Assembly (NCBI GenBank): GCA_009838915.1
Contig: VXQT01000036.1
Coordinates: 64,323-128,322 of the forward strand
Length of the DNA stretch: 64,000 bases
Direction of reading: 5' to 3'
Source of the DNA: Chloroflexota bacterium
Lineage (GTDB): Bacteria; Chloroflexota; Dehalococcoidia; Bin125
Part shown: positions 1 to 64,000 of the stretch, piece by piece
Layout of the letters: each line of letters begins with the position of its first letter
Numbering within the stretch: the first letter of the stretch is position 1
Made by a program: the position numbers and the translations under genes
Notes under the pieces: generated by a model
The model's input: only the letters and a program-made list of their open reading frames with translations
Told to the model about the DNA's origin: nothing
Database searches by the model: none

Positions 1-20
1 GCTTCACGCAGGGACCCGCT

Positions 21-73
21 CCCCTCTCCCCCCGCGCAAGCGGGGGGAGATGTCTCGTAGAGACAGAGGGGGG
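21..73 (+). repeat. Dispersed three-way-junction palindrome, copy 1
   Basis: Outer arms CCCCTCT (21-27) and AGAGGGG (65-71) enclose two hairpins. The large one is an 8-bp C/G stem with a GCAA loop (28-47); the small one is GTCTC-GTA-GAGAC (52-64). About 12 copies of this architecture lie between genes across the window, in both orientations. The flank CAGGGACCCGCT to the left is shared with copy 2. Confidence 0.85.
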
Positions 74-177
74 CTCCCGTTCCCCCCATTGGCCGACTAC
101 GATCCGTGAGTCCATCCCCCTTGACCGACTTGACACCCTCGACGATCCGTAACTACATTGTCGTAGTGACGAGGGGA

Positions 178-280
178 ATGACGGAGTTTGTCGTGGACCT
201 GGGATCTGGACAAGAGCAACGCCAATCTTCGCAAGGCGACACGCGGCGAGAGGAAGGCATATGACGAAAGGCCTCGATGA
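178..280 (+). pseudogene. brnT: brnT toxin remnant (internal deletion plus frameshift)
   Basis: Directly upstream of brnA, the second frame (200-280) reads WDLDKSNANLRK followed at once by ATRGERKAYDERPR and a TGA at 278-280. In BrnT toxins WD..K...NLRKHGV is the N-terminus and (S)AR.AT..ER..Y is the C-terminus, so roughly the middle 60 residues, including the RNase core, are missing. A possible start ATG (178) gives MTEFVVD in another frame, so a frameshift near 198 also separates start from body. The TGA overlaps the brnA start by about 20 bp, as in intact brnTA operons. The family signatures are from memory of BrnT; the deletion reading is inference. Confidence 0.7.
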
Positions 281-551
281 TCTGCCGACAAGGGTTCAAC
301 AGGAACTGCTGGCGCTCGACGAACTGGCCGACGAAGACATCGACCTGAGCGACATCCCCGAGATCACCGACTGGTCGGGCGCCGAGCGTGGCAAGTTCTA
401 CCGCCCGGTCAAGCAGCAAATCACGCTCAGAATCGACGCCGACGTGATCGCCTGGTTCAAGGCCCAGGCCCCTCAGGGCCGCGGCTACCAGACCAACATC
501 AACCAGGCCCTCCGCGACCACGTCCAGAGGACTGCCCGGTCAACGCGATAG
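261..551 (+). CDS. brnA: BrnA family antitoxin
   Basis: A 96-residue protein whose C-terminal half carries the BrnA_antitoxin signature: KQQITLRIDADVIAWFKAQ, then GRGYQTNINQALRDHV (about residues 53-90), a ribbon-helix-helix-like DNA-binding module. The acidic N-terminal half (DELADEDIDLSDIPEITDW) is the part that normally contacts the BrnT ribonuclease toxin. BrnA neutralises BrnT and represses the operon. Here the toxin gene upstream is reduced to a fragment, so this antitoxin is orphaned. It may act against another BrnT or persist as a passive remnant. The start ATG follows GAGAGGAAGG, a good ribosome-binding site. Confidence 0.88.
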   Translation: MTKGLDDLPTRVQQELLALDELADEDIDLSDIPEITDWSGAERGKFYRPVKQQITLRIDADVIAWFKAQAPQGRGYQTNINQALRDHVQRTARSTR

Positions 552-587
552 ACCATCCACGTCCCTGACCACGCTCAGGGACCCGCT

Positions 588-637
588 CCCCTCTTCCCCC
601 GCCGCAGCGGGGGGGCGTCTCGTAGAGACAGAGGGGG
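588..637 (+). repeat. Dispersed three-way-junction palindrome, copy 2
   Basis: CCCCTCT (588-594), a C/G-rich large hairpin (596-615) and GTCTC-GTA-GAGAC (617-629), closed by AGAGGGG (630-636). Same orientation as copy 1, and it shares the left flank CAGGGACCCGCT with it. Confidence 0.8.
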
Positions 638-703
638 CAACCCACTAAGTGCCGACCAATTGACCAAGAGGCGGAATGCGGCAACCCGCAAACGCCCTGG
701 TAC

Positions 704-940
704 ATGGCGCTGCAAGGTCGCGATTTCTCTCTCACTTCGTGGGCCCGAACCCCCGCCGGCCGCAAGTCTTCCGAGACAGTCACGAAGTTCCTCGAGCTGG
801 TGCGACTCGTCCCAACGGGTACTTTTGAGTCCGCCGCACTCCTGAATGCGGCCGCTAATGACTTGGTTAAAGTGGGAGAGTTGAAGATCTTCACTCCAGT
901 CTTCCTGGTGCACGTCCGCAAGCCCGCGATAGCCGAGTGA
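704..940 (+). CDS. Small open frame of unknown function, possibly not a gene
   Basis: A 78-codon frame (MALQGRDF... ending PAIAE) lies between the palindromic repeat and the decayed oxygenase. I recognise no family. The C-terminal half (VTKFLELVRLV, then GELKIFTPVFLVHVRK) looks protein-like, but the frame is open well upstream of the ATG, there is no clear ribosome-binding site, and the surrounding DNA is degenerate. It could be a fragment of a former gene. The complementary strand is also open for 175 codons, which is common in GC-rich DNA and not evidence by itself. Confidence 0.22.
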   Translation: MALQGRDFSLTSWARTPAGRKSSETVTKFLELVRLVPTGTFESAALLNAAANDLVKVGELKIFTPVFLVHVRKPAIAE

Positions 941-977
941 TGCAATACGCGAATCCTCAGGTTCTCGCGCGAGGAAC

Positions 978-2001
978 GTTCCCCGCCTGTTGAGGCGCGC
1001 CGAGCGGACGGTTACCCGTAGCCAACGGGCTGGTACCGGCTGGCGTCGACGGACTCCCTCCGCCCTGGCGAGATCCGTTATCTCGAGTGTCTGGGCAAAC
1101 AACTCGAGGTCTGGCGAGCGCGGGAGAGCGGTGAGATCCGCCTAATGGACCGTTCTGCCCGCACCTGGGAGCCAATCTCGCTCGGGGACGGGTTCGCCGA
1201 GACTGCATCGAGTGCCCGTTTCACCACTGGCAGTTCGACTGTGAGGGGGGCGTCAAGCATGTTCCCTACAGCGATCGTCCGCCGGGCGGAGTCCTGGCAT
1301 CGACGTATCCGCTCGTCGATGTGCACGGCGACCTGTACCTGTTCCACCGCTGCGACGGGTCTCCGGAGGACGTGGAACAACCACCTCCGTATCAGGCCCC
1401 TCGGCTTCCGGAAGTGGACAGCGGACAGTTCGTTCCTCGGGGACGGCACAGTATCGGTCGAGTAGGGATGCACATCGTCGAGATCGCCGAAAACGGCGTC
1501 GACTCCGCGCACTTTCTGCCGCTTCATGGAAGATTTCGAGTGCCGTGGACGCAGATCCCCATACCGGGAGTGGAGATCGCGCACACCGCGAGTTGGTCGC
1601 TCGATCCCGAGCGTGCGTGGGTGTCGTATGCCGACGACAGCGCAATCCTGCGAGTGTTGGGCCGCCAGGTCAGTGCATTCGAAGCCCGTGTCCGGGTTTC
1701 TCACATTGGTCCCGGCAGCCTGCTGTGTTTCCGCTTCGATCTTGCGGGGTGGGGCGAAATTGCGTTGTATCAGACGCTCTTGCCTGTCAGCCCACTCGAA
1801 CAACAGGTGGACTTGCGATGGTTCGCCGACCGAAGGCTACCCAGGCTGTTGGTCTGGTACATCATCGGCAACTGGATATCTCAGTTTGTCCAGGACATTG
1901 AAATCTGGGAGAACAAAATCCATGTACCTCAACCAAGGCTCTGCCGAGATGACGGTCCGATCTATGAGATGCGGCGCTGGTATCGGCAGTTCCTCCCGTA
2001 G
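978..2001 (+). pseudogene. Decayed KshA/DAF-36-type Rieske non-heme oxygenase
   Basis: Pieces of one Rieske oxygenase are spread over three frames. Around 978-1012 one frame reads VPRLLRRAERTV. From 1028 another reads GWYRLASTDSLRPGEIRYLE. From 1153 a third reads FCPHLGAN, then ECPFHHWQF: the Rieske C-x-H and C-x2-H pairs. This third frame stays open to TAG at 2001. It contains the mononuclear iron motif ENGVDSAHFLPLH and the C-terminal signature DIEIWENKIHVPQP...DGPIYEMRRWY, which resembles 3-ketosteroid 9-alpha-hydroxylase and cholesterol 7-desaturase. A one-base loss at about 1150 (GAC-CG-TTC) and a one-base gain near 1029 explain two of the breaks. TAG at 1019 and TGA at 1141-side frames confirm that no single frame spans the gene. 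The catalytic half alone could still be translated from GTG 1321, but without a Rieske domain it should be inactive. Confidence 0.82.
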
Positions 2002-2049
2002 GCGTCAGCAGGGCGTGCAGCAATCGCTGGACGCTTAGTCGATTTCTTT

Positions 2050-2098
2050 CCCCTCTCCCCCCGCGCAAGCGGGGGGAGATGCCGAAGGCAGAGGGGGG
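2050..2098 (+). repeat. Dispersed three-way-junction palindrome, copy 3
   Basis: CCCCTCT (2050-2056), a large hairpin with GCAA loop (2057-2076), the small hairpin GCC-GAA-GGC (2081-2089) and AGAGGGG (2090-2096). It lies 34 bp from copy 4, which is in the opposite orientation. Confidence 0.85.
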
Positions 2099-2131
2099 GA
2101 TCCGACGTGCAGGAGCGGCCTGGGGAGTGCC

Positions 2132-2183
2132 CCCCTCTGTCACTACGTGACATCTCCCCCCGCCTGCGGCGGGGGGAGATGGG
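2132..2183 (-). repeat. Dispersed three-way-junction palindrome, copy 4 (inverted)
   Basis: CCCCTCT (2132-2138), small hairpin GTCAC-TAC-GTGAC (2139-2151), ATCT, large hairpin with 9-bp arms and loop TGC (2156-2176), then an imperfect outer arm AGATGGG. The small hairpin stem differs from other copies by a paired A-T change. It abuts the 3' end of the beta-propeller gene. Confidence 0.82.
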
Positions 2184-2222
2184 AAGCCGAGCGGGCCCCT
2201 GTGGTCACAGGGGCTGGGGCTG

Positions 2223-4190
2223 CTACTGCGGGGCGATTGGGAGCCAGCGGTTGTCCCATTCGGGGGCGAAGCTGAGGGCTCCCAGGTCGGTGTAGTCGGC
2301 GAGGTTGTAAGTTCGGATCTCCTCGTTGCTGAGGAGGTGAATGCGGCCGCCGATTGGCATGGCGCGGCGCGCTTCTCCGTGCACTCGGAGCGTCGACTCG
2401 TGGGACAGACCCTCGGCCGTGACGCGGACTCCGAAAAATGCGCCGTCGTGGTTCTCGCGCAGCCGCCAGTCGGTCGGGCCGACGGGAATCCAGGCGACGC
2501 CGTCCTGGTAGCGGAAGGCGCGGTGGTCGGACTCGACCGAGCTGAAGGCGTTGTCGCCCAGCGGCAGCACCGAGAGCTGGGTCGGATTGGCCGGGTCGGA
2601 GACGTCGAACAGCGTCGCCTGCAGGCCGCGTTCCCAGCCGGTCTCGGGGTCGGCGTCGCGTCCGACTCCCAGCAGCAGTCCGCCGCTGAGCGGATGCAGG
2701 TAGCGCGAGAAGCCGGGGATCTTCAGCTCGCCGAGCGACTTCGGGTCGGTCGGGTCGGAGAGGTCGAGCACGTAGAGCGGGTCGACCTGGCGGAAGGTGA
2801 CGACGTAGCCCACGTCGCCGGCGAAGCGGACCGCGAAGATGCTCTCGGTCACGCCGAGGCCGGACTCGAGGCCGACCTGTTCGAGCCGGCCCTCGCCGCC
2901 CTCGCTGACCGGTTCGAGCACGAAGACGTTGCTGACCGTGGGCCAGCGGTCCCGGATCGTAGTGGCGACGCGCAGGTAGCCCTCGTGCTCGGACATCGAC
3001 CACTGCGAGAGGAGCTGTCCGCGCACCGAGCCGCTGCCGAAGTAGGTCGGCTCGAGCGGGTCGGCGATGTCGAAGCGGTGGATGTTCGTGTTCCACCATT
3101 GTCGGTCGGGCGTGGCCAGGTAGAGGGAGCCAATCGAGGCGTAGACCGTGGGCTGGTCGCTCATCACGCCAACGCTGCCGCGCTCGGCGAGGCCGTTGGC
3201 GAGGTCGAAGGAGAGCATGTAGTTGACGCCCTGCCGCCAGGGCGGCGCGTCGGCGCCGTCGGGCGCGAAGGTTTGATCGCAGTCCAGGGCGTAGCCGCTC
3301 TCGAAATCGTTGTTCGCGTAGTCGCGGTGGCTGAACAGCGGATGCCAGAGGCCGAGTTTGCTTCTGGCGATCACGGCCTCGTTGTAGGCGGCGGCGTCGC
3401 GCTCGGCGTTGCGCTGCCAGCCGAAGTCCCAGGGTCCGACCCAGTAGTGGTACGCCTGGTGGCGGAAGACGACCCGCGCCGCGCCGTCAACCAGGCGGGC
3501 GGAGACGAACCGACCGTCCAGGTCCAGCTCGCGGAGCAGCCGCGGAGAGGCGGCGTCGCGCAGGTCGATCTCAAGGATCTCCGACTGGGGCCGCACGCGC
3601 TCGGGGCGCCACGTCGGCTGGGCGATGTCGCCGACATCGGGCGGAGTTCCCGAAACCGCATCTTCGAGTTGGCGAACGACGATCGCTTTGGCGGCGCCGA
3701 TCAGCAACTCCTGGCGATGGGCCCAGGCCCTGAACTCGATGCGGCCGACCTCGACGGGCGGTCCATCCTCGGCCAGCTCGGCGATCAGCAGCGATTGCGG
3801 GCGCAGCACGTAGAGATACTGGCCGTCGGTCTTGATGATGTCGGATTCGTCGACCCCGCGCTCCTGGACGTTGGTGCCGGTCTCGGAGATTTCGCCTCCG
3901 TCGTCGGGTCCGCCGCCGGTAGCGGGGAACTCGGCCCCGGCCGAGTCCTGGGCCACCTCTTCCTGGGCTTCCGCTTCCTCCTCTTCGACCTGAATGTCGT
4001 CGTAGTAGCGGTCCTGCGTCTGCGAGCGTCGAGCCTGGTCCTGGTAGTGCGCGAGCAACTCGCCGCAGGAGGCGAAGCCGCGCAGCGGCCGCGCCTCGGC
4101 GGAGCCGGCGAGAACGGTCAGGTTGGCCGCGACCAGCGCGACGGCCAGAATCGGCGTCGTAAGCAGCAGCCAGCGTCGGGATCTGGTCAT
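2223..4190 (-). CDS. Secreted beta-propeller domain protein (Beta_propel family)
   Basis: A 655-residue exported protein. Residues 1-33 form a Sec signal peptide (basic start, then LLLTTPILAVALVAANL, cleavage near AGSAEA). An acidic linker (VEEEEAEAQEEVAQD) follows. The motif TGTNVQERGVDESDIIKTDGQYLY is the hallmark N-terminal strand of the Beta_propel family (Pfam PF09826), and the remainder is repeated WD/PQQ-like blades such as PLYVLDLSDPTDPKSLGELK. These proteins are extracytoplasmic and of unknown function, usually thought to be binding or scaffolding modules. It is followed downstream by two inverted palindromic repeats and stands alone, 75 bp from the next gene. Confidence 0.9.
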   Translation of the reverse strand: MTRSRRWLLLTTPILAVALVAANLTVLAGSAEARPLRGFASCGELLAHYQDQARRSQTQDRYYDDIQVEEEEAEAQEEVAQDSAGAEFPATGGGPDDGGEISETGTNVQERGVDESDIIKTDGQYLYVLRPQSLLIAELAEDGPPVEVGRIEFRAWAHRQELLIGAAKAIVVRQLEDAVSGTPPDVGDIAQPTWRPERVRPQSEILEIDLRDAASPRLLRELDLDGRFVSARLVDGAARVVFRHQAYHYWVGPWDFGWQRNAERDAAAYNEAVIARSKLGLWHPLFSHRDYANNDFESGYALDCDQTFAPDGADAPPWRQGVNYMLSFDLANGLAERGSVGVMSDQPTVYASIGSLYLATPDRQWWNTNIHRFDIADPLEPTYFGSGSVRGQLLSQWSMSEHEGYLRVATTIRDRWPTVSNVFVLEPVSEGGEGRLEQVGLESGLGVTESIFAVRFAGDVGYVVTFRQVDPLYVLDLSDPTDPKSLGELKIPGFSRYLHPLSGGLLLGVGRDADPETGWERGLQATLFDVSDPANPTQLSVLPLGDNAFSSVESDHRAFRYQDGVAWIPVGPTDWRLRENHDGAFFGVRVTAEGLSHESTLRVHGEARRAMPIGGRIHLLSNEEIRTYNLADYTDLGALSFAPEWDNRWLPIAPQ

Positions 4191-4265
4191 GGGAGGTCTC
4201 CAGTCGGTGGCGTCACTCTAATGCCATGTCTGTGAGACGCCGTTGAGGCCAGCGAGGTTCCCGCG

Positions 4266-5309
4266 CTAGTAGCCGCAGTGGTTGAGATTCTGCTGCACAG
4301 GGGTTGAGAAGATGGGCGGCAGGTCAAAGCGGGCGTTCCAGATCTCCAATTCGGGCACTGAGACCACGAGCGTCTGACTGCGCGCGAGCGCCTGTACAAG
4401 CGCAAACGACGACTCGGACCGCAGCTGAAAGCCGTCGGCCAGCGTGAGTCCATGCCATTGCTCGGTCGCCTGCGACGTGTCGTCGACACTCAGACTGACC
4501 TCGACAGCTCCAGTCCCGCTGATTTCCCAGTCCGCCGGAAACATGAGCAATGCCGTCACTGCGCCGGATGTGTTGCACCCGATCTCAAACTGGAACGGGA
4601 TGCCGTCGTACACAGGCGCTTGCCCCACAGTTGTGACCACCGAGCCATTCCTGACCTCCACGGCCGAGTATTCGATGGCTTCGCCGTGCTGTCCTTCGAG
4701 GTCGAAAACGGGCTCGTACTCAGGCCGCTCAAACTCGATCGGCTCGTGTTCGCTGTCCTCACAGCGATCAAAGTTCTCCAGAACCGGCGTCGACCACATC
4801 GCTTCCAGGTCAAAGTGCGCCGGCCCCACGTTGAGCTGCGGAACCTCGATCGTGAACTGCTCGCCGCCCTGGAGTTGCCGATACAGCGCCGCAGGATTCG
4901 GCGGCGTCGCATCGAAACCCGATCCGACCTCGTAGACGTGTGCAATCTCCCACGACTCCGCCTGGATGTCGCCCCCGTCGACCTGCCAGCGGACCTGCAC
5001 CTCAGACAGAGAGGTGCTGGGCAGCATCGCAAGCCAGAGGTTGTACTCGCGGTCAACGCACTGGATGGCGAATGTGCCCATCCCATAGCGGAACCCGCCT
5101 GCCCGGCTGAAGTTCAGTACCGTCGAGAACTCGCGCTCGTTCCAGAAGATCGTGTGGACTTGAACATCCGCGAACATTGGCGACGCCGCCAATGACTCGC
5201 CTCCTGAGGCAGGTTCTGCCACCTCCGTGCGCTCATCAGAGCACCCCGTCGCAGCGAGAGCGAGCAAGGACGCGATCACAACAGCGGCAAGGAGCCGCGT
5301 GGTAGTCAC
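4266..5309 (-). CDS. Lipoprotein with two tandem related domains, unknown function
   Basis: A 347-residue protein. Its signal ends LALAATGC, so Cys23 is a probable lipidation site. I do not recognise the family. The mature part appears to be two copies of one domain of about 150 residues. Each copy begins with an IxxQC/IxCxT cysteine segment (TFAIQC; QFEIGC) and ends in a similar tail: a FDL core, then TPV, then N and C (FDLEAMWSTPVLENFDRC and FDLPPIFSTPVQQNLNHC). The paired cysteines suggest one disulfide per domain outside the membrane. It is transcribed away from the adjacent acyl-CoA dehydrogenase gene with a 16-bp gap, so the two may share a transcript. Confidence 0.75.
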   Translation of the reverse strand: MTTTRLLAAVVIASLLALAATGCSDERTEVAEPASGGESLAASPMFADVQVHTIFWNEREFSTVLNFSRAGGFRYGMGTFAIQCVDREYNLWLAMLPSTSLSEVQVRWQVDGGDIQAESWEIAHVYEVGSGFDATPPNPAALYRQLQGGEQFTIEVPQLNVGPAHFDLEAMWSTPVLENFDRCEDSEHEPIEFERPEYEPVFDLEGQHGEAIEYSAVEVRNGSVVTTVGQAPVYDGIPFQFEIGCNTSGAVTALLMFPADWEISGTGAVEVSLSVDDTSQATEQWHGLTLADGFQLRSESSFALVQALARSQTLVVSVPELEIWNARFDLPPIFSTPVQQNLNHCGY

Positions 5310-5325
5310 CTGTTGCGCCCCGCGC

Positions 5326-6501
5326 TTAGCCGCGGGGCAGGCCGAGGCCTCGGGTGGCGATGATGTTGCGCTGGATCTCGCTGGTGCCGGCGGCGATGGT
5401 GCCGCTGACGCTGCTCACGTAGCTGCGGCTGAGGCGGCCCTGGAGCGCGGCGTAGGGGCCGTCGGACCAGATGTTGCCGCGCAGGCCGAGGAGGTCCATG
5501 CCGGTGCGCGAGATACGCTGGCCCAGCTCGGAGCCGAACAGCTTCGACATCGAGGCCTCGTGGTTGGCGACCACGCCATGCTCCTGCATGTAGGCGATGC
5601 GGTAGGCCATGTAGGTGCCGACCTCGACCTCGATGTGGCGCTCGGCCAGCTCGTAGCGGGCGTTCGGGCGCTCGTCGAGCAGGTGGCTGTTGTCGCGGGC
5701 GAACTGGGTGATCTCCTCGGTGGTGCGGCGGCCGCCGGCGAAGGCGCCAATGCCGCTGCGCTCGAAGTCGAGCGCGACCGCGAGGTGGTACCAGCCGCGG
5801 TTGACCTCGCCGACCACGTTGGTCTGCGGGATGCGGACGTCCTCGAAAAAGACCTCGTTGAAGCCGTGACCGTCGGCCATGTTGATCAGCGGCCTGACGG
5901 TCACGCCGGGCGTGTCCATGCGCAGCATGAACATCGTGATGCCCTTGTGTTTGGGCGCGTCGGGGTCGGTGCGGGCGGCGAGCCAGCCCCAGTCGGAGAC
6001 GTGGGCGCCGGAGGTCCAGATCTTCTGGCCGTTGATCACGTAGTCATCGCCGTCCTTGACGGCGCGGGTCTGCAGCGAGGCGAGGTCGGAGCCGGAGCCG
6101 GGCTCGGAATAGAGCGTGCACCACCAAGTATCGGCATCGGCGATGCCGGGCAGATGCTCCTGCTTCTGCTCGTCGGTGCCGTAGAGCATCAGCGAGGGTC
6201 CGACCCACTGCACACCCATGTTGCCGCCCGCGCCGGGGGCGCGGTGGTAGGCCATCTCTTCGGACATGATCATCTGCTGCGAGTGCGGCGCGTCGAGTCC
6301 GCCGTGCTCCTCGGGCCAGGCCATGGTCAGCCAGCGGCGCTTGGCCATCTCGGACTGGAAGGCGCGGGTGACCTCCATGATCTGCGGGTCGTAGCCCTCG
6401 CCCTGCGATCGGTTGCCCCAATCGCCGGGCAGGTTGTCGGAAATGAATGTCTGCACTTCCTTGCGGAAGTCAACGATCGTCTGGTCCTCGCGATAGTCCA
6501 T
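5326..6501 (-). CDS. Acyl-CoA dehydrogenase
   Basis: A 391-residue flavoprotein of the acyl-CoA dehydrogenase fold: an N-terminal helical domain, a middle beta domain (YSEPGSGSDLASLQTRAVKDGD, about residues 115-140, then INGQKIWTSGAHVSDW) and a C-terminal helical domain ending GTSEIQRNIIATRGLGLPRG. It would oxidise an acyl-CoA to the enoyl-CoA with FAD, handing electrons to ETF. The exact substrate cannot be read from the sequence. It resembles the short-branched or actinobacterial FadE-like groups rather than classical short-chain enzymes. No other fatty-acid gene is adjacent, but two crotonases lie at 52-55 kb. The start ATG follows GAGGGGAACCAG. Confidence 0.92.
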   Translation of the reverse strand: MDYREDQTIVDFRKEVQTFISDNLPGDWGNRSQGEGYDPQIMEVTRAFQSEMAKRRWLTMAWPEEHGGLDAPHSQQMIMSEEMAYHRAPGAGGNMGVQWVGPSLMLYGTDEQKQEHLPGIADADTWWCTLYSEPGSGSDLASLQTRAVKDGDDYVINGQKIWTSGAHVSDWGWLAARTDPDAPKHKGITMFMLRMDTPGVTVRPLINMADGHGFNEVFFEDVRIPQTNVVGEVNRGWYHLAVALDFERSGIGAFAGGRRTTEEITQFARDNSHLLDERPNARYELAERHIEVEVGTYMAYRIAYMQEHGVVANHEASMSKLFGSELGQRISRTGMDLLGLRGNIWSDGPYAALQGRLSRSYVSSVSGTIAAGTSEIQRNIIATRGLGLPRG

Positions 6502-6628
6502 CTGCTGGTTCCCCTCTGCGAATCGCGGATCAGCATCAGTCTAACGGTTGCGCCGCAGTGCGCCCGGACCCCGCCCTCACGATTGACTGGTAGTGTGAGT
6601 CGTAGCGGGGTATGAGGACAGATCGGGC

Positions 6629-9016
6629 ATGCGCGACGTGCCACGATTGCCCAGGTTCAGTCACGGCAGACTGCTCATTGCGCTGCTGGCGCCGGCGGCG
6701 CTGGCGCTCAGCGCCTGCGTATTCGGCGGGGAGTCCGATCGCGACCTCTCGCAGTACTTTCCACCGCCGCCGGACGAACAGTCGCAGAGCGCGCAAGACG
6801 GTTCCGCATCGGACGCAGCCGCCGTGGGCGCCGACGCCGCATCGGGACGGGCAGGCTACATCCCACCGGCTGAGGACCTGGAGAATCTCGATGTCGCGCC
6901 GCCGTCGGCGCGCTTTGCGGTTCAGAGCTTCTTCCACCTGATTGCGACCGGACAACTGGCCCGGGCCTATGAGCGAACCTCGACCGAGACGCGCGAGCGG
7001 ATCAGCGCCGAGGCGTTCGAGCAGCGCTATCGCGATATCTGGGCGGAAGCGACGATTGGCGGCGTAAGCTGGGAGGTCGTGGCGCACGAGGACGAGAACG
7101 CGTCTTCCCACGAAGTCGTGCTGCGCTATCAGACGACGTTCTTTGGCGAGATCGAGGAGATCGTCCAGGCGAGGACGTTGCGTCAGCCGCACTGGGTGGT
7201 CGATTGGACACCCGACCTGATCTTCAGTGGTCTGGGCTCTCCGGGATACCTGATTCACGCACTGATCGAGACGCCGGCGCGCGGTCGGATTCTCGACCGC
7301 AACGGCATCGTGCTCGCCGGCGAGACCGAGATCGTGAGCGTCGGCATCAGTTGGGACGACATCACAGACGAGGAGTTCGTGCTCAACTTCTTCACCGAAC
7401 GAATCGGCGCCGACGAGGAAGAAGTTCGGGCGCGGATGTACCAGGACTTGCCTTCATATCAGTTCATCAAGGTGGTCGAGCTGCCGCTGGATACCGCGCA
7501 AGAAGTGATTGACGAGTTCGAGAGACTAGCCGAGGATGGCATCCTGCTGAGCCGTAACACGCGGCGTTTCTATCCCCGCGGCGACCTCGCCGCGCACGTG
7601 ATCGGCTATCTGCAGGAGATCAATCCGGAGGAGCTGGCCGAGCTGTACATCGAAGGCTATCGAGCCGGCGACTGGGTCGGCCGCGACGGGATTGAGCAGA
7701 CCTTCGAACGGATCCTGGCCGGTCGGCGCGGTGGCAGCCTGTTGATCGTCGATCCGATTGGCCGGCCGCTGCGGGAGATTGCCAGCCGCGCCGCCATCGC
7801 CGGAGCCGATGTCCGCCTGACACTGGACGTGCGGGTGCAGCAGTTGGCCGAGAACGCGCTCGCGGAAGAGTCCGGCGCGATCGTGGCGGTCGATCCACGC
7901 AGCGGACACGTACTGGCCATGGCGTCGTATCCGCGGATCGACCCCAACACGATCGTCGACGGGGTGACACAGGAGGAGTACGAGGACTACTTCTTCGATC
8001 CGCGCCAGCCGTTCATCAATCGCGCGGTCGAGCAACTCTACGCGCCGGCGTCGACGTTCAAGGCCATCACGCTGGCAGCGGCGCTCGAGGGCGGCGGCTA
8101 TGAGATTGGCGATCGCATCTCCTGTCCGGCGGAGTGGATGAAGATCGGCGATCAACCGCTGCACAACTGGAAAGACACCGATCAGGGGCGGATCACGCTC
8201 TCCCAAGCGCTGGCGGAGTCGTGCAACACGGTGTTCTACGACGTGGGGCTGCGCCTCGACCAGATCGACGAGGCACTGTTGCCGGATACGGCGATGAGCT
8301 TCGGGTTCGGTCAGCGTACGCAAGTCTTCCGTCTCAACGAAGAACCCGGGGTCATCCCCAGTCCCGACTGGAAAGAGGCCCAGTTCAACGAGGCGTGGTA
8401 CACGGGCGACACAGTCAACATGAGCATCGGCCAGGGGTTCGTCTCGGTGACGGTGCTGCAGATGGCCAACGCCTACTCGGCGCTGGCGACGAACGGCGTG
8501 GTGGGCACGCCGATCATCGTGCAATCGATCGAGCCGCGCGGCGCGGCGCCGCAGGTGACCGAACGCCGCTCGATCAGCGTGCTGGCGGTCTCGGCCGAGA
8601 CACTCGAACAGGTTCAGGCTGCGCTGCGCACGACCGTTTCGCAGCCGTACGGCACCGGCTTCCACGTCTTCCGCGGCAGCGTGCTGCGGGTTGCAGGCAA
8701 GTCGGGCACCTCGGAGGACGTGATTCTCGAGCCGGACGCCGAACAGCAGGCTCAGGAAGAGTCGGAAGAGGAAGAGATTGCGGTCGGATTGAACAGCGAA
8801 CAGGAACAGGCGCAAGACGCAGCCGACGCGGAGGCGGATGATGAGTCGCGTGAACGCTCGACCAACCACGTGTGGTTCACGGGTTGGGCCAACTTTGAAG
8901 ACCCACGCCTGGTCGTAACGGTCGTCCTGGACGATGCGTTTTCCGGATCAGACGACGCCGGACCAATCGTGAGGCGCATCCTCGAGGGTGCAATTCTCAA
9001 CAACTGGGTACCCTGA
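6629..9016 (+). CDS. Lipoprotein penicillin-binding transpeptidase with MecA_N-like domain
   Basis: A 795-residue class B PBP. The N-terminus ends LALSAC, so it is probably a lipoprotein rather than being held by an uncleaved helix. Residues about 90-200 form an NTF2-like MecA_N domain (FFHLIATGQLARAYE, YRDIWAEA). ARGRILDRNG begins the PBP dimerisation domain. The transpeptidase has S475-T-F-K (ASTFKA), S531-C-N and K691-S-G-T-S. Between the KSG motif and the last strand, a strongly acidic Glu/Gln/Asp-rich insert of about 60 residues (QEESEEEE, AADAEADDESRE) precedes NHVWFTGWA. It cross-links septal or lateral peptidoglycan. The following metallopeptidase gene starts 4 bp after the stop. MecA_N-bearing PBPs are often low-affinity for beta-lactams, but resistance cannot be inferred here. 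Confidence 0.92.
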   Translation: MRDVPRLPRFSHGRLLIALLAPAALALSACVFGGESDRDLSQYFPPPPDEQSQSAQDGSASDAAAVGADAASGRAGYIPPAEDLENLDVAPPSARFAVQSFFHLIATGQLARAYERTSTETRERISAEAFEQRYRDIWAEATIGGVSWEVVAHEDENASSHEVVLRYQTTFFGEIEEIVQARTLRQPHWVVDWTPDLIFSGLGSPGYLIHALIETPARGRILDRNGIVLAGETEIVSVGISWDDITDEEFVLNFFTERIGADEEEVRARMYQDLPSYQFIKVVELPLDTAQEVIDEFERLAEDGILLSRNTRRFYPRGDLAAHVIGYLQEINPEELAELYIEGYRAGDWVGRDGIEQTFERILAGRRGGSLLIVDPIGRPLREIASRAAIAGADVRLTLDVRVQQLAENALAEESGAIVAVDPRSGHVLAMASYPRIDPNTIVDGVTQEEYEDYFFDPRQPFINRAVEQLYAPASTFKAITLAAALEGGGYEIGDRISCPAEWMKIGDQPLHNWKDTDQGRITLSQALAESCNTVFYDVGLRLDQIDEALLPDTAMSFGFGQRTQVFRLNEEPGVIPSPDWKEAQFNEAWYTGDTVNMSIGQGFVSVTVLQMANAYSALATNGVVGTPIIVQSIEPRGAAPQVTERRSISVLAVSAETLEQVQAALRTTVSQPYGTGFHVFRGSVLRVAGKSGTSEDVILEPDAEQQAQEESEEEEIAVGLNSEQEQAQDAADAEADDESRERSTNHVWFTGWANFEDPRLVVTVVLDDAFSGSDDAGPIVRRILEGAILNNWVP

Positions 9017-9020
9017 GCGA

Positions 9021-9452
9021 ATGCGACGTTCACGATTTCGGCGGTTGGTCGAACGCGCCCTGGACGAGATTCCCGATGAACTCGCCGGGCGGATGGACAA
9101 TGTCGTCATCCTGGTCCGCAATCAGCCGACCGAGGAGGAGCTTGAATCGGTTGGGCTGAGTTCGCGGGAGACGCTGCTTGGACTCTACGTCGGGCGTCCG
9201 CTGACGAGCCGCGGCTGGTACGGCGAGACGCTACCGGACCGGATCATGATCTACCAGCAACCGATCGAGAGCATCTGCCGCAGCGAGGACGAGGTAGTGG
9301 AGCAGGTGCGCGAGACAGTGCTTCATGAAGTGGCGCACCACTTCGGGATTGACGACGATCGGCTGGACGAGATCGGGATCGCGCCGCCGCCTCGGCACCA
9401 TTACCGCGCTGCGATCAACCTGAGCGAACGCCGCCTGCCCTACCTGGAATAG
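9021..9452 (+). CDS. Small zincin-like metallopeptidase family protein
   Basis: A 143-residue protein with a clear zinc-protease helix, HEVAHHFGIDDDRLDE (HExxH plus the G-x-x-D/L tail, near residue 107). It belongs to the small 'metallopeptidase family protein' group (DUF1025/zincin_1) of 110-150 residues found widely in Actinobacteria and Chloroflexota, whose substrates are unknown. I place the start at ATG 9021, four bases after the PBP stop; an earlier in-frame ATG at 8988 would overlap the PBP. It is translationally close to the PBP gene. The 3' end overlaps the convergent glycerate kinase gene by 13 bp. Confidence 0.87.
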   Translation: MRRSRFRRLVERALDEIPDELAGRMDNVVILVRNQPTEEELESVGLSSRETLLGLYVGRPLTSRGWYGETLPDRIMIYQQPIESICRSEDEVVEQVRETVLHEVAHHFGIDDDRLDEIGIAPPPRHHYRAAINLSERRLPYLE

Positions 9453-10558
9453 CGCTGCAGCAACCGAACCACGGCATCGCGCACGAGCTCATCGGCACGG
9501 GTCATCGCATCCTCGACTGATACCCCCTCTGGAGTCGACGCTTCCCGATCGGCAATGCCAGATACTGCGGCATCGCCTTCGATCAGTCCGGCCACTGCGA
9601 GACAGGGTACGTTCAACGAGCGGGACAGCGCAGCGACGCCGGCGACTGTCTTGCCATACGCTGACTGTGTGTCCAGGCGGCCTTCACCGGTGATCACGAG
9701 GTCGGCCTGCGCGACTCGGTCGGCGAGGCCAACGGCGTCGGCGACAGCGTCGAACCCGGACTGGAGCGTCGCACCGCAGAATGCCACCAGTCCGGCGGCC
9801 AGCCCTCCGGCAGCGCCGCCGCCTGGGATGTCGCCGACGCGGACCCCGAGATCGCGTTCGACGATGGCGGCGTAGTTGGCCAGTGCGCGATCGAGTTGGG
9901 CGACCTGGGCCGGCTTCGCACCCTTCTGCGGGCCGTAGACGGCGCTCGCGCCCTTCGGACCGAGCAGCGGATTCCGCACGTCGCAGAGCACGCGGATGTC
10001 CGTTCGGTCGAGGCGCGGATCGAGTTGCCTCACATCGATCCTGGCGAGACGCGCCAACGCCGCGCCGCCGGATGGCAGCCGACGGTCGTGTTCATCCAAC
10101 AGGACAGCCCCGAGCGCCTCGGCCATGCCTGAGCCGCCGTCGTTGGTGGCGCTGCCGCCAACGCCGATCAGGATTCGCTCGACACCGGAGTCCAGTGCGT
10201 GAACGATGAGCTGTCCGGTGCCGTACGTCGACGCTCGATCGACGTCCAGTTCTCCGGCGCTCAGAAGCGTGAGACCGGACGCGGCGGCCATTTCGATGAC
10301 GGCGCAGCGGCCGTCGTCGATGCGGCCCCAGCGGGCGTCGACCGGCGCGCCGAGGGGGCCGTCGACGCGCGCGATGGAGGTGCGGCCGCGCGCCGCGTGG
10401 ACGATTGCTTCGACCGTGCCGGGCCCGCCGTCGGCGAGCGGGGCGCGGTCGATTTCGGCGTCGGGCATGACTCGCGCCACGCCGATCTGGATCGCGTCCA
10501 CTGCTTCGACGGCGGTGAGGCTGCCTTTGAACTCCTGCGGCGCGACCAGGACGCGCAT
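9440..10558 (-). CDS. Glycerate kinase
   Basis: A 372-residue protein of the GlxK/GarK-type glycerate kinase family. It begins MRVLVAPQEFKGSLTAVEA (K11 in the phosphate-binding loop), then has DGGPGTVEAI, the signature GVGGSATNDGGSGMAEALG, and GGGAAGGLAAGL followed by DLVITGEGRLDTQSAYGKT. These match the two-domain fold in order and length (usual about 375-385). It phosphorylates D-glycerate to 2- or 3-phosphoglycerate. I chose ATG 10558 because the family's N-terminus is MRVLVAP; the frame is open 26 codons further. A small membrane protein gene ends 4 bp upstream. Confidence 0.94.
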   Translation of the reverse strand: MRVLVAPQEFKGSLTAVEAVDAIQIGVARVMPDAEIDRAPLADGGPGTVEAIVHAARGRTSIARVDGPLGAPVDARWGRIDDGRCAVIEMAAASGLTLLSAGELDVDRASTYGTGQLIVHALDSGVERILIGVGGSATNDGGSGMAEALGAVLLDEHDRRLPSGGAALARLARIDVRQLDPRLDRTDIRVLCDVRNPLLGPKGASAVYGPQKGAKPAQVAQLDRALANYAAIVERDLGVRVGDIPGGGAAGGLAAGLVAFCGATLQSGFDAVADAVGLADRVAQADLVITGEGRLDTQSAYGKTVAGVAALSRSLNVPCLAVAGLIEGDAAVSGIADREASTPEGVSVEDAMTRADELVRDAVVRLLQRYSR

Positions 10559-10562
10559 GGGA

Positions 10563-10745
10563 CTAGAAGCCTTCGCCGCCCAGGATGCGGACGAGCGCGA
10601 TGGCGAAGATTGCCGCAGCCCAGAGCAAGGCGGCAAGCTGGATGCGCCGAAAGAGGGACAGCACGCCGCCGAAGTTCAGGTATCCCTTGAGCCAGAGCGC
10701 GGTGAGGACGGCGAGGACGATGAAGAGCAGGGCAACGCTGTTCAC
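10563..10745 (-). CDS. Small membrane protein, two predicted helices
   Basis: A 60-residue hydrophobic protein. Residues 4-22 (VALLFIVLAVLTALWLKGY) and about 36-54 (IQLAALLWAAAIFAIALVRIL) form two membrane helices joined by a short basic loop (LFRRIQ), ending GGEGF. No family recognised. The stop is 4 bp before the glycerate kinase start on the same strand, so the two are probably co-transcribed. The tight spacing and clean hydrophobic pattern make this more likely real than chance. Confidence 0.55.
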   Translation of the reverse strand: MNSVALLFIVLAVLTALWLKGYLNFGGVLSLFRRIQLAALLWAAAIFAIALVRILGGEGF

Positions 10746-10820
10746 GCCACTTACTGTACGGCTTGTTCGGCCTGTCGGGACGAGCGGCGAAGCGACCAGG
10801 TGCGGCGGGCAGACGACGAG

Positions 10821-11066
10821 CTAGCGGCGGCGAGCGCTGCGACGGCGGCGGAACGTTGCCGGCTTCGCCCCGAATCCACAGACCACGCAGACCAGTCGGC
10901 GTCCGTGGCTGGCCGTGGGTCCGTTGCACCACGGACACGGCGGGCTATGGACCGGAGGATTCGGCATCGAATCGGCAGACGACGGTACCGCGGAAGACTG
11001 CAGCATCAAGGGAAGTTGCGCGCCTCGGGCGATTGGAGCGTTGTGGCTGGGTGAAGCCGCGGACAT
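10821..11066 (-). CDS. Small zinc-ribbon protein, start uncertain
   Basis: The C-terminal part has one treble-clef-like zinc ribbon: PCPWCNGPTASHGRRLVCVVCGFG (CPWC and CVVC, 15 residues apart), followed by a very basic tail, FRRRRSARRR, suited to nucleic-acid contact. Up to 81 residues if started at 11066. Other in-frame ATGs at 11006 and 10967 would give 61 or 48 residues, and none has an obvious ribosome-binding site. The 48-residue version starts just before the ribbon. Function unknown. Confidence 0.5.
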   Translation of the reverse strand: MSAASPSHNAPIARGAQLPLMLQSSAVPSSADSMPNPPVHSPPCPWCNGPTASHGRRLVCVVCGFGAKPATFRRRRSARRR

Positions 11067-11249
11067 ATTGCCTACCTGCACGTGCGTTCTGCCTATCGAC
11101 AATGTAGTACACACGTACGAGGAGATCAAGCGGCGCCGGCGTACTGTGCCCTCACTGTGCCGCGATGCGCACACACGCGTGACCCTGCGCTGCCACACGG
11201 GCAGGCACAGAGAGAGAACGAGGATTCGCGAGTGACGCTTGCCCGATAC

Positions 11250-11381
11250 TCAGCGCTGGTCTTCAGGCCGATCGAGCCAGTCAACGAAGTCGCGCATCTT
11301 CTCATTGAGCGTGTCGTAGCGTCCGCGGTCGGCGGCGACCAGGATGCTGACGAACAGGATGGCCAGACCGATCTCCACCAT
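11250..11381 (-). CDS. Putative 43-residue single-helix membrane protein
   Basis: MVEIGLAILFVSILVAAD forms one membrane helix, followed by a charged segment (RGRYDTLNEKMRDFVDWLDRPEDQR) that looks like an amphipathic cytoplasmic helix. It is divergent from mtaB, 43 bp away. No family recognised, and at this length chance cannot be excluded. Ribosome-binding site AGGCGCGCC is weak. The stretch 11067-11249 next to it shows no recognisable gene. Confidence 0.33.
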   Translation of the reverse strand: MVEIGLAILFVSILVAADRGRYDTLNEKMRDFVDWLDRPEDQR

Positions 11382-11424
11382 GGCGCGCCTCCGTCGTCGA
11401 CTTCTGTGAGTATGGTAGTTGGGC

Positions 11425-12699
11425 ATGAGCCGCAGTGCATCAACCGAGTCGACGAAGAGCGCGCCACTGGTCGCGACGCTGACCCTGGGCTGCAAGCTGA
11501 ACCAGTCCGAGACGCAGCAGGCGGCGCGTGAACTGCAGCGCCGCGGCTGCGTCACGGTGGACCGCCCGACACCGGCCGACGCCTATCTGATCAACACCTG
11601 CACTATCACCCATGTCGCCGATCGCAAGGCGCGCCGCCTGATTCGAATGGCGCGCAGACTCTCGCCCGACGCCCCGGTGATCGTGACCGGCTGCTATGCC
11701 GAGCGGGCGGGCGCAGAACTGTCTGAGCAACCGGGCATCCAAGTTGTGGCCAACGTCCGCAAGGCAGAAGCCGCAGAAGCAGTGTTCGCGACTCTGGCCG
11801 ACGTTGGCCCGACGTCTGCAATCCGGACGGCATCAGTCGGCCGAACACGGGCGTTCATCAAGATCCAGGAAGGCTGCGACGACGTGTGTGCGTTCTGCAT
11901 CGTGCCGCGAGTTCGGGGTAGAGAGCGGGCGATTCCGATCGATGAGCTCGTCGCTGAGGTGCAGGAGCGAGTCGAGGAAGGCTTCCAGGAGATCGTGCTG
12001 ACCGGGACGCAGCCCGGCGCCTATGGCCGTGACCGAAGCGACGGGACGACAGCGGCAAGACTGATTGACGCTCTGTTGTCCCGCACCGACGCGGCGAGAA
12101 TCCGCTACTCGTCGATTCAACCACAGGACATCACGCCAGAGTTGTTGTCCTGCTGGGACGACGCGCGGATGTGCCGGCACGTGCACCTGGCCCTGCAGAG
12201 CGGGTCGGACGCCGTGCTCTCGCGGATGCGCAGGCGGTACTCGGCGGATCAGTTCATTGAGGCGGTGACGGCCTTCCGCCTGGCCGCGCCGGGCGTCTCG
12301 GTGACCACGGACATCATCGCCGGATTCCCGGGCGAAACGGATGACGATCACGCTGCCACACTCGCGCTAATGCGGGAGGTGCGATTCACCGACGTGCACG
12401 TGTTTCCCTACTCAAGTCGATCTGGTACTTCGGCGGCGCTGCTGAGTGATGACGTGCCGCCGGAGGTCAAGCGAACCCGAGCCGCGGAGCTGCGAGCACT
12501 TGGCGAGCGTCACCGTGGCGGAGCGTTGGAGTCCGAAGTCGGTTCCTTGCAGTCGGTGCTCTTCGAGACGCCTGGCACGGGCCTGACCGACACCTATCTG
12601 CCCTGCCGAGTGGAGACGGATGACGATCTGAGCAATCAACTGCGGAGCGTTCGAGTGGCCGCTGTCGATGATTCCGGGCTGGTCGGCGAGCTGGTGTGA
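11425..12699 (+). CDS. mtaB: tRNA t6A37 methylthiotransferase MtaB-like radical SAM protein
   Basis: A 424-residue methylthiotransferase. It has an N-terminal UPF0004 domain with TLGCKLNQSE, LINTCTITHVAD and VTGCYAE supplying the three auxiliary-cluster cysteines, then the radical SAM motif EGCDDVCAFCIVPRVRGRER. HVHLALQSGSDAVLSRMRRRY is the conserved substrate-side signature, and a short TRAM-like C-terminus follows. It uses two Fe4S4 clusters to methylthiolate t6A37 of tRNAs, giving ms2t6A. The KLNQSE form distinguishes MtaB from MiaB and RimO. Start ATG 11425 is preferred over a TTG two codons earlier. The stop overlaps the scpB start (TGATG). Confidence 0.92.
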   Translation: MSRSASTESTKSAPLVATLTLGCKLNQSETQQAARELQRRGCVTVDRPTPADAYLINTCTITHVADRKARRLIRMARRLSPDAPVIVTGCYAERAGAELSEQPGIQVVANVRKAEAAEAVFATLADVGPTSAIRTASVGRTRAFIKIQEGCDDVCAFCIVPRVRGRERAIPIDELVAEVQERVEEGFQEIVLTGTQPGAYGRDRSDGTTAARLIDALLSRTDAARIRYSSIQPQDITPELLSCWDDARMCRHVHLALQSGSDAVLSRMRRRYSADQFIEAVTAFRLAAPGVSVTTDIIAGFPGETDDDHAATLALMREVRFTDVHVFPYSSRSGTSAALLSDDVPPEVKRTRAAELRALGERHRGGALESEVGSLQSVLFETPGTGLTDTYLPCRVETDDDLSNQLRSVRVAAVDDSGLVGELV

Positions 12700-13286
12700 T
12701 GACCACGGAAGAAACGACGCCGGTCGACCCGCTGCCGCCGCCCAAGGACCTGCGCCTGGCGATTGAAGCGCTGCTGCTGGTGGCCGAGTCTCCTCCCACG
12801 ATTCGCCTGTTGGCCCAGGTCACGAGCGTCCCGGTATCGGCGGTCGAGGCGGCGCTGTCGGAGATCGATGCGGACACGTCTCGGGGGATTCGCCTGCGAC
12901 GGCACTCGGGGACAGTTGCCCTGGTCTCGGCGGCAGAAGCCGCTCCATACGTCGAACGCATGCTTGGTCTCGACACGCCATCCAGACTGTCGAGGGCCGC
13001 ACTGGAAACCCTGGCCGTCATCGCTTACCACCAGCCGGTGACGCGAGAGCAGATCGAACGCGTACGCGGGGTCGGCGCCTCGGGAGTGATTCGGTCATTG
13101 CGGGCCCGCGATCTGATCGCCCCGAGCGGTCGCCTGGATACCATCGGTCAGCCGCTGCTGTGGAGCGTGACCCCGCGATTCCTCGACCACTTCGGGTTGT
13201 CTGCGCTTGACCAGCTGCCACCGCTTGAGGACCGGGAGCGTCCGGCGCAACAGTCTGTGTTGCCGCTGGAGCCGGAAGAGTCATGA
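12699..13286 (+). CDS. scpB: Segregation and condensation protein B
   Basis: A 195-residue protein with two winged-helix domains: LRLAIEALLLVAESPPTIRLLA, then RLSRAALETLAVIAYHQPVTREQIERVRGV and a following strand GQPLLWSVTPRFLDHFGL. This is the diagnostic ScpB pattern. ScpB dimers bind the kleisin ScpA, which bridges SMC heads during chromosome segregation. No scpA is in the window, whereas many genomes place scpA immediately upstream; here mtaB occupies that position. ATG 12699 overlaps the mtaB stop by one base, and a GTG lies one codon upstream. The last codons overlap the DUF503 gene as ATGA. Confidence 0.93.
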   Translation: MTTEETTPVDPLPPPKDLRLAIEALLLVAESPPTIRLLAQVTSVPVSAVEAALSEIDADTSRGIRLRRHSGTVALVSAAEAAPYVERMLGLDTPSRLSRAALETLAVIAYHQPVTREQIERVRGVGASGVIRSLRARDLIAPSGRLDTIGQPLLWSVTPRFLDHFGLSALDQLPPLEDRERPAQQSVLPLEPEES

Positions 13287-13576
13287 CCGTCGTCACGGTC
13301 TTGACGGTCGAGTTGCTGATCTTCGAGTCGGCGTCGCTCAAGGACAAACGATCGGTCGTGCGCAGCGTGCTGCAGCGAGCTCGGAACAAGTTCGGCGTGG
13401 CTGCGGCGGAGGTCGGCGACCAGGACGATCGCACACGGGCGAAGTTGGCGTTCGCCGCAATCTCGTCGGATTCGCAGATATCGCACGCCAACGCACAGAA
13501 GGTGATCGAGTTCCTGGAGCGGGAACGGCTGGACTGCCAGCTGGGAGAGGTTTCGACGGAGACGTTCTCGCTCTAG
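13283..13576 (+). CDS. DUF503 (YlxP-like) protein
   Basis: A 97-residue ferredoxin-like-fold protein matching DUF503: VVTVLTVELLIFESASLKDKRSVVRSVLQRARNKF at the N-terminus, then VAAAEVGDQD and FAAISSD. Its function is unknown. In many bacteria it sits by infB/rbfA; here it is translationally coupled to scpB (ATGA overlap). It meets rimO tail-to-tail with a 4-bp overlap of stop regions, leaving no room for a separate terminator. Confidence 0.88.
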   Translation: MTVVTVLTVELLIFESASLKDKRSVVRSVLQRARNKFGVAAAEVGDQDDRTRAKLAFAAISSDSQISHANAQKVIEFLERERLDCQLGEVSTETFSL

Positions 13577-14859
13577 TCGATCAGCTCGGCCCAGAGGTCG
13601 TGTCCGAGCGCGTCGGTGATCCGCACATCGACCATCTCACCTGGATTCGCCTCGCCGAGAGCGAAGACGAGGCCGTCCACCTCCCCAGCCTCACGATAGG
13701 TGCGGCCGGCGATGATTGGCTCGCCGTCTTCAGTCGTCTGCCCCGGCTCCGACTCGACCAGCAAGGGTAAGCGGCGGCCGATTTGCAGTTCATTGCGACC
13801 GGCGGAAATGTCGGCCAGGGTCGTCATCAGCTCGTCGAAGCGCTGTTGCTTTGTTTGGTCAGGCACCTGCTCGGTCATGGCGGCGGCGGGCGTGCCGGGC
13901 TGAGGAGAGTAGGTGAATGCGCCGGCGCGATCGAACTGGGCCTCGAAGATGAAGTCGAGCAATTCGCTGAACTCGGCGTCGGTCTCGCCGGGGAACCCGA
14001 CGATGAACGTGGTGCGGATGGCGATGTCGGGCATGGCCGAGCGCAAGCGTTCGAGCGTCCCGCGGACCATGCGCATGTTGTGCGGCCGCTTCATCCGGCG
14101 GAGCACTGCAGGAGATCCGTGCTGGAGCGGGATGTCGAGGTAGTTGCAGACCTGCGGCGTCTGGGCCATGACTTCGACCAGCGACGGCGTCACGAATCCG
14201 GGATAGGCGTACATCAGACGCAGCCACTCGGCGCCCGACTCCGCGGCCAGCCGTTCGATCAGGCGGGCGAGGCCGTCGGGATCTCCCCACTCGGCGCCAT
14301 AGGCGGTGCTGTCCTGGGCGACGAGCACGACTTCCTTCGCCCCTCGTTCGACCAGGGTCCGCGCCTCTGCGACGAGCGCATCAGGTGCGGCGCTGCGAAA
14401 CTGGCGACCCTTGATCGCGGGGATGTTGCAGAAGGTGCAGGGTCGAGCGCAGCCGTCGGAGATCTTCAGGTACGCGGACGGACCGACACTGAGCGAGGTC
14501 TCGGGAATGTCGCGTTCAGCCGTCTCCTGCCCAGCGTGATCCGCAATCTCCCGCCAGGCCTCGATACCAAAGGCGGCATCAATGCCGTCGATCGCGATCA
14601 CCTGCTCCTGCTCGATCTGCGACCAACAACCGGTGACTATGACCTGTTGATCGGCGGTGCGTTCGGCCGCGAGTATCTCGGCGGACTGTTTCGATTCCTC
14701 GCGCGCGTCGTCGATGAAGCCACAGGTGTTGAGAATGACGAGGTCGGCGCGTTGCCGGTCGAGAGCAGCCTGATGTCCCGCCGCCTCGAGCGTCAGCGCG
14801 ATGCGATCGGAGTCGGTCGTGTTCTTGGGGCAGCCGAGCGTGACGATGTGATAGCGCAT
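13573..14859 (-). CDS. rimO: Ribosomal protein uS12 methylthiotransferase RimO
   Basis: A 428-residue radical SAM methylthiotransferase. VTLGCPKNTTDSD and LNTCGFIDDAREES are RimO-type N-terminal signatures. The radical SAM motif is KISDGCARPCTFCNIPAIKG, followed by YLDIPLQHGSPAVLRRMKRP and a C-terminal TRAM domain (GRRLPLLVES, VDVRI). It methylthiolates a conserved aspartate of ribosomal protein uS12. The gene overlaps the rodZ-like gene by ATGA, so translation is likely coupled. This locus therefore has both a tRNA-type and a ribosome-type methylthiotransferase facing each other 600-900 bp apart. Confidence 0.94.
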   Translation of the reverse strand: MRYHIVTLGCPKNTTDSDRIALTLEAAGHQAALDRQRADLVILNTCGFIDDAREESKQSAEILAAERTADQQVIVTGCWSQIEQEQVIAIDGIDAAFGIEAWREIADHAGQETAERDIPETSLSVGPSAYLKISDGCARPCTFCNIPAIKGRQFRSAAPDALVAEARTLVERGAKEVVLVAQDSTAYGAEWGDPDGLARLIERLAAESGAEWLRLMYAYPGFVTPSLVEVMAQTPQVCNYLDIPLQHGSPAVLRRMKRPHNMRMVRGTLERLRSAMPDIAIRTTFIVGFPGETDAEFSELLDFIFEAQFDRAGAFTYSPQPGTPAAAMTEQVPDQTKQQRFDELMTTLADISAGRNELQIGRRLPLLVESEPGQTTEDGEPIIAGRTYREAGEVDGLVFALGEANPGEMVDVRITDALGHDLWAELID

Positions 14860-15647
14860 CAGCCACCGCCACTCGCGGCGTCGGTCGAGTCTGCGCTCGC
14901 TGATCCTGGGCGAGGGCCTCGGCTGACGACCAACGTCACGACCGCATCTTCGTGCGGCTCCACGCCTGCAGCGGGGGACTGCTCGAGCACGGTGCCGGCA
15001 GGCGAGTCGTCGTAGACCGAGATCAGTACATAGGGCACGTTGAGCAACTTGACGTGGTTGACGGCCTGCCGCGATGTCAACTGGGTGAGATCGGGTAGCG
15101 GGTCGAAGTCAGTTGAGCTGGGCGTCACCGACGTAGCCGATTCGAGTTCGGCCGAGACGTTGTCGATCCCCGGCACGTCGCGAGAGGTCTCGATCGGCTG
15201 TACATCGTCGCGCAGGCTGACAACGGCAACGACCCCGACGATGATGACGAGCACCACGAACGCGGCAACGAGCCAGGGTCCCAGTTGCACGCCCGTCGGC
15301 CGAATCTCGTCTCGCGGACTTCCGCTGCGCTCCAGGGATTGATAGGACTCGACCGTTTCCTCGCTGGGATGCAGACCGTCGCCGGGCGAGGTCGGCGCAA
15401 GCGGAAATCGCTCGAGCAACGGGCCGTCGTCCAGGCCGAGGTACTGCGCGTAGGAGCTGAGGAATCCGCGGGCAAACGGAGCGGCCGGCATCTTCGACCA
15501 GTCTTCCGACTCCAGCGCTTCGAGGTACTGACGAGCGATGCGTGTCGCCTGGTTGGCCTGGGCGATCGAGCGGCCGCGTCGGATGCGCGCCTGTCTCAGC
15601 TCTTCACCGATACCGGTCGGTCCATCGCCGCCTCGCCTGATCATCAT
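14859..15647 (-). CDS. RodZ-like HTH membrane protein with extracellular PASTA domain
   Basis: A 262-residue protein. Residues about 12-75 form an HTH_25 domain (GEELRQARIRRGRSIAQANQAT, then YLEALE, then FARGFLSSYAQYLGLD), as in RodZ. Residues about 125-145 are one membrane helix. Residues about 182-244 form a PASTA domain (LPDLTQLTSRQAVNHV, SPAGTVLEQSPAAG) ahead of a Ser/Gly tail. RodZ tethers MreB to the wall machinery, and PASTA domains bind muropeptides or lipid II. The usual RodZ C-terminal DUF4115 is absent. Overlaps with both the dehydrogenase upstream and rimO downstream show one transcription unit; HTH-rimO neighbours are common. Confidence 0.85.
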   Translation of the reverse strand: MMIRRGGDGPTGIGEELRQARIRRGRSIAQANQATRIARQYLEALESEDWSKMPAAPFARGFLSSYAQYLGLDDGPLLERFPLAPTSPGDGLHPSEETVESYQSLERSGSPRDEIRPTGVQLGPWLVAAFVVLVIIVGVVAVVSLRDDVQPIETSRDVPGIDNVSAELESATSVTPSSTDFDPLPDLTQLTSRQAVNHVKLLNVPYVLISVYDDSPAGTVLEQSPAAGVEPHEDAVVTLVVSRGPRPGSASADSTDAASGGG

Positions 15648-16681
15648 CAGCCGTCCGGCAGCACGGCGGTCTTGAGCACGGCGGCATCATCGCGCGACGT
15701 GTAGGCCTGGTCGGCCTCGGAGAGCGCGAACCGATGCGAAACGATGCGGTCGACCGCGTCGAGAGTGGGCAGCAGCGCCGCAGTGCGGCGGAACTGGTCG
15801 GGCGTAGCGTTCTGGGTGCCGGTTAGCGAGACCTCGCGGTAGTGCAGGTCGTTGACGTCGACCAGGGCGCTTGATTCGGGCGGGAAGCCGGCGAACAGAT
15901 TGACGCTGCTCTGGCGTCCGGCGACCTGCAGCGCCGTTTCGGTGAGACCGTTCAGTCCCACGGAGACAACCACGATGTCGCAGCCGTGGCCGGCCGTGGC
16001 CTCGTCGACCACGGCGCGAAGTTCCTTGGAGTCGCCGCTGCAGACCCGGCTCGCCCCGATGGCGACGGCGGCGTCTCGGCGGACATCCACAGGCTCGGCG
16101 ACGATGATCTCGCCCGCGCCCAGGGCTCGGGCGAGCAGCACATGGAGCAGACCCATCGGCCCGGCGCCGAGAACGGCGACGCTGACGCCCGCGCGAAAGC
16201 GGCAGGATTCCAGCGAGTTGAGCACGCAGGCCGTGGGCTCGGTCAGCGCAGCGCGACCCCAGTCCGCGCCTTCGGCCAATTTGACGGCATGTCCCTGCGA
16301 GACCAACGGGGCGGGCAGCAGCACCTGCTCGGCCAGCCCGCCGTTCGCGTCGTAGCCGAGCGTCCGTCGCGACGTGCAGCGATTGCGCAGGCCTCGGCGG
16401 CAGAAGTCGCAGCCGCCGCAGGCAATAATTGGATACACCGCCACACCGTCGCCGAGGCGGAGATCGGTCACGCCGTCGCCCACGGCAACGACGCGTCCGG
16501 CGAATTCGTGACCGGGAACGACGCCCGGTTTCGCGTACTTCTCTCCGCGGTAGACGCGCAGGTCCGAAGCGCAGACGCTGGCCGCGCCGACTTCGATCAC
16601 CGCTTCACCAGGTCCGGGTTGCGGCGTGGGAATATCGTCCACCCGGATGTCACCGGGTCGATCAAATATCAGTGCTCGCAT
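15647..16681 (-). CDS. Zinc-dependent medium-chain alcohol dehydrogenase (sorbitol/threonine dehydrogenase-like)
   Basis: A 344-residue MDR-family oxidoreductase. Catalytic zinc ligands come from VCASDLR (Cys near residue 37) and PGHEFAGRV. The structural zinc site is CGGCDFCRRGLRNRC (four cysteines). The Rossmann motif is VAVLGAGPMGLLHVLLARALGA, followed by EPVDVRR, which suggests NAD rather than NADP preference. The substrate is likely a polyol or secondary alcohol but cannot be fixed. The 3' end overlaps the rodZ-like gene (ATGATGA), and rpsT lies 42 bp upstream on the same strand. Confidence 0.88.
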   Translation of the reverse strand: MRALIFDRPGDIRVDDIPTPQPGPGEAVIEVGAASVCASDLRVYRGEKYAKPGVVPGHEFAGRVVAVGDGVTDLRLGDGVAVYPIIACGGCDFCRRGLRNRCTSRRTLGYDANGGLAEQVLLPAPLVSQGHAVKLAEGADWGRAALTEPTACVLNSLESCRFRAGVSVAVLGAGPMGLLHVLLARALGAGEIIVAEPVDVRRDAAVAIGASRVCSGDSKELRAVVDEATAGHGCDIVVVSVGLNGLTETALQVAGRQSSVNLFAGFPPESSALVDVNDLHYREVSLTGTQNATPDQFRRTAALLPTLDAVDRIVSHRFALSEADQAYTSRDDAAVLKTAVLPDG

Positions 16682-16723
16682 GCAAGCGCCTCGTGCGACA
16701 TGCGGGAGGGTGTGGCAGGCAGG

Positions 16724-17056
16724 TTAGGGGGTTTGCGCCGGCGCCGGCGGCCGCATTCGCGGCCGTCGCGCATCATCGGGGTTGCGCGAGACGTGATATT
16801 GACGCAAGAGGCGCGACTTCTTGCGAGCCGCGGTGTTGGCGTGGATCACTCCGCGTTGGGCCGCGCGGTCGAGCGCGCTCACGGCCTGCTCGATGGCCGT
16901 GTCGGCGTCGGTCCATTCCTGCGTGTCAACGGCGTCATCGATGGCGTCGAGGGCGGCGCGGACGGAACTGCGCGCGTAGGTACGGATCGGCTTGTTACGC
17001 ATGCGCCGCTTCTGGCTCTGACGCAGGTACTTGATTGCGGCAGCCTTGTTGGCCAC
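16724..17056 (-). CDS. rpsT: 30S ribosomal protein bS20
   Basis: A 110-residue protein beginning MANKAAAIKYLRQSQKRRMRNK, followed by SSVRAALDAIDDAV and GVIHANTAARKKSRL: the complete bS20 pattern. It binds 16S rRNA early in 30S assembly. The length exceeds the usual 85-90 residues because of a Pro/Arg-rich tail (RRPRMRPPAPAQTP). The DNA of this tail, 16738-16780, is very GC-rich and contains the self-complementary stretch CGGCCGC-ATTC-GCGGCCG, which may act as a 3' structure. Ribosome-binding site AAAAGGAGT lies 6 bp before the ATG. Confidence 0.97.
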   Translation of the reverse strand: MANKAAAIKYLRQSQKRRMRNKPIRTYARSSVRAALDAIDDAVDTQEWTDADTAIEQAVSALDRAAQRGVIHANTAARKKSRLLRQYHVSRNPDDARRPRMRPPAPAQTP

Positions 17057-17126
17057 GATGACTCCTTTTGCTGAATCGATTTCATCGTATCAGCCGATCG
17101 GAGTGTGTCTAGCGGTGCGGACGACT

Positions 17127-17157
17127 CCCTCTCCCCCCGCCTGACGGCGGGGGGAGT
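17127..17157 (+). repeat. Partial palindromic repeat, copy 5 (large hairpin only)
   Basis: CCCTCT followed by a 9-bp C/G hairpin with loop TGAC (17133-17154). The small hairpin and the closing outer arm are missing. It lies between divergent rpsT and murJ, just upstream of the murJ start. Confidence 0.7.
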
Positions 17158-17202
17158 GTGGATCCGCGTGCATCTTTGATTACGTTGTCTCAGAGTGAAC
17201 AA

Positions 17203-18861
17203 ATGAGTCTTGACGCACCAACCTCCGTGGGCGCCAGGATGTTCGGCAGCCGCAGCACGGTGATTGGCGCCGTGATCCTGATTGGTCTGTCGTTCCTTGG
17301 CTCGCGCTTGCTGGGCGCCGGCCGGGCTGTGGTCATCGCTGACCAGTACGGCGCGACGGTCGAGCTGGACGCCTTCTGGGTCGCAATGCGGCTACCGGAT
17401 CTGGTCTTCCAACTGCTCGCCGGCGCGACCCTGGCTTCGGCGTTCATTCCCGTCTACGCGCGGATCCTGCAGAATCGCGGCGAGCAGGCCGCCTGGCGGC
17501 TGGCCAGCATCGTGCTCAACTGGGTCCTGATCGGCACGGTTGTCCTGGCGGCGGTCGTGTTCCTCGCGGCCGAGTGGATCGTGCCGGCGCTCGCTCCGGG
17601 ACTCGGCGAAGACTCCGGCGCGCAGGACCAGGTGATCGCGGACGCCGTGTTCCTTACCCGAGTATTGCTGCTTTCTCCCATCCTGTTCGCCGTCAGCGGA
17701 ATGTTGACCGGAATCCTGCATGCGCGTCGGCATTTCCTCCTGCCAGCGATCTCGCCAATGCTGTACAACCTGGCGATCATCCTCGGCGCATTGCTGCTGC
17801 CGGAGGAACTCGGAGTTGAGGCGCTGGTGATCGGTGTGATTGCCGGCTCAGGCTTGCACCTGATGATCCAATTGCCGGCGCTGTCGTCGGCGCTCTCGCG
17901 AACTGGGGGTGGACTGGGTCCGCACTTCAGCCTGCGGGATGTCGAGGTGCGAGAAGTGCTGCGCCTGATGGGACCACGCACGTTGGGATTGGCCGCGGCG
18001 CAGGTCAATCTGATCGTCCTCACCTTCTTCGGGTCCCTGGTCGGCGATACGTCTATCTCCGCGCTTAACTTCGCCTGGCTGCTGTTGATGTTCCCGGTCG
18101 GCATCTTCGGAATGTCGTTGGCCACTGCACTGTTTCCCAGCCTGGCCGAGCGCGCCGTCTCGGGCGGGCCATCGGCCGTGCGGGAGATGGTCTCGCAGAC
18201 CCTGCGGTTCACGCTGTTCCTGGCCGTGCCTGCGTCGGTCGGGATGCTGCTGTTGCGCGAATCGATCGTCTCAACGCTGCTCGAACACGGGGCCTTCGAT
18301 GACGCGGCCAGCTCGCTGGTCAGCGACGCACTGTTGTTCTATTCAATCGGGCTGTTCGCCCACGCCGCGATCGAGATCGTCTCGCGTGGTTTCTACGTGC
18401 TCGGCGACACGCGCACGCCGGTGGCGCTGGCGATCGCATCGATGCTGCTCAACATTCTGCTCTCCGCGCTGCTCGTCGGTCCGCTGGAGCTGAAGGGGCT
18501 GGCCTTGGCCCTGTCGGTTTCGGCCATTGCGGAGTTCGTCGTCCTGGTCCTGCTCCTGCATCGCTCGCTGGCCGGTCGGCTGTTCTCGCGCGCGATGAGT
18601 GTGTCAACGCTGAAGACACTGCTGGCAACTGCGGTCATGGGACAGATCGTATGGCTACTGATCGAGATTCTCGCGCAAGTCGACATCGCGCGTGACTCGT
18701 GGATCACGTTGGCGCTCGGCGTCAGCGGAGGCGCGGTCATCTACTTCGCGTTGAGCCTGATCGCTCGCCAAGTGGAAGCGGAGTTGATGTTCCTGCGCCT
18801 GCAGACAGTAATCTCCCGCGCACTGGGACGCGGCGCATCGAGAGTGCGCGGGAGGCTCTGA
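17203..18861 (+). CDS. murJ: Lipid II flippase MurJ (MviN)
   Basis: A 552-residue integral membrane protein of the MOP superfamily with about 14 hydrophobic helices. Conserved MurJ features are FLGSRLLGAGRAVVIADQYG...DAFWVAMRLPDLVFQLLAGATLASAFIPVY near the N-terminus and FSLRDVEVREVLRLMGPRTLG before helix 7. It translocates lipid-linked peptidoglycan precursor across the membrane. I chose ATG 17203, because an earlier GTG at 17158 sits inside the repeat hairpin. No strong ribosome-binding site is visible (GAGTGAACAA). With the PBP and RodZ-like genes it supports a peptidoglycan cell wall. Confidence 0.93.
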   Translation: MSLDAPTSVGARMFGSRSTVIGAVILIGLSFLGSRLLGAGRAVVIADQYGATVELDAFWVAMRLPDLVFQLLAGATLASAFIPVYARILQNRGEQAAWRLASIVLNWVLIGTVVLAAVVFLAAEWIVPALAPGLGEDSGAQDQVIADAVFLTRVLLLSPILFAVSGMLTGILHARRHFLLPAISPMLYNLAIILGALLLPEELGVEALVIGVIAGSGLHLMIQLPALSSALSRTGGGLGPHFSLRDVEVREVLRLMGPRTLGLAAAQVNLIVLTFFGSLVGDTSISALNFAWLLLMFPVGIFGMSLATALFPSLAERAVSGGPSAVREMVSQTLRFTLFLAVPASVGMLLLRESIVSTLLEHGAFDDAASSLVSDALLFYSIGLFAHAAIEIVSRGFYVLGDTRTPVALAIASMLLNILLSALLVGPLELKGLALALSVSAIAEFVVLVLLLHRSLAGRLFSRAMSVSTLKTLLATAVMGQIVWLLIEILAQVDIARDSWITLALGVSGGAVIYFALSLIARQVEAELMFLRLQTVISRALGRGASRVRGRL

Positions 18862-18930
18862 TAGAGTTGGTCTTGTTAACGGGCCGATCGAGCAGCGCCG
18901 CTGCGGTCGGTGAGACCATTGCGAGAAAAC

Positions 18931-19404
18931 ATGGCACTGCAGGATCGACAGATCGCCTGCCGCGATTGCGGGCGAGATTTCACGTTCACGACGGGCGAGC
19001 AGGAGTTCTACCAGTCCAAGGGGCTGCAGAACGATCCGGTGCGCTGCCCCGAGTGCCGTTCGGCGCGCAAGTCGATTCGTACTTCGCCCGAGGCCGAGGC
19101 CGGCTACGTGCGCTACGGCGGCGCCGCATCGTTCGGCGGCCGCACGCCGCGTCAGATGCATCCTGCCGCCTGCGCGATGTGCGGCGACATGATCGAAGTG
19201 CCGTTCCTGCCGCGCGGCGACCGTCCGGTCTTCTGCACGACAGTCAAGCGGATCATGACGCTGGGCTACCAGATGGATGAGATTCAGCAGCGCTGGGGGA
19301 TACACCCGTGCCAGGTCGAAGGGATCAACCAGGACCTGCGCCGCGGACTGATCCCGCCCAAGCCGGGCGTCGAGATCCCGGACTTCGAACGCACACGCTC
19401 CTAG
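18931..19404 (+). CDS. Zinc-ribbon protein with two CxxC/CxxC modules
   Basis: A 157-residue protein. Residues 4-45 form the 'probable zinc-ribbon' module: DRQIACRDCGRDFTFTTGEQEFYQSKGLQNDPVRCPECRSARK. A second module has CAMCGDMIEVPFLPRGDRPVFC. The C-terminal third is helical (RIMTLGYQMDEIQQRWGIHPCQVEG). The first ribbon occurs in many small Chloroflexota and Firmicutes proteins, often followed by CxxC-x13-CxxC-type repeats that recall cold-shock-linked RNA-binding companions. Function unknown. Start at ATG 18931, where the family motif begins; a TTG-like extension of seven codons exists. Confidence 0.82.
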   Translation: MALQDRQIACRDCGRDFTFTTGEQEFYQSKGLQNDPVRCPECRSARKSIRTSPEAEAGYVRYGGAASFGGRTPRQMHPAACAMCGDMIEVPFLPRGDRPVFCTTVKRIMTLGYQMDEIQQRWGIHPCQVEGINQDLRRGLIPPKPGVEIPDFERTRS

Positions 19405-19432
19405 ACATTCTCCGTTCACCAAGAAGGACCAC

Positions 19433-19625
19433 ATGGCAGACACGACGGCGCAACGCTGGATGCGCCTGATGGGCGGCCAGGGTCGGCCCACCGCCCGTCC
19501 GCCGAGCGACGCCGACGTCGCCGACAACGTGGCCCGCTATCCCGAACGCGCCGCACAGGCGCTGGTCGACCAGTCGCGCGCGCTAGGACAGGCCGCCTCG
19601 GCACGCCAGGCTCGGGGCTGGATTA
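19433..19625 (+). pseudogene. 5' part of small gene split by the transposon
   Basis: Starts with ATG after AAGAAGGACCAC and encodes 64 codons (MADTTAQRWMRLMGGQG... ending QARGWI) before the IS1595 element begins at 19626. Joining it to the 3' part at 22200 through the duplicated CTGGATTA restores one frame of 103 residues, reading ARGWITGQLNE across the junction. I recognise no family. The whole is alanine/arginine-rich and probably helical. As sequenced, the frame would run on into the element for another 150 codons. Confidence 0.8.
19618..19625. repeat. Target site duplication, left copy
   Basis: CTGGATTA, identical to 22193-22200. Eight-bp duplications are characteristic of the IS1595 family. 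Confidence 0.95.
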
Positions 19626-19648
19626 GGGGATTATATCGGATAGTGCCC
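19626..19648 (+). repeat. IS1595 left terminal inverted repeat
   Basis: Begins GGGGATTATATCGGATAG and ends TGCCC. It matches the reverse complement of 22170-22192 at 23 of 23 positions. Its inner 9 bp, ATAGTGCCC, recur twice in the internal palindrome at 21010-21042. Confidence 0.96.
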
Positions 19649-19654
19649 GCGCCA

Positions 19655-21024
19655 TCAGGTCAGGGCCAGCCTTTTGAGCCGCGCTACCAAGTACTCCTGC
19701 GGGCGATCCCCCTTCACGCGGTTACAGTGTCCGCAGAGCAGTTGGAGATTGTCGATGTGGTCCGAACCGCCGCGCGCCTGTGGGATCACGTGGTCAACCT
19801 CGAAGTGGCGGAATTCGAACGGCGACGCGCAGCCTGCACAACGGCCTTCCTGCTCGCCGAACAGCACGTGCTTGTTCTGCCGGTAGTTCCTCGGAGCCTC
19901 AATGTCGTCTCGCCTCGGGATGTCGTCTCGCGTGGTGACGAATCCGTGGTGAAACAGATCTCCGATGGTCTGCTGCAGGCGGACGTTGACCAGTTCGGCG
20001 GCCTTCGGCGAGATATCGATCCCGACCCAATCGCGGTCCAGCAACTCGGCCGAGACGCACGCCGTCGCGCAGCCACAGAATGGATCGAGCACTAGATCGC
20101 CGGGATCGCTGCTCGCTTCGATGATCCGATCCAATAGGGCGAGCGGTTTCTGTGTCGGGTAGCCGACGCGCTCTTTGGCCTGCGAGTTGATCGGCGAGAT
20201 ATCATCCCAGACCGATTGCGCAGGCCTGCCGTCCAGTTCGTCGAGATAGCGCTTGCGACGGATTCCGCCGTTGCGAGTGAAATGCAGATAGCCATCGTCG
20301 TCGAGTTGCCGCATCGTCTCCAGGGGCACGCGCCACAATGAGCGGCAGCCGCGATACTCGTATTCGTACCCCCCCCCGATAGGCCCTTCGCGGTCAGATT
20401 GTCGTCGGACCACTTGCGACCGTCCGCATCGGATCGCTTGAATCGAGCGAGATAGCGGGCATCGTAGGGCTGATAGGGCTGATTCCAGGTCCACGACTCA
20501 CCCGCTGTGTAGAACAGAATCTGATCATCTACACGCCCGTATCGGCTGGCGTCGCTGTGGGCGGTCGTGCGCTTCCAGGTAATCGAGTTCTGAAACTGCC
20601 TGCGTCCAAAGATCGCGTCCATAAGCGTCTTGAGATAGGCGCTGGCGAACGAGTCGCAGTGCAAGTAGATCGAACCAGTCGGTTTGAGCAGGCGTTTCAT
20701 CTCCAGCAGGCGCACGGCCATCATCGTCAGATAGGACTGCATGCCCTTCGAGTGCGTCCGGCCAGCGGTGTCCAGCAGGTAGGCGATGGCGGGCTGTTCG
20801 TCGGCGATCAGACCCATCCACGCCACGTCAAGATCGTCCAGTGTCCAGGTGTCTTTGAACGCGGCGCCGGCGGCCTGTGAGCCAACAGGCGCGGCATAAT
20901 CCCGATTCGAGTTGAACGGCGGATCGGCGTAGATCAGGTCCACGGTCTCCGAATTCATGCCGCGCATGATGTCCAGGTTGTCGCCCGTCCACAGCGTCCG
21001 ACTAGCGAAGTTGGGCACTATCAT
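19655..21024 (-). CDS. Beta-class DNA methyltransferase fused to HNH nuclease, frame-broken at a G9 tract
   Basis: Transposon passenger of about 456 residues once one frame shift is corrected. The N-terminal piece (21024 to about 20378) has TLWTGDNLDIM and the catalytic motif IV YADPPFNSNRDY, then LLEMKRLLKPTGSIYLHCD. The downstream piece has SVWDDISPI, YPTQKPLALLDRIIEAS and AdoMet motif I DLVLDPFCGCATACVSAE. The order IV-then-I marks the beta class (N6-adenine or N4-cytosine), like type III Mod enzymes. The C-terminus, after about residue 385, is an HNH domain: CAGCASPFEFRHFEVDHVIPQ, then NLQLLCGHCNRVKGD. The break lies in a run of nine G (20369-20377 on this strand); ten G, or seven, would join the frames. 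The ATG sits in the loop of the palindrome shared with the transposase promoter region. It may be phase-variable, decayed or a base-count error. Confidence 0.88.
20369..20377 (-). repeat. G9 homopolymer inside the methyltransferase frame
   Basis: Nine consecutive G on the coding strand, giving S-G-G-G-T in the upstream frame. With one more G the frame continues as S-G-G-G-Y-E-Y-E into the HNH-containing half. Such tracts are slippage-prone. Confidence 0.85.
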
Positions 21025-21042
21025 GGTAGAATAGTGCCCAAC
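21010..21042. promoter_or_regulatory. Perfect palindrome between divergent passenger and transposase genes
   Basis: GTTGGGCACTAT (21010-21021) and ATAGTGCCCAAC (21031-21042) are exact inverse complements around a 9-nt spacer that contains the methyltransferase ATG (21022-21024). The inner ATAGTGCCC of each arm equals the inner 9 bp of both transposon ends, so a protein that binds the ends, most simply the transposase, could also bind here and repress both genes. Operator role is inference. Confidence 0.7.
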
Positions 21043-21056
21043 GGGGAGAGAGACAG

Positions 21057-21995
21057 ATGACCACCGCACACGCTCCAGGACAGTCCTACCGAACCGGCAT
21101 CAGCCTGATCGAGCTGTTCCGCATGTTCCCCGACGACGCGACCGCCGAGGCGTTCTTCGCAGCGGAGCGTTGGCCTGATGGCCCTGAGTGCCCCTACTGC
21201 AAGTCGGACAACGTGCAGAGCGGAGCGAAGCACAAGACGATGCCGTTCCGCTGCCGCGCCTGCCGCAAGCGGTTCAGCGTCAAGACTGGGACGGTCATGG
21301 AAGCGTCGAACGTCGGCTGCCAGAAGTGGGCCCTGGCCGCGTTCCTGCTGACCACGTCGCTCAAGGGCGTATCGAGCATGAAGCTGCATCGGGACTTGCA
21401 GGTATCGCAGAAGACGGCCTGGTTCATGGCGCACCGCATTCGCCAGGCGTGGATCAACGACGGCGGCCTGTTCGATGGTCCGGTCGAGGCGGACGAGACG
21501 TTCATCGGCGGACTGGAAGGCAACAAGCACGCGGCGGACAAGCTGCACGCCGGTCGCGGTCCAGTGGGCAAGACGGCGGTTGTGGGGATCAAGGATCGCG
21601 AGACGGGCAAAGTCGCTGCGCAGGTCGTGTCGGGAACGGACGCGGCGAGCCTGGTTCCGTTCATCACCGACCGCACGGACGTTGAAGCGACGGTGTACAC
21701 GGACGAGCATGGCGCGTACCGGTCGCTCCCGCGTCGTCACGAGACGGTCGCGCACTCCGTCGGCGAGTACGTCAACGGGCAAGCGCACACGAACGGGATC
21801 GAGTCGTTCTGGTCGATGTTGAAGCGTGGCTATCACGGGACCTACCACCAGATGTCGCGCAAGCACCTGGATCGCTACGTGACAGAGTTCGCCGGTCGCC
21901 ACAATCAGCGACCGATGGACACCATCGATCAGCTCCGAGATGTCGTGCGCGGGATGGTCGGGAAGCGGTTGCGCTACTCGGACTTGATCGGCTGA
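21057..21995 (+). CDS. IS1595-family transposase
   Basis: A 312-residue transposase. Residues about 42-76 form the N-terminal zinc ribbon typical of the family (CPYCKSDN, then CRACRKRFSVKTGTVME). The DDE_Tnp_IS1595 (ISXO2-like) catalytic domain follows: VEADETFIGG with the first Asp, VYTDEHGAY with the second, and HTNGIESFWSMLKRGYHGTYHQMS, the Asn/Glu region of this DDNK/DDEK family, then HLDRYVTEFAGRHN. It catalyses cut-and-paste movement generating 8-bp duplications, matching the ends seen here. All motifs are intact. Ribosome-binding site GGGGAGAGAG lies 6 bp before the ATG. Confidence 0.96.
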   Translation: MTTAHAPGQSYRTGISLIELFRMFPDDATAEAFFAAERWPDGPECPYCKSDNVQSGAKHKTMPFRCRACRKRFSVKTGTVMEASNVGCQKWALAAFLLTTSLKGVSSMKLHRDLQVSQKTAWFMAHRIRQAWINDGGLFDGPVEADETFIGGLEGNKHAADKLHAGRGPVGKTAVVGIKDRETGKVAAQVVSGTDAASLVPFITDRTDVEATVYTDEHGAYRSLPRRHETVAHSVGEYVNGQAHTNGIESFWSMLKRGYHGTYHQMSRKHLDRYVTEFAGRHNQRPMDTIDQLRDVVRGMVGKRLRYSDLIG

Positions 21996-22084
21996 GGCTT
22001 CTTCTTCTCGCCTCGATTGCTCAGCATCGCCTTGATCACGGTCTTGGTCGGCGCGGGAATCCGCAGGTCCTTCGGGGTCGGCAT
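21974..22084 (-). CDS. Possible 36-residue basic peptide in the transposon
   Basis: An ATG-to-TAG frame on the minus strand (MPTPKDLRIPAPTKTVIKAM...) rich in Lys/Pro, overlapping the last 22 bp of the transposase antisense. It lies between the transposase and the right end, where IS1595 elements have little spare DNA. It may be a real passenger or chance. No family recognised. Confidence 0.3.
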   Translation of the reverse strand: MPTPKDLRIPAPTKTVIKAMLSNRGEKKKPQPIKSE

Positions 22085-22104
22085 CAGAGGTGGTCCGATC
22101 GCTG

Positions 22105-22123
22105 TGGCGGTGTAACACCGCCA
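22105..22123. terminator. Hairpin downstream of the transposase
   Basis: TGGCGGTG-TAA-CACCGCCA, a perfect 8-bp stem, 110 bp after the transposase stop and inside the right end of the element. There is no T-run after it, so it is a poor intrinsic terminator; it could protect ileS from read-through or be a structural element. Confidence 0.4.
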
Positions 22124-22169
22124 AGATAGCAGTGATGTCACGAATCGTTGACATCGGCGCGGGTCAGGT

Positions 22170-22192
22170 GGGCACTATCCGATATAATCCCC
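22170..22192 (-). repeat. IS1595 right terminal inverted repeat
   Basis: Reads GGGCACTATCCGATATAA then TCCCC on the + strand, the exact inverse of the left end. Confidence 0.96.
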
Positions 22193-22200
22193 CTGGATTA
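22193..22200. repeat. Target site duplication, right copy
   Basis: CTGGATTA, identical to 19618-19625. Confidence 0.95.
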
Positions 22201-22319
22201 CGGGGCAGCTCAACGAAGCTGCCGACTTGCTCGACCAAGCGACTCGCGACCGCATTGGCCAACTGGCCGACGCGCAGATCGCGCAACGATTCCCTGAGGA
22301 CTCATCCAACGATGGCTGA
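22200..22319 (+). pseudogene. 3' part of small gene split by the transposon
   Basis: In frame with the 5' part after removal of the element and one duplication copy. It encodes TGQLNEAADLLDQATRDR, then IGQLADAQIAQRFPEDS, and ends SNDG-TGA at 22319. The stop overlaps the ileS start by 8 bp, so the intact gene was probably translationally coupled to ileS. Function unknown. Confidence 0.8.
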
Positions 22320-25300
22320 CACCGCTACCGAAGCCGTAAGTTCCGAACCTGACTCTTCCACCTCTTCCGCACGCGATCTGACCTTCCGACCGGTCGGGAC
22401 AATGATGCCCCACCGCGAGCTCGAAGACGAAATTCGCCGGTTCTGGCGCGAGCGTGACATCTTCCGTCGAACGGTCGATGAGCGTCCCGCCGACGACGTC
22501 TATTCGTTCTACGAGGGTCCGCCCACGGCCAACGGCACACCCGGCGTGCACCACGTGCTCTCGCGCGTGTTCAAGGACCTCTTCCCGCGCTACCAGACGA
22601 TGCGCGGCAAGCGCGTCCCGCGCAAAGGCGGCTGGGACACGCACGGCCTGCCGGTCGAGATCGAGGTCGAAAAGACGCTCGGTCTGGACAGCAAGCCGGC
22701 GATCGAGGAGTACGGCATCGCCGAGTTCAACCGGCACTGCCGCGAGTCGGTGATGCAGTACGTCCAGCAATGGGAGGACATGACGGAGCGGGTCGCGTTC
22801 TGGATCGACATGTCCGACGCCTACCGTACTTACACGCCCGAGTACGTCGAATCCTGCTGGTGGATCTTCAAGACGCTGTGGGACGCCGGACTGATCTACG
22901 AGGCCCGCCGCACGACGCCGCACTGTCCGCGCTGCGAATCGTCGCTCTCCAGCCACGAACTCTCGCAGGGCATGCAGGACGGCGTCCGCGATCAGGCGGT
23001 GACCGTGCGCTTCCGCGCCCACAACGACTCGCTGCCCGAGAGTCTGCGGAGCGAGGGCACTACCGATTTCCTTGCCTGGACGACCACGCCGTGGACCCTG
23101 CCGGCCAACTCCGGCCTGGCATTGAACGCAAACGAGTCCTACGCGCTGGTGGAGATCGCCCCCGGTGAGCGGCTGATCCTGGCTCGAGAGCTCGTCGGCG
23201 CGGCGCTCGACGGAGTGGTCGATCAGGCGACTGTGATTGGAACGGTGCAGGGCGCGGAGCTGGTCGGTGTGACATACGACGGCCTGTACGAGCCCGATCA
23301 ATGGGGCGTACCGATGTACCGCTTCGACGGCGCTCGGTTGGTCGAGTGGACCGAGGCGGACGGTCGGTTGCCGGCGCGATCCGTCGCGGCGGGCGACTTC
23401 GTGGAAATGGAGAGCGGGACCGGCATCGTCCATATCGCTCCGGCGTTCGGCGAGGACGACTATCAACTCGGCCGCGAGGTCGGGCTACTGTTTCGCCAGC
23501 CGGTGGACCTCTCCGGGCGGATCGTCGGTAATGCCGACGATCCGGCCGCTCCGGCGTTCGTGGGCAAGTGGGTCAAGGACGCCGACCCGATAGTCATGGA
23601 CGACCTCGAGGCACGCGGCCTGTTGCTGCGCAAGGACATCTACGAGCACACCTATCCCTACTGCTGGCGCTGCGACACGCCGCTGCTCTACTACGCCAAA
23701 CCGAGCTGGTACATCGCCACATCGCAGGCCAAGGATTCGCTCACCAGCTCCAATGCGGAGCTGATCCACTGGCATCCTGAGCACACCGGCACGGGACGAT
23801 ACGGCGACTGGCTGGCCAACAATGTCGATTGGGCCGTGAGCCGCGAACGCTACTGGGGTACGCCGCTGCCGTTCTGGCGCTGCACCGAGTGCGGCGATGT
23901 CTCTTGCGTCGGTTCGTTCGACGAGCTGCGCGAGCGGGCCAGGGCGTTCAGCGGCGTTGAGCCGGACCTCTCTGATCCGCACCGCCCGTACGTCGACGAG
24001 ATTGAGATCGGCTGCGACAAGTGCCCTGGCGCTGCCCGTCGATGTCCGGAAGTCGCCGACGCCTGGTTCGACTCCGGCGCCATGCCTTACGCACAGTGGC
24101 ATTACCCGTTCGAGAACCAGGATCGCTTCGACGAGCGGTTCCCCGCCGACTTCATCTGCGAAGCCGTCGACCAGACTCGCGGCTGGTTCTACTCACTGCA
24201 CGCCGAGGCCGCAATGCTGCACCGCGCCGAGGCGGTGCCCGAACCGATCTCGTTCCGCAACGTGATCTCGTTGGGCCACATCCTCGATGAGGCGGGCGAG
24301 AAGATGTCCAAGTCGAAGGGCAACGTCGTCGATCCGTGGGAGGTGCTCGACCAGAGCGGCGCCGACGCCTTGCGCTGGTACTGCTACGTCGCTTCACCGG
24401 CAGGCAACCCTCGGCGGTTTTCGCCTCGTCTCGTGAGCGAGGCGCAACGCCGATTCCTGCACACGCTGTGGAACACGTACTCGTTCTTCATCACTTACGC
24501 CAACATCGACGGCTGGCGTCCGACCGAGCGGACGGGCGCGCTGACGGTCGAACTCGACCGCTGGATCCTGAGCGAACTGCACAGCCTGATTGGCCGCGTC
24601 ACCGAGGCGTTGGACGACTACGACCCGACGACGGCGGCGCGCGAGATCGACGGATTCGTCGACTCGCTCTCCAACTGGTATGTGCGGCGCAGCCGGCGGC
24701 GCTTCTGGTCGTCGGCGCGCGGCGGGGCGGCCGCCGACCTCGGAGCCAAGCAGAGCGCCTACCTGACGCTCTACGAAGTGCTGACCACGCTGGCGCGGCT
24801 GCTCGCGCCAATGACGCCGTACCTGTCCGAGGAGATGTGGCGCAATCTCGTCGCCGAGTTGGATGCGAATGCGCCGGAGTCCGTACACCTGGCTCGCTGG
24901 CCCGAGGTCGACGCGTCGCTGATCGACGAGCCGCTGAACCAGGACATGGCGCTGGTACAGCGTGTCGCGTCGCTGGGCCGTGCGGCGCGCAGCGCGGCAG
25001 GACTCAAGGTTCGTCAGCCGCTGGCGGCGGTCTCGGTCGCCGTCCGCAGCGCTCGCGACGCCGATGCCGTGCAGCGACTTCGCAACACGATCGCCGAGGA
25101 GTTGAACGTGAAGTCGGTGACGCTCGCCGACGCGGCGTCCGATTCCCGGCGCTACACGATCAAGCCGAATTTGCGGACGCTGGGCCCGCGAATCGGTCCG
25201 AAGCTGCCGGCCCTGCGAGCCGCGCTGAGCGATCTGCCGCCGGAGCTGACCTCGCACATCGCACAAGCCGCCGAGTCGGGTCAGACTGTCGAGGTCGAAG

Positions 25301-25698
25301 GCGTGGAACTGGAGCCTGCGGATCTGCTGATCGAAGTGGACACGGAGGCTGCCGCAAGCGCCGCATCGGCCGAAGACGAGCGCTGCAGCGTGCAACTCTC
25401 CACGGAACTGACCGCGGAGTTGATCGCCGAGGGCAAGGCTCGCGAGGTGATCAACCGAGTCCAGGGCCTGCGTCGAGATTCGGGACTGGATCCGGACGAC
25501 CGCATCCAGCTCCGGATGGCGTCGGAAGACGACGAGTTGCGGTCGGCGCTCGCGACGTTTGAGTCTTTGATCGCAGCGGAGACACTGGCGACGTCGATCT
25601 CGGTCGACGCCGAGCGCCTGCCAGAATCCCAGAATCTAGCAGAGGCGGATATCGACGGCGCAGGAGTCGTTCTGTCACTGGAGCGCGCCTGGCAGTAG
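22312..25698 (+). CDS. ileS: Isoleucyl-tRNA synthetase (IleS2-like)
   Basis: A 1128-residue class I synthetase. The HIGH-type motif is EGPPTANGTPGVHHVLSR near residue 66. The editing (CP1) domain contains LAWTTTPWTLPANSGLA. ADFICEAVDQTRGWFYSLH and the KMSKS loop EKMSKSKGNVVDPWEV follow. The anticodon-binding part starts SNWYVRRSRRRFW, which with the length and the PPTANGxPGxHH form is typical of the IleS2 (eukaryotic-like) group that is often less sensitive to mupirocin. It charges tRNA-Ile. ATG 22312 overlaps the stop of the transposon-split gene. The insertion 119 bp upstream may have separated ileS from its native promoter. Confidence 0.95.
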   Translation: MADTATEAVSSEPDSSTSSARDLTFRPVGTMMPHRELEDEIRRFWRERDIFRRTVDERPADDVYSFYEGPPTANGTPGVHHVLSRVFKDLFPRYQTMRGKRVPRKGGWDTHGLPVEIEVEKTLGLDSKPAIEEYGIAEFNRHCRESVMQYVQQWEDMTERVAFWIDMSDAYRTYTPEYVESCWWIFKTLWDAGLIYEARRTTPHCPRCESSLSSHELSQGMQDGVRDQAVTVRFRAHNDSLPESLRSEGTTDFLAWTTTPWTLPANSGLALNANESYALVEIAPGERLILARELVGAALDGVVDQATVIGTVQGAELVGVTYDGLYEPDQWGVPMYRFDGARLVEWTEADGRLPARSVAAGDFVEMESGTGIVHIAPAFGEDDYQLGREVGLLFRQPVDLSGRIVGNADDPAAPAFVGKWVKDADPIVMDDLEARGLLLRKDIYEHTYPYCWRCDTPLLYYAKPSWYIATSQAKDSLTSSNAELIHWHPEHTGTGRYGDWLANNVDWAVSRERYWGTPLPFWRCTECGDVSCVGSFDELRERARAFSGVEPDLSDPHRPYVDEIEIGCDKCPGAARRCPEVADAWFDSGAMPYAQWHYPFENQDRFDERFPADFICEAVDQTRGWFYSLHAEAAMLHRAEAVPEPISFRNVISLGHILDEAGEKMSKSKGNVVDPWEVLDQSGADALRWYCYVASPAGNPRRFSPRLVSEAQRRFLHTLWNTYSFFITYANIDGWRPTERTGALTVELDRWILSELHSLIGRVTEALDDYDPTTAAREIDGFVDSLSNWYVRRSRRRFWSSARGGAAADLGAKQSAYLTLYEVLTTLARLLAPMTPYLSEEMWRNLVAELDANAPESVHLARWPEVDASLIDEPLNQDMALVQRVASLGRAARSAAGLKVRQPLAAVSVAVRSARDADAVQRLRNTIAEELNVKSVTLADAASDSRRYTIKPNLRTLGPRIGPKLPALRAALSDLPPELTSHIAQAAESGQTVEVEGVELEPADLLIEVDTEAAASAASAEDERCSVQLSTELTAELIAEGKAREVINRVQGLRRDSGLDPDDRIQLRMASEDDELRSALATFESLIAAETLATSISVDAERLPESQNLAEADIDGAGVVLSLERAWQ

Positions 25699-25723
25699 CC
25701 ACGTAGGACGTGTCAGAGTGTGA

Positions 25724-26848
25724 TCATTGGTCGCCGAGATGCTCGCTGCGCTCCGACGCCCTGCGTTGTTGCCGCGCATCCCTTGTCTCGACGGCGGGAA
25801 GATTGGCTGGAGTCTCTTGCTCGTGTCGGAGCTGACGCACCGCTGCCTGCTTCAGCCGCCCGCGGAGGCTGGGGGAGTCGGTCTCTTCGGGAGGCGATTC
25901 GTCGTCGTCGTAATGGCCGTGCATGACTCGCGGCCACTCGGCCGCGATCTCCGCGCCGAAGAGCAGGACACACGCGCCGAGATAGACGAAGAAGAGCAGC
26001 GCAATCGCCGCGCCCAGCGATCCGTAGACGGCGTCGTAGTTGGAGAAGTTGCGCAGGTAGACGGAGAAGCCGAACTTCAGCAGCTCGAACAGCAGCGCGC
26101 CGACCAACGCGCCGCCGATCACGTCGCGTTTACGGACGCTCACGCTGGGCACCACAACATAGACGACGCCGAACGTGAACCAGGTGAGCAGGAAGGGCAG
26201 CAGCACGGCGATGATGTTGAACAGTCCGCCAGCATCCGCGCCGAACGGTCCCAGGCTCTGCGAGACCGAGTCGGACACTTCGCGCCCAATCTGCAAAACG
26301 GCGGTGGCGCTGATCGAAGCCGTGAGCAGCGCGCCCACACCGAGCACCAGCGCGAGGTCAACCAGCTTGCCGCGCACGAACGGGCGGCGAAATTCGAGAT
26401 CCCACACGGAGTCGAGGCTGAATCGCAAGGCCGACATCATCCCGGTCGCGGCCCAGATCAGGCCAACCACGGAAATCACGCCAACCGCCGAACGGCCGCT
26501 CGCGATGGGGTCAATCAGCGACTCCAGGTCCTCGCGGCCGGCGCCGGACTGCAAGGGCAACAGGTCGAAGAGCGCGTCCACAACGTCCTGGCGCAGGCGG
26601 TCGTCGGTCAGCAGCACGCCGGCGATCGAGACGACGAGAGTGGCGAGCGGGAAGAGCGAAAAGAAAATGTAGTAGGACATCGAGGCGGCGAGCTGCGGCA
26701 CGTGGTCGTCCATGAACTCCTGGACGGACCGCCGCGCCAACAGGAAGAGATCACCGCGCCACCACTTGAGGTGCAGCGCCCACCAACGCCGCCAACGCCT
26801 GACGCGCGGGCCAAGATCATTGACGATGGAACGGAAGCGGCTGCGCAT
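25724..26848 (-). CDS. YihY/BrkB-family inner membrane protein
   Basis: A 374-residue membrane protein with six hydrophobic helices and the family signatures HVPQLAASMSYYIFFSLFPL, SALRFSLDSVWD and YDAVYGSLGAAIALLFFVYL. Once called ribonuclease BN, the family is now regarded as an envelope protein of uncertain, possibly transport, function. The cytoplasmic C-terminal tail is charged (PPEETDSPSLRGR, then RASERSEHLGDQ). I chose ATG 26848; the frame is open another 24 codons upstream, overlapping the divergent proB region. Its 3' end faces ileS at 25 bp. Confidence 0.88.
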   Translation of the reverse strand: MRSRFRSIVNDLGPRVRRWRRWWALHLKWWRGDLFLLARRSVQEFMDDHVPQLAASMSYYIFFSLFPLATLVVSIAGVLLTDDRLRQDVVDALFDLLPLQSGAGREDLESLIDPIASGRSAVGVISVVGLIWAATGMMSALRFSLDSVWDLEFRRPFVRGKLVDLALVLGVGALLTASISATAVLQIGREVSDSVSQSLGPFGADAGGLFNIIAVLLPFLLTWFTFGVVYVVVPSVSVRKRDVIGGALVGALLFELLKFGFSVYLRNFSNYDAVYGSLGAAIALLFFVYLGACVLLFGAEIAAEWPRVMHGHYDDDESPPEETDSPSLRGRLKQAAVRQLRHEQETPANLPAVETRDARQQRRASERSEHLGDQ

Positions 26849-26901
26849 AGCGACATTATCCGCCGAAACGCCTCGCTCCCGCTGCGAGCGGCGGTGGCCG
26901 C

Positions 26902-28029
26902 ATGACCGACGCACAGGCAAGACGAATCATCTGCAAACTGGGCACCAACCTGCTCACCTCGGGGACGGATCGTCTCGATCCGGCCGTGTTGGAGTCCGTG
27001 GTGCGCCAGGTAGCAGAGCTGAGACTGGCTGGCGTGCAGGTGACAGTAGTGACGTCCGGCGCCGTGACAGCTGGACAGGCAAGAGTCGGCGCGACCCGGA
27101 CACGCACATCGGTCGGAGCGCGGCAGGCGTTGGCCGCAATCGGCCAGGCCCAACTCGTGCAGCGCTATGACTCGTTGCTTCAGCGTTACGGGTTGACCGC
27201 GGCACAGGCGCTGATCACCCGCGGCGACGTGACCGAGCGGCGCGGATACCTCAACGTGCGCAACACCCTGCTCAGGCTCCTGCAGTACGGCGTCGTGCCG
27301 ATCGTCAATGAGAACGACGTGGTCGCCGACGAGGAGCTGCGCGGCGGCGCGTTCGGCGAGAACGACGCACTATCCGCGCTAATCGCCAACTTGATCGACG
27401 CCGACCTGCTGATCCTGCTCAGCGATGTCGGCGGTGTATACGAGCAGGATCCCCGTGTCTGCCCTGAGGCCAGGCTGATTCCTATTCTCCGCGATCCGAT
27501 GTCGATGATGGGCGCTGCAGGCGACGTAGGCGAGCGCAGCCGGGGCGGGATGCGGGCGAAACTCGAGGCGGCGCGGCGAGCTTCGGCGGGAGGCACCGAC
27601 GTGGTGATCGCGTCCGGACGCGAGCCGGATGTGATCACACGGGTCGCCGGCGGAGAACAGCTCGGCACGCTGATTCCCGCCGACACGACGGTCCGCGACA
27701 GCCGCGAGCGCTGGCTGTTGGCCGGTCTGCACAACGGCGAAGGACTCGAACTCGACTCCGGCGCGGTGCAAGCGTTGGTCGAACAGGGGCGCAGCCTGTT
27801 GCCGGCGGGCGTGGTCGGCGTGCGCGGCGAGTTCGAACGCGGCGACGTGATCCAGCTCTATGACCCGCAGAACCGCCCGATTGCGGTCGGCATCAGCAAC
27901 TACTCATCCGTCGAGGCGGCGAAGATCCGCGGCAAGAAGTCGTCCGAGATCCTCGACGCGCTGGGCTACTACTACGGATCATCGGTGGTGCATCGCAACA
28001 ACCTCGCCCTGTTGCCGGTGACCGATTGA
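26902..28029 (+). CDS. proB: Glutamate 5-kinase
   Basis: A 375-residue amino-acid kinase with a C-terminal PUA domain. Key segments are RIICKLGTNLLTSG, TVVTSGAVTAGQARVG, VVPIVNENDVVADEEL, FGENDALSALIANLIDADLLILLSDVGGVY and RGGMRAKLEAAR, all in family order. The PUA domain spans roughly residues 280-360 (LLPAGVVGVRGEFERGDVI). It makes gamma-glutamyl phosphate, the first step to proline, and is normally feedback-inhibited by proline. No proA is adjacent. It is divergent from the BrkB-like gene with a 53-bp intergenic space that must hold both promoters. Confidence 0.95.
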   Translation: MTDAQARRIICKLGTNLLTSGTDRLDPAVLESVVRQVAELRLAGVQVTVVTSGAVTAGQARVGATRTRTSVGARQALAAIGQAQLVQRYDSLLQRYGLTAAQALITRGDVTERRGYLNVRNTLLRLLQYGVVPIVNENDVVADEELRGGAFGENDALSALIANLIDADLLILLSDVGGVYEQDPRVCPEARLIPILRDPMSMMGAAGDVGERSRGGMRAKLEAARRASAGGTDVVIASGREPDVITRVAGGEQLGTLIPADTTVRDSRERWLLAGLHNGEGLELDSGAVQALVEQGRSLLPAGVVGVRGEFERGDVIQLYDPQNRPIAVGISNYSSVEAAKIRGKKSSEILDALGYYYGSSVVHRNNLALLPVTD

Positions 28030-28090
28030 GCGTTGCATCGCCGGTCCGCCGGTGCTCGCCGCTGATCGACACGGCCGATACGATTCAGCC

Positions 28091-28969
28091 ATGACTGAAC
28101 TCACCGACTATCCCGCATCTCAGATCTACTTCTCTCAGCGGCTGCGGCTGCACTACGTCGACTGGGGCAACCCGACGGCGCCGGCGCTGATCCTCGTCCA
28201 CGGTGGCCGCGATCACTGCCGCTCCTGGGACTGGGTGGCGCTGGCGCTGAAGGATCGCTATCACGTGATCGCACCCGATCTGCGCGGACACGGCGACTCC
28301 GAATGGGTCAACGGCTCGGGCTACGCGATGATCGATTATGTCTACGACCTGGCGCAGCTCATCCGCCAGAAGCATCTTGCCCCAGTGACCTTGCTGGGTC
28401 ACTCGCTGGGCGGACGGATCTGCATCGAGTACTCCGGCGTCTATCCCGAGCGGGTGGCCAGGCTCATCGCCATCGAAGGTCTTGGCCCGTCGCGGCGCGA
28501 GACTGACATGCACTCGTCGGTTCCGGCGCATCAGCGGATGACGGAGTGGATCTCCGAACGTCACCGCTTCGCCGGGCGCTTGCCGAGGCGCTACCCGACG
28601 CTCGAGGACGCGGTCGAGCGGATGCAGGAGGCGAATCCGCGCCTGTCAGCGGAGCAGGCGCTGCACCTGACCACGCACGCCGTGCACCAGAACGAAGACG
28701 GCTCCTTCGTCTGGAAATTCGACAACTACGCCCGCGCGCACTCGCCCTATCCGTTCAACGAGCTCGACGCCGAAGAGATCTGGGAGCGGGTGAACATGCC
28801 GACGATGCTGATCAGCGGCCTCGAGTCGGCCGGCGATCCCAACCAGGACGAGCGAACCAGCACGTTCCCTTCCGCTCGCAAAGTCGGTGTCGCCGACGCC
28901 GGCCACTGGGTCCACCACGACCAGCTTGACACATTCCTCGACGAGGTGAATGAGTTCCTCGATGACTAA
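28091..28969 (+). CDS. Alpha/beta hydrolase
   Basis: A 292-residue alpha/beta-hydrolase. LILVHGGRDHCRSWDWVA supplies the oxyanion HGG, VIAPDLRGHGDSEWV follows, and the nucleophile elbow is GHSLGGR (Ser near residue 106). The catalytic Asp is probably in the LISGLESAG-to-DERTST region, and the His is in VADAGHWVHHDQLDTF. The substrate is unknown; related proteins hydrolyse esters, epoxides or C-C bonds. Start ATG 28091 fits the conserved N-terminal strands; the frame opens 13 codons earlier. An LLM oxidoreductase follows after a palindromic repeat. Confidence 0.88.
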   Translation: MTELTDYPASQIYFSQRLRLHYVDWGNPTAPALILVHGGRDHCRSWDWVALALKDRYHVIAPDLRGHGDSEWVNGSGYAMIDYVYDLAQLIRQKHLAPVTLLGHSLGGRICIEYSGVYPERVARLIAIEGLGPSRRETDMHSSVPAHQRMTEWISERHRFAGRLPRRYPTLEDAVERMQEANPRLSAEQALHLTTHAVHQNEDGSFVWKFDNYARAHSPYPFNELDAEEIWERVNMPTMLISGLESAGDPNQDERTSTFPSARKVGVADAGHWVHHDQLDTFLDEVNEFLDD

Positions 28970-28981
28970 GCTCTCTCCTCA

Positions 28982-29026
28982 CTCTCCCCGCGCTCTGCGG
29001 GGGGAGATGCCGAAGGCAGAGGGGGG
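28982..29026 (+). repeat. Dispersed palindrome, copy 6
   Basis: A C/G hairpin with a five-base loop (CCCCGC-GCTCT-GCGGGG), then the small hairpin GCC-GAA-GGC (29009-29017) and AGAGGGG. The left outer arm is degenerate (CTCACTCT). It lies 12 bp after the hydrolase stop and about 20 bp before the next start codon, so it is in a leader or 3' UTR. Confidence 0.72.
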
Positions 29027-29046
29027 CACGACGTACACTTCGCCAC

Positions 29047-30189
29047 ATGACCGCACGCCCGGCCCCCAGGTTCAGTTGGTTCGTCCCGATTGACGGCGAT
29101 GGCGACCGGATCGGCTCGCTGCGGGCGCAGCGGCTTCCGACGTTCGAGTATCTGCGCGATGTGGTGCTCAACGCCGAGCGGCTGGGCTATCACTCGCTGC
29201 TGATCCCGACCCGCTTCGCCAACGGATCGTTCGAGCACTCAGCGCCGCTGGCCGAGACGTGGACCACGGCGACGGCGCTGTGCGCGGTGTCGTCGCGGAT
29301 TCGGCTGCTGATCGCGGTGCGTCCTGGCGTCACTCCGGTGGGCCTGTTCGCGCAGCAGGCTGCGACGTTGCACGAGATCTCGCGTGGTCGGATCGACATC
29401 AACATCGTGCCGGGCGGGATCCAGGGCGACAACGAGCGACTGGGGATCACGGGATCGCACGATGACCGCTACGCGCAGGCCGACGAGTTCATCGACGCCT
29501 GCGCGCAGCTCTGGAAGACGGGCGGTCCGCTTTCGTACGAGGGCGAGTCGCTCCGACTGAACGGCGCGATCGTCTCGCCGACGCCTACGCATCCCGAGCC
29601 CGAGTGGTACCTGGGCGGCGCATCCGACGCTGCGCTGCGTCTCGCAGCCGAGCGCGCCGATGTGTTGCTCTGCTGGATTCAACCGCCAGAACCGATGGAG
29701 GCCCTGCTCGACCGCGCCCGCGATGCCTTCGCGCTCGCGAAGCGGATCCCGCGCTTCGGGCTGCGCACGCACCTGGTCGTGCGCGACACGGAGGCTGAGG
29801 CCTGGGACGCGGCGGCGGAGTTGCTCTCCGACGCGCATCCTGACGTGCTTGCGCAGCGGGCGGCGGCGGTGCAATCGACCGCGATGGTCGGCGCGGCGGC
29901 TCAGGCGAGGCGAGTCGAAGACGACCGCCTGGGCGAGCGGCTGTGGAACGGCATCTCACGCGTGCGAGTCAACCTGGGCACGGCGATCGTGGGGACGCCT
30001 CAACAGGCGGCCGACGAGTTATCCGCGTATGGGCGGTTGGGATTCGACGAGTTCATCCTCTCGGGCTATCCGCACCTGGAAGAGGCGGAACGGATCGCCC
30101 GTGATGTGATTCCGCTGGTCGAGGCCGCCGAGCGGGACCCCCTCAGTGTCTACGACACCGCTTCCCCTGCGAGGTGGAGCGGCAGCTGA
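29047..30189 (+). CDS. LLM-class flavin-dependent oxidoreductase (SsuD-like)
   Basis: A 380-residue bacterial-luciferase-like TIM-barrel protein: FSWFVPIDGDGDRIG, LNAERLGYHSLLIPTRFANGSFEHSAPLAETWTTATAL, SRIRLLIAVRPGVTPVGLFAQQAATLHEISRGRIDINIVPGG and PEWYLGGASDAALRLAAERADVLLCW. The pattern is closest to alkanesulfonate monooxygenases (FMNH2-dependent) within the family. It would oxygenate a sulfonate or related compound with reduced flavin from a separate reductase, which is not present here. It overlaps or abuts the ASST-like gene, suggesting linked sulfur-compound metabolism, though this is inference. Confidence 0.87.
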   Translation: MTARPAPRFSWFVPIDGDGDRIGSLRAQRLPTFEYLRDVVLNAERLGYHSLLIPTRFANGSFEHSAPLAETWTTATALCAVSSRIRLLIAVRPGVTPVGLFAQQAATLHEISRGRIDINIVPGGIQGDNERLGITGSHDDRYAQADEFIDACAQLWKTGGPLSYEGESLRLNGAIVSPTPTHPEPEWYLGGASDAALRLAAERADVLLCWIQPPEPMEALLDRARDAFALAKRIPRFGLRTHLVVRDTEAEAWDAAAELLSDAHPDVLAQRAAAVQSTAMVGAAAQARRVEDDRLGERLWNGISRVRVNLGTAIVGTPQQAADELSAYGRLGFDEFILSGYPHLEEAERIARDVIPLVEAAERDPLSVYDTASPARWSGS

Positions 30190-30206
30190 TTGGAGCGGGA
30201 TCGACC

Positions 30207-31403
30207 ATGGGCTGGCCGATTCATCGTCCGCTGGGGCTGACGCATCACGAGCCGTCGCGATCGTGCAAGGGCTACACGCTGATGTGCGGACTGGGCGCGC
30301 AGGACGCGGTGTTGCTGGACATGCAGGGCCGCGTCGCGCACCGTTGGCACTTTGCTGATCGACGCCTGTTCAACGTCGAGCTGCTGCCCAACGGCAATCT
30401 GTTGGCGATGGTCTCGCCCCTGACGCCGCCGCCGCCGCGAACAGACGAAAACATCACCCGTTTCACGCTCGATCCTGGCGCGCCGCCGGACACGTTCAAC
30501 TTCCTCGGCGGCCGCGGAGTCGGGCTGCGCGAACTGGACTGGGACGGCGAAGTCGTCTGGGACTACGAGAACGAGGCGATCCATCACGACTTCCACCGCT
30601 GCGAGAACGGCAACACGATCTTCCTCGAATGGGTAGCAATGCCCGAAGAGATCGGCGAAGCAGTGCTCGGCGGCGGTCACCTCCCCGACCAGCCCGGCCC
30701 GCCGACGATGATCGGCGACGACATCGTCGAGGTCGATGCTTCGGGCAAAGAAGTCAGCCGGATTCATCTCTGGGACGCGCTCAAGCCGGAGGATGCGCCC
30801 AAGTGTCCGCTGGAGCACCGCTGGGAGTGGACGCACACGAACAGCATCGAGCAACTGCCGGACGGCGGCCTCCTGTTCTCTTCGCGCGACACGAGCATCG
30901 TCGGTATCATCGACCTGCCCAATGGAGGCGAGCCGGCATCATTGCGGTGGAAGTTTGGCTGGCCGGAGATCTCACATCAGCATCACGCCAACCGGCTCGC
31001 CGACGGCCGCATCCTGATCTACGACAACGGCATGCACCGGCTACAGGACCTGAGCTACTCGCGGATCGTCGCAGTTGATCCCGAGAGAGACAAGGTTGAC
31101 GTCATCTACCAGGGCGTGCCGAGAGAGCAGTTCTTTTCGGCGCACATCTCGGGGGTGTCGCAGCTCTCCAACGGCAACTTCCTGGTGACCGAGGGCGCGG
31201 CCGGGCGGCTGTTCGAGATCGACGGGCGCGGACAGGTGGTCTGGGAGTGGGTCTCGCCGTTCCAGGTGAAGCAGCGCGGCGACACTTGTAACTGGGTTTT
31301 CCGAGCCTGGCGCTACGACGGCGACTACGCGGGCCTGGCGGATCGGGAGCTACACGCGGAGCGGTTCAGTGAGTTCAACCGTCTGCACGGACTGGTTGTG
31401 TAG
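30207..31403 (+). CDS. Arylsulfotransferase (ASST)-like beta-propeller protein
   Basis: A 398-residue protein with six or so short beta-propeller blades typical of ASST-type proteins: YTLMCGLGAQDAVLLDMQGRVAHRW, LPNGNLLAM, LDWDGEVVWDYENEAIHHDFHRCENGNTI, WEWTHTNSIEQLPDGGLLFSSRDTS and ISGVSQLSNGNFLVTEGAAGRLFEID. ASST enzymes transfer sulfuryl groups through a histidine. Here several His (HHDFH, THTN, HQHHAN) could fill that role, but there is no signal peptide, unlike periplasmic ASSTs. ATG 30207 has GGAGCGGGA as ribosome-binding site; a GTG at 30174 would overlap the previous gene. Sulfotransferase activity is not certain. Confidence 0.78.
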   Translation: MGWPIHRPLGLTHHEPSRSCKGYTLMCGLGAQDAVLLDMQGRVAHRWHFADRRLFNVELLPNGNLLAMVSPLTPPPPRTDENITRFTLDPGAPPDTFNFLGGRGVGLRELDWDGEVVWDYENEAIHHDFHRCENGNTIFLEWVAMPEEIGEAVLGGGHLPDQPGPPTMIGDDIVEVDASGKEVSRIHLWDALKPEDAPKCPLEHRWEWTHTNSIEQLPDGGLLFSSRDTSIVGIIDLPNGGEPASLRWKFGWPEISHQHHANRLADGRILIYDNGMHRLQDLSYSRIVAVDPERDKVDVIYQGVPREQFFSAHISGVSQLSNGNFLVTEGAAGRLFEIDGRGQVVWEWVSPFQVKQRGDTCNWVFRAWRYDGDYAGLADRELHAERFSEFNRLHGLVV

Positions 31404-31414
31404 GGGCGGGGAGC

Positions 31415-31459
31415 CCCCTCTGCCTACGGCATCTCCCCCCGCTTCGCGGGGGAGAGGGG
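31415..31459 (-). repeat. Dispersed three-way-junction palindrome, copy 7
   Basis: CCCCTCT, small hairpin GCC-TAC-GGC (31422-31430), ATCT, large hairpin CCCCCGC-TTC-GCGGGGG, then AGAGGGG (31453-31459). It lies between the convergent ASST-like and GNAT genes. Confidence 0.85.
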
Positions 31460-31469
31460 ACCGTTTGGG

Positions 31470-32060
31470 TTACGAGCCGGAGCGGGGGGATTTCATGCGG
31501 CGGGTGGCGATCAGCAGGTCGTGGGTCTTGCCGTCTGCGTCGATCACGTAGTCCCAGAGGACGGCCTCGCGCTGGAAGCCGAGGCGGCGGAAGACGGACT
31601 GCGCGGCGGCCTGGTCGAGCACCATGCGGGCAGTGAGGAGCTGCAGTTCGAGCAACTGGGCGATGGCGTAGATTTCCTCGGCCAGCACGCGGCCGAGTCC
31701 GCGACCGCGGGCGTTGGGCGAGAGCAGCAGGCGAATCTCGCCCAGGTGGCGTGTCCAGTCGGCGGAGGAGTAGTTGAGGTCGCCCTCGCCGAGCAGTTCG
31801 TCGCCGTCGAAGCCGAGCACGGTGAAGGTCCGCTGGGTCTCGATCTCGCGCATCCAGTCGTCCACGGCGGACGGCTGGGTGATGTCGCGGCGCAGGAACA
31901 GCAGGTCGTCGGAGGGCAGCGAGCGGGCGAAGCCGAGGATCAGCTCCTCGTCGCCGGGCGCCATCAGTCGCAGGTTGATGCGGTGCCCGTCGCGCAAGGA
32001 AGCGGAGCGGGGGTAACGAACGGCGATCTGCTGCTGCGCGCCGGAGGTGGAGTCGGCCAT
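31470..32060 (-). CDS. GNAT-family N-acetyltransferase
   Basis: A 196-residue acetyltransferase. The fold is visible as RINLRLMAPGDEELILGFARSL, a central strand FTVLGFDGDELLGEGDLNYS, the CoA-binding loop LLLSPNARGRGLGRVLAEEIYAIA (R-x-x-G-x-G/L) and AAQSVFRRLGFQREAVLWDYV. The substrate is unknown; the form resembles ribosomal-protein or protein-lysine acetylating members. I prefer ATG 32060, preceded by TGAGAGG; a GTG at 32129 would add 23 residues. Confidence 0.85.
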   Translation of the reverse strand: MADSTSGAQQQIAVRYPRSASLRDGHRINLRLMAPGDEELILGFARSLPSDDLLFLRRDITQPSAVDDWMREIETQRTFTVLGFDGDELLGEGDLNYSSADWTRHLGEIRLLLSPNARGRGLGRVLAEEIYAIAQLLELQLLTARMVLDQAAAQSVFRRLGFQREAVLWDYVIDADGKTHDLLIATRRMKSPRSGS

Positions 32061-32219
32061 GCTGGCGAGCCTCTCAGGATGGTCGGAGTGTGTGAATTTC
32101 CGCACGAACTCGGTGGAGTTGACTGCCACAGAATATAGAGGCGATCCGCCACAGACAGCGAATGAGCGCCCCCACAGGTGAGGCGCTCAATCGCGTGGTT
32201 TACGTTCGGGGGCTGTGCC

Positions 32220-32264
32220 CCCCTCTGCCTACGGCATCTCCCCCCGCCGAGCGGGGGGAGAGGA
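32220..32264 (-). repeat. Dispersed three-way-junction palindrome, copy 8
   Basis: CCCCTCT, GCC-TAC-GGC (32227-32235), ATCT, then a large hairpin of 8-bp arms, and AGAGGAC as an imperfect closing arm. It lies just beyond the 3' end of the solute-binding protein gene. Confidence 0.83.
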
Positions 32265-32273
32265 CTCTTCCTG

Positions 32274-34244
32274 CTATGCGCGGTCGCCAGGGAAGTCGGG
32301 GTGGGTGGTGTCCATCCAGACTTCCTTGCGCCAGTGCCAGCCCTCGCGCTCCCAGACGTTGAGGCTGCGCTCCGGGACATTGACGTACGGCCAATAGATG
32401 CCGGTGTCGATGCCGTTGCCCATGATCGAGAAGTCGCCGAAGCCATCGAGGCCATAGCGCTCGTCTTCGCCAAGCAGGATGTAGGTGACTTCAAGCGCCA
32501 TTTCACGCCGCGCTTCTGCGTCGAGTGTCACCTTCATCGTCTTGACGATGTCCTCCACCGGTTTGAAGTTGTAGTGGGTCAGGTTTCCCGAGGCGCCAAA
32601 GACCAGACGCGAGTTCCACTCGCCGGTGGGGTCGCCGGTACCGGCGCCGACCCAGATCGGGAACTGACCTGGGTACCTGCCTTCAACGAGGCGCTGAGTG
32701 ATGCCGTCGTATGGCACAAGCTCGACGCTGACCGAGATGTCGAGCGCGTTCTCGTACATGCTCTGGTAGAGCTCCGAACTGCCCGGGTACAAACCTTCAA
32801 AGATGTCGGCGACGATCATCGGATAGCTCGTGCCCGGCTCGACGCCGGCCGCGTCCATCAGCTGGCGCGCCATGGCGATGTCTTCGTCCTTCGTCGGGCG
32901 ATAGCCGGGGAGCGTGCGCATCTCTTCCTGGGGGATGGACCAGCCGTGATACCAATTGATGTGCTGCTGAGTCGACGGCTTGCCTTTGCCGAGGTAGACC
33001 GCGTCGATGATCGTGTCCCGATCCATGACTAGATGGAAGGCGTAGGGAACGCGGCGGTCGAGCCACGGATTCTCGTCCCACTCGGTGTTGTAATTGAAGC
33101 GCATCGCGAGAGGCAGCACCACCCCCCGGTCGTAGCGAATGTGGTCGGGGAAATCAGCTTCTACTCCTTCGATCGCGACAGCGTTGCCCGAGAAGTCGTC
33201 GAGCGCTCCCGTGCGGTACGCGGTCTCCTGAGCGGTCGGGTCGCCGAGGAACCGCCAAGTCATGCTGTCGAGGAAGGGGAGTTGTTGGCCGTCAAGCGAT
33301 TGCCAGAAGTCCGGGTTGCGGACCATGTGGATGTGGCTCTCGGGTGAGAACTCGGTCGGGATGAATGGACCGACGCCGGACATCAGGTCAACGTTGGTCT
33401 GTTCGTCGATCCACTGCTGATCCCAGAGTTCAAGCGCCTCAATCGAGGTCATGAACGAGTATCCCATGTGGGTGGTCTCGAGATAGGTGGCGTTCGGACC
33501 GTTGGTCTTGCAAATCAGGGTCGCCTCGTCGGGGACATCCACCGAGGCGGTGTCCTGGTACAGCGCGGCGCGCCAGAAGCGGGCATCAGGCTGGCCACTG
33601 GCGTCAACCGAGTCGATCTGCCGCTGGATGTTGGCGGCCGCGTCCTCAGCGGTAAACGCGCGACCACCCTCGGTGGGGTACCGATCCCAGAACTTCGCGC
33701 CCTGATCGAAACGGAAAATGTACGTTTCGTCGTCGGGGACTTCGGGCAGCGACGCGATGGAGGCGGTGTAGACCGGTCCTTGATTGTTGTAGATCTGGTT
33801 GAGCCGCATCAGAGCGTCATTGAACACCTGGAACGGCGTTGCCAGATTGGCGCGATGCGGGTCGAAGCCATCCCAATTGGGGACGATGTTCAGCGTGTAG
33901 TTGCCACCGTATTGCCGGGCCGGCGCAGCCTGCACGACCTGTTGCTGTTGCTCTTCCTGCTCGGCCGGCGTCGCTTCCTGCTGAACCTGTTGATCGGCCT
34001 GTTGCTGGGCCTGCTGGTCCTGCATCACCTCTTGCTGGGCCTGTTGCTGCGCGGCTGGCTGACCCTGCTGTTGCTGCTGCTCGACCTGCGCCGCCGCCTG
34101 CTGCTGGGCGTCGTCGTCATCGTCGCCGCAGCCGACCAGGGCGAGTCCCGCCGCGCCGACCCCGGCGCGACCGGAGGCCCGCAAGAGCGCGCGTCGGCTC
34201 ATTCTCGATCGGCGCATCCGCTGCCAGTAGTTCCTGCGTTCCAT
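32274..34244 (-). CDS. ABC transporter solute-binding lipoprotein, family 5 (peptide/nickel type)
   Basis: A 656-residue extracytoplasmic binding protein. The N-terminus RMSRRALLRASGRAGVGAAG is a twin-arginine signal ending LALVGC, so it is probably a Tat-exported lipoprotein. Next is DDDDD and a Gln/Ala/Glu-rich stalk of about 70 residues (QQQAAAQVEQQQQQG and similar). The family 5 core then starts at YGGNYTLNIVPNWDGFDPH and includes DETYIFRFDQGAKFWDRYP and FTAEDAAANIQRQ. It would capture peptides or other solutes for an ABC permease, but no permease or ATPase is next to it. The following LLM gene lies upstream on the same strand after a repeat. Confidence 0.88.
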   Translation of the reverse strand: MERRNYWQRMRRSRMSRRALLRASGRAGVGAAGLALVGCGDDDDDAQQQAAAQVEQQQQQGQPAAQQQAQQEVMQDQQAQQQADQQVQQEATPAEQEEQQQQVVQAAPARQYGGNYTLNIVPNWDGFDPHRANLATPFQVFNDALMRLNQIYNNQGPVYTASIASLPEVPDDETYIFRFDQGAKFWDRYPTEGGRAFTAEDAAANIQRQIDSVDASGQPDARFWRAALYQDTASVDVPDEATLICKTNGPNATYLETTHMGYSFMTSIEALELWDQQWIDEQTNVDLMSGVGPFIPTEFSPESHIHMVRNPDFWQSLDGQQLPFLDSMTWRFLGDPTAQETAYRTGALDDFSGNAVAIEGVEADFPDHIRYDRGVVLPLAMRFNYNTEWDENPWLDRRVPYAFHLVMDRDTIIDAVYLGKGKPSTQQHINWYHGWSIPQEEMRTLPGYRPTKDEDIAMARQLMDAAGVEPGTSYPMIVADIFEGLYPGSSELYQSMYENALDISVSVELVPYDGITQRLVEGRYPGQFPIWVGAGTGDPTGEWNSRLVFGASGNLTHYNFKPVEDIVKTMKVTLDAEARREMALEVTYILLGEDERYGLDGFGDFSIMGNGIDTGIYWPYVNVPERSLNVWEREGWHWRKEVWMDTTHPDFPGDRA

Positions 34245-34310
34245 GGTTCGCTCCTTTGTCTGGCTCCCTTGTCAAAGGTGGTTGGCCTGTCTTGACGGGT
34301 ACTCGCTGCG

Positions 34311-34356
34311 CCCCTCTGCCTTCGGCATCTCCCCCCGCCTGCGCGGGGGGAGAAGG
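34311..34356 (-). repeat. Dispersed three-way-junction palindrome, copy 9
   Basis: CCCCTCT (34311-34317), GCC-TTC-GGC, ATCT, large hairpin of 8-bp arms with loop CTGC (34331-34350), then AGAAGG. It lies between the solute-binding protein and LLM genes. Confidence 0.84.
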
Positions 34357-34366
34357 ACTTCGCGTC

Positions 34367-35518
34367 CTAGTCGCCGCCGGCGGCGGCGAGAAGGCCGACC
34401 TCTTCAACGGCGCCGAAGTCGGGGAGGCGGGTTAGCGGGGCCCTGTCGGGTTCCTCGAAGGCGGGCATCACCTCGGCGGCGAAGCGGCGCAGCGACTCGA
34501 GGATCTTCTCGTGCGGGACGACCTGGTCGAAGTTGATCAGGAAGACCATGCGGTCGACGCCGATCGCTTCCCACTGGCGCAACGCATTGATCACGGTCTC
34601 GGGATTGCCGATCGGCGTGCCCTGCTGGAGCGGGTTGATCACGTCGCCGGGCCGGTTGCGAAGCTGGATCGCCGAGGCCTGTGAGCTGTAGGCGGGTGAG
34701 GGGTAGATGCTGCCGACGCCGACGAGATGGGCGGCGGCGCTCATGAAGGCGGCCGCGCCGGCGCCGCCCAGGGCGAGCGCTTCCTCGTCGGTGTCGCCGC
34801 AGTACATCCAGCCGACGCCGTTGACCTGGTTGTTGACGAACTTGCCAACCGGGTCGGCGTTGCGGATCACGCGGCGGTAGTCTGCGATTCGCTGCTCGTA
34901 CTGGTCTGGCGTGCCAATGGAGACGCCGAGCAGTCCCATGCCGCGCTCGGCCGCCTGGATCGCGGTCTCGGGGCTGGAGACAGCGACCCACATGGGCGGG
35001 TGCGGTTGCTGGACCGGCTTGGGCAGGACGGCGCGCTCGGGCATCGAGAAGTACTTGCCGTCCCAGCCGGCGACCTCGTTGGTCCACATGTGGGGAATGG
35101 CGCGAATCACCTCGTCCCACATGTCCTTGGTGTCGTCGGGCTCGACCTGAAAGCCGCCCAGTTCGGTCCAGGTGGCGGCGCGGCCGGTGCCGAACTCAAG
35201 GCGTCCGTTGGAGATGATGTCGAGCGCTGCGGCGCGCTCGGCGACGCGGGCGGGATGATTGACCTGGGGCAGACAGAGCGCGATGCCCTGGCCGATGTGG
35301 ATGTTCTCGGTCATCGCCGCGGCGGCGGAGAGGAAGACCTCGGGCGCGGAGGAGTGGCTGTACTCCTCGAGGAAGTGATGCTCGACCTCCCAGACCTGAT
35401 CGAAGCCGAGCTCGTCGGCGAGACAGATCTGTTCGAGGGCCTGGTGGTAGGCGCGCCACTCGGAGATCTCGGTCCAGGGCCGCTGGACGGAGTGTTCGTA
35501 GAAGATGCCGAATTTCAT
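34367..35518 (-). CDS. LLM-class flavin-dependent oxidoreductase (luciferase alpha-like)
   Basis: A 383-residue luciferase-like monooxygenase. MKFGIFYEHSVQRPWTEISE starts the barrel, and LADELGFDQVWEVEHHFLEEYSHSSAPEVFLSAAAAMT, HIGQGIALCLPQVNHPARVAERAAALDIISNGRLEFGTGRA and MWVAVSSPETAIQAAERGMGLLG follow. The xxWEVEHHF motif is usual in FMN-dependent members close to bacterial luciferase alpha. The substrate is unknown. Start ATG 35518 begins the conserved first strand; the frame is open for 22 further codons. Together with the other three LLM genes here it points to varied oxidative catabolism. Confidence 0.88.
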   Translation of the reverse strand: MKFGIFYEHSVQRPWTEISEWRAYHQALEQICLADELGFDQVWEVEHHFLEEYSHSSAPEVFLSAAAAMTENIHIGQGIALCLPQVNHPARVAERAAALDIISNGRLEFGTGRAATWTELGGFQVEPDDTKDMWDEVIRAIPHMWTNEVAGWDGKYFSMPERAVLPKPVQQPHPPMWVAVSSPETAIQAAERGMGLLGVSIGTPDQYEQRIADYRRVIRNADPVGKFVNNQVNGVGWMYCGDTDEEALALGGAGAAAFMSAAAHLVGVGSIYPSPAYSSQASAIQLRNRPGDVINPLQQGTPIGNPETVINALRQWEAIGVDRMVFLINFDQVVPHEKILESLRRFAAEVMPAFEEPDRAPLTRLPDFGAVEEVGLLAAAGGD

Positions 35519-35663
35519 GTCGGTCTCGCAGTCCTTCAGGCAAGGAGCATGGGCGAGTTCCCGCCTGATCGATCGCCGCCGCAATCAGTAAGACGGCGTG
35601 CGAAGATGCTAGCATTCTGACCGCGCCCACGCGGGCTGGTACGGGCAGGAAAGGCGAGACGGA

Positions 35664-36530
35664 ATGTCGGTCGCCATCGTCTGTGACTCATCGGTCGATC
35701 TGCCCGCTGAGGTGCTGGAGCAGCGGGGTCTGCGCACAGCGCCGGTCGGCTACAGCCTGGGCTCTCGCATCTACCAGCAGGGCGAGCAGACGCACGAGGA
35801 GTTCTATGAGGCGCTGGCCGGCGGCGAGACGCTGATCATCAACGGCGTCAACTCCGACAGTTGGGAGGCGGTCTACCGAGCGGCCGCCGAGGGACACGAC
35901 GACGGCGTCGTCTGCCTCTGCCAGGCGTTCGGTTCCAACAGTCCGTCGTTCGACTTTGCCGAGTACGCGGCTCGGCGGTTGAATCACTTCGAAGAGTTGA
36001 ATGTTCGCGTCCACCAGACGCCGCGCTCGACCGCGGGACAGGCGGCGATCGCGCTGGCGCTGGCCCGAGTCGCACAAGCGGACGGCGATTTGCAGGCGGT
36101 CGAGTCTGCGCTGGACCACGCGACCGGCAGCGCCGACATCTTCATGATCGCGCCGAATGTCGATGGCCTGGATCGGGCGGGCGAGCTGCCGCTGGTGACA
36201 TCGTCGAGCGGGCTGGGTCCGCTGGACTTCGGCGTACCGGTGTTCCGCGCCCGCGACCGGATCAAGGCGGTCGACCTGGCCGACGACGCCGAGGAGGCCG
36301 AAGAGATGCTACTCAACCGAGCAGCCGACATTCTCGGCGGCGAGCCGTCGATAGTGGTCGTGACCCACGCGCTGGCGCCCGAGGCCGCCGCTCGGTTGCG
36401 AGACAAGGCTACGGCTCGGCTCAACGCGGACGAGGTTCACGTGACGGAGCTTGGTCCAACGGTCGGCGGGATGCTGGGCGCGGGCGCCTGGGGCATGGGA
36501 TTCTGCAACGCGCCAGAGCCCCCGACGTAG
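35664..36530 (+). CDS. DegV-family fatty-acid-binding protein
   Basis: A 288-residue DegV protein. VAIVCDSSVDLPAEVLEQRGL, YEALAGGETLIINGVNSDSWEAVYRAAAEGHDDGVVCLCQAFGSNSPSF and RSTAGQAAIALALARVA are the N-terminal domain signatures. The C-terminal part ends VTELGPTVGGMLGAGAWGMGF, where the G-P-x-V/G-x-H/x-G turn normally sits over the lipid carboxylate. Some members are FakB subunits that present fatty acids to FakA kinase. No fakA is nearby. The typical SPPTTSQPS loop is replaced by GVNSDSW, so the ligand may differ. Ribosome-binding site GAAAGG precedes the ATG. Confidence 0.86.
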   Translation: MSVAIVCDSSVDLPAEVLEQRGLRTAPVGYSLGSRIYQQGEQTHEEFYEALAGGETLIINGVNSDSWEAVYRAAAEGHDDGVVCLCQAFGSNSPSFDFAEYAARRLNHFEELNVRVHQTPRSTAGQAAIALALARVAQADGDLQAVESALDHATGSADIFMIAPNVDGLDRAGELPLVTSSSGLGPLDFGVPVFRARDRIKAVDLADDAEEAEEMLLNRAADILGGEPSIVVVTHALAPEAAARLRDKATARLNADEVHVTELGPTVGGMLGAGAWGMGFCNAPEPPT

Positions 36531-36536
36531 CGGGAC

Positions 36537-36599
36537 CCCCTCTGCCTGCGGCATCTCCCTCCCCGCCTTCGCGGGGACGGGCTCTGCGAGGGGGAGAGG
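36537..36599 (-). repeat. Dispersed palindrome, copy 10 (expanded)
   Basis: CCCCTCT, GCC-TGC-GGC (36544-36552), ATCTCC, then an expanded arm CCCCGCC-TTC-GCGGGG with an inserted ACGGGCTCTGCG segment, and AGGGGGAGAGG. It lies in the leader of the following gene, ending about 20 bp before its ATG. Confidence 0.7.
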
Positions 36600-36619
36600 A
36601 GAGCCTGAGAGGAAGCATC

Positions 36620-37336
36620 ATGCCAGAGTCCGGTCTGATCGAGAGCGCCAACCTACCCGTGGTCAACGGCGAAACGAGCGCGCCGGAACCGCCCTGGCAG
36701 ATCGGCGAGGCGGAGCTGCAGCAGATCACCTTCGAGGTGCCGGTGCCGAACGCGCGCCGCAACCTGCCCGACGCGGTAACACGCTCGGCGCCGACCTACG
36801 GGCGCATCCTGGTCACCGATCGGGCCGACAGCCCCGTCGGCCCCTATCGCGAGGCGGTACTGATGGTCGGCTGCCGGGTGGGGATGCTCCCGGCCAACTA
36901 TGTAGTCGCGGCCGTGGTCAACTCGGAAGCGGCGCGGGACGCGATCGCAGCCTACTGGAAGTACCTGCCCAACCTGGGTGAGATTGGCTTTGACCGTTCC
37001 GACGATGCGATTCAATCGACCATCGACGCGGGCGACGGCTTGACCGTGGAGTTGCACTCGCCGATCGGCGAAGCGGCGGCCGCGACGATCCTGCGCTGGG
37101 ACCCGCTGCTGGTCGTGCAGCCGCAAGACGGCGCTGGCGCGGCTTCGGAGATTCCCAGCGAGCACGACGTGAAGCTGGCCTGGCTGGCTCGCGGGAGCGC
37201 GCTGACCTACAGCGGCGGGACGCGCTCGAGTCCCTGGATCCAGTTGCGCTCGTCGAATCCAATCACGGCAGTGGCAGCGGTCGAAGGGCAGACGATTGAG
37301 CCCTTGGCAGTGGTCGAGCCGATGAGCTTCGGCTAG
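36620..37336 (+). CDS. Acetoacetate decarboxylase-like protein
   Basis: A 238-residue protein. The core fits the ADC family (PF06314): SAPTYGRILVTDRADSPVGPYREAVLMVGCR, GMLPANYVVAAVVNSEAARDAIAAYWKYLPNLGEIGFDRSDD and AAATILRWDPLLVV. ADC enzymes decarboxylate acetoacetate via a lysine Schiff base. The usual EYPK motif is replaced here by WKYLPNLGEI, where K (WKYLP) is near but not in the same context, so decarboxylase activity is doubtful and another activity on beta-keto acids is possible. ATG 36620 follows GAGAGGAAGC. It is downstream of degV with a palindromic repeat between them. Confidence 0.62.
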   Translation: MPESGLIESANLPVVNGETSAPEPPWQIGEAELQQITFEVPVPNARRNLPDAVTRSAPTYGRILVTDRADSPVGPYREAVLMVGCRVGMLPANYVVAAVVNSEAARDAIAAYWKYLPNLGEIGFDRSDDAIQSTIDAGDGLTVELHSPIGEAAAATILRWDPLLVVQPQDGAGAASEIPSEHDVKLAWLARGSALTYSGGTRSSPWIQLRSSNPITAVAAVEGQTIEPLAVVEPMSFG

Positions 37337-37398
37337 TGAGCCGAGATCGAGTAGTCATTCGGACACAGGAGGAGTGTCGTCAGGGCGATAGCCTTGAC

Positions 37399-37428
37399 GT
37401 GTCCGCCCGTCGAGCGGGCGTGGGACAC
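37399..37428. promoter_or_regulatory. Stem-loop in the leader of the MFS transporter gene
   Basis: GTGTCC (37399-37404) pairs with GGACAC (37423-37428), and the inner GCCCG pairs with CGGGC around the loop TCGAG, leaving a three-base bulge. It ends 38 bp before the transporter GTG start. There is no T-run, so it is more likely a leader structure than an intrinsic terminator. Confidence 0.45.
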
Positions 37429-37466
37429 GCGCCGATGGGCTGCACAGCGACCGGTCTGAGAACTCC

Positions 37467-38882
37467 GTGATCACGAAACTCCGAAGCGCCTACTACGGCT
37501 GGTATCTCGTCGGAGCAGCTGTCATCTGCATGGCCGTCGCCGCCGGTGTGTCCTTTTGGTCACTCGGCTTCTACGTCGTGCCGCTTGAGAACGAGTTTGG
37601 CTGGTCTCGGGCGCTTGTACTCGGCGGGCTGTCCGTTTCGCTGGGAATATCAGGATTGGCGTCACCGCTGGCGGGCAGAATCGTTGACAGGCAGGGCCCG
37701 CGTCGCGTGATCTTCCTCGGCACGGTCGCGACTTGCCTCTCCTATCTGCTCTTGGCAACCACCGAGACTTGGTGGCAGTGGTTCCTGTATCTGTCTATCA
37801 ACTCCTTCTTTCGGGGGTTCATGTTCTACATCCCGTTTCAGGTCCTCATCTCGCGTTGGTTCGACCGCAAACGTGGGCGCGCAGTGGGCATCATGGCGAC
37901 CGGATTCTCGCTCGGCGTGGTTTTGGTTCCGCTCATGCAGTGGATCATTGACGAGATCTCATGGCAAGCCTCGTTCGTCTTCGCCGCTGCGGTGCTTGCG
38001 GTTCTATTCCTACCCATCTCACTCCTCGTAGTCCGCAACAGCCCGCAAGAGAAGGGTCTGGCGATCGACGGCGAGCGAGTTCATCCGGGCCAGCAGAGAC
38101 TTGGCGCAGGACCACCTCAACTTGCCGGACTGACCGTTCGACAAGCAGTTCGGACGGTCAACTTCTGGCTTGTCGCCTTCGCGTTCATGACGTTCTTCTT
38201 CTGCATGTTCGGCTGGATGGTCAACGGCGTGAATGTCTACGAGTCCTATGGTCTCCCGCGCGGGACTGTGAGTCTCCTCATGACTATTGCGGGACTGGCC
38301 GGCATCATCTCTCGACCCACGTTCGGCTACTTCGCCGAGCGGATACCTTCGGTCGAACTTGCTTCGGTAGGCCTCGCCGTGTTTATGTGCGGCGGCATTC
38401 TCGCCCTGCTGCTCTCGGGCGGAAGCTGGGTCGGCATTGGCATCTTCATCGCTTGTTGGATGGTCGGATCTGCAGGCGGACCTGTTCTGGAACCTCTAAT
38501 CCTGCCCAAGACGTTCGGTCTCGCTCACTTCGGCGCGATTATGGGAACAATGTTCATGGTCGAGACAGTTGGACAGGTCGGCGCCCCGTACATCGGCGGA
38601 TGGCTGTTCGATCTGACCCAGGGCTATGACATCTTGTTGATCATCTTCATTTGCTCTGGCATCGCATCGATGCTCTTCTTTGTTCTGGCTCATTACGCTC
38701 CGAACCCGCGTATTCCGAGTCCGACGGTGCGGGTCCTGCGGCCGTTGCTGGCGAGCCTCGTGGCTCGGCCGGAGCCGCAGCATCAGGCGGCCAACGGCGT
38801 ACGGGCGGTCTCGGCCAATGGTGCGGCTAGTGCCGAGCCGAGCGGGTCCCAGCGTGAAGCCGGGACTGGGATGGTTGACTAG
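37467..38882 (+). CDS. MFS transporter (monocarboxylate/oxalate-formate antiporter-like)
   Basis: A 471-residue transporter with 12 hydrophobic segments split by a central loop after segment 6. It begins AYYGWYLVGAAVICMAVAAGVSFWSLGFYVVPLENEFGWSR, the signature of the OFA/MCT-type group, then has GRIVDRQGPRRVIFLGT (motif A between TM2 and TM3) and SRWFDRKRGRAVGIMATGFS. The C-terminal tail is hydrophilic (about 60 residues, Ala/Ser-rich). The likely cargo is a small carboxylate. The gene starts with GTG and lacks a clear ribosome-binding site. Its stop overlaps the convergent sufT stop. Confidence 0.88.
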   Translation: MITKLRSAYYGWYLVGAAVICMAVAAGVSFWSLGFYVVPLENEFGWSRALVLGGLSVSLGISGLASPLAGRIVDRQGPRRVIFLGTVATCLSYLLLATTETWWQWFLYLSINSFFRGFMFYIPFQVLISRWFDRKRGRAVGIMATGFSLGVVLVPLMQWIIDEISWQASFVFAAAVLAVLFLPISLLVVRNSPQEKGLAIDGERVHPGQQRLGAGPPQLAGLTVRQAVRTVNFWLVAFAFMTFFFCMFGWMVNGVNVYESYGLPRGTVSLLMTIAGLAGIISRPTFGYFAERIPSVELASVGLAVFMCGGILALLLSGGSWVGIGIFIACWMVGSAGGPVLEPLILPKTFGLAHFGAIMGTMFMVETVGQVGAPYIGGWLFDLTQGYDILLIIFICSGIASMLFFVLAHYAPNPRIPSPTVRVLRPLLASLVARPEPQHQAANGVRAVSANGAASAEPSGSQREAGTGMVD

Positions 38883-39184
38883 AAGATTCCCAGCTCGAAC
38901 TTGGCCTCGTCGGAGCACATCTCGCGCGGGTCCCAGGGCGGGGAGAAGACGATCTCGGACTCGACGTGATCGACGCCCTCGACGGTCGAAGCGGCCTGCT
39001 CGATCTGGGCCTTGATCATCGGACCGACAGGACAGGCGGGCGAGGTGAGAGTGAACTCAACCTTGACGCTGTCCTCAGTCGGGGTCTCGACGGCATAGAC
39101 GAGGCCGAGGTCGACGATGTTGATGCCGATCTCCGGATCGAAGACGGTCTTGAGCGCTTCGAGGACTTCCTGTTCCGAGGCCAT
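38879..39184 (-). CDS. sufT: Fe-S assembly factor of the MIP18/SufT (DUF59) family
   Basis: A 101-residue protein: EVLEALKTVFDPEIGINIVDLGLVYAVE, then VEFTLTSPACPVGPMIKAQIEQA and VEIVFSPPWDPREM-like SEIVFSPPWD. This is the MIP18/PaaD family form with the reactive TSPACP cysteine. It helps load or mature Fe-S clusters. It is the last gene of the suf operon, 26 bp after sufU. I chose ATG 39184; the frame is open 44 codons further upstream inside sufU. Confidence 0.9.
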   Translation of the reverse strand: MASEQEVLEALKTVFDPEIGINIVDLGLVYAVETPTEDSVKVEFTLTSPACPVGPMIKAQIEQAASTVEGVDHVESEIVFSPPWDPREMCSDEAKFELGIF

Positions 39185-39210
39185 GATTGGCTCCTGTCTG
39201 CCTGAGCTGT

Positions 39211-39720
39211 CTAGCTGCTGGTCACGCGGGTGGGGATGTCGCTGTCGTCGGTCACGGATTCGCCCGTGGCGTTGGCGAGCGCCTGGTCGAGCACCTTCCA
39301 GGCGAGCAGGCCGCACTTGATCCGCACGGGGAACTTGGCCACGCCGGAGAGCGCTTCGAGGTCGCCGAGGTCGACCGCGTCGAGATCGAAGCCGTCATCG
39401 GTCAGCATCTGCTGAACATGACTCGACATCTCGCGGGCCGACTCGATGCTGCGGCCGCTCATCGCCTCGGTCATCATCGAGGCGGAGCTCTGCGAGATCG
39501 AGCAGCCGCTGCCGCCAAAGCCGAGCCCGCTCAGCGTGCCGTTAACGATCGCCACGGAAAGCTGGATCTCGTCGCCGCAGGAGGGATTGAAGCCCTCGGC
39601 GGAGACGGTCGCGTCGTCGCGAGCACCGCGATTGCGAGGACTGCGGTAGTGATCGAGGATGACATCGCGGTAGAGATCGTCCAGATCGACCGGGTTCTGC
39701 GCCTCTCGATTGCTCGACAT
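39211..39720 (-). CDS. sufU: SUF-system Fe-S scaffold/sulfur acceptor SufU
   Basis: A 169-residue NifU-N-like protein. LYRDVILDHYRSPRNRG, AEGFNPSCGDEIQLSV (first Cys with Asp), GFGGSGCSISQSSASMMTEAMSG (second Cys), and VRIKCGLLAWKVL (third Cys) are all present. The roughly 20-residue insertion between the second and third Cys (SSHVQQMLTDDGFDLDAVDLGDL) identifies SufU rather than IscU. It takes sulfur from SufS through a zinc site. The ATG is 2 bp after the sufS stop. Confidence 0.94.
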   Translation of the reverse strand: MSSNREAQNPVDLDDLYRDVILDHYRSPRNRGARDDATVSAEGFNPSCGDEIQLSVAIVNGTLSGLGFGGSGCSISQSSASMMTEAMSGRSIESAREMSSHVQQMLTDDGFDLDAVDLGDLEALSGVAKFPVRIKCGLLAWKVLDQALANATGESVTDDSDIPTRVTSS

Positions 39721-39722
39721 CG

Positions 39723-40973
39723 TTACGCCCCTCGCTCGAAGCCGAACCGTTCGCCCGCCTCCAGCAATCCGTCGACCAGCGCGTCGACCTCCGAGCGCTC
39801 GTTGTAGAGGTAGAAGGAAGCGCGCGCGGTCGCGGGGACGCCGAGCGTGCGCATCAGCGGCTGGGCGCAGTGATGCCCGGCGCGCACCGCGATGCCGCTG
39901 CGGTCGAGAATCGTGGCGATGTCGTGCGAGTGGATGTCGCGGTAGTTGAAGGCGATCACGGCAGAACGATCCACTGGGTCGGCTGGGCCGTAGATGTCCA
40001 ATCCTTCGAGTCGCGACAACTGCTCGACGGCGTAGTGTGTGAGTTCGGCGTCATGCGCGGCGACGGCGTCCATGCCGACCTCGTTGAGGAAGTTCAGCGC
40101 CGCGCCGAAGGCGATCACATCGGCGATGTTGGGCGTGCCCGCCTCGAACTTGTGCGGCAGCGCCGCCCAGGACGACTCCTCGCGGGTGACGACGCTAATC
40201 ATCTCGCCCCCGCCCAGGAACGGATCCAGGTCGGCCAGCAGTTCCTGGCGACCCCAGAGCACGCCGACGCCGGTCGGTCCGAGCATCTTGTGGGCGGAGA
40301 AGGCGACGTAGTCGGCGCCGAGTTCGTTGACGTTCACGGGGATATGCGGGGCGCTCTGGGCGGCGTCGACGATCATCGTCGCCCCGACGGAACGGGCCAT
40401 CTCGGCAATCTCGGCGACCGGCGCGATGCTGCCCAGCACATTGGACATGTGCACGATCGAGACGATGCGGGTGTTGGCATTGATCGCGGCGCGGGCCGTG
40501 TCGACGTCGATCTGTTGGTCGTCGTTGAGCTCGATGAAACGCAGGACTGCACCGCTGCGCTGGGTGACGAGCTGCCATGGCACGAGGTTGGAGTGATGCT
40601 CGGCCGCCGAGAGTACGATTTCGTCGCCCGGGCGCAGACGCGTCCCGAGCGTGTAGGCGAGCAGGTTAAGTGACTCGGTCGTGTTGCGGGTGAACACCAC
40701 TTCTCGGTGGCTGGATGCGCCGACGAACTCGGCGACCTGGCTGCGCACGCCCTCGTAGGCCGATGTCGCTTCTTCGGCCAACGTGTGCAGGCCGCGGTGG
40801 ATGTTCGCGTTCATCGTCGAGTAGTAGCCACTCAGCGCGTCGATCACCGACTGCGGCTTCTGCGTTGTGGCGGCGTTGTCGAGGTAGACCAGCGGCTGCC
40901 CGTGGACTTCACGCGAGAGGATCGGGAACTGCGCCCGGATCGCGGCGACGTCCAGCGGCGTGGCGGTAGTCAT
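39723..40973 (-). CDS. sufS: Cysteine desulfurase SufS
   Basis: A 416-residue PLP enzyme, group II NifS-like. YLDNAATTQKPQSVIDAL opens the protein, followed by NANIHRGLHTLAEEAT, FTRNTTESLNL, AAEHHSNLVPWQ, VDAAQSAPHIPVNVNELGADYVAFSAHKMLGPTG with the PLP lysine (SAHK), and RAGHHCAQPLM with the persulfide cysteine. It removes sulfur from cysteine for Fe-S cluster assembly. The ATG lies 1 bp after the Rieske gene stop. A longer open frame reading upstream is only a shadow of the Rieske gene. Confidence 0.96.
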   Translation of the reverse strand: MTTATPLDVAAIRAQFPILSREVHGQPLVYLDNAATTQKPQSVIDALSGYYSTMNANIHRGLHTLAEEATSAYEGVRSQVAEFVGASSHREVVFTRNTTESLNLLAYTLGTRLRPGDEIVLSAAEHHSNLVPWQLVTQRSGAVLRFIELNDDQQIDVDTARAAINANTRIVSIVHMSNVLGSIAPVAEIAEMARSVGATMIVDAAQSAPHIPVNVNELGADYVAFSAHKMLGPTGVGVLWGRQELLADLDPFLGGGEMISVVTREESSWAALPHKFEAGTPNIADVIAFGAALNFLNEVGMDAVAAHDAELTHYAVEQLSRLEGLDIYGPADPVDRSAVIAFNYRDIHSHDIATILDRSGIAVRAGHHCAQPLMRTLGVPATARASFYLYNERSEVDALVDGLLEAGERFGFERGA

Positions 40974-40974
40974 T

Positions 40975-41286
40975 TCAGTCAACTTCGATCTGGACCTGAC
41001 CGTCGTCCACGGAGACGGCGAAGCAGCGGACCCTGCCGATCGCCGGCAGCGTGACGGCGCGGCCGTTGGTGACGTCGAAGAGTGCGCCGTGACGTGGGCA
41101 TTCGATCCGGTCGCCCTCGAGTTCGCCCTCGCCGAGCGGGCCGTCGTCGTGCGTGCAGCGGTTCTCGATGGCGTACAGATCGCCGTCCTCGACGCGGCAG
41201 AGGGCAACGCTCTGTCCACCCACCTCAACGACCCTCGCGGTCCCCGGCTCGATCTCGTCGATGCTGCCGACTTGCTCGGTGGTCAT
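40975..41286 (-). CDS. Rieske-type ferredoxin in the suf operon
   Basis: A 103-residue Rieske [2Fe-2S] protein of the NirD/BphF-like ferredoxin kind: ENRCTHDDGPLGEGELEGDRIECPRHGALFDVTNGRAV, with C-T-H and C-P-R-H ligand pairs. It overlaps the end of sufD by 4 bp (ATGA) and abuts sufS, so it is an integral member of the operon. A Rieske ferredoxin is found between sufD and sufS in some Actinobacteria and Chloroflexota. It may serve as an electron donor for cluster assembly or as a general electron carrier. Confidence 0.92.
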   Translation of the reverse strand: MTTEQVGSIDEIEPGTARVVEVGGQSVALCRVEDGDLYAIENRCTHDDGPLGEGELEGDRIECPRHGALFDVTNGRAVTLPAIGRVRCFAVSVDDGQVQIEVD

Positions 41287-42644
41287 GAGGACGACCTCGC
41301 GGGTTCGAGCTGGATTTCGACGAGCTGGTCAATCACGTCTCGCATGTGCTCATCGGGTACACCGTCGGCGATCTCGGCGAGAAAGCCGCGCACGACCATG
41401 CGCTCGGCAGTCTTGGGCGGAATGCCCCGCGCCTGGAGGTAGAAGAGCTGGTCAGGATCGACTGGACCAACGGCTGCAGCATGGGAGCACTTGACGTCGT
41501 CGGCCTCGATTTCAAGCATTGGGATCGGATCGGCGCCCGCGCCGTCGTCGAGCAGCAGGTTGCGCATCGTCTGATGGGCGCTGGTCTTCTGACCCTCCGG
41601 CTCGATGCGGATTAGGCCGTACTGCACGGCCTGCGATTCGTCGGTGAGCACGCCACGGATCAGCAAATCGCTGGTCGCGCCGACGCCCTTGTGATGCTGC
41701 CGGGTGACGTGCTCAATGTGTTGCTTGCCGTCGCCGACAAACAGACCGCGGATGTCTGCGTAGCCGCCGTTCTGCGACATGTCCATGTCGATTCGCTGCT
41801 TGTCTAGGTCGGCACCAAAGGCGGCTGTCGTCACGCGAATCGTCGCATCGCGGCCAACACGGCCTCGAGTCGTAGAAATCGCGGCGGTCTGTCGATGCCA
41901 GCGCTGCACGGAAGCGAACTGCAAATTCGCACCCGCTTCCGCAATCAGTTCCACCGAAGCGTGGATCAACGGCGCCTCACCAAGTTCCGCCCGTCGATCA
42001 TCGGCGTCGCCACCATCGATCAACGAGAGCTGCGATTCACGTTCTGCGACGACCAGCGTGTAGTGCCAGTGGTCTCCCTGCTCGACATCCTGGGTAATGA
42101 GGTAGAAGAGCGATTCGTCTATGACAGCGCCTGGAGGCGCGTAGACAAACACGCCCTGGGTCCAGAGCGCTCTGCCGAACGCGTCGTATCGGTCGCTCGG
42201 AGGACCAACCGAGCCGAGCCATTCCTGAATCAGACCGGGATGCTCGCGCGCGGCAGCCGAGAGCGGCTTGATGATCACGCCCTGGGCGCGCGCCTGGTCG
42301 GCCAGGTCGGAGGCTGCGACACGCCCGTCGATCTGGTGGACCATGCCGGCGTGCGCGTCTGGAGCAAAGACATGGGACGGAACCGATACCGGGGTGCCGT
42401 TTGAGCCGCCGGCCACACGACCAACCCTTGCACGACGCGGCAGCCGCTCTCGCGGAGTCCTGCGCCAGGATTCTTCCTGGCCCGTCCACCAGTTCATGCC
42501 TAGCGCTTGCTCGAGGCTGGCCAGGCGGAAGGCGACCAACCAGTCAGGCTCGCCCTTGGACCGACTCAGCGCCTCGACCTGCCCGCGCAACTCATCGGGC
42601 TTGATCTCCGACTCCGACGGCGCTTCCAGCGTTGCTGTGGTCAT
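41283..42644 (-). CDS. sufD: Fe-S cluster assembly protein SufD
   Basis: A 453-residue SufB/SufD-family protein. The N-terminal helices (ALSRSKGEPDWLVAFRLASLEQALGM) are followed by GVFVYAPPGAVIDESLFYLI and the beta-helix: AAISTTRGRVGRDATIRVT, then GLFVGDGKQHIEHVTRQHHKGVGATSDLLIRGVLTDES. The C-terminal DPDQLFYLQARGIPPKTAERMVVRGF has the His/Glu surface of the family (SHAAAVGPVD). SufD forms the SufBC2D scaffold with SufB and SufC. It is 49 bp after sufB. Confidence 0.94.
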   Translation of the reverse strand: MTTATLEAPSESEIKPDELRGQVEALSRSKGEPDWLVAFRLASLEQALGMNWWTGQEESWRRTPRERLPRRARVGRVAGGSNGTPVSVPSHVFAPDAHAGMVHQIDGRVAASDLADQARAQGVIIKPLSAAAREHPGLIQEWLGSVGPPSDRYDAFGRALWTQGVFVYAPPGAVIDESLFYLITQDVEQGDHWHYTLVVAERESQLSLIDGGDADDRRAELGEAPLIHASVELIAEAGANLQFASVQRWHRQTAAISTTRGRVGRDATIRVTTAAFGADLDKQRIDMDMSQNGGYADIRGLFVGDGKQHIEHVTRQHHKGVGATSDLLIRGVLTDESQAVQYGLIRIEPEGQKTSAHQTMRNLLLDDGAGADPIPMLEIEADDVKCSHAAAVGPVDPDQLFYLQARGIPPKTAERMVVRGFLAEIADGVPDEHMRDVIDQLVEIQLEPARSSS

Positions 42645-42693
42645 CGCCAGGCTTTCGTTGACTCTGATTGGTCGGCAGCGGCGGACGCGTTCG

Positions 42694-44105
<1,412 letters not shown>

Positions 44106-44109
<4 letters not shown>

Positions 44110-44873
44110 GAGGCCATCACCTCTTCCTTGGTTCGTGCCATGAATGGTTCGTAGCCGTCCCGCTCGAGGCGTTCGGCGAGACCGGCGTCGCCCGACTCGA
44201 CAATTCGTCCGTCGATCAGGACATGTACGTGGTCGGGCTGTACGTAGCGCAGGATGCGCTGGTAGTGGGTGATCAGGAGGATGGCGTTGTGGTCGGAGTG
44301 GAAGGCATTTATGCCTTCGCTGACGATTCGCAGCGCGTCGATATCGAGTCCGGAGTCGGTCTCGTCCATGACCGCGACCCTGGGCTCCAGCAGTCCGAGC
44401 TGGAGGATCTCGGCCCGCTTCTTCTCGCCGCCTGAGAAGCCATCGTTGACGTAGCGGCGGACGAACTGCTCGTCCATCTGCAACCGGCCGAGGACCTCGT
44501 TGAGGACCTGGCGAAACTCGCGCACGGGAATCTCCTCACCGCGGCGCGCGCTCATCGCGCGGCGCAGGAAGTTGATCATCGAAACCCCGGGAATGTCGGT
44601 CGGATACTGGAAGGCGAGGAAGAGGCCGAGCCGGGCGCGCTCATCGGGCGCCAATTCGACCACGCTCTCCCCTTCAAGGCGAATGTCGCCGCCGTTGATC
44701 GTGTAGCGCGGATGGCCCATCAGCGAGTTGGCCAGCGTGCTCTTGCCGGAGCCGTTGGGGCCCATGATCGCGTGGACCTCTCCGGGCTGCAGCGTGAGCG
44801 AGAGGCCATTGACGATCTGTTTGTCTTCGACAGCCACTTGCAAGGCGTCGATCTCAAAGAGTGGCGTGGTCAT
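44106..44873 (-). CDS. sufC: SUF system ATPase SufC
   Basis: A 255-residue ABC ATPase. Walker A is [20 protein letters not shown]. The ABC signature is [17 protein letters not shown] with Walker [22 protein letters not shown], and the switch His is in ILLITHYQR. The [13 protein letters not shown] form is specific to SufC. It drives conformational change of the SufBD scaffold. It overlaps sufB (ATGA) and lies 42 bp after the regulator gene. Confidence 0.96.
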
Positions 44874-44915
44874 TCACAAGTTGCTTTCTGTTGCCCGGAC
44901 GCCGGGAGACCGCCG

Positions 44916-45563
44916 TCAGACAGCCTGTTTGAACTGTGCATCAAGCGAGATAGGCTCCAGCGGCACGATGTAGACGCAGCCGTCGTCGCCCTTGGCCAGG
45001 CGCTCGGTCTGTTCGACTTCCACGCCGAGCAGTTTCTCGATCGCCAGCCGGTCCGCGTCGCAGACGCAGGAACTGGTGGTCGCGGCGCCAATGTACGGGC
45101 AGGCATTGTTGACGAGTTTGAGTTCGCGTTCGGTGCGCTGCCAGTGGTCGAGGATGCCCTCGGGGCGCAACGCGTCGACGACGGCGTTGACTCGCTGTTC
45201 GAGTGAGCCGACCGGCACCTCAGCGCGGTGGGCGGCGGCTACCTGATCGGCCAGCGCCTCGGAGATCGATGACTGTTCGACCTGAAGGCGCGCCATCTCA
45301 GTCAGCAGCCGTTCGGCAAGCTCCGAGGTGTGGTCGCGGACTGTGCGGACACCGTCATCGGTCGCTCGATAGAGGTACGAGGGCCGGCCGGGTCCACGGC
45401 GCACTGCTTCGATCTGCAGCAGGCCTTCGGCCTCGAGTCGCTCAAGGTGGCGGCGCACGGTGGCGTCTGAGACCTCCAGCTCGCGGGAGAGCTGCGCGAC
45501 GGTTGCGCCGCCCAGCTCGACGATCCGTTCCAACAGCGTGGTACGAGTTTCGCGTGGCCGCAT
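44916..45563 (-). CDS. sufR: SufR-like Fe-S-sensing transcriptional regulator
   Basis: A 215-residue DeoR/MarR-like winged-helix repressor: TRTTLLERIVELGGATVAQLSRELEVSDATVRRHLERLEAEGLLQIEAVRRGPGRPSYLY at the N-terminus. The C-terminal half has four cysteines, NNACPYIGAA, SSCVCDAD and DGCVYIV, that likely hold an Fe-S cluster as in SufR of cyanobacteria and Actinobacteria. It probably represses its own operon when clusters are abundant. Start ATG 45563 (the frame runs 32 codons further). It is the first gene of the suf operon. Confidence 0.88.
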   Translation of the reverse strand: MRPRETRTTLLERIVELGGATVAQLSRELEVSDATVRRHLERLEAEGLLQIEAVRRGPGRPSYLYRATDDGVRTVRDHTSELAERLLTEMARLQVEQSSISEALADQVAAAHRAEVPVGSLEQRVNAVVDALRPEGILDHWQRTERELKLVNNACPYIGAATTSSCVCDADRLAIEKLLGVEVEQTERLAKGDDGCVYIVPLEPISLDAQFKQAV

Positions 45564-45638
45564 GAGCGCCTCCCGCCTGTGAGATCCAGATGCCCGCGAC
45601 TCGACCGCCTGCGTCGGCTGGAGTGCGGTGCTTCCAAG

Positions 45639-45668
45639 TTTATCGCAAACGCTATGCAAATATGCAAA
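45639..45668 (-). promoter_or_regulatory. Candidate sufR/suf operon promoter with TTTGCAT repeats
   Basis: Read on the minus strand: TTGCAT (45667-45662), 17 bp, then GATAAA (45644-45639), a fair sigma-70 pair about 75 bp before the sufR ATG. It sits in the only AT-rich patch nearby. TTTGCAT occurs twice, 8 bp apart (45668-45662 and 45660-45654), overlapping the -35, a possible SufR operator. Function is inferred. Confidence 0.5.
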
Positions 45669-45788
45669 GAATCAAGAAAAAGTCAGCCGAGGTGTTGGCC
45701 GGAACACGTACCCATGGGTGCTACTGCGCTCATGCGATGCGCTGGGCGATCGACGGGACAGCTCCGCCTCTGAGACAGCCAGGCAATC

Positions 45789-46589
45789 TCACTCGTGTGA
45801 GACCGAGGCCGGCAGCGGAACCAGCATCGGCCGCTCAAGGTTGGGGTGCGATTGGAGCACGAACGCCATGCCGAAGACGGGGGCGAGCAACTCCGGTTCG
45901 AGCGCCTCATCGACCGGGCCGTAGGCGACCGTCCTGCCGCGATGCAAGACGAGCGCGGTGTCGGAATACATGGCGGCCAGGTTGAGATCGTGCAGCACCG
46001 CCACGACCGCCGCGCCTTCGGAGGCGAGCTCCTGGGCTAATTGCAGGACGAGATGCTGGTGCCGCAGGTCGAGATGCGCGGTCGGCTCGTCGATCAGCAG
46101 AATCGGCGTTTCCTGCGCGAGCACGCGGGCGAAGGTCACGCGTGACTGTTCGCCGCCGGACAGGGTGGGATACTCGCGCACGGCGTAGTCACGCGTGTCG
46201 GTCAGACCCATTGCGTAGTCGGTCAGTCGAGCGCCATGCTCGCGCTCGCCGCGTTCCCCTTCCCACGGTGCGCGGCCCATGCGCACGACCTCGCGGGCGG
46301 TGAAGAGGAACGGCAGATAGGAACTCTGCGGCATGACCGCGCGGCGTCGGGCCAACTCGCGGGAAGTAAACGACGACAACGGGCGCTCGTCGATGAAGAC
46401 GTCCCCGCTATCGAGCGGCAGGTCTCCCGAGAGCGCCTTGAGCAGGGTCGTCTTGCCGGCGCCATTGGGTCCGACCACGCCGACCAGTTCACCGCCGCGC
46501 ACACTGAGGCTGACGCCGTCGAGCAGCATCTTGTCCTCGACGCGCACGACGAGTTCATCGCCGCGGATTGCGGGCTGCACATTCGTCAC
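45789..46589 (-). CDS. Iron/heme-type ABC transporter ATPase (HmuV/FecE-like)
   Basis: A 266-residue ABC ATPase: Walker A VGPNGAGKTTLLKALSGDLP, REYPTLSGGEQSRVTFARVLAQ as signature, Walker B PILLIDEPTAHLDLRHQHLVLQLA and VVAVLHDLNLAAMYSDTALVLHRGRTVAYGP. The ELARRRAVMPQSSYLPFLFTAREVVRMGR region is characteristic of HmuV heme importers. It powers uptake with the permease and binding-protein genes just upstream (33 bp and 4 bp spacing). Substrate could be heme, siderophore or cobalamin. Confidence 0.92.
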   Translation of the reverse strand: MTNVQPAIRGDELVVRVEDKMLLDGVSLSVRGGELVGVVGPNGAGKTTLLKALSGDLPLDSGDVFIDERPLSSFTSRELARRRAVMPQSSYLPFLFTAREVVRMGRAPWEGERGEREHGARLTDYAMGLTDTRDYAVREYPTLSGGEQSRVTFARVLAQETPILLIDEPTAHLDLRHQHLVLQLAQELASEGAAVVAVLHDLNLAAMYSDTALVLHRGRTVAYGPVDEALEPELLAPVFGMAFVLQSHPNLERPMLVPLPASVSHE

Positions 46590-46622
46590 GCGCTCAGCTT
46601 ACTCCGCTGTCTGTCCCAAGGA

Positions 46623-47726
46623 CTACCAACCAGCCGACGCCAGGCTGCGACGGGCGCGGTGGATCAGGTAGAGAAAGACGGGACCGCCAATCACGGCGGT
46701 CACGACGCCAAGTGGCAACTCAGCTGGGCTGACGATCGTTCGCGCGCCGAGATCTGCGCCGAGCACCAGAATCGCCCCGGAAAGGGCGCTGCCGGGAATC
46801 AGCCGGCGGTGGTCGGGACCAACCACGAGCCTGACCAGGTGTGGCGCAACCAGACCGACGAATCCGACCACGCCTGCGACAGCGACGCCTGCGCCCGTCG
46901 CAAGCGCGGCCGCGCTGACGATGATGAACTGCGAGCGTTCAACCTTGAGTCCCAGATGCCGAGCCTCGGCGTCGCCGAGCGTGAGCAGGTTGAGCGCGCC
47001 GGTCTGGCGAATCAGGACCGCGATGGCGATCAGAATCAGAGGACCGGCGGTGATCGCGTACTCCCAGACCGAACCGCCGAGTGAGCCCAGGATCCAGTAA
47101 ACGATGTCGCGCAGCGCGCCGTCGTCCGACAGCGAGAGGATGAACGAGATGGCGGAGGCGAGCAGCGCATTGACGGCGATGCCGACCAGCAGCATCGTCG
47201 CCATCTGCACGCGGCCGGCGGAGCGTGAGAACGCGTAGATGCCGAGAGTGAAGATCAAGCCGCCGACGAACGCCACCAAGGGTTGAATGAACACCGCGGC
47301 CGAGGTGAGCCCGAGCAACACGGCCAGGGCAACAGCGAACGCCGCCCCGCTGGAAACGCCGATCAGGCTTGGGTCGGCGAGCGGATTGCGAAACACTCCC
47401 TGCAACGCCGCGCCCGAGACGCCGAGTCCGGCGCCGACCAGCGCGGCGAGGAGCAAACGCGGCAGGCGGATCGCCCAGACCACGGCCTCCTCGGCCGCGC
47501 TGTACTGGACGCCAATGTCGATGCCGACTTTTCCGAGCAGGATGGCGACGATGCGGTCGACTCCGACCTCGAATGCACCCAACCCGAGATTGGCAAGTAC
47601 GACGACTGCGAGCAATGCGACGAGCATGCCCCACGAGAGTGGGGCGCGTAACCGCGGGATCGCCCGGGCCGGTTCGTCGCTTCCGGGATCTCGTTCGCGT
47701 AGCTGCGCGAGCGGTCGAGTGACCAT
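46623..47726 (-). CDS. FecCD-family ABC permease
   Basis: A 367-residue permease with about nine or ten hydrophobic segments. Conserved FecCD stretches are AIRLPRLLLAALVGAGLGVSGAALQGVFRNPLADPSLIGVSSGAAF near the N-terminus, LGDAEARHLGLKVERSQF, and VVGFVGLVAPHLVRLVVGPDHRRLIPGSAL. It forms the membrane channel of the iron/heme-type importer. I chose ATG 47726, just after the binding-protein stop; another ATG at 47753 would overlap that gene by 23 bp. Confidence 0.93.
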   Translation of the reverse strand: MVTRPLAQLRERDPGSDEPARAIPRLRAPLSWGMLVALLAVVVLANLGLGAFEVGVDRIVAILLGKVGIDIGVQYSAAEEAVVWAIRLPRLLLAALVGAGLGVSGAALQGVFRNPLADPSLIGVSSGAAFAVALAVLLGLTSAAVFIQPLVAFVGGLIFTLGIYAFSRSAGRVQMATMLLVGIAVNALLASAISFILSLSDDGALRDIVYWILGSLGGSVWEYAITAGPLILIAIAVLIRQTGALNLLTLGDAEARHLGLKVERSQFIIVSAAALATGAGVAVAGVVGFVGLVAPHLVRLVVGPDHRRLIPGSALSGAILVLGADLGARTIVSPAELPLGVVTAVIGGPVFLYLIHRARRSLASAGW

Positions 47727-47730
47727 GGGC

Positions 47731-48906
47731 TTATCGGTCCGTGGTGGACGCATCCTGCAGCGACTGCCGGACCTCTGCCATGTAGTCGCGTAACTGCACG
47801 ATAGACTCCGCCATTCGCGGACCGAAGCCGAGCAGCAGGATGTCCTCCATGACGATCACGCGTTGATGTCTGCCGGCGGCAGTCTCGGACATGCCGGGTA
47901 TGTCAAGCAGGCCATCGAGTCCGCCGACGGCGTCGTAGCCGAGCTCCATTACGAGATAGATGTCGGGGTCGATGGCGAGCAGCGCCTCAGGGCTAAGGGG
48001 CTGCCAGCCTTCTATCCCGGCTGCTGCGCCCGCGTCCACGCCGCCTGCGGCGGTGATGATCGTCTCGGCTTCGCGGCCGGCGCCGGAAACGAGCTGGATG
48101 CCGCCGCGCCGCAGATAGACGAAGAGCACGCTGAGCGGTTCCGTGTCAACGTCGGGGCCGGGACCGGCGGCCGCGATTTCGGACTCGACGCGCTGTGCCA
48201 GGGCCTCGGCGCGCTCGGGAATGCCGAGCGCCGCTCCGACCGCGCGAATCTTGACTCCGGGCGAGTCGAGTCCGACCAGCTCCGGCAGGATCAAGACGTT
48301 AACGCCCGCCTGCTCCAGTTGCTCGACAGCTCCCGGGGGACCGGGGGCAACGATGCTGCCGCCGATCACGATGCTGGGATTGAGTGCGAGCACGCCCTCG
48401 ACGTTGAGCGCACCTGCGAACCCAACATCGGGCAGCCCCTGCGCAGCCTCAGGGAAGACGGATGAGACATCAACGCCGACGATGTAGTCCTCGACCCCCA
48501 GGGCGTAGAGAATCTCGGTGACGTCGCCGAACAGACTGACGATTCGCGTGCCTTCGGGAACCGTTTGCCCAGCGTCGGCCTGCTCCTGACTCGCGGCCGC
48601 TGAGTTGGCCTGCGACGGCTGCGCCGCCAGGCTGGGCTGCTGCGACCGCTCCGACTGTCCCTGCGAAGCCAGTTGACGAGGATTGGCCTGCACCGCTTGC
48701 TGTTCGCTCTTCGACTGGCCGGCCTGGCGGTTCTGTTGGTCTGCCGTCGCGCTCGCCGGCTGAGCGGGTTGCGCGGTCTCGGTGGGTTGTTCGGGCTGGG
48801 ACTGTCCGGCCCCTGAGACGACGGATTGCGGTTCCGGCGACGATTCGGCACACGCCAGGTTGCTGATCGCAAGGGCGACCAGAAGAGAAGCGATCGCCGC
48901 GCGCAT
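47731..48906 (-). CDS. Iron/heme-type ABC substrate-binding protein (HmuT-like)
   Basis: A 391-residue secreted binding protein. The signal is LLVALAISNLAC, with a weak lipobox (Asn at -3). A Gln/Ser/Ala-rich stalk (residues about 22-115) separates it from the class III binding fold: GTRIVSLFGDVTEILYALGVEDYIVGVDVSSVFPEAAQGLPDVGFAGALNVEGVLALNPSIVIG. This matches HmuT/ChuT. VIVMEDILLLGFGPRMAESIVQL closes the C-lobe. It delivers heme or a ferric complex. It is followed by permease and ATPase genes, and the MBL hydrolase gene is 5 bp upstream. Confidence 0.88.
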   Translation of the reverse strand: MRAAIASLLVALAISNLACAESSPEPQSVVSGAGQSQPEQPTETAQPAQPASATADQQNRQAGQSKSEQQAVQANPRQLASQGQSERSQQPSLAAQPSQANSAAASQEQADAGQTVPEGTRIVSLFGDVTEILYALGVEDYIVGVDVSSVFPEAAQGLPDVGFAGALNVEGVLALNPSIVIGGSIVAPGPPGAVEQLEQAGVNVLILPELVGLDSPGVKIRAVGAALGIPERAEALAQRVESEIAAAGPGPDVDTEPLSVLFVYLRRGGIQLVSGAGREAETIITAAGGVDAGAAAGIEGWQPLSPEALLAIDPDIYLVMELGYDAVGGLDGLLDIPGMSETAAGRHQRVIVMEDILLLGFGPRMAESIVQLRDYMAEVRQSLQDASTTDR

Positions 48907-48911
48907 CTGGG

Positions 48912-49670
48912 CTACAGCTCCACGACCGCGCCGTCGCTGGCCACCAATACCTCAGCCTCGAGCCACTTGCGGGCTTCACGGCCTGCGGCGTCGCGATCCG
49001 CGTCGTACCAGAAGTGGGTGAGCATCAACGACTGGACGCCGGCGGACGCGGCCAGTTCGGCGGCCTGGTGCGCGGTCAGATGCCCGCGCACCGGCCCGCA
49101 CTCCGGTTCATCGAGGGTCGCCTCGGCGAGCAGCAGGTCGCTGCCGGCGGCGAGGTCGCGAATGTCGTCGGACGGCGCCGTGTCGCCGGTGTAGGTCAAG
49201 CTGGCGCTGCCATCGATCCGGATCGCCCAGCCGGGGACGTAGTGGATACCACCGGCAAGCCGCGCGCTGACGCTGCAGCCGAGGTCATGAGTGCTGCCGG
49301 GCTGATACTCGCTGACCTGCCAGACGCTCGAGAAGAAGTTAGCCGGGAAGCAGACCGCTTCCAGCAGACGCTCCAGGGACTCGCCGCCTCCCGGCGGCAG
49401 ATGTAAGCGGCCACAAGGTTGGGGCAGGCCGTCCATGTCCCGGGTGACAGCAAAGCGCAGGGGGAGCAGATCGATGAAGTGATCCGCGTGCATATGCGAG
49501 ATGAAAATGTGGTCTATGGTGACGGGCGGGCATCGCGACACCAGCGTGCTGGCCACGCCATGTCCACAGTCGAGCAGAATCCTGAGTCCCGAGTCTTCGA
49601 CGAGATAGCCCGAGCTGTTGCCGCCGTTGCCCGCGCACGCCGCACCGGATCCCAGAACAGTGAGTCGCAT
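48912..49670 (-). CDS. MBL-fold metallo-hydrolase (RNase Z-like)
   Basis: A 252-residue metallo-beta-lactamase-fold protein. MRLTVLGSGAACAGNGGNSSGYLVEDSGLRILLDCGHG begins it, and the metal-binding motif is IFISHMHADHFIDLLPLRF (HxHxDH). SLTYTGDTAPSDDI supplies the bridging Asp, and LMLTHFWYDAD the last His. The layout is that of RNase Z/arylsulfatase-like MBL proteins but lacks the ELAC exosite, so the substrate is unknown. It overlaps no neighbour but is 5 bp from the binding-protein gene, likely in the same operon. Confidence 0.86.
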   Translation of the reverse strand: MRLTVLGSGAACAGNGGNSSGYLVEDSGLRILLDCGHGVASTLVSRCPPVTIDHIFISHMHADHFIDLLPLRFAVTRDMDGLPQPCGRLHLPPGGGESLERLLEAVCFPANFFSSVWQVSEYQPGSTHDLGCSVSARLAGGIHYVPGWAIRIDGSASLTYTGDTAPSDDIRDLAAGSDLLLAEATLDEPECGPVRGHLTAHQAAELAASAGVQSLMLTHFWYDADRDAAGREARKWLEAEVLVASDGAVVEL

Positions 49671-49787
49671 GCTGATTGGAATTCTCTGCCCTGATTCGGC
49701 CCGGCTGCGGCGTACGGCGCAATTGGCTCAGGCCCGACGTTCCATTCATGCTACGCACGACTCCAATGGAGCTTCAAGCAACGAGTC

Positions 49788-50018
49788 ATGACCGAGCGAG
49801 AGCCAACGCCACCTGTGACACTCTCGGAATCGCGCTGGGGGTTGTGCGCCACCTGCGAATGGGCGCGCCTGGTTCCGACGAAGCGGGGCTCCGAGTTCTT
49901 GCGCTGCACTCGATCCGAGTGCGACGCCCGCTTTCCCAGGTATCCCTCCGTTCCGGTTCGCCACTGTGCTGGTTATGCCAAACAGGGAGACCATTCGCGG
50001 TCGGAATCGGGCATATGA
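49788..50018 (+). CDS. Small cysteine-rich protein, putative metal-binding
   Basis: A 76-residue protein. The pattern GLCATCEWARLVPTKRGSEFLRC, then DARFPRYPSVPVRHCAGYA, has four cysteines (CxxC plus two later Cys) and the shape of a small family in Chloroflexota and Actinobacteria in which a G-S-x-F/Y-x-x-C and R-Y-P-x-x-P-V-x-x-C core is conserved. A zinc or Fe-S role is possible but unproven. It is followed after about 60 bp by the AI-2E-family gene. Confidence 0.72.
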   Translation: MTEREPTPPVTLSESRWGLCATCEWARLVPTKRGSEFLRCTRSECDARFPRYPSVPVRHCAGYAKQGDHSRSESGI

Positions 50019-50042
50019 TCGAGATCGCCCGCCGTCCGTTCA

Positions 50043-50059
50043 CCGGCTCGGAGAGCCGG
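50043..50059. terminator. Hairpin between small Cys-rich gene and AI-2E-family gene
   Basis: CCGGCTC-GGA-GAGCCGG, a perfect 7-bp stem, 24 bp after the stop of the upstream gene. It is followed by CGTTTCC, so the T-run is weak; it may attenuate read-through or be structural. Confidence 0.45.
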
Positions 50060-50082
50060 CGTTTCCGATCTACGTATCCGCT

Positions 50083-51168
50083 ATGAGTTCGCTCGCGCCG
50101 CGATGGCTCCAAACGATCTCGGAGGTTGCCCTCCGCGTGATTGTGGTGGCCGGATTCCTGATTCTGCTCGGTCTGGCGCTGGATCGGCTGCGGCTGATCT
50201 TCCTGCCGCTCCTGGCTGCGCTGATCCTCACCTCGGCGCTGCTGCCGGCCAAGCACATCCTGATGCGGCGGGGGATACCCAATGCGGTCGCCGCCATCGC
50301 CGTGGTGGTGGCGGGCCTGGCCGCGCTGGGCGCAATCGGCTACTTCACGGTCAGCACGTTGACGTCGGAGTTTGACGAACTCGAAGTCGACATCGAGGCA
50401 GGCTTCACCGAGGTGCTGCAATCGATCGGCGACTGGGCCGGGATCTCCGATGACGAGGTCGACCAGGCAATCGACGATGTCCTCGAAGGTGTGCGGGGCA
50501 ACGCGGACACGATCGCGGGCAGCGTCTTCTCGGGCGTTCGGTTGGCAGCCGAGGTGCTTGCCGGGATCATCCTGCTGGCCGTCTTGACGTTTCTCCTGGT
50601 CAAGGATGCCGAGTCGATCCAGCGCGGCATTGCACGGCGGCTGGGACGACGCCGCAGACGAGATTTCCTACTGCTCACGTCCGGCCTGGTCGACACGTTG
50701 GGCAAGTACTTTCGCGGCGTCACAATCGTCGCCTTCATGGATGCCGTGCTGATCGGCATCGGACTGGTGATCATCGGCATCCCGTTCGCGCTGCCATTGG
50801 CGGTGCTGACGTTCTTCGGCGCATTTATTCCGGTGATCGGGGCGGTGCTGGCCGGTCTGGCGGCGTTCCTGATTGCGCTGGCCGCCGAAGGGGTGACGGC
50901 GGCGCTGATCGTTGGCGGACTGGTGCTCGCCGTGCAGCAGATCGAGGGCAACGTGATGGCGCCGTTCATCCTCGGGCGCTCGATCTCTTTGCATCCAATG
51001 CTGGTCATCCTGGCAGTCGCCACCGGCGGCGCGCTGTGGGGGATCATGGGCGCCTTCGTCGCGGTGCCGCTGACCGCGATCGCCGTGGCGCTGCTCGACT
51101 TCTACACGATGTCGGGCCGCTTTGCCTCCCGCAAATCGCGACGAGCGGCCGCAGAAGCCGATCCGTAA
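50083..51168 (+). CDS. AI-2E family transporter (YdiK/TqsA-like)
   Basis: A 361-residue membrane protein. Hydrophobic segments near residues 12-60 and 65-95 precede a long amphipathic periplasmic stretch (SEFDELEVDIEAGFTEVLQSIGDWAG). The C-terminal half has IIGIPFALPLAVLTFFGAFIPVIGAVLAGLAAFLIALAAEG, QQIEGNVMAPFILGRSISLHPMLVILAV and GALWGIMGAFVAVPLTAIAVALLDF: the family signatures. The name derives from E. coli TqsA. Most members' real substrates are unknown, and some are Na+/H+ antiporters. ATG 50083 is the start at the first conserved helix; the frame is open 39 codons earlier. Confidence 0.9.
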   Translation: MSSLAPRWLQTISEVALRVIVVAGFLILLGLALDRLRLIFLPLLAALILTSALLPAKHILMRRGIPNAVAAIAVVVAGLAALGAIGYFTVSTLTSEFDELEVDIEAGFTEVLQSIGDWAGISDDEVDQAIDDVLEGVRGNADTIAGSVFSGVRLAAEVLAGIILLAVLTFLLVKDAESIQRGIARRLGRRRRRDFLLLTSGLVDTLGKYFRGVTIVAFMDAVLIGIGLVIIGIPFALPLAVLTFFGAFIPVIGAVLAGLAAFLIALAAEGVTAALIVGGLVLAVQQIEGNVMAPFILGRSISLHPMLVILAVATGGALWGIMGAFVAVPLTAIAVALLDFYTMSGRFASRKSRRAAAEADP

Positions 51169-51188
51169 GCCGGAGATTCGGCCCTCAG

Positions 51189-52211
51189 TCAGGCCAACAA
51201 GTACAAGAGCGCGCTCGCGCCGCCGTAGGCCCCGACCAGCGTGGCGCCCTCGGGAGTCCACAGCCCTCTGATCCGCTGCCTCGGTCGAGTCATGATGCCG
51301 ACGATGACCACCATCGTCATCAGTACCGCGATCAAACCGGAGATCACGTGCACGGTCGATACGGCGGACCAGACTGCGCCGTCGGTGAAGGCGACGTCGT
51401 CGAAGAAGAGCACGATACCCATGTTGAAGACGTTGCTGCCCAGGACGTTAGTGATGGCGAGTTCAGGGGCGTTGAGTCGCAGCGCTGCGAACGACGTTCC
51501 GATCTCTGGCAATGATGTGCTGATCGCGAGGAACTGTGTGCCGACGAAGCTCTCTTCCCAGTGCATCGTCTCCGCGATTTGCTCGCCGACATCGGCCAGC
51601 CAGACTGCGGCTGCGACAACCACTGCAGCGGACAAGGCGTAGATCAGCAGAGCTCTGGACAGGGTCGGAGTCCTGCGCTCCGCCGCGGGCTGGTCTGGCG
51701 ACTGCTCGGCGTCCTGGGACTCCTGGATCTGTTGCGAATGGCGGTAGATGAGGTACATGGCGGCGATGAATCCCACGATCAGCAGGATCGTGAATGGGCT
51801 GAGGAACCAGTCGGCAGTCACGTCAGTCTCGCTGTAGATGAAGATCGCGAGAGCGGCCAGTCCGATCAGTCCCGCGCCCAATGCGCCGACCATGACGGAC
51901 GTGCGCGACACGGCGTTGAGCACGGGACCGTTCTGCCAGTAGATGTCGGCCAATCCAATGATCATCAGGTTGAACAGGTTGCTGCCGAAGGCGTCGCCGA
52001 TCGCCAGGTCGGGCGCGTCGAGCCAGGCGATCGAGCTGATCCCCGTCGCGAGCTCGGGCAGCGATGTGGCGGTGGCGAGCATGACCACGCCGATAAACGA
52101 ACGGCCCAGGCCGGTGCGTTCGGCCACGGTGTCGGCTGAACTGGCCAGGAAGTGTGCTGCGAGCAGGATCAAGACGGCGGAGGCGACGAACTGAAGCCAG
52201 AGCACTGCCAT
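51189..52211 (-). CDS. Sodium/calcium exchanger-family antiporter (YrbG/CaX-like)
   Basis: A 340-residue membrane protein with two inverted alpha repeats. Repeat 1 has TATSLPELATGISSIAW, then GDAFGSNLFNLMI. Repeat 2 has ISTSLPEIGTSFAALRL, then TNVLGSNVFNMGI. Each carries the Ser/Thr/Glu that coordinates Ca2+ in NCX_Mj-type exchangers. The linker between halves is charged (QQIQESQDAEQSPDQPAAERR). It exports Ca2+ in exchange for Na+ or H+. I chose ATG 52211; the frame extends 15 codons into the preceding palindromic repeat region. Confidence 0.9.
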   Translation of the reverse strand: MAVLWLQFVASAVLILLAAHFLASSADTVAERTGLGRSFIGVVMLATATSLPELATGISSIAWLDAPDLAIGDAFGSNLFNLMIIGLADIYWQNGPVLNAVSRTSVMVGALGAGLIGLAALAIFIYSETDVTADWFLSPFTILLIVGFIAAMYLIYRHSQQIQESQDAEQSPDQPAAERRTPTLSRALLIYALSAAVVVAAAVWLADVGEQIAETMHWEESFVGTQFLAISTSLPEIGTSFAALRLNAPELAITNVLGSNVFNMGIVLFFDDVAFTDGAVWSAVSTVHVISGLIAVLMTMVVIVGIMTRPRQRIRGLWTPEGATLVGAYGGASALLYLLA

Positions 52212-52238
52212 CGGCGTCGGTCCTGCCCTCGCCCAACC

Positions 52239-52285
52239 CCCCTCTGCCTTCGGCATCTCCCCCCGCTCGCGCGGGGGGAGAGGGA
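52239..52285 (-). repeat. Dispersed three-way-junction palindrome, copy 11
   Basis: CCCCTCT (52239-52245), GCC-TTC-GGC, ATCT, large hairpin with loop TCGC (52259-52278) and AGAGGGAG. It fills the gap between the exchanger start and the crotonase stop. Confidence 0.85.
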
Positions 52286-52288
52286 GCG

Positions 52289-53212
52289 TCAGTCCCAGCT
52301 CGGCTTCTCAGCTCCCGACGCACCTCGCATCAGTTCGCGGTCGTGGGGCGCGTTGGTTCGGGCGCCGCGAAAGTCGCGGAAGGGGCCGTCGCGCCACTCG
52401 AGGGCGGACTTGAGACCGTCGCGTCGGACACGCTCGCCCCACTCTCCGGCTTCGGGGCGGTGCTTGGACATCGCCTCGACGTCGGTGCCGGAGATCATCG
52501 CAGTCTTGTAGCCCTGAATCTCGTAGGCGCGGTTGACGGAGCGCTTGGAGTACATCAGCAGGTGGTTGTCGATGTGACCCATGCGCTGGGCGAACTCCAT
52601 CGTGAACTCGTCCAGGTCATCGGCCGGGAGTGCGTAGTTGGCCCAGCCCCAGCGGTACATGTCGGCGCCCGAGTGCGGGTCGCCAAGATAGGCGAACTCG
52701 CGCGCCTTGGCCTGGGGCAGGTGCCAGGGCGCCCACATCGCGTCCATCGTGCCCATGGCGCGGACCGGCGGGTAACCAACCTGGCAGTCTTCGGCGATGA
52801 TCCTCAGGTCGCAGGCCGATGCGAGTTCGGTCGCGCCGGCGAGGCAGTAGCCGTGGATCTGGCCGATCACCGGCTTGGCCAGCTCCCAGATAATGAAGTT
52901 GCCCATCACCGCATGCCGCGACCAGTCATAGTGCTGCGGATGCGTCGTGCCCGTGTCGGGCAGGCCGGTCCACTCGTTGGTATGCGGATTGGCGAGGTCG
53001 GGGGAAGGCTGGAGGTCGTAACCGGCCGAGAACGCGCGTCCCGCGCCCTTGATGATGATCACGCCGATTGAGGAGTCGGCCTCGGCCGCCTTGAGCGCGT
53101 GGAACATTTCGCCGCGCAGCTCGTTCGAGAGCGCGTTCAGCTTCTCGGGACGGTTCAGCGTCACGGTCGCAACGCGCCCATCGGTGTCGTAAAGGATGTT
53201 GTCGTAGGACAT
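52289..53212 (-). CDS. Enoyl-CoA hydratase/isomerase family protein, one catalytic Glu replaced
   Basis: A 307-residue crotonase. RVATVTLNRPEKLNALSNELRGEM begins it, GAGRAFSAGYDLQP provides the CoA/oxyanion loop, and GQIHGYCLAGATELASACDLRI retains the first catalytic Glu position (Glu144 in rat hydratase). QVGYPPVRAMGTM has Pro where the second catalytic Glu (Glu164, usually PE) stands. Hydration needs both, so isomerase, hydrolase or thioesterase chemistry is possible. It is longer than usual at the C-terminus (ends GAEKPSWD). The EEP-family gene lies 29 bp upstream on the same strand. Confidence 0.85.
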   Translation of the reverse strand: MSYDNILYDTDGRVATVTLNRPEKLNALSNELRGEMFHALKAAEADSSIGVIIIKGAGRAFSAGYDLQPSPDLANPHTNEWTGLPDTGTTHPQHYDWSRHAVMGNFIIWELAKPVIGQIHGYCLAGATELASACDLRIIAEDCQVGYPPVRAMGTMDAMWAPWHLPQAKAREFAYLGDPHSGADMYRWGWANYALPADDLDEFTMEFAQRMGHIDNHLLMYSKRSVNRAYEIQGYKTAMISGTDVEAMSKHRPEAGEWGERVRRDGLKSALEWRDGPFRDFRGARTNAPHDRELMRGASGAEKPSWD

Positions 53213-53241
53213 GCGGAACTCCTGTCAGGTCAGAGGGAATG

Positions 53242-54039
53242 CTATCGCACCTCAATCGAGATCCGGCAATGGTCGGAGGGTCCCCACTCGTCTGGGTTGA
53301 GACCGTTCAATGCGCGTACCGTGACTCGCTCCTCAACGTTGCGCGTGGCGAACACGTAGTCCAACTGCTGGGAAGCGTTGGCCGGCTCGCGCTCGGCCGG
53401 AAGGTAGAAGGTGACCACGTCCTCGGCGTGACGAGGCTGTCGAGCCTGCCGCCCGCCCTGCGGAGCATCAGGTCCGACACAAGGCACATCCAACGAATCC
53501 ATTCGAGTGAAGATCGACTCGCGCCGTCTCCAGGCATTGAGATCTCCGGCGGCGATCAGGCGCGTGCGTTTGCCCACCAGCCGAGAGAGGTCGGAGATCA
53601 GGCGATGCGCAGATCCAGCCCAGGCGTTGTGCGACGGACGTCCCGACTCCTCCGTCCAACGTTCTGCCGCGGCGTACATCGAGACCACGGTCAGCGGCAC
53701 ACCATCGGCCAGGGTCACGACCGCAGCGGCGATCGTGCCCGGCCGACTGACCGCGAAGTCGTGGTTACCGGCCTCGGGAATCGACTTGGCCTCGATCCAC
53801 TTGACGCCTACATCCGAGCGGTCCTTCAACACGACCACAGCCGCCTTCCAGTCGCGTTTGACTCCAACTCCCGCCGTGTTCCACGGACCCGGATCAACTT
53901 CAATGAGATCGGCGATCTCAGGTCGCGGACGCCGCGCCTCTTGTAGCAGGGCAACGTCACATTCGCCGGCCTCCAGCATCTCCACGACCACATCCCAGGG
54001 GGCAGCGCGGCCGGCGATGTTCCAGCTGACGATCTTCAA
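53242..54039 (-). CDS. Endonuclease/exonuclease/phosphatase (EEP) family protein
   Basis: A 265-residue protein. MKIVSWNIAGRAAPWDVVVEML (Asn), VALLQEARRPRPEI (Glu), SMYAAAERW, LIAAGDLNAWRR (Asp/Asn) and EWGPSDHCRISIEV (Asp/His at the C-terminus) are the metal and catalytic motifs of the exonuclease III/DNase I superfamily. The substrate could be DNA, phosphoinositide-like phosphate or another phosphodiester. There is no signal peptide. Divergent from the crotonase at 54092. Confidence 0.85.
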   Translation of the reverse strand: MKIVSWNIAGRAAPWDVVVEMLEAGECDVALLQEARRPRPEIADLIEVDPGPWNTAGVGVKRDWKAAVVVLKDRSDVGVKWIEAKSIPEAGNHDFAVSRPGTIAAAVVTLADGVPLTVVSMYAAAERWTEESGRPSHNAWAGSAHRLISDLSRLVGKRTRLIAAGDLNAWRRRESIFTRMDSLDVPCVGPDAPQGGRQARQPRHAEDVVTFYLPAEREPANASQQLDYVFATRNVEERVTVRALNGLNPDEWGPSDHCRISIEVR

Positions 54040-54091
54040 CGCGCCAACCCTCCGCTAGATTGCTTGACGAGTCGAACAGCCGAGGAACATC

Positions 54092-54895
54092 ATGCCAGAA
54101 CTCACCACAGACACCGTCAACTTCGAACTGTCCGACCGCATCGCCACGGTCACGCTCAACCGTCCCGAAGCGATGAATGCGCTGGATCCGGAGACGATTG
54201 CGTCGCTGGCTGAAATCTGGGTCGAGATCCGTGACAACCCGGACATCTGGGTCGGGATCGTGACCGGCGCCGGCGAACGCGCATTCTGCGCCGGGGCCGA
54301 TCTGAAGAAGACAATTCCCACGCGACCGGGGACCCTGGGCGTGAACTGGCCCGTGTTTCAGCCCTCGCTGCGCAACACGATTGACGGCGGCATGCAGATC
54401 TGGAAGCCGATGATCGCGGCGGTCAACGGCTACTGCCTGGCGGCGGGGCTGACGCTGCTGTCAGCCTGCGATTTGCGGATCGCCGCCGAGCACGCGCAAT
54501 TCGGATTGCCCGAGGTGATTCGCGGCATCGTTCCGACGCTGGGTGCGACGCAGCGGCTGACGCGCCAGTTGCCCTGGTCGGCGGCGATGGAGCTGCTGCT
54601 GATGGGCGAGCACATTGACGCGCAGCGGGCGTACGAGATTGGGCTGGTCAACCGAGTCGTCCCCGCCGACGAAGTGATACCGACGGCTCGTGCCTGGGCG
54701 GAGAAGCTGACGGCCGGCGCACCGCTGACCCAACGGGCGATCAAGGAGGCGGCCGTACGCGGCCTGTCGCTGCCGATCGACGAGGGGATCCGGATGGAGG
54801 AACTGCTCTCGGCGCACATCCGCAAGACGGAGGACTTCAAGGAGGGTCCGAGGGCGTTCGCGGAGAAGCGGCCGCCGATCTACGGGGGGAACTAG
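54092..54895 (+). CDS. Enoyl-CoA hydratase/isomerase family protein, first Glu replaced
   Basis: A 267-residue crotonase of usual length. RIATVTLNRPEAMNALDPETIASL, GAGERAFCAGADLKK as the oxyanion loop, and VNGYCLAAGLTLLSACDLRIAAEHAQFGLPEVIRGIVPTLGATQRL are clear. The second catalytic Glu (LPEV) is present, but the first (usual GGGxEL) is replaced by AAGLTL. The neighbouring crotonase at 52289 shows the opposite loss. A TATCACGTTG-like promoter was not evident. It is followed after a palindromic repeat by two LLM oxidoreductase genes. Confidence 0.88.
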   Translation: MPELTTDTVNFELSDRIATVTLNRPEAMNALDPETIASLAEIWVEIRDNPDIWVGIVTGAGERAFCAGADLKKTIPTRPGTLGVNWPVFQPSLRNTIDGGMQIWKPMIAAVNGYCLAAGLTLLSACDLRIAAEHAQFGLPEVIRGIVPTLGATQRLTRQLPWSAAMELLLMGEHIDAQRAYEIGLVNRVVPADEVIPTARAWAEKLTAGAPLTQRAIKEAAVRGLSLPIDEGIRMEELLSAHIRKTEDFKEGPRAFAEKRPPIYGGN

Positions 54896-54929
54896 GCTGA
54901 GCAACGCGGCAGCATGGCAGGGGGGAGCC

Positions 54930-54976
54930 CCCCTCTGTCCCTACGGGACATCTCCCCCCGTTTTGCGGGTGGAGAG
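54930..54976 (-). repeat. Dispersed three-way-junction palindrome, copy 12
   Basis: CCCCTCT (54930-54936), small hairpin GTCCC-TAC-GGGAC (54937-54949), ATCT, then CCCCCCG-TTTTG-CGGG with an imperfect outer arm GGAGAG. It sits in the leader of the LLM gene at 54999, ending about 20 bp before its ATG. Confidence 0.8.
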
Positions 54977-54998
54977 ACTGAATCACAGGAGCATACCT

Positions 54999-55946
54999 AT
55001 GGCGATGCGGATGACCTTCGGGGCGCAGATCCCCGGCAACTCGACGGACTTTTCCCTGATGCGCGATGTGGCGCAGACGATGGATGCGACGCGCTGGCAC
55101 TCGGCCTGGACGTACGACCACTTTGTCCCGCCGCTGGTCTTCATGGACGAGACGCAAGACTCGTTGGAAGGCTGGATGACGCTGGCCGCGCTGGGTGAGG
55201 CGACATCCAATCTGATGTTGGGCACGCTGGTCTCGGGCGTGACCTATCGCAACCCCGGTCTGTTGGCCAAGATGACGGCGACGCTGGACCACAACACCGG
55301 CGGACGGGCGATCCTCGGTCTGGGCGCGGCCTGGCACGAACGCGAGCACGCCGCCTATGGCTGGGACTTCCCGGAGCTGCGGGAGCGTTCCGACCGATTG
55401 GAAGAGGCGACCGCTCTGATCCGTGCCTTGTTCCGCAGCGAGGGACAGGTCCAGTTCGAGGGCAAGTACTACCGGCTCGACCACGCTCCCTTTGCGCCTC
55501 GGGTGCATCCCGACCACCCGGGCGAGGCCATTGAGATCATGATCGGGGGCAACGGCGCCCGCCGCACCCTGCGCACGCTGGCTCGCTACGGCGACATCTG
55601 CAACGTGCGCGGCACGCCCGAAGAGGTTGCCGACATGATCGGCGTGATTCGCGGCCACTGCGAGGACGCGGGACGCGATCCGTCAGAGATCACCCTGACC
55701 ACCGTGATGCGGCCCGCACTGGTCGACGAGCAGCACAAGATCGACCGGCTTCGCCAGGTCCACGGCGCTGAGATGAGTGACGACCAGCGCGAACGGCTGC
55801 CGATTGGCCCGGCTGAGCACCTGGTCAGCCTGTTCCAGGAGTATGAGGCGGTGGGCGTCACGGGATTCGTGTTCGAATCGATCCCGAACAATCCGCGGCT
55901 CTACGAGCAGTTCGACGAGCTGGTGCTGAGCGCGTTCGACGACTGA
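54999..55946 (+). CDS. LLM-class F420-type oxidoreductase, paralogue 1
   Basis: A 315-residue TIM-barrel oxidoreductase: MRMTFGAQIPGNSTDFSLMRDVAQTMDATRWHSAWTYDHFVPP, SNLMLGTLVSGVTYRNPGLLAKMTATLDHNTGGRAILGLGAAWHEREHAAYGWDFP, and EIMIGGNGARRTLRTLARYGDICNVRGTPEEV. The AWTYDHF and GLGAAWHxxEH signatures are those of F420-dependent LLM reductases in actinobacteria and Chloroflexota. The substrate is unknown. ATG 54999 has CACAGGAGCA as ribosome-binding site. The next gene, 24 bp on, is a same-length paralogue, most likely a recent tandem duplicate. Confidence 0.9.
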   Translation: MAMRMTFGAQIPGNSTDFSLMRDVAQTMDATRWHSAWTYDHFVPPLVFMDETQDSLEGWMTLAALGEATSNLMLGTLVSGVTYRNPGLLAKMTATLDHNTGGRAILGLGAAWHEREHAAYGWDFPELRERSDRLEEATALIRALFRSEGQVQFEGKYYRLDHAPFAPRVHPDHPGEAIEIMIGGNGARRTLRTLARYGDICNVRGTPEEVADMIGVIRGHCEDAGRDPSEITLTTVMRPALVDEQHKIDRLRQVHGAEMSDDQRERLPIGPAEHLVSLFQEYEAVGVTGFVFESIPNNPRLYEQFDELVLSAFDD

Positions 55947-55970
55947 ACAATAACGTGGCAAGGTGCAACG

Positions 55971-56918
55971 ATGAGCATGCGACTCACATTCGGGGCTCAG
56001 ATTCCCGGCAATCAGACCGACTTCTCACTGATGCGGGACGTCGCCCAGACGATGGATGCGACGCGCTGGCACTCGGCCTGGACCTATGACCATTTCGTGC
56101 CGCCGCTGGACTTCATGGACGAGACCGGAGACTCGCTCGAGGGCTGGATGTCGCTTGCTGCGCTTGGCGAGGCGACCTCCACGCTGATGCTGGGCACGCT
56201 GGTGTCGGCGGTGACCTACCGCAGTCCCAGCCTCGTGGCCAAGATGACCGCGACGCTCGATCACAACACTGGCGGCCGCGCCATCCTCGGGCTGGGCGCG
56301 GCGGGCCATGCCCGCGAGCACGGCTTCTACGGCTGGGACTTCCCCTCAATCAAGGAACGCTCGGACCGACTTGAAGAGGCCGCCGAGCTGATCCGCTCGC
56401 TGCTACACAGCGCAGGCCGGGTCAATTTCCAGGGCGAGCACTACCAGCTCAACAACGCGCCGTTCGCGCCTCGCGCGCATCCGGATCATCCGGGCGGCTT
56501 CGTGCAGATCATGATCGGCGGCAACGGTGAGCGGCGCACCCTGCGCACACTGGCCCGTCATGGCGACATCTGCAACATCCGCGGCACGCCGGAACAGGTC
56601 GCGCGGCTGATCGAGGTCATTCACCGCCACTGCGCCGACGCCGGGCGCGATCCGTCCGAGATCACCCTGACCACAGTGATGCGACCCGCGTTGGTCTACG
56701 AGCAGCACAAAATCGACCGCCTGAGTCAGATCCACGGCGAAGGGATGGCTGAAGACGAACTGCAACACTTGCCGATCGGTCCGGCGGAGCACCTGATCCG
56801 CGTGTTTGAGCAGTATGAGGCGGTCGGCATACAGGGGTTCGTGTTCGAATCGATTCCCAACAACCCCAGGCTGTACGAGCAGTTCGATAGCGAAGTACTC
56901 AGCGCGTTCGACGACTGA
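55971..56918 (+). CDS. LLM-class F420-type oxidoreductase, paralogue 2
   Basis: A 315-residue protein colinear with the preceding gene, including MRLTFGAQIPGNQTDFSLMRDVAQTMDATRWHSAWTYDHFVPP and QFDSEVLSAFDD at the end. The differences cluster in the barrel mouth: GLGAAGHAREH replaces GLGAAWHEREH, so Trp becomes Gly beside the likely cofactor/substrate pocket, and YGWDFPSIKERSD replaces YGWDFPELRERSD. It seems to be a duplicate under divergent selection for another substrate. It is followed by a 164-bp gap containing an inverted repeat. Confidence 0.9.
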   Translation: MSMRLTFGAQIPGNQTDFSLMRDVAQTMDATRWHSAWTYDHFVPPLDFMDETGDSLEGWMSLAALGEATSTLMLGTLVSAVTYRSPSLVAKMTATLDHNTGGRAILGLGAAGHAREHGFYGWDFPSIKERSDRLEEAAELIRSLLHSAGRVNFQGEHYQLNNAPFAPRAHPDHPGGFVQIMIGGNGERRTLRTLARHGDICNIRGTPEQVARLIEVIHRHCADAGRDPSEITLTTVMRPALVYEQHKIDRLSQIHGEGMAEDELQHLPIGPAEHLIRVFEQYEAVGIQGFVFESIPNNPRLYEQFDSEVLSAFDD

Positions 56919-57035
56919 TTGCCTGCATCCTGCTGCGTTGGATCGACAAACACACTCTGTGTCAGGCTATGCGCTCCGACCGGCGAGCGGCTGCTGACCC
57001 ATTGGGCGCCGAGTCGATAATCTGCATGTCACCAT

Positions 57036-57053
57036 GTCACGTTGAGACGTGAC
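57036..57053. promoter_or_regulatory. Inverted repeat upstream of the double-domain binding protein
   Basis: GTCACGT-TGAG-ACGTGAC, perfect 7-bp arms, about 30 bp before the ATG chosen for the binding-protein gene at 57083. Its size and placement fit a repressor operator, but no regulator gene is near. The rest of the 56919-57082 gap shows no gene. Confidence 0.45.
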
Positions 57054-57082
57054 CTCGTTACATGCGGGAAGGTATGTATGCC

Positions 57083-59644
57083 ATGAGTTCATTCCCCCGA
57101 TTGGGCATTCGATGGTTCGCGATCACATTGCTCGCTGCCTTGGCAATGGGATTGTTTGTTGCCTGTGGCGACGACGAGCAACAGGCTCAGCAGCCGTCTT
57201 CGGCGGCGCAACAGGAGCAGCCGCAGCCATCGCAAGACGATGCGCAACAGGCGCAGCCTGCACAACAGCAGGAGCAGCCCGCTCCGGCCGCCGCGCAAGG
57301 ACCGCTGAAGATCGCCTTCCTCGCCGATTTCTCCGGCGGCCTGGCGGAATACGGCCTCTCCATGCAGCGCGGATTCGAACTGGCGATCCGCCAGGTCAAC
57401 GCGGCCGGCGGCGTCTGGGGCCAGCCGGTGGAGATCGTCTTTGGCGACACCGCGCTCGACCCGACCCAGGCGACCGAGGAGGCGCGGCGGCTGATTGAAG
57501 TCGAACGCGTGCACGCCATCGTCGGGCCGCTGGCTTCGTCAATCACGCTGGCTGTGGTCGAGTCCGTCGCCGCCGACGCGGGCGTGCTCGTCGTCTCGCC
57601 GTCGGCCACCTCACCGCAGATCACCATTTCCGAAGACAACGACTTCCTGTTCCGCAGTTCACCATCCGATGCGGCACAGGGCCCGGTCCTGGCGCAACTG
57701 GCGGCGGACCAGGGTCTGAGCCAGGTGGGCGTGCTGTACCGCAATGACGCCTGGGGACAGGGCCTGGCGGACGCATTCGGATCTTCCTGGGGGGGCAGCG
57801 CCAACTTCGTCGCAATCGAGGTCGGCCGCACGTCCTACATTGCCGAACTTCAGCAGGCAGCTTCGGGCGGGATGCAGGCGCTCGTGGCGATGGCGTTCCC
57901 GCCTGAGTCGGAAGTGTTCATCCGCGAAGCGCTGGAACAGGGACTGTTCGAGCACTTCATCTTCACCGACGGCAACAAGAGCCAGGACCTGATCGACGCC
58001 ATCGGCGGCGAGTACCTCAACGGCATGCAAGGCACAGCGCCGGTTTCGGGGCCCGAGACCGAAGCGTTGCTCAACTACCGCGCAGACTTCGCCGCCGAAT
58101 TCGGTGAGGGCGCAGATGAGCCCTTCGTGGCACAGGCATACGATGCTGCGCTCGTGGTCGCCCTCGCCGCCGAGCACGCGGGCCGCGACGACCGAGCAGC
58201 GATCCGCGACAGCCTGCGCGCGGTCGCCGGACCCCCGGGCAGCACTATCCAGGCGGGCGCCGACGGCGTCGCCGAGGCGCTCGCCGCCATCCGCGCGGGC
58301 GAGGATATCGACATCGCCGGCGCTTCCACCTCGCTCGACTTCGACGTCAACGGAGACATCGCCACCGGCTTTATCGGCGTCTGGCAGTACGCCGAAGGCA
58401 CGATCGCGGAAGTCAGCGTCACCGCGTTCGACCTGAGCGGCGGTCCGCTGGTCGTGACGCCGGGCGCGGAAGCCGAGGCCGCCCCCGTGGTCTCGGACGA
58501 GCCGCTCAAGATTGGACTGCTTGCCGACTTCTCAGGACCACTGGCTGAGTTCGGACCGTCAATCCAGAGCAGCGTCGAACTGGCGGTGAAACAGCTGAAC
58601 GACGCCGGCGGTGTCCTGGGACACCCGGTGCGACTCGTCACCGGGGATACGGCGCTCGATCCAACCCAGGCAACCGAAGAAGCTCGCCGCCTGATTGAAG
58701 TCGAGGGTGTGCATGCCATCGTGGGACCGCTGTCTTCGGCCATCACGCTCGCCGTCGTCGAATCGGTGGCGGCAGATGCCGGCGTGCTGGTGATATCGCC
58801 TTCGGCGACCTCGCCACAACTGACAATCGCCGAAGACAACGACTTCCTCTTCCGCAGTACCGTCTCCGACGCGGCGCAGGGCCCGGTCCTGGCGCAGCTC
58901 GCGGCCGACGAGGGCTACAGCAACGTCGGCGTGATCTACCTCAACGACCCGTACGGTCAGGGTCTGGCAGAGGCGTTCAACTCCTCCTGGAGCGGCGACG
59001 CCAACCTGGTCTCGATTGAGCCACGTCAGGCGACATACCTAGCCGAACTGCAGCAGGCCGCCGACAACGGGGCCGAAGCACTGATCGTGATTGCTTTCCC
59101 GCAGGAAGCCGAGATCTTTATCCGCGAGGCGCTCGAGCAAGGGCTGTTCGACGAGTTCCTGTTCGTTGACGGCAGCAAGAGCCAGGAGCTGGTTGACGCC
59201 ATCGGCGGCGAATATCTCGAGGGCATGAGAGGCACCGCTCCGTCGGCAGGACCGGAGTCGCCGGCGTTGCTGCTGTTCAACCAGGCTTACATCGCCGAGT
59301 ACGGCGAGTTGTCACCGTTGCCGTTTGTCGCCGAAGCCTACGACGCGACAATAGCGATCGGTGTGGCGGCGCAGGCCGCAGGCTCGCTGGACTCGGCCGC
59401 GATCCGCGACAGCCTCCGCTCCGTCGCCGGTCCGCCGGGCGATCCGTACGCGATCGGCGGAGAAGGCGTCGGCGCCGCGCTGGCTGCCGTGGCTGAGGGT
59501 TGGCAGGTCGACCTCGAAGGCGCCGCGACGTCGCTCGACTGGGATGAAAACGGCGACATCACGTCGGGTTACATCGGCGTCTGGGCCTACGAAGGCGGCG
59601 AAATCGTCGAGATCAGCGTGACCGCATTCGACCTGACCGAATAG
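57083..59644 (+). CDS. Double-domain branched-chain-amino-acid-type solute-binding lipoprotein
   Basis: An 853-residue lipoprotein. The signal ends MGLFVAC, and a Gln-rich stalk (residues about 35-75) follows. Two complete type I periplasmic-binding domains then stand in tandem. Domain 1 starts near residue 75 at PLKIAFLADFSGGLAEYG. Domain 2 starts near residue 474 at PLKIGLLADFSGPLAEFG. Both contain DTALDPTQATEEARRLIEVE, VESVAADAGVLV and DNDFLFRS, and are about 60-70% alike by eye. Most members have one domain. A fused pair could bind two ligands or saturate one permease. The adjacent gene encodes a single-domain paralogue. The likely partner is the livMHFG operon facing it. Of three in-frame ATGs (57062, 57074, 57083) the last has GGGAAGG at correct distance. 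Confidence 0.9.
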   Translation: MSSFPRLGIRWFAITLLAALAMGLFVACGDDEQQAQQPSSAAQQEQPQPSQDDAQQAQPAQQQEQPAPAAAQGPLKIAFLADFSGGLAEYGLSMQRGFELAIRQVNAAGGVWGQPVEIVFGDTALDPTQATEEARRLIEVERVHAIVGPLASSITLAVVESVAADAGVLVVSPSATSPQITISEDNDFLFRSSPSDAAQGPVLAQLAADQGLSQVGVLYRNDAWGQGLADAFGSSWGGSANFVAIEVGRTSYIAELQQAASGGMQALVAMAFPPESEVFIREALEQGLFEHFIFTDGNKSQDLIDAIGGEYLNGMQGTAPVSGPETEALLNYRADFAAEFGEGADEPFVAQAYDAALVVALAAEHAGRDDRAAIRDSLRAVAGPPGSTIQAGADGVAEALAAIRAGEDIDIAGASTSLDFDVNGDIATGFIGVWQYAEGTIAEVSVTAFDLSGGPLVVTPGAEAEAAPVVSDEPLKIGLLADFSGPLAEFGPSIQSSVELAVKQLNDAGGVLGHPVRLVTGDTALDPTQATEEARRLIEVEGVHAIVGPLSSAITLAVVESVAADAGVLVISPSATSPQLTIAEDNDFLFRSTVSDAAQGPVLAQLAADEGYSNVGVIYLNDPYGQGLAEAFNSSWSGDANLVSIEPRQATYLAELQQAADNGAEALIVIAFPQEAEIFIREALEQGLFDEFLFVDGSKSQELVDAIGGEYLEGMRGTAPSAGPESPALLLFNQAYIAEYGELSPLPFVAEAYDATIAIGVAAQAAGSLDSAAIRDSLRSVAGPPGDPYAIGGEGVGAALAAVAEGWQVDLEGAATSLDWDENGDITSGYIGVWAYEGGEIVEISVTAFDLTE

Positions 59645-59660
59645 CCGAGCGGGGCGTCGA

Positions 59661-60992
59661 ATGCGTCAACTCCTGGTCCTCGCGGCGAGCGTCGCCGCGA
59701 TTCTCGCGCTGCTCACGGCTGCCTGCTCGAGCGATGACGCGCCGTCCGAGCAGGCGGGTACGGCCGATCGGCAGGCTCAAGCGGAACAGGCACAGTCACA
59801 GCAGACTGACGCGTCCGCTCAATCGGACGGCGCACCGGGGCCGCTGAAGATTGCCTTTCTCGGCGACCTGACCGGCGGGCTCGCCGAGATCGGCGTCGAG
59901 ATGCGCGACGGCTTCCTGCTCGCGATCAAACAGATCAACGCGGCCGGCGGCGTCTTCGGGCAGCCTGTTGAGTTCGTGATTGGCGATACCAACACTGATC
60001 CGACCATCGCCATTGAGGAAGCGCGGCGGATGATCGAGATCGAAGGCGCGCATGTGATCGTGGGGGCGCACTCCAGCACCAACTCGCTGGCGGTTGCCGA
60101 GAGCATCACCGGTCCGGCCAGCATTCCGCAGATCTCGCCCGCGTCCTCCTCGCCACAACTCGCGGTCGCGGCGGATAACGACTTCCTCTTCCGGGCCACG
60201 CTCAACGACAAGGTCCAGGGTCCGGCGCTGGCGCAACTGGTCAGCGAGCAGGGCTACACAAACGTCGGCGTGATCTATCGCGACGACGCATGGGGACAGG
60301 GGATCGCAGATTCGTTCGCCGAGGCATTCATCGAGCGCTGGGCCGGGCAGGTCGTGAAGGTCGCCGTGGCTCCGCAGCAGACCACGTATCTCAGCGAGAT
60401 CCAGCGGTCGCTACAGAATGAGCCGGAGGCGCTGGTGATGCTGGCCTACGTCCCGGAAGGCACAATCATCCTGCGGGAGTCTATCGAGAACGACCTCTAC
60501 AACCGCTTCGTTTTCGGACCGACGAGCCGCAACCCGAGCCTGATGGAGGCAATCGGGCCCGAGCATCTGGGCGACATGCACGGCACCGCACCCGGAACTG
60601 CTCCCGGCACGGAGTCGGCACTGCTCTGGGAGTCGGCGTTCATTGAGGAGTATGAGCGACCTTACGGCTTCCCGTACACCAAGCAGGCCTACGACGCGGC
60701 GGTCGCCTTCGCGCTCGCGGCCGAGGCCGCTGGCTCTACCGACGGCGCGGCCATCCGCGATCAGCTCCGTCGAATCGGCGGCGCGCCGGGTCAGGTGATC
60801 GTGGCCGATGTCGGCAGCATTCGCCTGGGCCTCGAAGCGGCGCGTAACGGCGAGGACATCGACTATGAAGGCGCCGCCCAATCGCTCGAATGGGACGAGA
60901 ACGGCGATCTCGCGCGCGGATTCGTCGGCATATGGCGCTTCACCGCCCAGGGCGGCATCGAGGACACCGGCGTCATTCCGTACGGCGAATAG
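59661..60992 (+). CDS. Branched-chain-amino-acid-type solute-binding lipoprotein
   Basis: A 443-residue lipoprotein. The signal ends LALLTAAC, with a short Gln-rich stalk (QAEQAQSQQTDASAQ), then PLKIAFLGDLTGGLAEIGVEMRDGFLLAIKQINAAGGVFGQPVEFVIGDTNTDPTIAIEEARRMIE. This is one type I binding domain, clearly related to both domains of the preceding protein. VGAHSSTNSLAVAES and YRDDAWGQGIADSFAEA are ligand-side regions. It ends GIWRFTAQGGIEDTGVIPYGE. It starts 16 bp after the double-domain gene and is co-oriented. It faces the permease operon tail-to-tail with a 9-bp gap. Confidence 0.93.
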   Translation: MRQLLVLAASVAAILALLTAACSSDDAPSEQAGTADRQAQAEQAQSQQTDASAQSDGAPGPLKIAFLGDLTGGLAEIGVEMRDGFLLAIKQINAAGGVFGQPVEFVIGDTNTDPTIAIEEARRMIEIEGAHVIVGAHSSTNSLAVAESITGPASIPQISPASSSPQLAVAADNDFLFRATLNDKVQGPALAQLVSEQGYTNVGVIYRDDAWGQGIADSFAEAFIERWAGQVVKVAVAPQQTTYLSEIQRSLQNEPEALVMLAYVPEGTIILRESIENDLYNRFVFGPTSRNPSLMEAIGPEHLGDMHGTAPGTAPGTESALLWESAFIEEYERPYGFPYTKQAYDAAVAFALAAEAAGSTDGAAIRDQLRRIGGAPGQVIVADVGSIRLGLEAARNGEDIDYEGAAQSLEWDENGDLARGFVGIWRFTAQGGIEDTGVIPYGE

Positions 60993-61001
60993 CTGACCGG
61001 G

Positions 61002-62048
61002 TCAACGAGACATTGCACGCCGCGCTCGTTGCAAGATCGTTGCCCGCTCGTCGCCCTGATTGTCCGGACCCTCCGAGACGAATCGGCTGACGCGGTTCCG
61101 TTCGGCCAGGAGACCTTGCGGCCGCCAGAGCAGGAAGACGACGATCAGCACGCCGATCAGCAGTTGACGGACCTGGAACACGCGGCTGCCGAGCCAGTCA
61201 GGCAGGCTCTCCTGGATCAACGGCGTCCCGAACCAGAAGAAGCCGACCACCAACGCGCCGAGCACGACGCCGCGGTGATTGCCGCTGCCGCCCACAATCA
61301 GCATTGTCCAGACGAAAAAGGTACCCAGCAGATCGGAGAACGTGAGCGGCGAGATTGTCCCGCTTCGATGCGCGTAGATCGCGCCGCCGAGTCCCATCAA
61401 CATGGCGCCGAGGACAAAGGCGACCATGCGGAACCGCACTGTGTTCTTGCCCGACGCTCTGGCCGTGTCCTCGTTGTCGCGAATCGCGCGCAGCGCCCGT
61501 CCCCAGGGCGACGCAGTAGCCCGCGAAACCAGCCAGTAAACCACGATCAACACTGCCAGCGCGATGGCGAGTTCGACCCAGCGGTATCCGCCGCCGCTGA
61601 CCTCGTCCTGCAGCAGGCCGTCGATCCCGTTGAGCCCGCGGCTGCGGTTGACCAGCCCCTCGACCGAGTTGGCGATGCTGCGCAGGATCGCAGCCACGCC
61701 GATGGTCGCGATAGCCAGGAAGTCGTCGCGCAGCCGCAGCGTGGGAATGCCAAGCAGCAGGGCCAGCACCGCGCCGGCTATGGCAGCAAACATCCAACCG
61801 ACGGGAATCGGCAATCCCCAGCCTGCGACGTACGCTTCCAGCCCCTCAGGCGGGGGAAGCGTGAGCACGGCCGAGACATAGGCGCCGACCATGAAAAAGG
61901 CGGCGACGCCGAAGTTGAGGATGCCGACGCTCCACTGCACGTTGAGCGCCAGCGCGAGGATTGCGAAGATCGCCACCGTGGTCAGGAAGCCAACCGTCCA
62001 GTTGACGGCGCCATCGAACGTGACCAGCGTGACGATCAGTTGTTCCAT
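61002..62048 (-). CDS. livM: Branched-chain amino acid ABC permease LivM-like
   Basis: A 348-residue permease with about nine hydrophobic segments: ALALNVQWSVGILNFGVAAFFMVGAYVSAVLTLP, LLGIPTLRLRDDFLAIATIGVAAILRSIANSVEGLVNRSRGLNGI, and LGAMLMGLGGAIYAHRSGTISPLTFSDLLGTFFVWTMLIVGGSGNHRGVVLGALVVG. These are the LivM consensus. ATG 62048 is 2 bp beyond the livH stop and is chosen over an upstream ATG inside livH. It is the last gene of the livG-livF-livH-livM operon. Confidence 0.92.
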   Translation of the reverse strand: MEQLIVTLVTFDGAVNWTVGFLTTVAIFAILALALNVQWSVGILNFGVAAFFMVGAYVSAVLTLPPPEGLEAYVAGWGLPIPVGWMFAAIAGAVLALLLGIPTLRLRDDFLAIATIGVAAILRSIANSVEGLVNRSRGLNGIDGLLQDEVSGGGYRWVELAIALAVLIVVYWLVSRATASPWGRALRAIRDNEDTARASGKNTVRFRMVAFVLGAMLMGLGGAIYAHRSGTISPLTFSDLLGTFFVWTMLIVGGSGNHRGVVLGALVVGFFWFGTPLIQESLPDWLGSRVFQVRQLLIGVLIVVFLLWRPQGLLAERNRVSRFVSEGPDNQGDERATILQRARRAMSR

Positions 62049-62049
62049 C

Positions 62050-62964
62050 TCAGCGCGCCTGCCCGAAGAGTCCGCGAGGCCGCAACAACAGGACAACAAT
62101 CACGATCACAAAGGGGATGCCCGGTTTGAGGCCGGTGTTGATCCACTGCGTCGAGACCTCCTGGGCGATCCCGACCAGCAGCCCGCCGAAGAGCGCGCCC
62201 CAGGGATTGCCGATCCCGCCCAGGATCACGGCGGCGAACAGCGGCAGCAGCAGCCGGAACCCGGCGTCGAAGCGGACCTCGGCCTGCAGTCCGAGCATGA
62301 CTCCGGCGAGCGCCGCCAGCATCCCGCCCACGATCCAGGTGCCGTAACGGATCCGACCAGTATCGATCCCCGAGGCCTCGGCCAGTCCGGGATTGTCAGC
62401 GGTTGCGCGCATCGCCTTGCCAAAGCGGGTGCGATAGAGCAGCCAGTAGAGCAACACGGCGGCGAGAATCGTGACGCCGACGATGAAGAACTGGTCCGGC
62501 TTGACCTTGATCCCGCCGAGAATCTCGGTAGCCGGATGGATTCCTGGGGTGTAGCGAAAGTTGGACGGTCCCCAGATCAGCTGGATGATCGCGCGCAGGC
62601 CGATCGAAATGCCCAGCGAGGCGATGGCGAAGACGAAGAACGTGCCGCCTGCAGCGCGCAAACGTCGGAATACAAGCCGTTCAAGCACGAGCGAAAGCGC
62701 GGCCACGCCGAGCATCGCCACCAGGATGCCCACAACCAGCCCCCAGCCGAACGACAGCGAGCCGAACTGTCCCCCGGCGAATCCGAGGTTCGCGCCCTCG
62801 GACGAGACGACGAAGAAAGCCAGGAACATCCCCCAGCCCATCTTGTCGCCGTGGGCGAAGTCGCCGACGCCGAGCACGCCGTAGACCAGGGTCAGACCCA
62901 TGGCGCCGAGGGCGATGATCGAACCGACGATGATGCCGACCGTGACCAGTTGCGCGATATCTAT
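62050..62964 (-). CDS. livH: Branched-chain amino acid ABC permease LivH-like, non-ATG start
   Basis: A 304-residue LivH permease if read from 62964: IDIAQLVTVGIIVGSIIALGAMGLTLVYGVLGVGDFAHGDKMGWG, and LRAIIQLIWGPSNFRYTPG, YRTRFGKAMRATADNPGLAEASGIDTGRIRYGTWIVGGMLAALAGVMLGLQAEV follow. The first ATG at 62901 would lose the first membrane helix that precedes GLTLVYGVL in this family. The homologous start (usually MDIAQL or similar) aligns with ATA at 62964-62962, overlapping the livF TAG; CTG at 62949 is the other option. The remaining sequence matches LivH with about eight helices. A non-canonical start, or a base error, should be suspected. Confidence 0.85.
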   Translation of the reverse strand: MDIAQLVTVGIIVGSIIALGAMGLTLVYGVLGVGDFAHGDKMGWGMFLAFFVVSSEGANLGFAGGQFGSLSFGWGLVVGILVAMLGVAALSLVLERLVFRRLRAAGGTFFVFAIASLGISIGLRAIIQLIWGPSNFRYTPGIHPATEILGGIKVKPDQFFIVGVTILAAVLLYWLLYRTRFGKAMRATADNPGLAEASGIDTGRIRYGTWIVGGMLAALAGVMLGLQAEVRFDAGFRLLLPLFAAVILGGIGNPWGALFGGLLVGIAQEVSTQWINTGLKPGIPFVIVIVVLLLRPRGLFGQAR

Positions 62965-63722
62965 TGCCGGCTCCCCTCCTCCAGGGTGAACCCCTCTCCC
63001 TCGTCCTGGCCGAGAAACGCGCGTCCGACTTCCGGGCTAGTCAACATCTCGCGCCCGGATCCTTCAATCGCCTTTTCCCCGTCAACCATGACCAGGCCGC
63101 GATCGGACCAGACCAGCGCTTCGGTCGCGTTCTGCTCCACCATCAGGATGCCGACGCCGCTCATGTGAATCTGGTAGATGCGGCTAAGCAGCTCGCCGCG
63201 AGCAGCCGGCGAGAGTGCCGCGGTCGGCTCGTCGAGGCAGAGCATGACCGGATCAAGCATTAGCGCGCGGGCCATGGCGAGCATCTGGCGTTGTCCGCCG
63301 GAGAGCCTGCTCGCCCGCTCACCGGGTCGGCTCTCGAGGTCGGGGAACATCGCCAGGACCTCGCCGATCCGTTCGCGCAGACCGTCCTTGCGCATGTAGC
63401 CGCCCATCTCGAGGTTTTCGCGAATCGACATCGAGGTGAAGACATTGTCGATCTGCGGCACATAGCCGACGCCGGAGGCGATCATGCGGGGCGTCGACCA
63501 ACCGCTCACATTCTCGCCGCCGAAGAACCGCCGTCCGCGCTCGAACGGCAGCGCGCCAACGATCGCCTTGAGCAGCGTCGACTTTCCCGCGCCGTTGGGA
63601 CCGATGATCGTCAGGATCTCGTCCCGGAACAGATCCAGTTCAACATCGTGGATGATTTCGATCCCTTCGACGTAGCCGCCGCTGAACTGTTCGACCCGCA
63701 GCAATGGACTTCGCGTCGTCAT
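62961..63722 (-). CDS. livF: Branched-chain amino acid ABC ATPase LivF-like
   Basis: A 253-residue ABC ATPase. LRVEQFSGGYVEGIEIIHDVELDLFRDEILTIIGPNGAGKSTLLKAI contains Walker A. GYVPQIDNVFTSMSIRENLEMG, RASRLSGGQRQMLAMARALMLDPVMLCLDEPTAALSP and LMVEQNATEALVWSDRGLVMVDG complete the LivF pattern, including the Glu-Gln after Walker B. It pairs with LivG to power the permease. The stop TAG overlaps the inferred livH ATA start, and the start overlaps the livG stop by 4 bp. Confidence 0.95.
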   Translation of the reverse strand: MTTRSPLLRVEQFSGGYVEGIEIIHDVELDLFRDEILTIIGPNGAGKSTLLKAIVGALPFERGRRFFGGENVSGWSTPRMIASGVGYVPQIDNVFTSMSIRENLEMGGYMRKDGLRERIGEVLAMFPDLESRPGERASRLSGGQRQMLAMARALMLDPVMLCLDEPTAALSPAARGELLSRIYQIHMSGVGILMVEQNATEALVWSDRGLVMVDGEKAIEGSGREMLTSPEVGRAFLGQDEGEGFTLEEGSRQ

Positions 63723-64000
63723 GGACGTCGTCCGCTCAAGTAAGCGGCCTGGACCTCGGGATCGGCGAGCACCTCATCGGCGGTGCCGATCGCCAGGACT
63801 TGTCCCTGGGCCATGACGATCACGGGCTCGCACAGTTGACGGACGAAGTCGAGGTTGTGTTCGATGATCAGGAAGGTCAGCCCGAGCCGTTCCCGCAGTT
63901 CGCGGATGTGCTCGGCCAGCCGAAGGACCAGGGCGGGGTTGACGCCGGCTCCGGGCTCGTCGAGCAGGATCATCTTCGGCTCGGCCATCAGGGCGCGCGC
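63719..64000 (-). CDS. livG: Branched-chain amino acid ABC ATPase LivG-like, truncated by window edge
   Basis: Only the C-terminal 93 residues lie in the window: RALMAEPKMILLDEPGAGVNPALVLRLAEHIRELRERLGLTFLIIEHNLDFVRQLCEPVIVMAQGQVLAIGTADEVLADPEVQAAYLSG. Walker B (MILLDEP), the LivG-type AGVNP and the switch His (IIEHN) are complete. The 5' part, with Walker A and signature, continues beyond position 64000. Last codons overlap the livF start (ATGA). It is probably the first or second gene of the operon. Confidence 0.92.
   Translation of the reverse strand, partial: ARALMAEPKMILLDEPGAGVNPALVLRLAEHIRELRERLGLTFLIIEHNLDFVRQLCEPVIVMAQGQVLAIGTADEVLADPEVQAAYLSGRRP

Follow-up and report, generated by a model that had tools for sequence, protein, structure and literature searches.

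A nine-guanine tract at the frame break of a transposon-borne methyltransferase-HNH gene: a likely slippage switch in a Chloroflexota bacterium

A DNA methyltransferase gene with a fused HNH nuclease domain, carried by an IS1595-family transposon in a Chloroflexota bacterium, is broken between two reading frames exactly at a run of nine guanines (G9). This tract is likely a slippage (contingency) switch in the single-chain methyltransferase-HNH (MTase-HNH) gene, here turned OFF by one G. Related genes have out-of-frame tracts recurrently, the three possible frames are represented at random among the tracts, and one genome has copies of a related element that are otherwise identical but differ in tract length.

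The complete transposon lies at positions 19626-22192 of the window, that is, the whole stretch of 64,000 nt that was analysed, and contains the MTase-HNH gene (Table 1). It meets the criteria for the IS1595 family: the transposase scores above the curated cut-off for NF033547 (180.8 bits vs 75), and there are terminal inverted repeats and an 8-bp target duplication. A target duplication of 8 bp is the norm in this family. Apart from the element's own repeats, no further copy was found in its own genome (2.87 Mb, 38 contigs), where it is single-copy. In 393 genomes of the class, no nearer copy of the window MTase was found above 78% identity. The terminal inverted repeat sequence had no match in viral contigs, and no relatives of the MTase family were confirmed in viral contigs. 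Searches of phage DNA gave just partial matches of 66-75% to methylases of Streptomyces and Mycobacterium phages.

Two further observations concern the surroundings of these genes. The transposon is inserted in a small host ORF (19433-19625 and 22193-22322) directly upstream of an isoleucyl-tRNA-synthetase-like gene; when read across one copy of the target duplication, this ORF is one open frame (by eye, ...ARGWI-TGQLNEAADLLDQATRDRIGQLADAQIAQRFPEDSSNDG, then a stop). A palindrome, GTTGGGCACTAT...ATAGTGCCCAAC, at 21010-21042 spans the MTase start codon and contains a further copy of the terminal repeat's inner part (ATAGTGCCC). It is possible that this palindrome is an operator or a transposase site between both divergent genes.

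Table 1. Features of the transposon and of its MTase-HNH gene, in window positions.
Feature	Position	Strand	Remarks
Left 8-bp target-site duplication, CTGGATTA	19618..19625	.	
Left terminal inverted repeat, GGGGATTATATCGGATAGTGCCC	19626..19648	+	23 bp, perfect inverted match to 22170-22192
Downstream half of MTase-HNH gene (ORF2, tract to stop 19655)	19655..20377	-	frame offset by one base
HNH nuclease domain, ORF2 residues 219-264	19703..19840	-	Pfam PF01844, E=3.6e-15
C-terminal MTase part with motif I (DLVLDPFCGCATA)	19988..20251	-	PF01555 profile positions 132-219, E=5.9e-22
MTase upstream frame (ORF1), ATG 21024 to stop 20092	20092..21024	-	PF01555 profile positions 1-147
G9 tract (C9 on + strand)	20369..20377	-	exact frame-break point, codon 216-219 (Ser-Gly-Gly-Gly)
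Motif IV, DPPF	20914..20925	-	translation from ATG 21024
IS1595-family transposase, 312 aa, intact, divergent from MTase	21057..21995	+	NF033547, PF12762, PF12760
Right terminal inverted repeat	22170..22192	-	
Right 8-bp target-site duplication, CTGGATTA	22193..22200	.	

The N6_N4_Mtase domain (Pfam) is split over two frames, with DPPF in ORF1 and DPFCGC in ORF2. The criteria for an N6_N4 DNA methyltransferase (PF01555 with DPPF and DPFxG) are met, and the domain is unsplit in relatives (L017). In comparisons with PADLOC and the PDB, the MTase part grouped with type II methyltransferases such as RsrI, MboIIA and CcrM. The HNH domain gave weak matches to the HNH of Cas9, of IscB and of a group II intron maturase. 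Both domains are on one chain; methylation and cleavage are inferred from the domains. As assembled, ORF1 continues for 95 codons beyond the tract, and a 310-aa OFF product is predicted. By frame arithmetic, G10 would join both halves of the gene. The frame-setting repeat tract expected of an SSR phase-variable gene is present, as the G9 at the exact frame break. A preliminary description, made from the sequence alone, had given the coordinates of the tract, the split of the domains and the one-base frame offset, and all of these held. Its proposal that the tract is a candidate phase-variable switch is supported through the tracts of relatives; variation of the window tract itself is inferred, without reads.

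The G9 is the sole G/C run of 8 or more bases in the window. Dinucleotide shuffling of the window gave at least one run of nine in 31 of 100 cases, so that a G9 alone is no surprise at this base composition. What stands out is that it coincides exactly with the frame break, and we therefore compared relatives. At the tract site, intact relatives encode three glycines and then Y-x-Y (GGGYxY) without a G run. L111 reads AKGLTGGGYEYEY and L033 reads GLSGGGYDYEY there, and the run-less sequences at the site are GGGGGAGGC in L111, GGTGGCGGC in L033 and GGAGGCGGA in L034. Compared with this GGGYxY reading, the window gene lacks one G, and its tract is out of register by a single base. The distant relative L004 has a G9 at the same protein site with the same one-base deficit.

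One scan of GTDB species genomes yielded 78 loci with relatives of the MTase. When additional genomes from the genus, the family and the class were included, there were 137 distinct genes (at least 900 bp), some of them relatives aligned over the MTase domain alone. Most of the 137 are a single open frame. The queries were trimmed to remove broken calls caused by the off-frame N-terminus of L016. This N-terminus had been considered as a further upstream gene and was dropped, as it looked like an off-frame translation of a transposase.

A G/C run of at least 8 bases in the gene or in its 90-bp leader was detected in 16 of the 137 relatives. The runs were located after the start codon (L040, L051, L052, L053), at DAIF-GGG-xFRNE (L017, L032, L295, L296), between motifs IV and I, where the sequence is variable (the window gene, L004, L022, L023, L037, L101), or early in the gene (L073, L120). 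Eleven of these 16 genes were out of frame at the run (OFF), eight through an internal frame break at the run and three through a start codon out of the body frame, whereas 6 of the 121 run-less genes were broken (Fisher 8e-9). With start-site tracts omitted, the numbers were 8/16 vs 6/121 (p=1e-5).

Runs of at least 8 bases occurred at 8.0 per 100 kb in the gene vs 1.4 in the flanks (binomial p=1e-4). The genes with body runs of at least 8, 9 and 10 bases numbered 12, 8 and 5, against 5.9, 1.8 and 0.5 expected from synonymous-codon shuffles; 1%, 0 and 0 of 300 shuffles, respectively, were as extreme. For genes with enough flank, an IS1595 transposase was found within 1.2 kb of 12 of 15 run genes vs 13 of 71 run-less genes (Fisher 9e-6). 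The run statistics were not corrected for relatedness among genes. The tests of enrichment and association used the 137-gene set alone; nine tract genes added to it afterwards are a biased sample, from genomes already known to hold tracts. As a separate observation, a G22 lies about 430 bp upstream of the MTase relative L026 (2584; OY282385.1), apparently within an IS1595-like transposase frame.

The frame states of the tract genes were close to equally distributed. The first 16 split into 5 in frame, 6 short and 5 long. With the nine added genes, each from a genome with a known tract gene, the 25 tract genes comprised 8 in frame (ON), 8 that lack one base and 9 with an extra base. In this tally, the C7 copies of the record OX638335.1, described below, were counted once, and L375 was omitted for its uncertain start codon. 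Such a split is expected if the length of the tract follows a random walk.

Programmed -1 ribosomal frameshifting, or transcriptional slippage, could in principle give some full-length protein from the G9. In support of this explanation, the upstream frame reads TCG GGG GGG GGT, and a -1 shift joins both frames. However, programmed frameshifting would work in a single direction, and the out-of-frame relatives need opposite shifts about equally (8 vs 9). The intact relatives L111, L033 and L034, moreover, have no slippery run at the site. The explanation is all but excluded, and we rejected it as the main mechanism because +1 and -1 shifts are needed equally often, although leaky low-level bypass is not excluded.

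Copies of one element within a single genome provide a direct comparison of tract length. The chromosome-level record OX638335.1 (uncultured Gammaproteobacteria), which we take to be built from accurate long reads on the basis of its naming, has three copies of a related 2532-bp element with an IS1595-type transposase and an MTase-HNH gene, each copy with its own 8-bp duplication. The copies are identical across the element save one position, a C run right after the start codon. This run is C8 in L051 (in frame, ON) and C7 in L054 and L055 (out of frame, OFF). In a Rhodothermales MAG, L028 has an in-frame C7 and L073 an out-of-frame C8 at the same place; these two have 87% identity over 427 bp, and other bases beside the run also differ.

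The nearest copy of the window element, L101 from a same-genus genome, has a transposase 99% identical to that of the window. Its MTase is broken at a C8 homopolymer in a different place from the window G9. Tract length between close copies differs for the OX638335.1 element (C8/C7/C7), and the nearest copy of the window element uses another tract. As a check on the switch, the preliminary description had proposed to compare how long the tract is in further transposon copies; the comparison was run and supports the switch. Two other same-genus genomes carry related IS1595 elements with the same ends and no MTase (L105, L106). The existence of these same-ended copies implies that the MTase passenger is optional.

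The main alternative given in the preliminary description was a base-count error in assembly. With such an error of assembly or base calling, the true tract would be in frame and the gene always ON. A miscount at the window tract cannot be excluded without reads, and contigs of the same genome end in long G/C runs and noise (dark-base G calls, or breaks at real G runs). The alternative thus remains possible, in an assembly visibly troubled around long G runs, but we consider it very unlikely. The window tract is internal to its contig. Tracts that are out of frame were met again in MAGs from more than one set, and they are too long about as often as too short, where a systematic collapse in assembly would lean to one side. 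Finally, the three copies in the chromosome-level record differ at the tract alone.

Other G/C runs were seen in the source genome. Many contig ends and N-gaps are at runs of G12 to G54 followed by noise (L183, L184, L189-L193, L195, L201, L206, L208-L216). These might be real long G runs that break the assembly or dark-base artefacts, and base counts near them may be unreliable. An initial idea, that genuine poly-G contingency loci abound in this genome, was not used as evidence because much of the signal was at contig ends or beside N gaps. Another DNA methylase of this genome (PF02384; L181, 1248, G000:C21:25447) has an in-frame G10/C10 run between its motifs. An MMPL-type transporter (L205, 1225, G000:C17:75224) is split exactly at a G8, and its same-genus relatives are run-less and align one base shorter. 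A protein with a PPDK_N domain (PF01326; L194, 1303, G000:C36:1303), whose C-terminal part is long and rich in repeats, is split at a C8. Two predicted secreted proteins (L187, 1283, and L197, 1239) have G/C runs of 10 bases, in frame, that lie within or beside the signal peptide.

A third explanation is neutral decay. A useless passenger would break first at its most slippery site, and the tract would be a mutational hot spot and not a selected switch. An unselected slipping tract would likewise give 1:1:1 frames. Six run-less relatives are also broken, and in the tract gene L372 the body frame too ends early. The G8 in the MMPL transporter breaks its frame, so G runs arise and break genes outside the MTase family. 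Against decay, no second frameshift was seen in the out-of-frame tract genes, L372 excepted, and one third of the tract genes are in frame. Long tracts occur at many different sites, above the codon-based expectation.

Also against decay, the downstream halves evolve no faster than the upstream halves in the window gene and in most pairs. The dN/dS values behind and before the break were about 0.23 and 0.24 for the window gene vs L005, and 0.29 vs 0.27 for the window gene vs L017. The dS was near saturation in these comparisons, which makes the argument from selection a weak one where recent events are concerned. According to the preliminary description, a fixed G9 with further inactivating mutations would refute the switch. 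This was not seen: neither half of the window gene is truncated, and dN/dS is the same for both. We consider neutral decay unlikely.

We retain the slippage switch as the preferred reading. Replication slippage would gain or lose Gs in the tract. An in-frame tract length, G10 here, would give the full MTase-HNH protein (ON). With G9, translation would stop at about 310 aa, and the product would lack both motif I and the HNH domain (OFF). The OFF state would remove the SAM-binding motif I and the nuclease together, and we infer that cleavage without protection may be avoided in this way. Reversible slipping of the window tract is inferred, as we have no reads. Methylation and/or cutting by the ON protein is likewise inferred from untested enzyme domains, as would be any restriction or regulatory effect, including the change in expression of many genes that defines a phasevarion.

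The hosts of the 78 loci from the GTDB scan include MAGs assigned to Chloroflexota, Binatota, Poribacteria, Acidobacteriota-type bins, and Alpha-, Gamma- and Deltaproteobacteria, and further to Acidimicrobiaceae, Rhodothermales and one Nitrosopumilaceae archaeon. In the source class, the named relatives are from Dehalococcoidia/Chloroflexota MAGs. Judging from bin names, we take several of the relatives' MAGs to come from sponge metagenomes, and the source bacterium is likely sponge-dwelling. A bolder reading, toward which we lean only slightly, is that these transposons carry a self-contained, phase-variable MTase-nuclease from one sponge symbiont to another, across several phyla of bacteria and into an archaeon. 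Switches made of homopolymers would then arise repeatedly at different sites of the gene, with each insertion able to toggle its own modification/cutting activity independently.

Methyltransferases switched by slippage have been known chiefly from pathogens adapted to a host. In the present case such a switch appears on a mobile element in uncultured bacteria and has apparently arisen repeatedly, and most relatives are from sponge-associated assemblies. A mobile element with its own on/off gene for methylation or nuclease activity could alter phage resistance, gene exchange and expression cell by cell. The many sites in many hosts are natural replicate switches for testing why tracts evolve. 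An MTase that is out of frame in a metagenome assembly should not be counted as a pseudogene on that ground alone.

In the literature that we searched, with most subscription journals outside its scope, we found no phase variation in sponge symbionts and no IS1595 element with an MTase-HNH passenger. Slippage-switched methyltransferases are known, but we found no report of a transposon-borne MTase-HNH version across sponge-symbiont phyla.

Phase-variable methyltransferases controlled by SSRs (phasevarions) are well established, and phase-variable type I and type III systems have been described (PMC11868660). As in the phase-variable Mod/RM genes, the frame of the MTase gene is set by the length of a repeat in the coding sequence, with about one third of the lengths ON (PMC11868660). 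Unlike them, the window gene is in an IS1595-family transposon, its nuclease is fused on the same chain, and tract positions vary among relatives. IS1595 elements with passenger genes are also known (transporter IS, tIS; Siguier et al. 2009, cited in PMC3129680 and PMC5704250). The window element resembles a tIS in its IS1595 transposase, perfect terminal inverted repeats, 8-bp duplication and extra passenger gene, but what it carries as passenger is an MTase-HNH gene that contains a homopolymer tract. With RsrI, MboIIA and CcrM, in which motif IV precedes motif I, the window gene shares PF01555, the same motif order and sequence matches to solved methylases; it differs from them in its extra C-terminal HNH domain.

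Follow-up and report, generated by a model that had tools for sequence, protein, structure and literature searches.

The palindrome at positions 21010-21042 of the window, the whole stretch of 64,000 nucleotides analysed here, is with high probability an operator for the transposase of the mobile element in which it lies. Specifically, the data point to a transposase that reads the inner parts of the element's ends as well as copies of them on its own promoter, and that would thereby limit its own synthesis. In the proposed mechanism, the zinc ribbon of the transposase would read the inner part (approximately bases 16-24) of each terminal repeat, and one or two extra recognition halves, without the outer end, would lie on the core promoter of the transposase gene, tnp. 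As its amount rises, the transposase would occupy its own promoter and restrain its own synthesis, so that transposase amount, and through it copy number, would feed back on tnp expression. In the window element, the perfect palindrome would consist of two half-sites, one on the -10 box and the other upstream of it in the spacer; a passenger methyltransferase starts inside the palindrome, and occupancy of the operator should affect this gene too.

A palindrome between two divergent genes

The palindrome belongs to a complete IS1595-family transposon (Table 1), whose two 23-bp ends both read GGGGATTATATCGGATAGTGCCC, inverted and with no mismatch. The transposase is encoded on the plus strand, and a DNA methyltransferase with a C-terminal HNH domain diverges from it. 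The tnp gene is a single continuous frame of 312 codons, and its product scores 127.5 bits against PF12762 (cut-off 27) and 34.9 bits against PF12760 (cut-off 25.4). Assignment to the IS1595 family follows from the DDE_Tnp_IS1595 domain with its N-terminal zinc ribbon, from the catalytic residues D146, D216 and E249, which are present in 67 of 67 aligned relatives, and from the 8-bp target-site duplication with inverted ends starting GG(G/N). An AlphaFold model of the transposase has a mean pLDDT of 85.4; a comparison with solved structures found no close relative, giving only a weak match to a zinc-finger protein and generic DDE/integrase folds, and none of the PADLOC models matched tnp.

Table 1 Features in the window, numbered from its first nucleotide
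Feature	Position	Strand	Basis
Host hairpin repeat copies	25-50, 2054-2079, 2151-2181, 17131-17156, 32237-32261, 34328-34353, 52256-52281		sequence
Left target-site duplication CTGGATTA	19618..19625	.	sequence
IS1595-family element, complete, 2567 bp	19626..22192	.	perfect 23-bp inverted ends, 8-bp target-site duplication
Left terminal repeat; inner recognition part ATAGTGCCC at 19640-19648	19626..19648	+	sequence match
Methyltransferase, 3' part and C-terminal HNH domain, in another frame	19655..20494	-	PF01555 5.9e-22, PF01844 3.6e-15
N6/N4 DNA methyltransferase passenger, 5' part	20092..21024	-	PF01555 3.2e-18
G9 tract (C9 on plus strand) where the methyltransferase frame changes	20369..20377	-	sequence
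Left palindrome arm: putative inverted half-site upstream of tnp -10; also codes for first methyltransferase residues	21010..21021	-	sequence comparison
Methyltransferase ATG within palindrome spacer	21022..21024	-	sequence
Candidate tnp -10, TAGAAT (extended: TGG-TAGAAT)	21027..21032	+	inferred from sequence
Right palindrome arm: putative direct half-site overlapping tnp -10	21031..21042	+	sequence comparison
tnp, IS1595-type transposase: zinc ribbon, HTH, DDE	21057..21995	+	PF12762 5.8e-37, PF12760 1.5e-08
Zinc-ribbon codons 45-72; predicted base-reading H59 (21231-21233), R70 (21264-21266), R72 (21270-21272)	21189..21272	+	covariation
Right terminal repeat; inner recognition part at 22170-22178	22170..22192	-	sequence match
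Right target-site duplication CTGGATTA	22193..22200	.	sequence

The end sequence occurs in the 2.87-Mb genome only at the element's own two ends; a genome search with it found no further copies for comparison, and the transposon is single-copy in its genome. Among viral contigs there was no exact match to the end sequence and one truncated relative (L117), and among plasmids there were only relatives below 60% identity. The insertion lies within a host open frame starting at 19433, and by eye both sides (19433-19625 and 22201-22320, one frame after the right duplication) are plausible coding sequence; the transposon thus appears to interrupt a host gene. The surrounding host DNA also carries an interspersed hairpin repeat with small variations, CTCCCCCCGC-loop-GCGGGGGGAG, REP-like or terminator-like in appearance, in seven copies across the window.

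The first-pass annotation described a perfect palindrome with 12-bp arms between the divergent genes, and this description is exact: the site reads GTTGGGCACTAT-CATGGTAGA-ATAGTGCCCAAC, with a spacer of 9 nt. Its further claims, that each arm contains a sequence identical to the inner part of both terminal repeats and that the methyltransferase ATG lies in the spacer, were confirmed as well, ATAGTGCCC being present in both arms and in the inner part of both ends, and the ATG reading from 21024 to 21022 on the minus strand. Across the 64 kb, ATAGTGCCC has exactly four exact matches, namely the two arms and the two terminal repeats (100 shuffles: mean 0.13, maximum 1), and there are three palindromes with arms of at least 12 and a spacer of at most 20, compared with a mean of 0.2 in 20 shuffles. 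A chance palindrome was ruled out, since the counts of both the 9-mer and the long-arm palindromes exceed those in shuffles.

Host repressors typically use palindromic operators placed between divergent genes, and a host regulator might therefore own the site. This explanation is scarcely credible, as the combination GGGCACTAT-N5-12-ATAGTGCCC is found in one place only in the 2.87-Mb genome, on which ground a host regulon site was rejected, and as the site, in distant hosts, varies in sequence with the ends and transposase of the element that carries it. A second alternative would place the function in RNA, with the palindrome folding in the methyltransferase messenger and hiding or presenting its start codon. 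The minus-strand RNA does form a fold of -20.7 kcal/mol (z -6.65), which places the AUG in its loop, but the corresponding fold in the closest relative, L003, is weak (-11.1, z -1.95), most relatives with their single half-site have no hairpin, and Rfam has no match in 19500-22400. RNA regulation would, moreover, leave the covariation with ends and zinc-ribbon residues unexplained, and we regard it as very improbable.

The left arm corresponds in place and orientation to the inverted half-sites of L118, L026, L020, L039 and L007, and the right arm is of the direct type, kept in L003, L004 and L027. Because the left arm matches the spacer type and the right arm the direct type, the perfect palindrome reads as the sum of two known half-site positions. 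In L003, whose transposase is 99% identical, the left arm has two mismatches, next to an intact right arm. On the coding strand, half of the left arm (CCCAAC) supplies the Pro-Asn codons of a P-N-F/W start of the methyltransferase; in our own reading, 10 of 19 methyltransferase copies with a recovered 5' part begin in this way. A consensus promoter scan of 19500-22300 found no -35/-10 pair, and a good -35 box for this tnp was not found.

Internal copies follow the ends of each element

The first-pass annotation named, as what would speak against it, related elements whose ends change but whose palindrome stays constant. Across 73 relatives and 25 held-out elements, the site follows the ends. 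The expectation that the palindrome itself is conserved together with the end sequence holds in part: the half-site tracks each element's own ends, but perfect palindromy is not kept among relatives (L003 being the closest example), most of which have a single half-site.

These relatives derive from a scan of public genomes, which gave 166 transposase relatives (the best 80 kept, mostly from metagenome-assembled genomes), and from a search within the phylum, in which 56 of 400 genomes had matches, with longer stretches taken around 40 of those places. Among 155 loci with a transposase, 84 had both inverted ends and a target-site duplication with at most one mismatch, as the criteria require, and 73 of these were distinct, L083 (the window itself) being left out and 11 duplicate loci removed. 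The upstream comparison covers 71 elements, as L106 and L153 have no usable region upstream of tnp, and the domain and residue analyses cover 67 of these 71, with L149, L110, L111 and L157 (37-42% identical) excluded. The held-out set was drawn from 40 new loci in genomes around Alphaproteobacteria and Acidobacteriota-type centres and others; ends were not obtained for 13 of 41 tnp copies, and of the other 28, 3 carried a tnp already in the first set, leaving 25 new complete elements, including the mutually close pair L187 and L188. Across elements, the outer part of the end is alike (GGG-A-TTATA), and the inner part varies (AGTGCCC, AGTAACC, GTTTACCC, GAGTACCC, AGTCACA, TTGACA and others).

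Each element's inner motif was defined from its right end alone, and the sequence upstream of tnp, minus the left end, was scanned for it in either orientation. An element's own motif scored a mean of 6.55 there, compared with 5.0 for the motifs of other elements (71 elements; 0 of 20,000 permutations), and the result was again 0 of 20,000 when one element per distinct end core was kept (n=29). In elements whose left end lacks TTGAC, a class defined here by positions 11-27 of the left end, the own motif scored 7.58 and other motifs 5.26 (n=43; 0 of 20,000 permutations). A copy, that is, a score of at least 7, is present in 28 of these 43, the false half-site rate being set by this threshold, which foreign motifs differing at 4 or more of 12 positions reach in 100 of 1608 pairings. 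Among the held-out elements with TTGAC-free left ends (n=19), 0 of 20,000 permutations reached the observed value and 10 have a copy, so that no recognisable match was found in 15 of 43 and 9 of 19 elements, respectively. In an earlier, smaller set, where the TTGAC class was defined by positions 11-26 of either end, 33 elements were each compared with the nearest relative that has a different motif: the own motif was better in 25 cases, worse in 2 and tied in 6.

Elements whose left end does carry TTGAC have a copy in only 3 of 28 cases, and 81 of 20,000 permutations reach their observed mean. In these elements, the end itself could be the promoter of tnp, because TTGAC is located where its -35 box could be. 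A separate observation concerns L036, which has three copies of its end motif upstream of tnp, in both orientations.

The copy repeats the recognition half of the end and lies on the promoter

It is conceivable that the internal copies are relics or spare ends, left by nested insertion or one-ended events, that serve mobility and not regulation. They do share their motif with the end, and direct copies are oriented like the left end. However, in the 38 elements with a copy (training and held-out; best copy inverted in 26, direct in 12), end positions 17-23 match in 87-100%, and end positions 1-12 are at background (own 0.316, cross 0.298); only copies passing the score threshold were counted, which inflates the inner positions and leaves the outer ones unaffected. 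Because the outer part of the end is absent, the copy, which repeats only the recognition half (approximately positions 16-24), resembles an operator more than a spare end. In addition, where the left end (IRL) is more than 135 bp upstream of tnp with other DNA between them, as when passengers separate the two, the copy is kept in 14 of 18 elements (0 of 20,000 permutations), and the copy is therefore more than an inward extension of the end. Spare ends also fit poorly with the position of the copies on promoter cores, and on balance there is very little to recommend this explanation.

Specifically, 28 of these 38 elements have a callable -35/-10 pair, and in every one of them the copy overlaps the core promoter, where random placement would give 17.7. 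It lies in the -35/-10 spacer in 8, on the -10 box in 17 and just after it in 3. The spacer type, with the copy between TTGACA and the -10 box, is exemplified by L118, which has exactly the same ends as the window element, with a transposase only 64% identical.

A protein bound to the -35/-10 core most likely represses tnp, the sign of the effect being judged from position. Activation of tnp by the bound transposase, or a main role in holding the ends together, would also be compatible with a site on a promoter, as such sites can do either and the sign is not readable from sequence. Both are nevertheless unlikely in our assessment, given that the three locations are those at which binding usually blocks polymerase and that the precedent of IS1, as given in the available part of its account, is repression (PMC12428005).

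Zinc-ribbon residues predict the bases of ends and copies

The reader of these sites can be narrowed down from the covariation between the transposase and its ends. In a partial Mantel comparison of 67 elements with the other domains removed, the inner end motif correlates with the zinc ribbon at r=0.51 (0 of 1000 permutations), compared with 0.07 for the HTH part (27 of 1000) and -0.10 for the catalytic domain (990 of 1000). The strongest single links all involve zinc-ribbon positions, namely residue 59 for base 18, residue 72 for base 21 and residue 70 for base 23. Residue 72 pairs with base 21 as R-C in 19 of 19, F-A in 10 of 10, Y-G in 25 of 26 and H-G in 4 of 4 elements, and H59 goes with G18 in 38 of 39. 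On the catalytic-domain tree, 23 of 24 changes of base 21 fall on branches with a change of residue 72, and base 18, scored as G or not, coincides in the same way with its residue in 15 of 16 changes; permutations and branch counts only partly remove relatedness, the main guard being the comparison of all residue columns on the same tree. Base 18 is best matched by residue 59, bases 20 and 21 by residue 72 and base 23 by residue 70, each ranking first among all columns tested.

With rules fixed beforehand, the held-out elements were predicted correctly for base 21 in 21 of 23 (2 of the 25 have a residue at position 72 that lacks a rule and were excluded), for base 18 in 24 of 25, and for base 23 in 15 of 16, counting only elements with R70. 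The operator copies fit the same code, at base 21 in 37 of 38 and at base 18 in 37 of 38. The six elements excluded above, counted afterwards by eye, agree at base 21 in five and at base 18 in five, L111 failing both. A second link, between residues 117 and 119 in the HTH region and base 11 in the outer end (r 0.63 and 0.52), points tentatively to the HTH as the reader of that outer part.

The transposase is very probably, via its zinc ribbon, the reader of both ends and operator, because no other protein is known to be shared by all elements and because its zinc ribbon varies in step with the motif. As such, the proposal that a protein recognising the ends acts on tnp appears well supported, with a site that follows the ends, covers the core of the tnp promoter and tracks the zinc ribbon.

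The methyltransferase passenger

The first-pass annotation went on to propose that such a protein could repress both genes and so couple copy number, transposition and methyltransferase expression; both steps are inferences. In the window element, the methyltransferase is split across two frames, the change falling within the stretch that holds the G9 tract; PADLOC models give generic type II/III methyltransferase matches. Runs of G or C of at least 8 within the coding frame are found in 11 of 20 passenger methyltransferase genes (tract lengths 8-13; besides the window element, in L003, L007, L016, L018, L047, L065, L066, L067, L074 and L118), at a density of 0.461 per kb, compared with 0.027 in flanks and 0 in tnp. 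In tblastn pieces, the frame differs between the halves in the window element, L003, L007, L016, L047, L066, L074 and L118, all with tracts, and the tracts and frame changes together look like phase variation.

Three gene layouts could link the methyltransferase to the ends. In 9 of the 20 elements it lies directly behind tnp on the same strand (gap -4 to 49 nt), in 4 (L065, L067, L070, L074) its ATG is 53-59 nt from a right end that contains TTGAC or TAGAC, and in 2 it is divergent; the ATG lies in the palindrome spacer in the window element and in L003. The 9, 4 and 2 elements add up to 15 of 20 methyltransferases that could be served by an end-linked promoter, and 5 follow none of the layouts (L046, L062, L026, L120 and L072, the last with only HNH similarity). 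A coupling of methyltransferase expression to the end-recognising protein is plausible, because the gene starts in the palindrome and 15 of 20 could use an end-linked promoter. Against it stand the degraded left arm in L003, the partly coding nature of the left arm and the frame break at G9 in the methyltransferase here.

Two observations concern the passengers themselves. In L065, L067, L070 and L074, a possible -10 box is found just before the methyltransferase ATG; these elements may have tnp and cargo promoters built into their two ends, with leaderless messengers. Between the window element and L003, the methyltransferase side (19626-21020) is 53-84% identical, the transposase and right part are 94-100% identical, and the switch occurs inside the palindrome, which suggests that passengers are swapped as modules at the operator.

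Implications and relation to known systems

Taken together, the results can be joined into one reading, which in our judgement stands evenly poised between right and wrong. It would comprise an amino-acid-to-base code of the zinc ribbon for the ends (residue 72 to base 21: R-C, F-A, Y-G, H-G; H59 to G18; residue 70 to base 23), the same code fixing the tnp operator, and methyltransferases wired into the circuit in three layouts, as an operon behind tnp, by a promoter inside the right end or by a shared divergent operator. If this is true, end specificity can change only when ends, operator and the three residues move together, because the code also fixes the operator. How a transposase and its ends change specificity jointly without losing mobility is an open question, and in these elements the answer would be readable from sequence, with residue 72 and base 21, and residue 59 and base 18, as handles for single substitutions. 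The transposon would thereby keep a detached copy of the recognition half of its end as a feedback operator, and the layouts suggest shared control of the cargo genes. Searches of the open-access literature listed no report of such a residue-to-base code or operator for IS1595, and, as far as the literature searched shows, the detached operator following the ends and the zinc-ribbon code are new.

Phase-variable DNA methyltransferases, with G/C tracts in the gene, are a known class. The passengers described here resemble them in their G/C tracts of 8-13 and nearby frame changes, and differ in that the gene is carried by a transposon and that its switching is predicted.

ISApl4, of the IS1016 subgroup of the IS1595 family, is like these elements in its IS1595-type DDE transposase, its ends starting GGGG and its 8-bp target-site duplication (PMC12561309). 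It measures 712 bp with 14-bp ends, whereas the elements described here are approximately 1.9-5.7 kb long and have passengers and longer ends with a variable recognition part; the available part of the ISApl4/IS1595 account describes neither an operator nor an end-reading code (PMC12561309).

The closest regulatory parallel may be IS1. According to the part of its account that was available, the InsA protein, which shares the DNA-binding domain of the transposase, represses a promoter that shares part of its sequence with the left end, and at both ends it acts as a competitor (PMC12428005). The proposed likeness would consist in an end-recognising, transposase-type DNA-binding domain acting on the tnp promoter. 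IS1 makes a separate repressor by default and its transposase by frameshift (PMC12428005), whereas the continuous tnp frame here differs from such a short repressor with a frameshifted transposase. Likewise, the IS1 promoter partly overlaps the end (PMC12428005), whereas here the motif appears duplicated inward onto the promoter, even with the end more than 1 kb away. As such, the window element is best read, by analogy, as an IS1595-family element with IS1-like regulatory logic.
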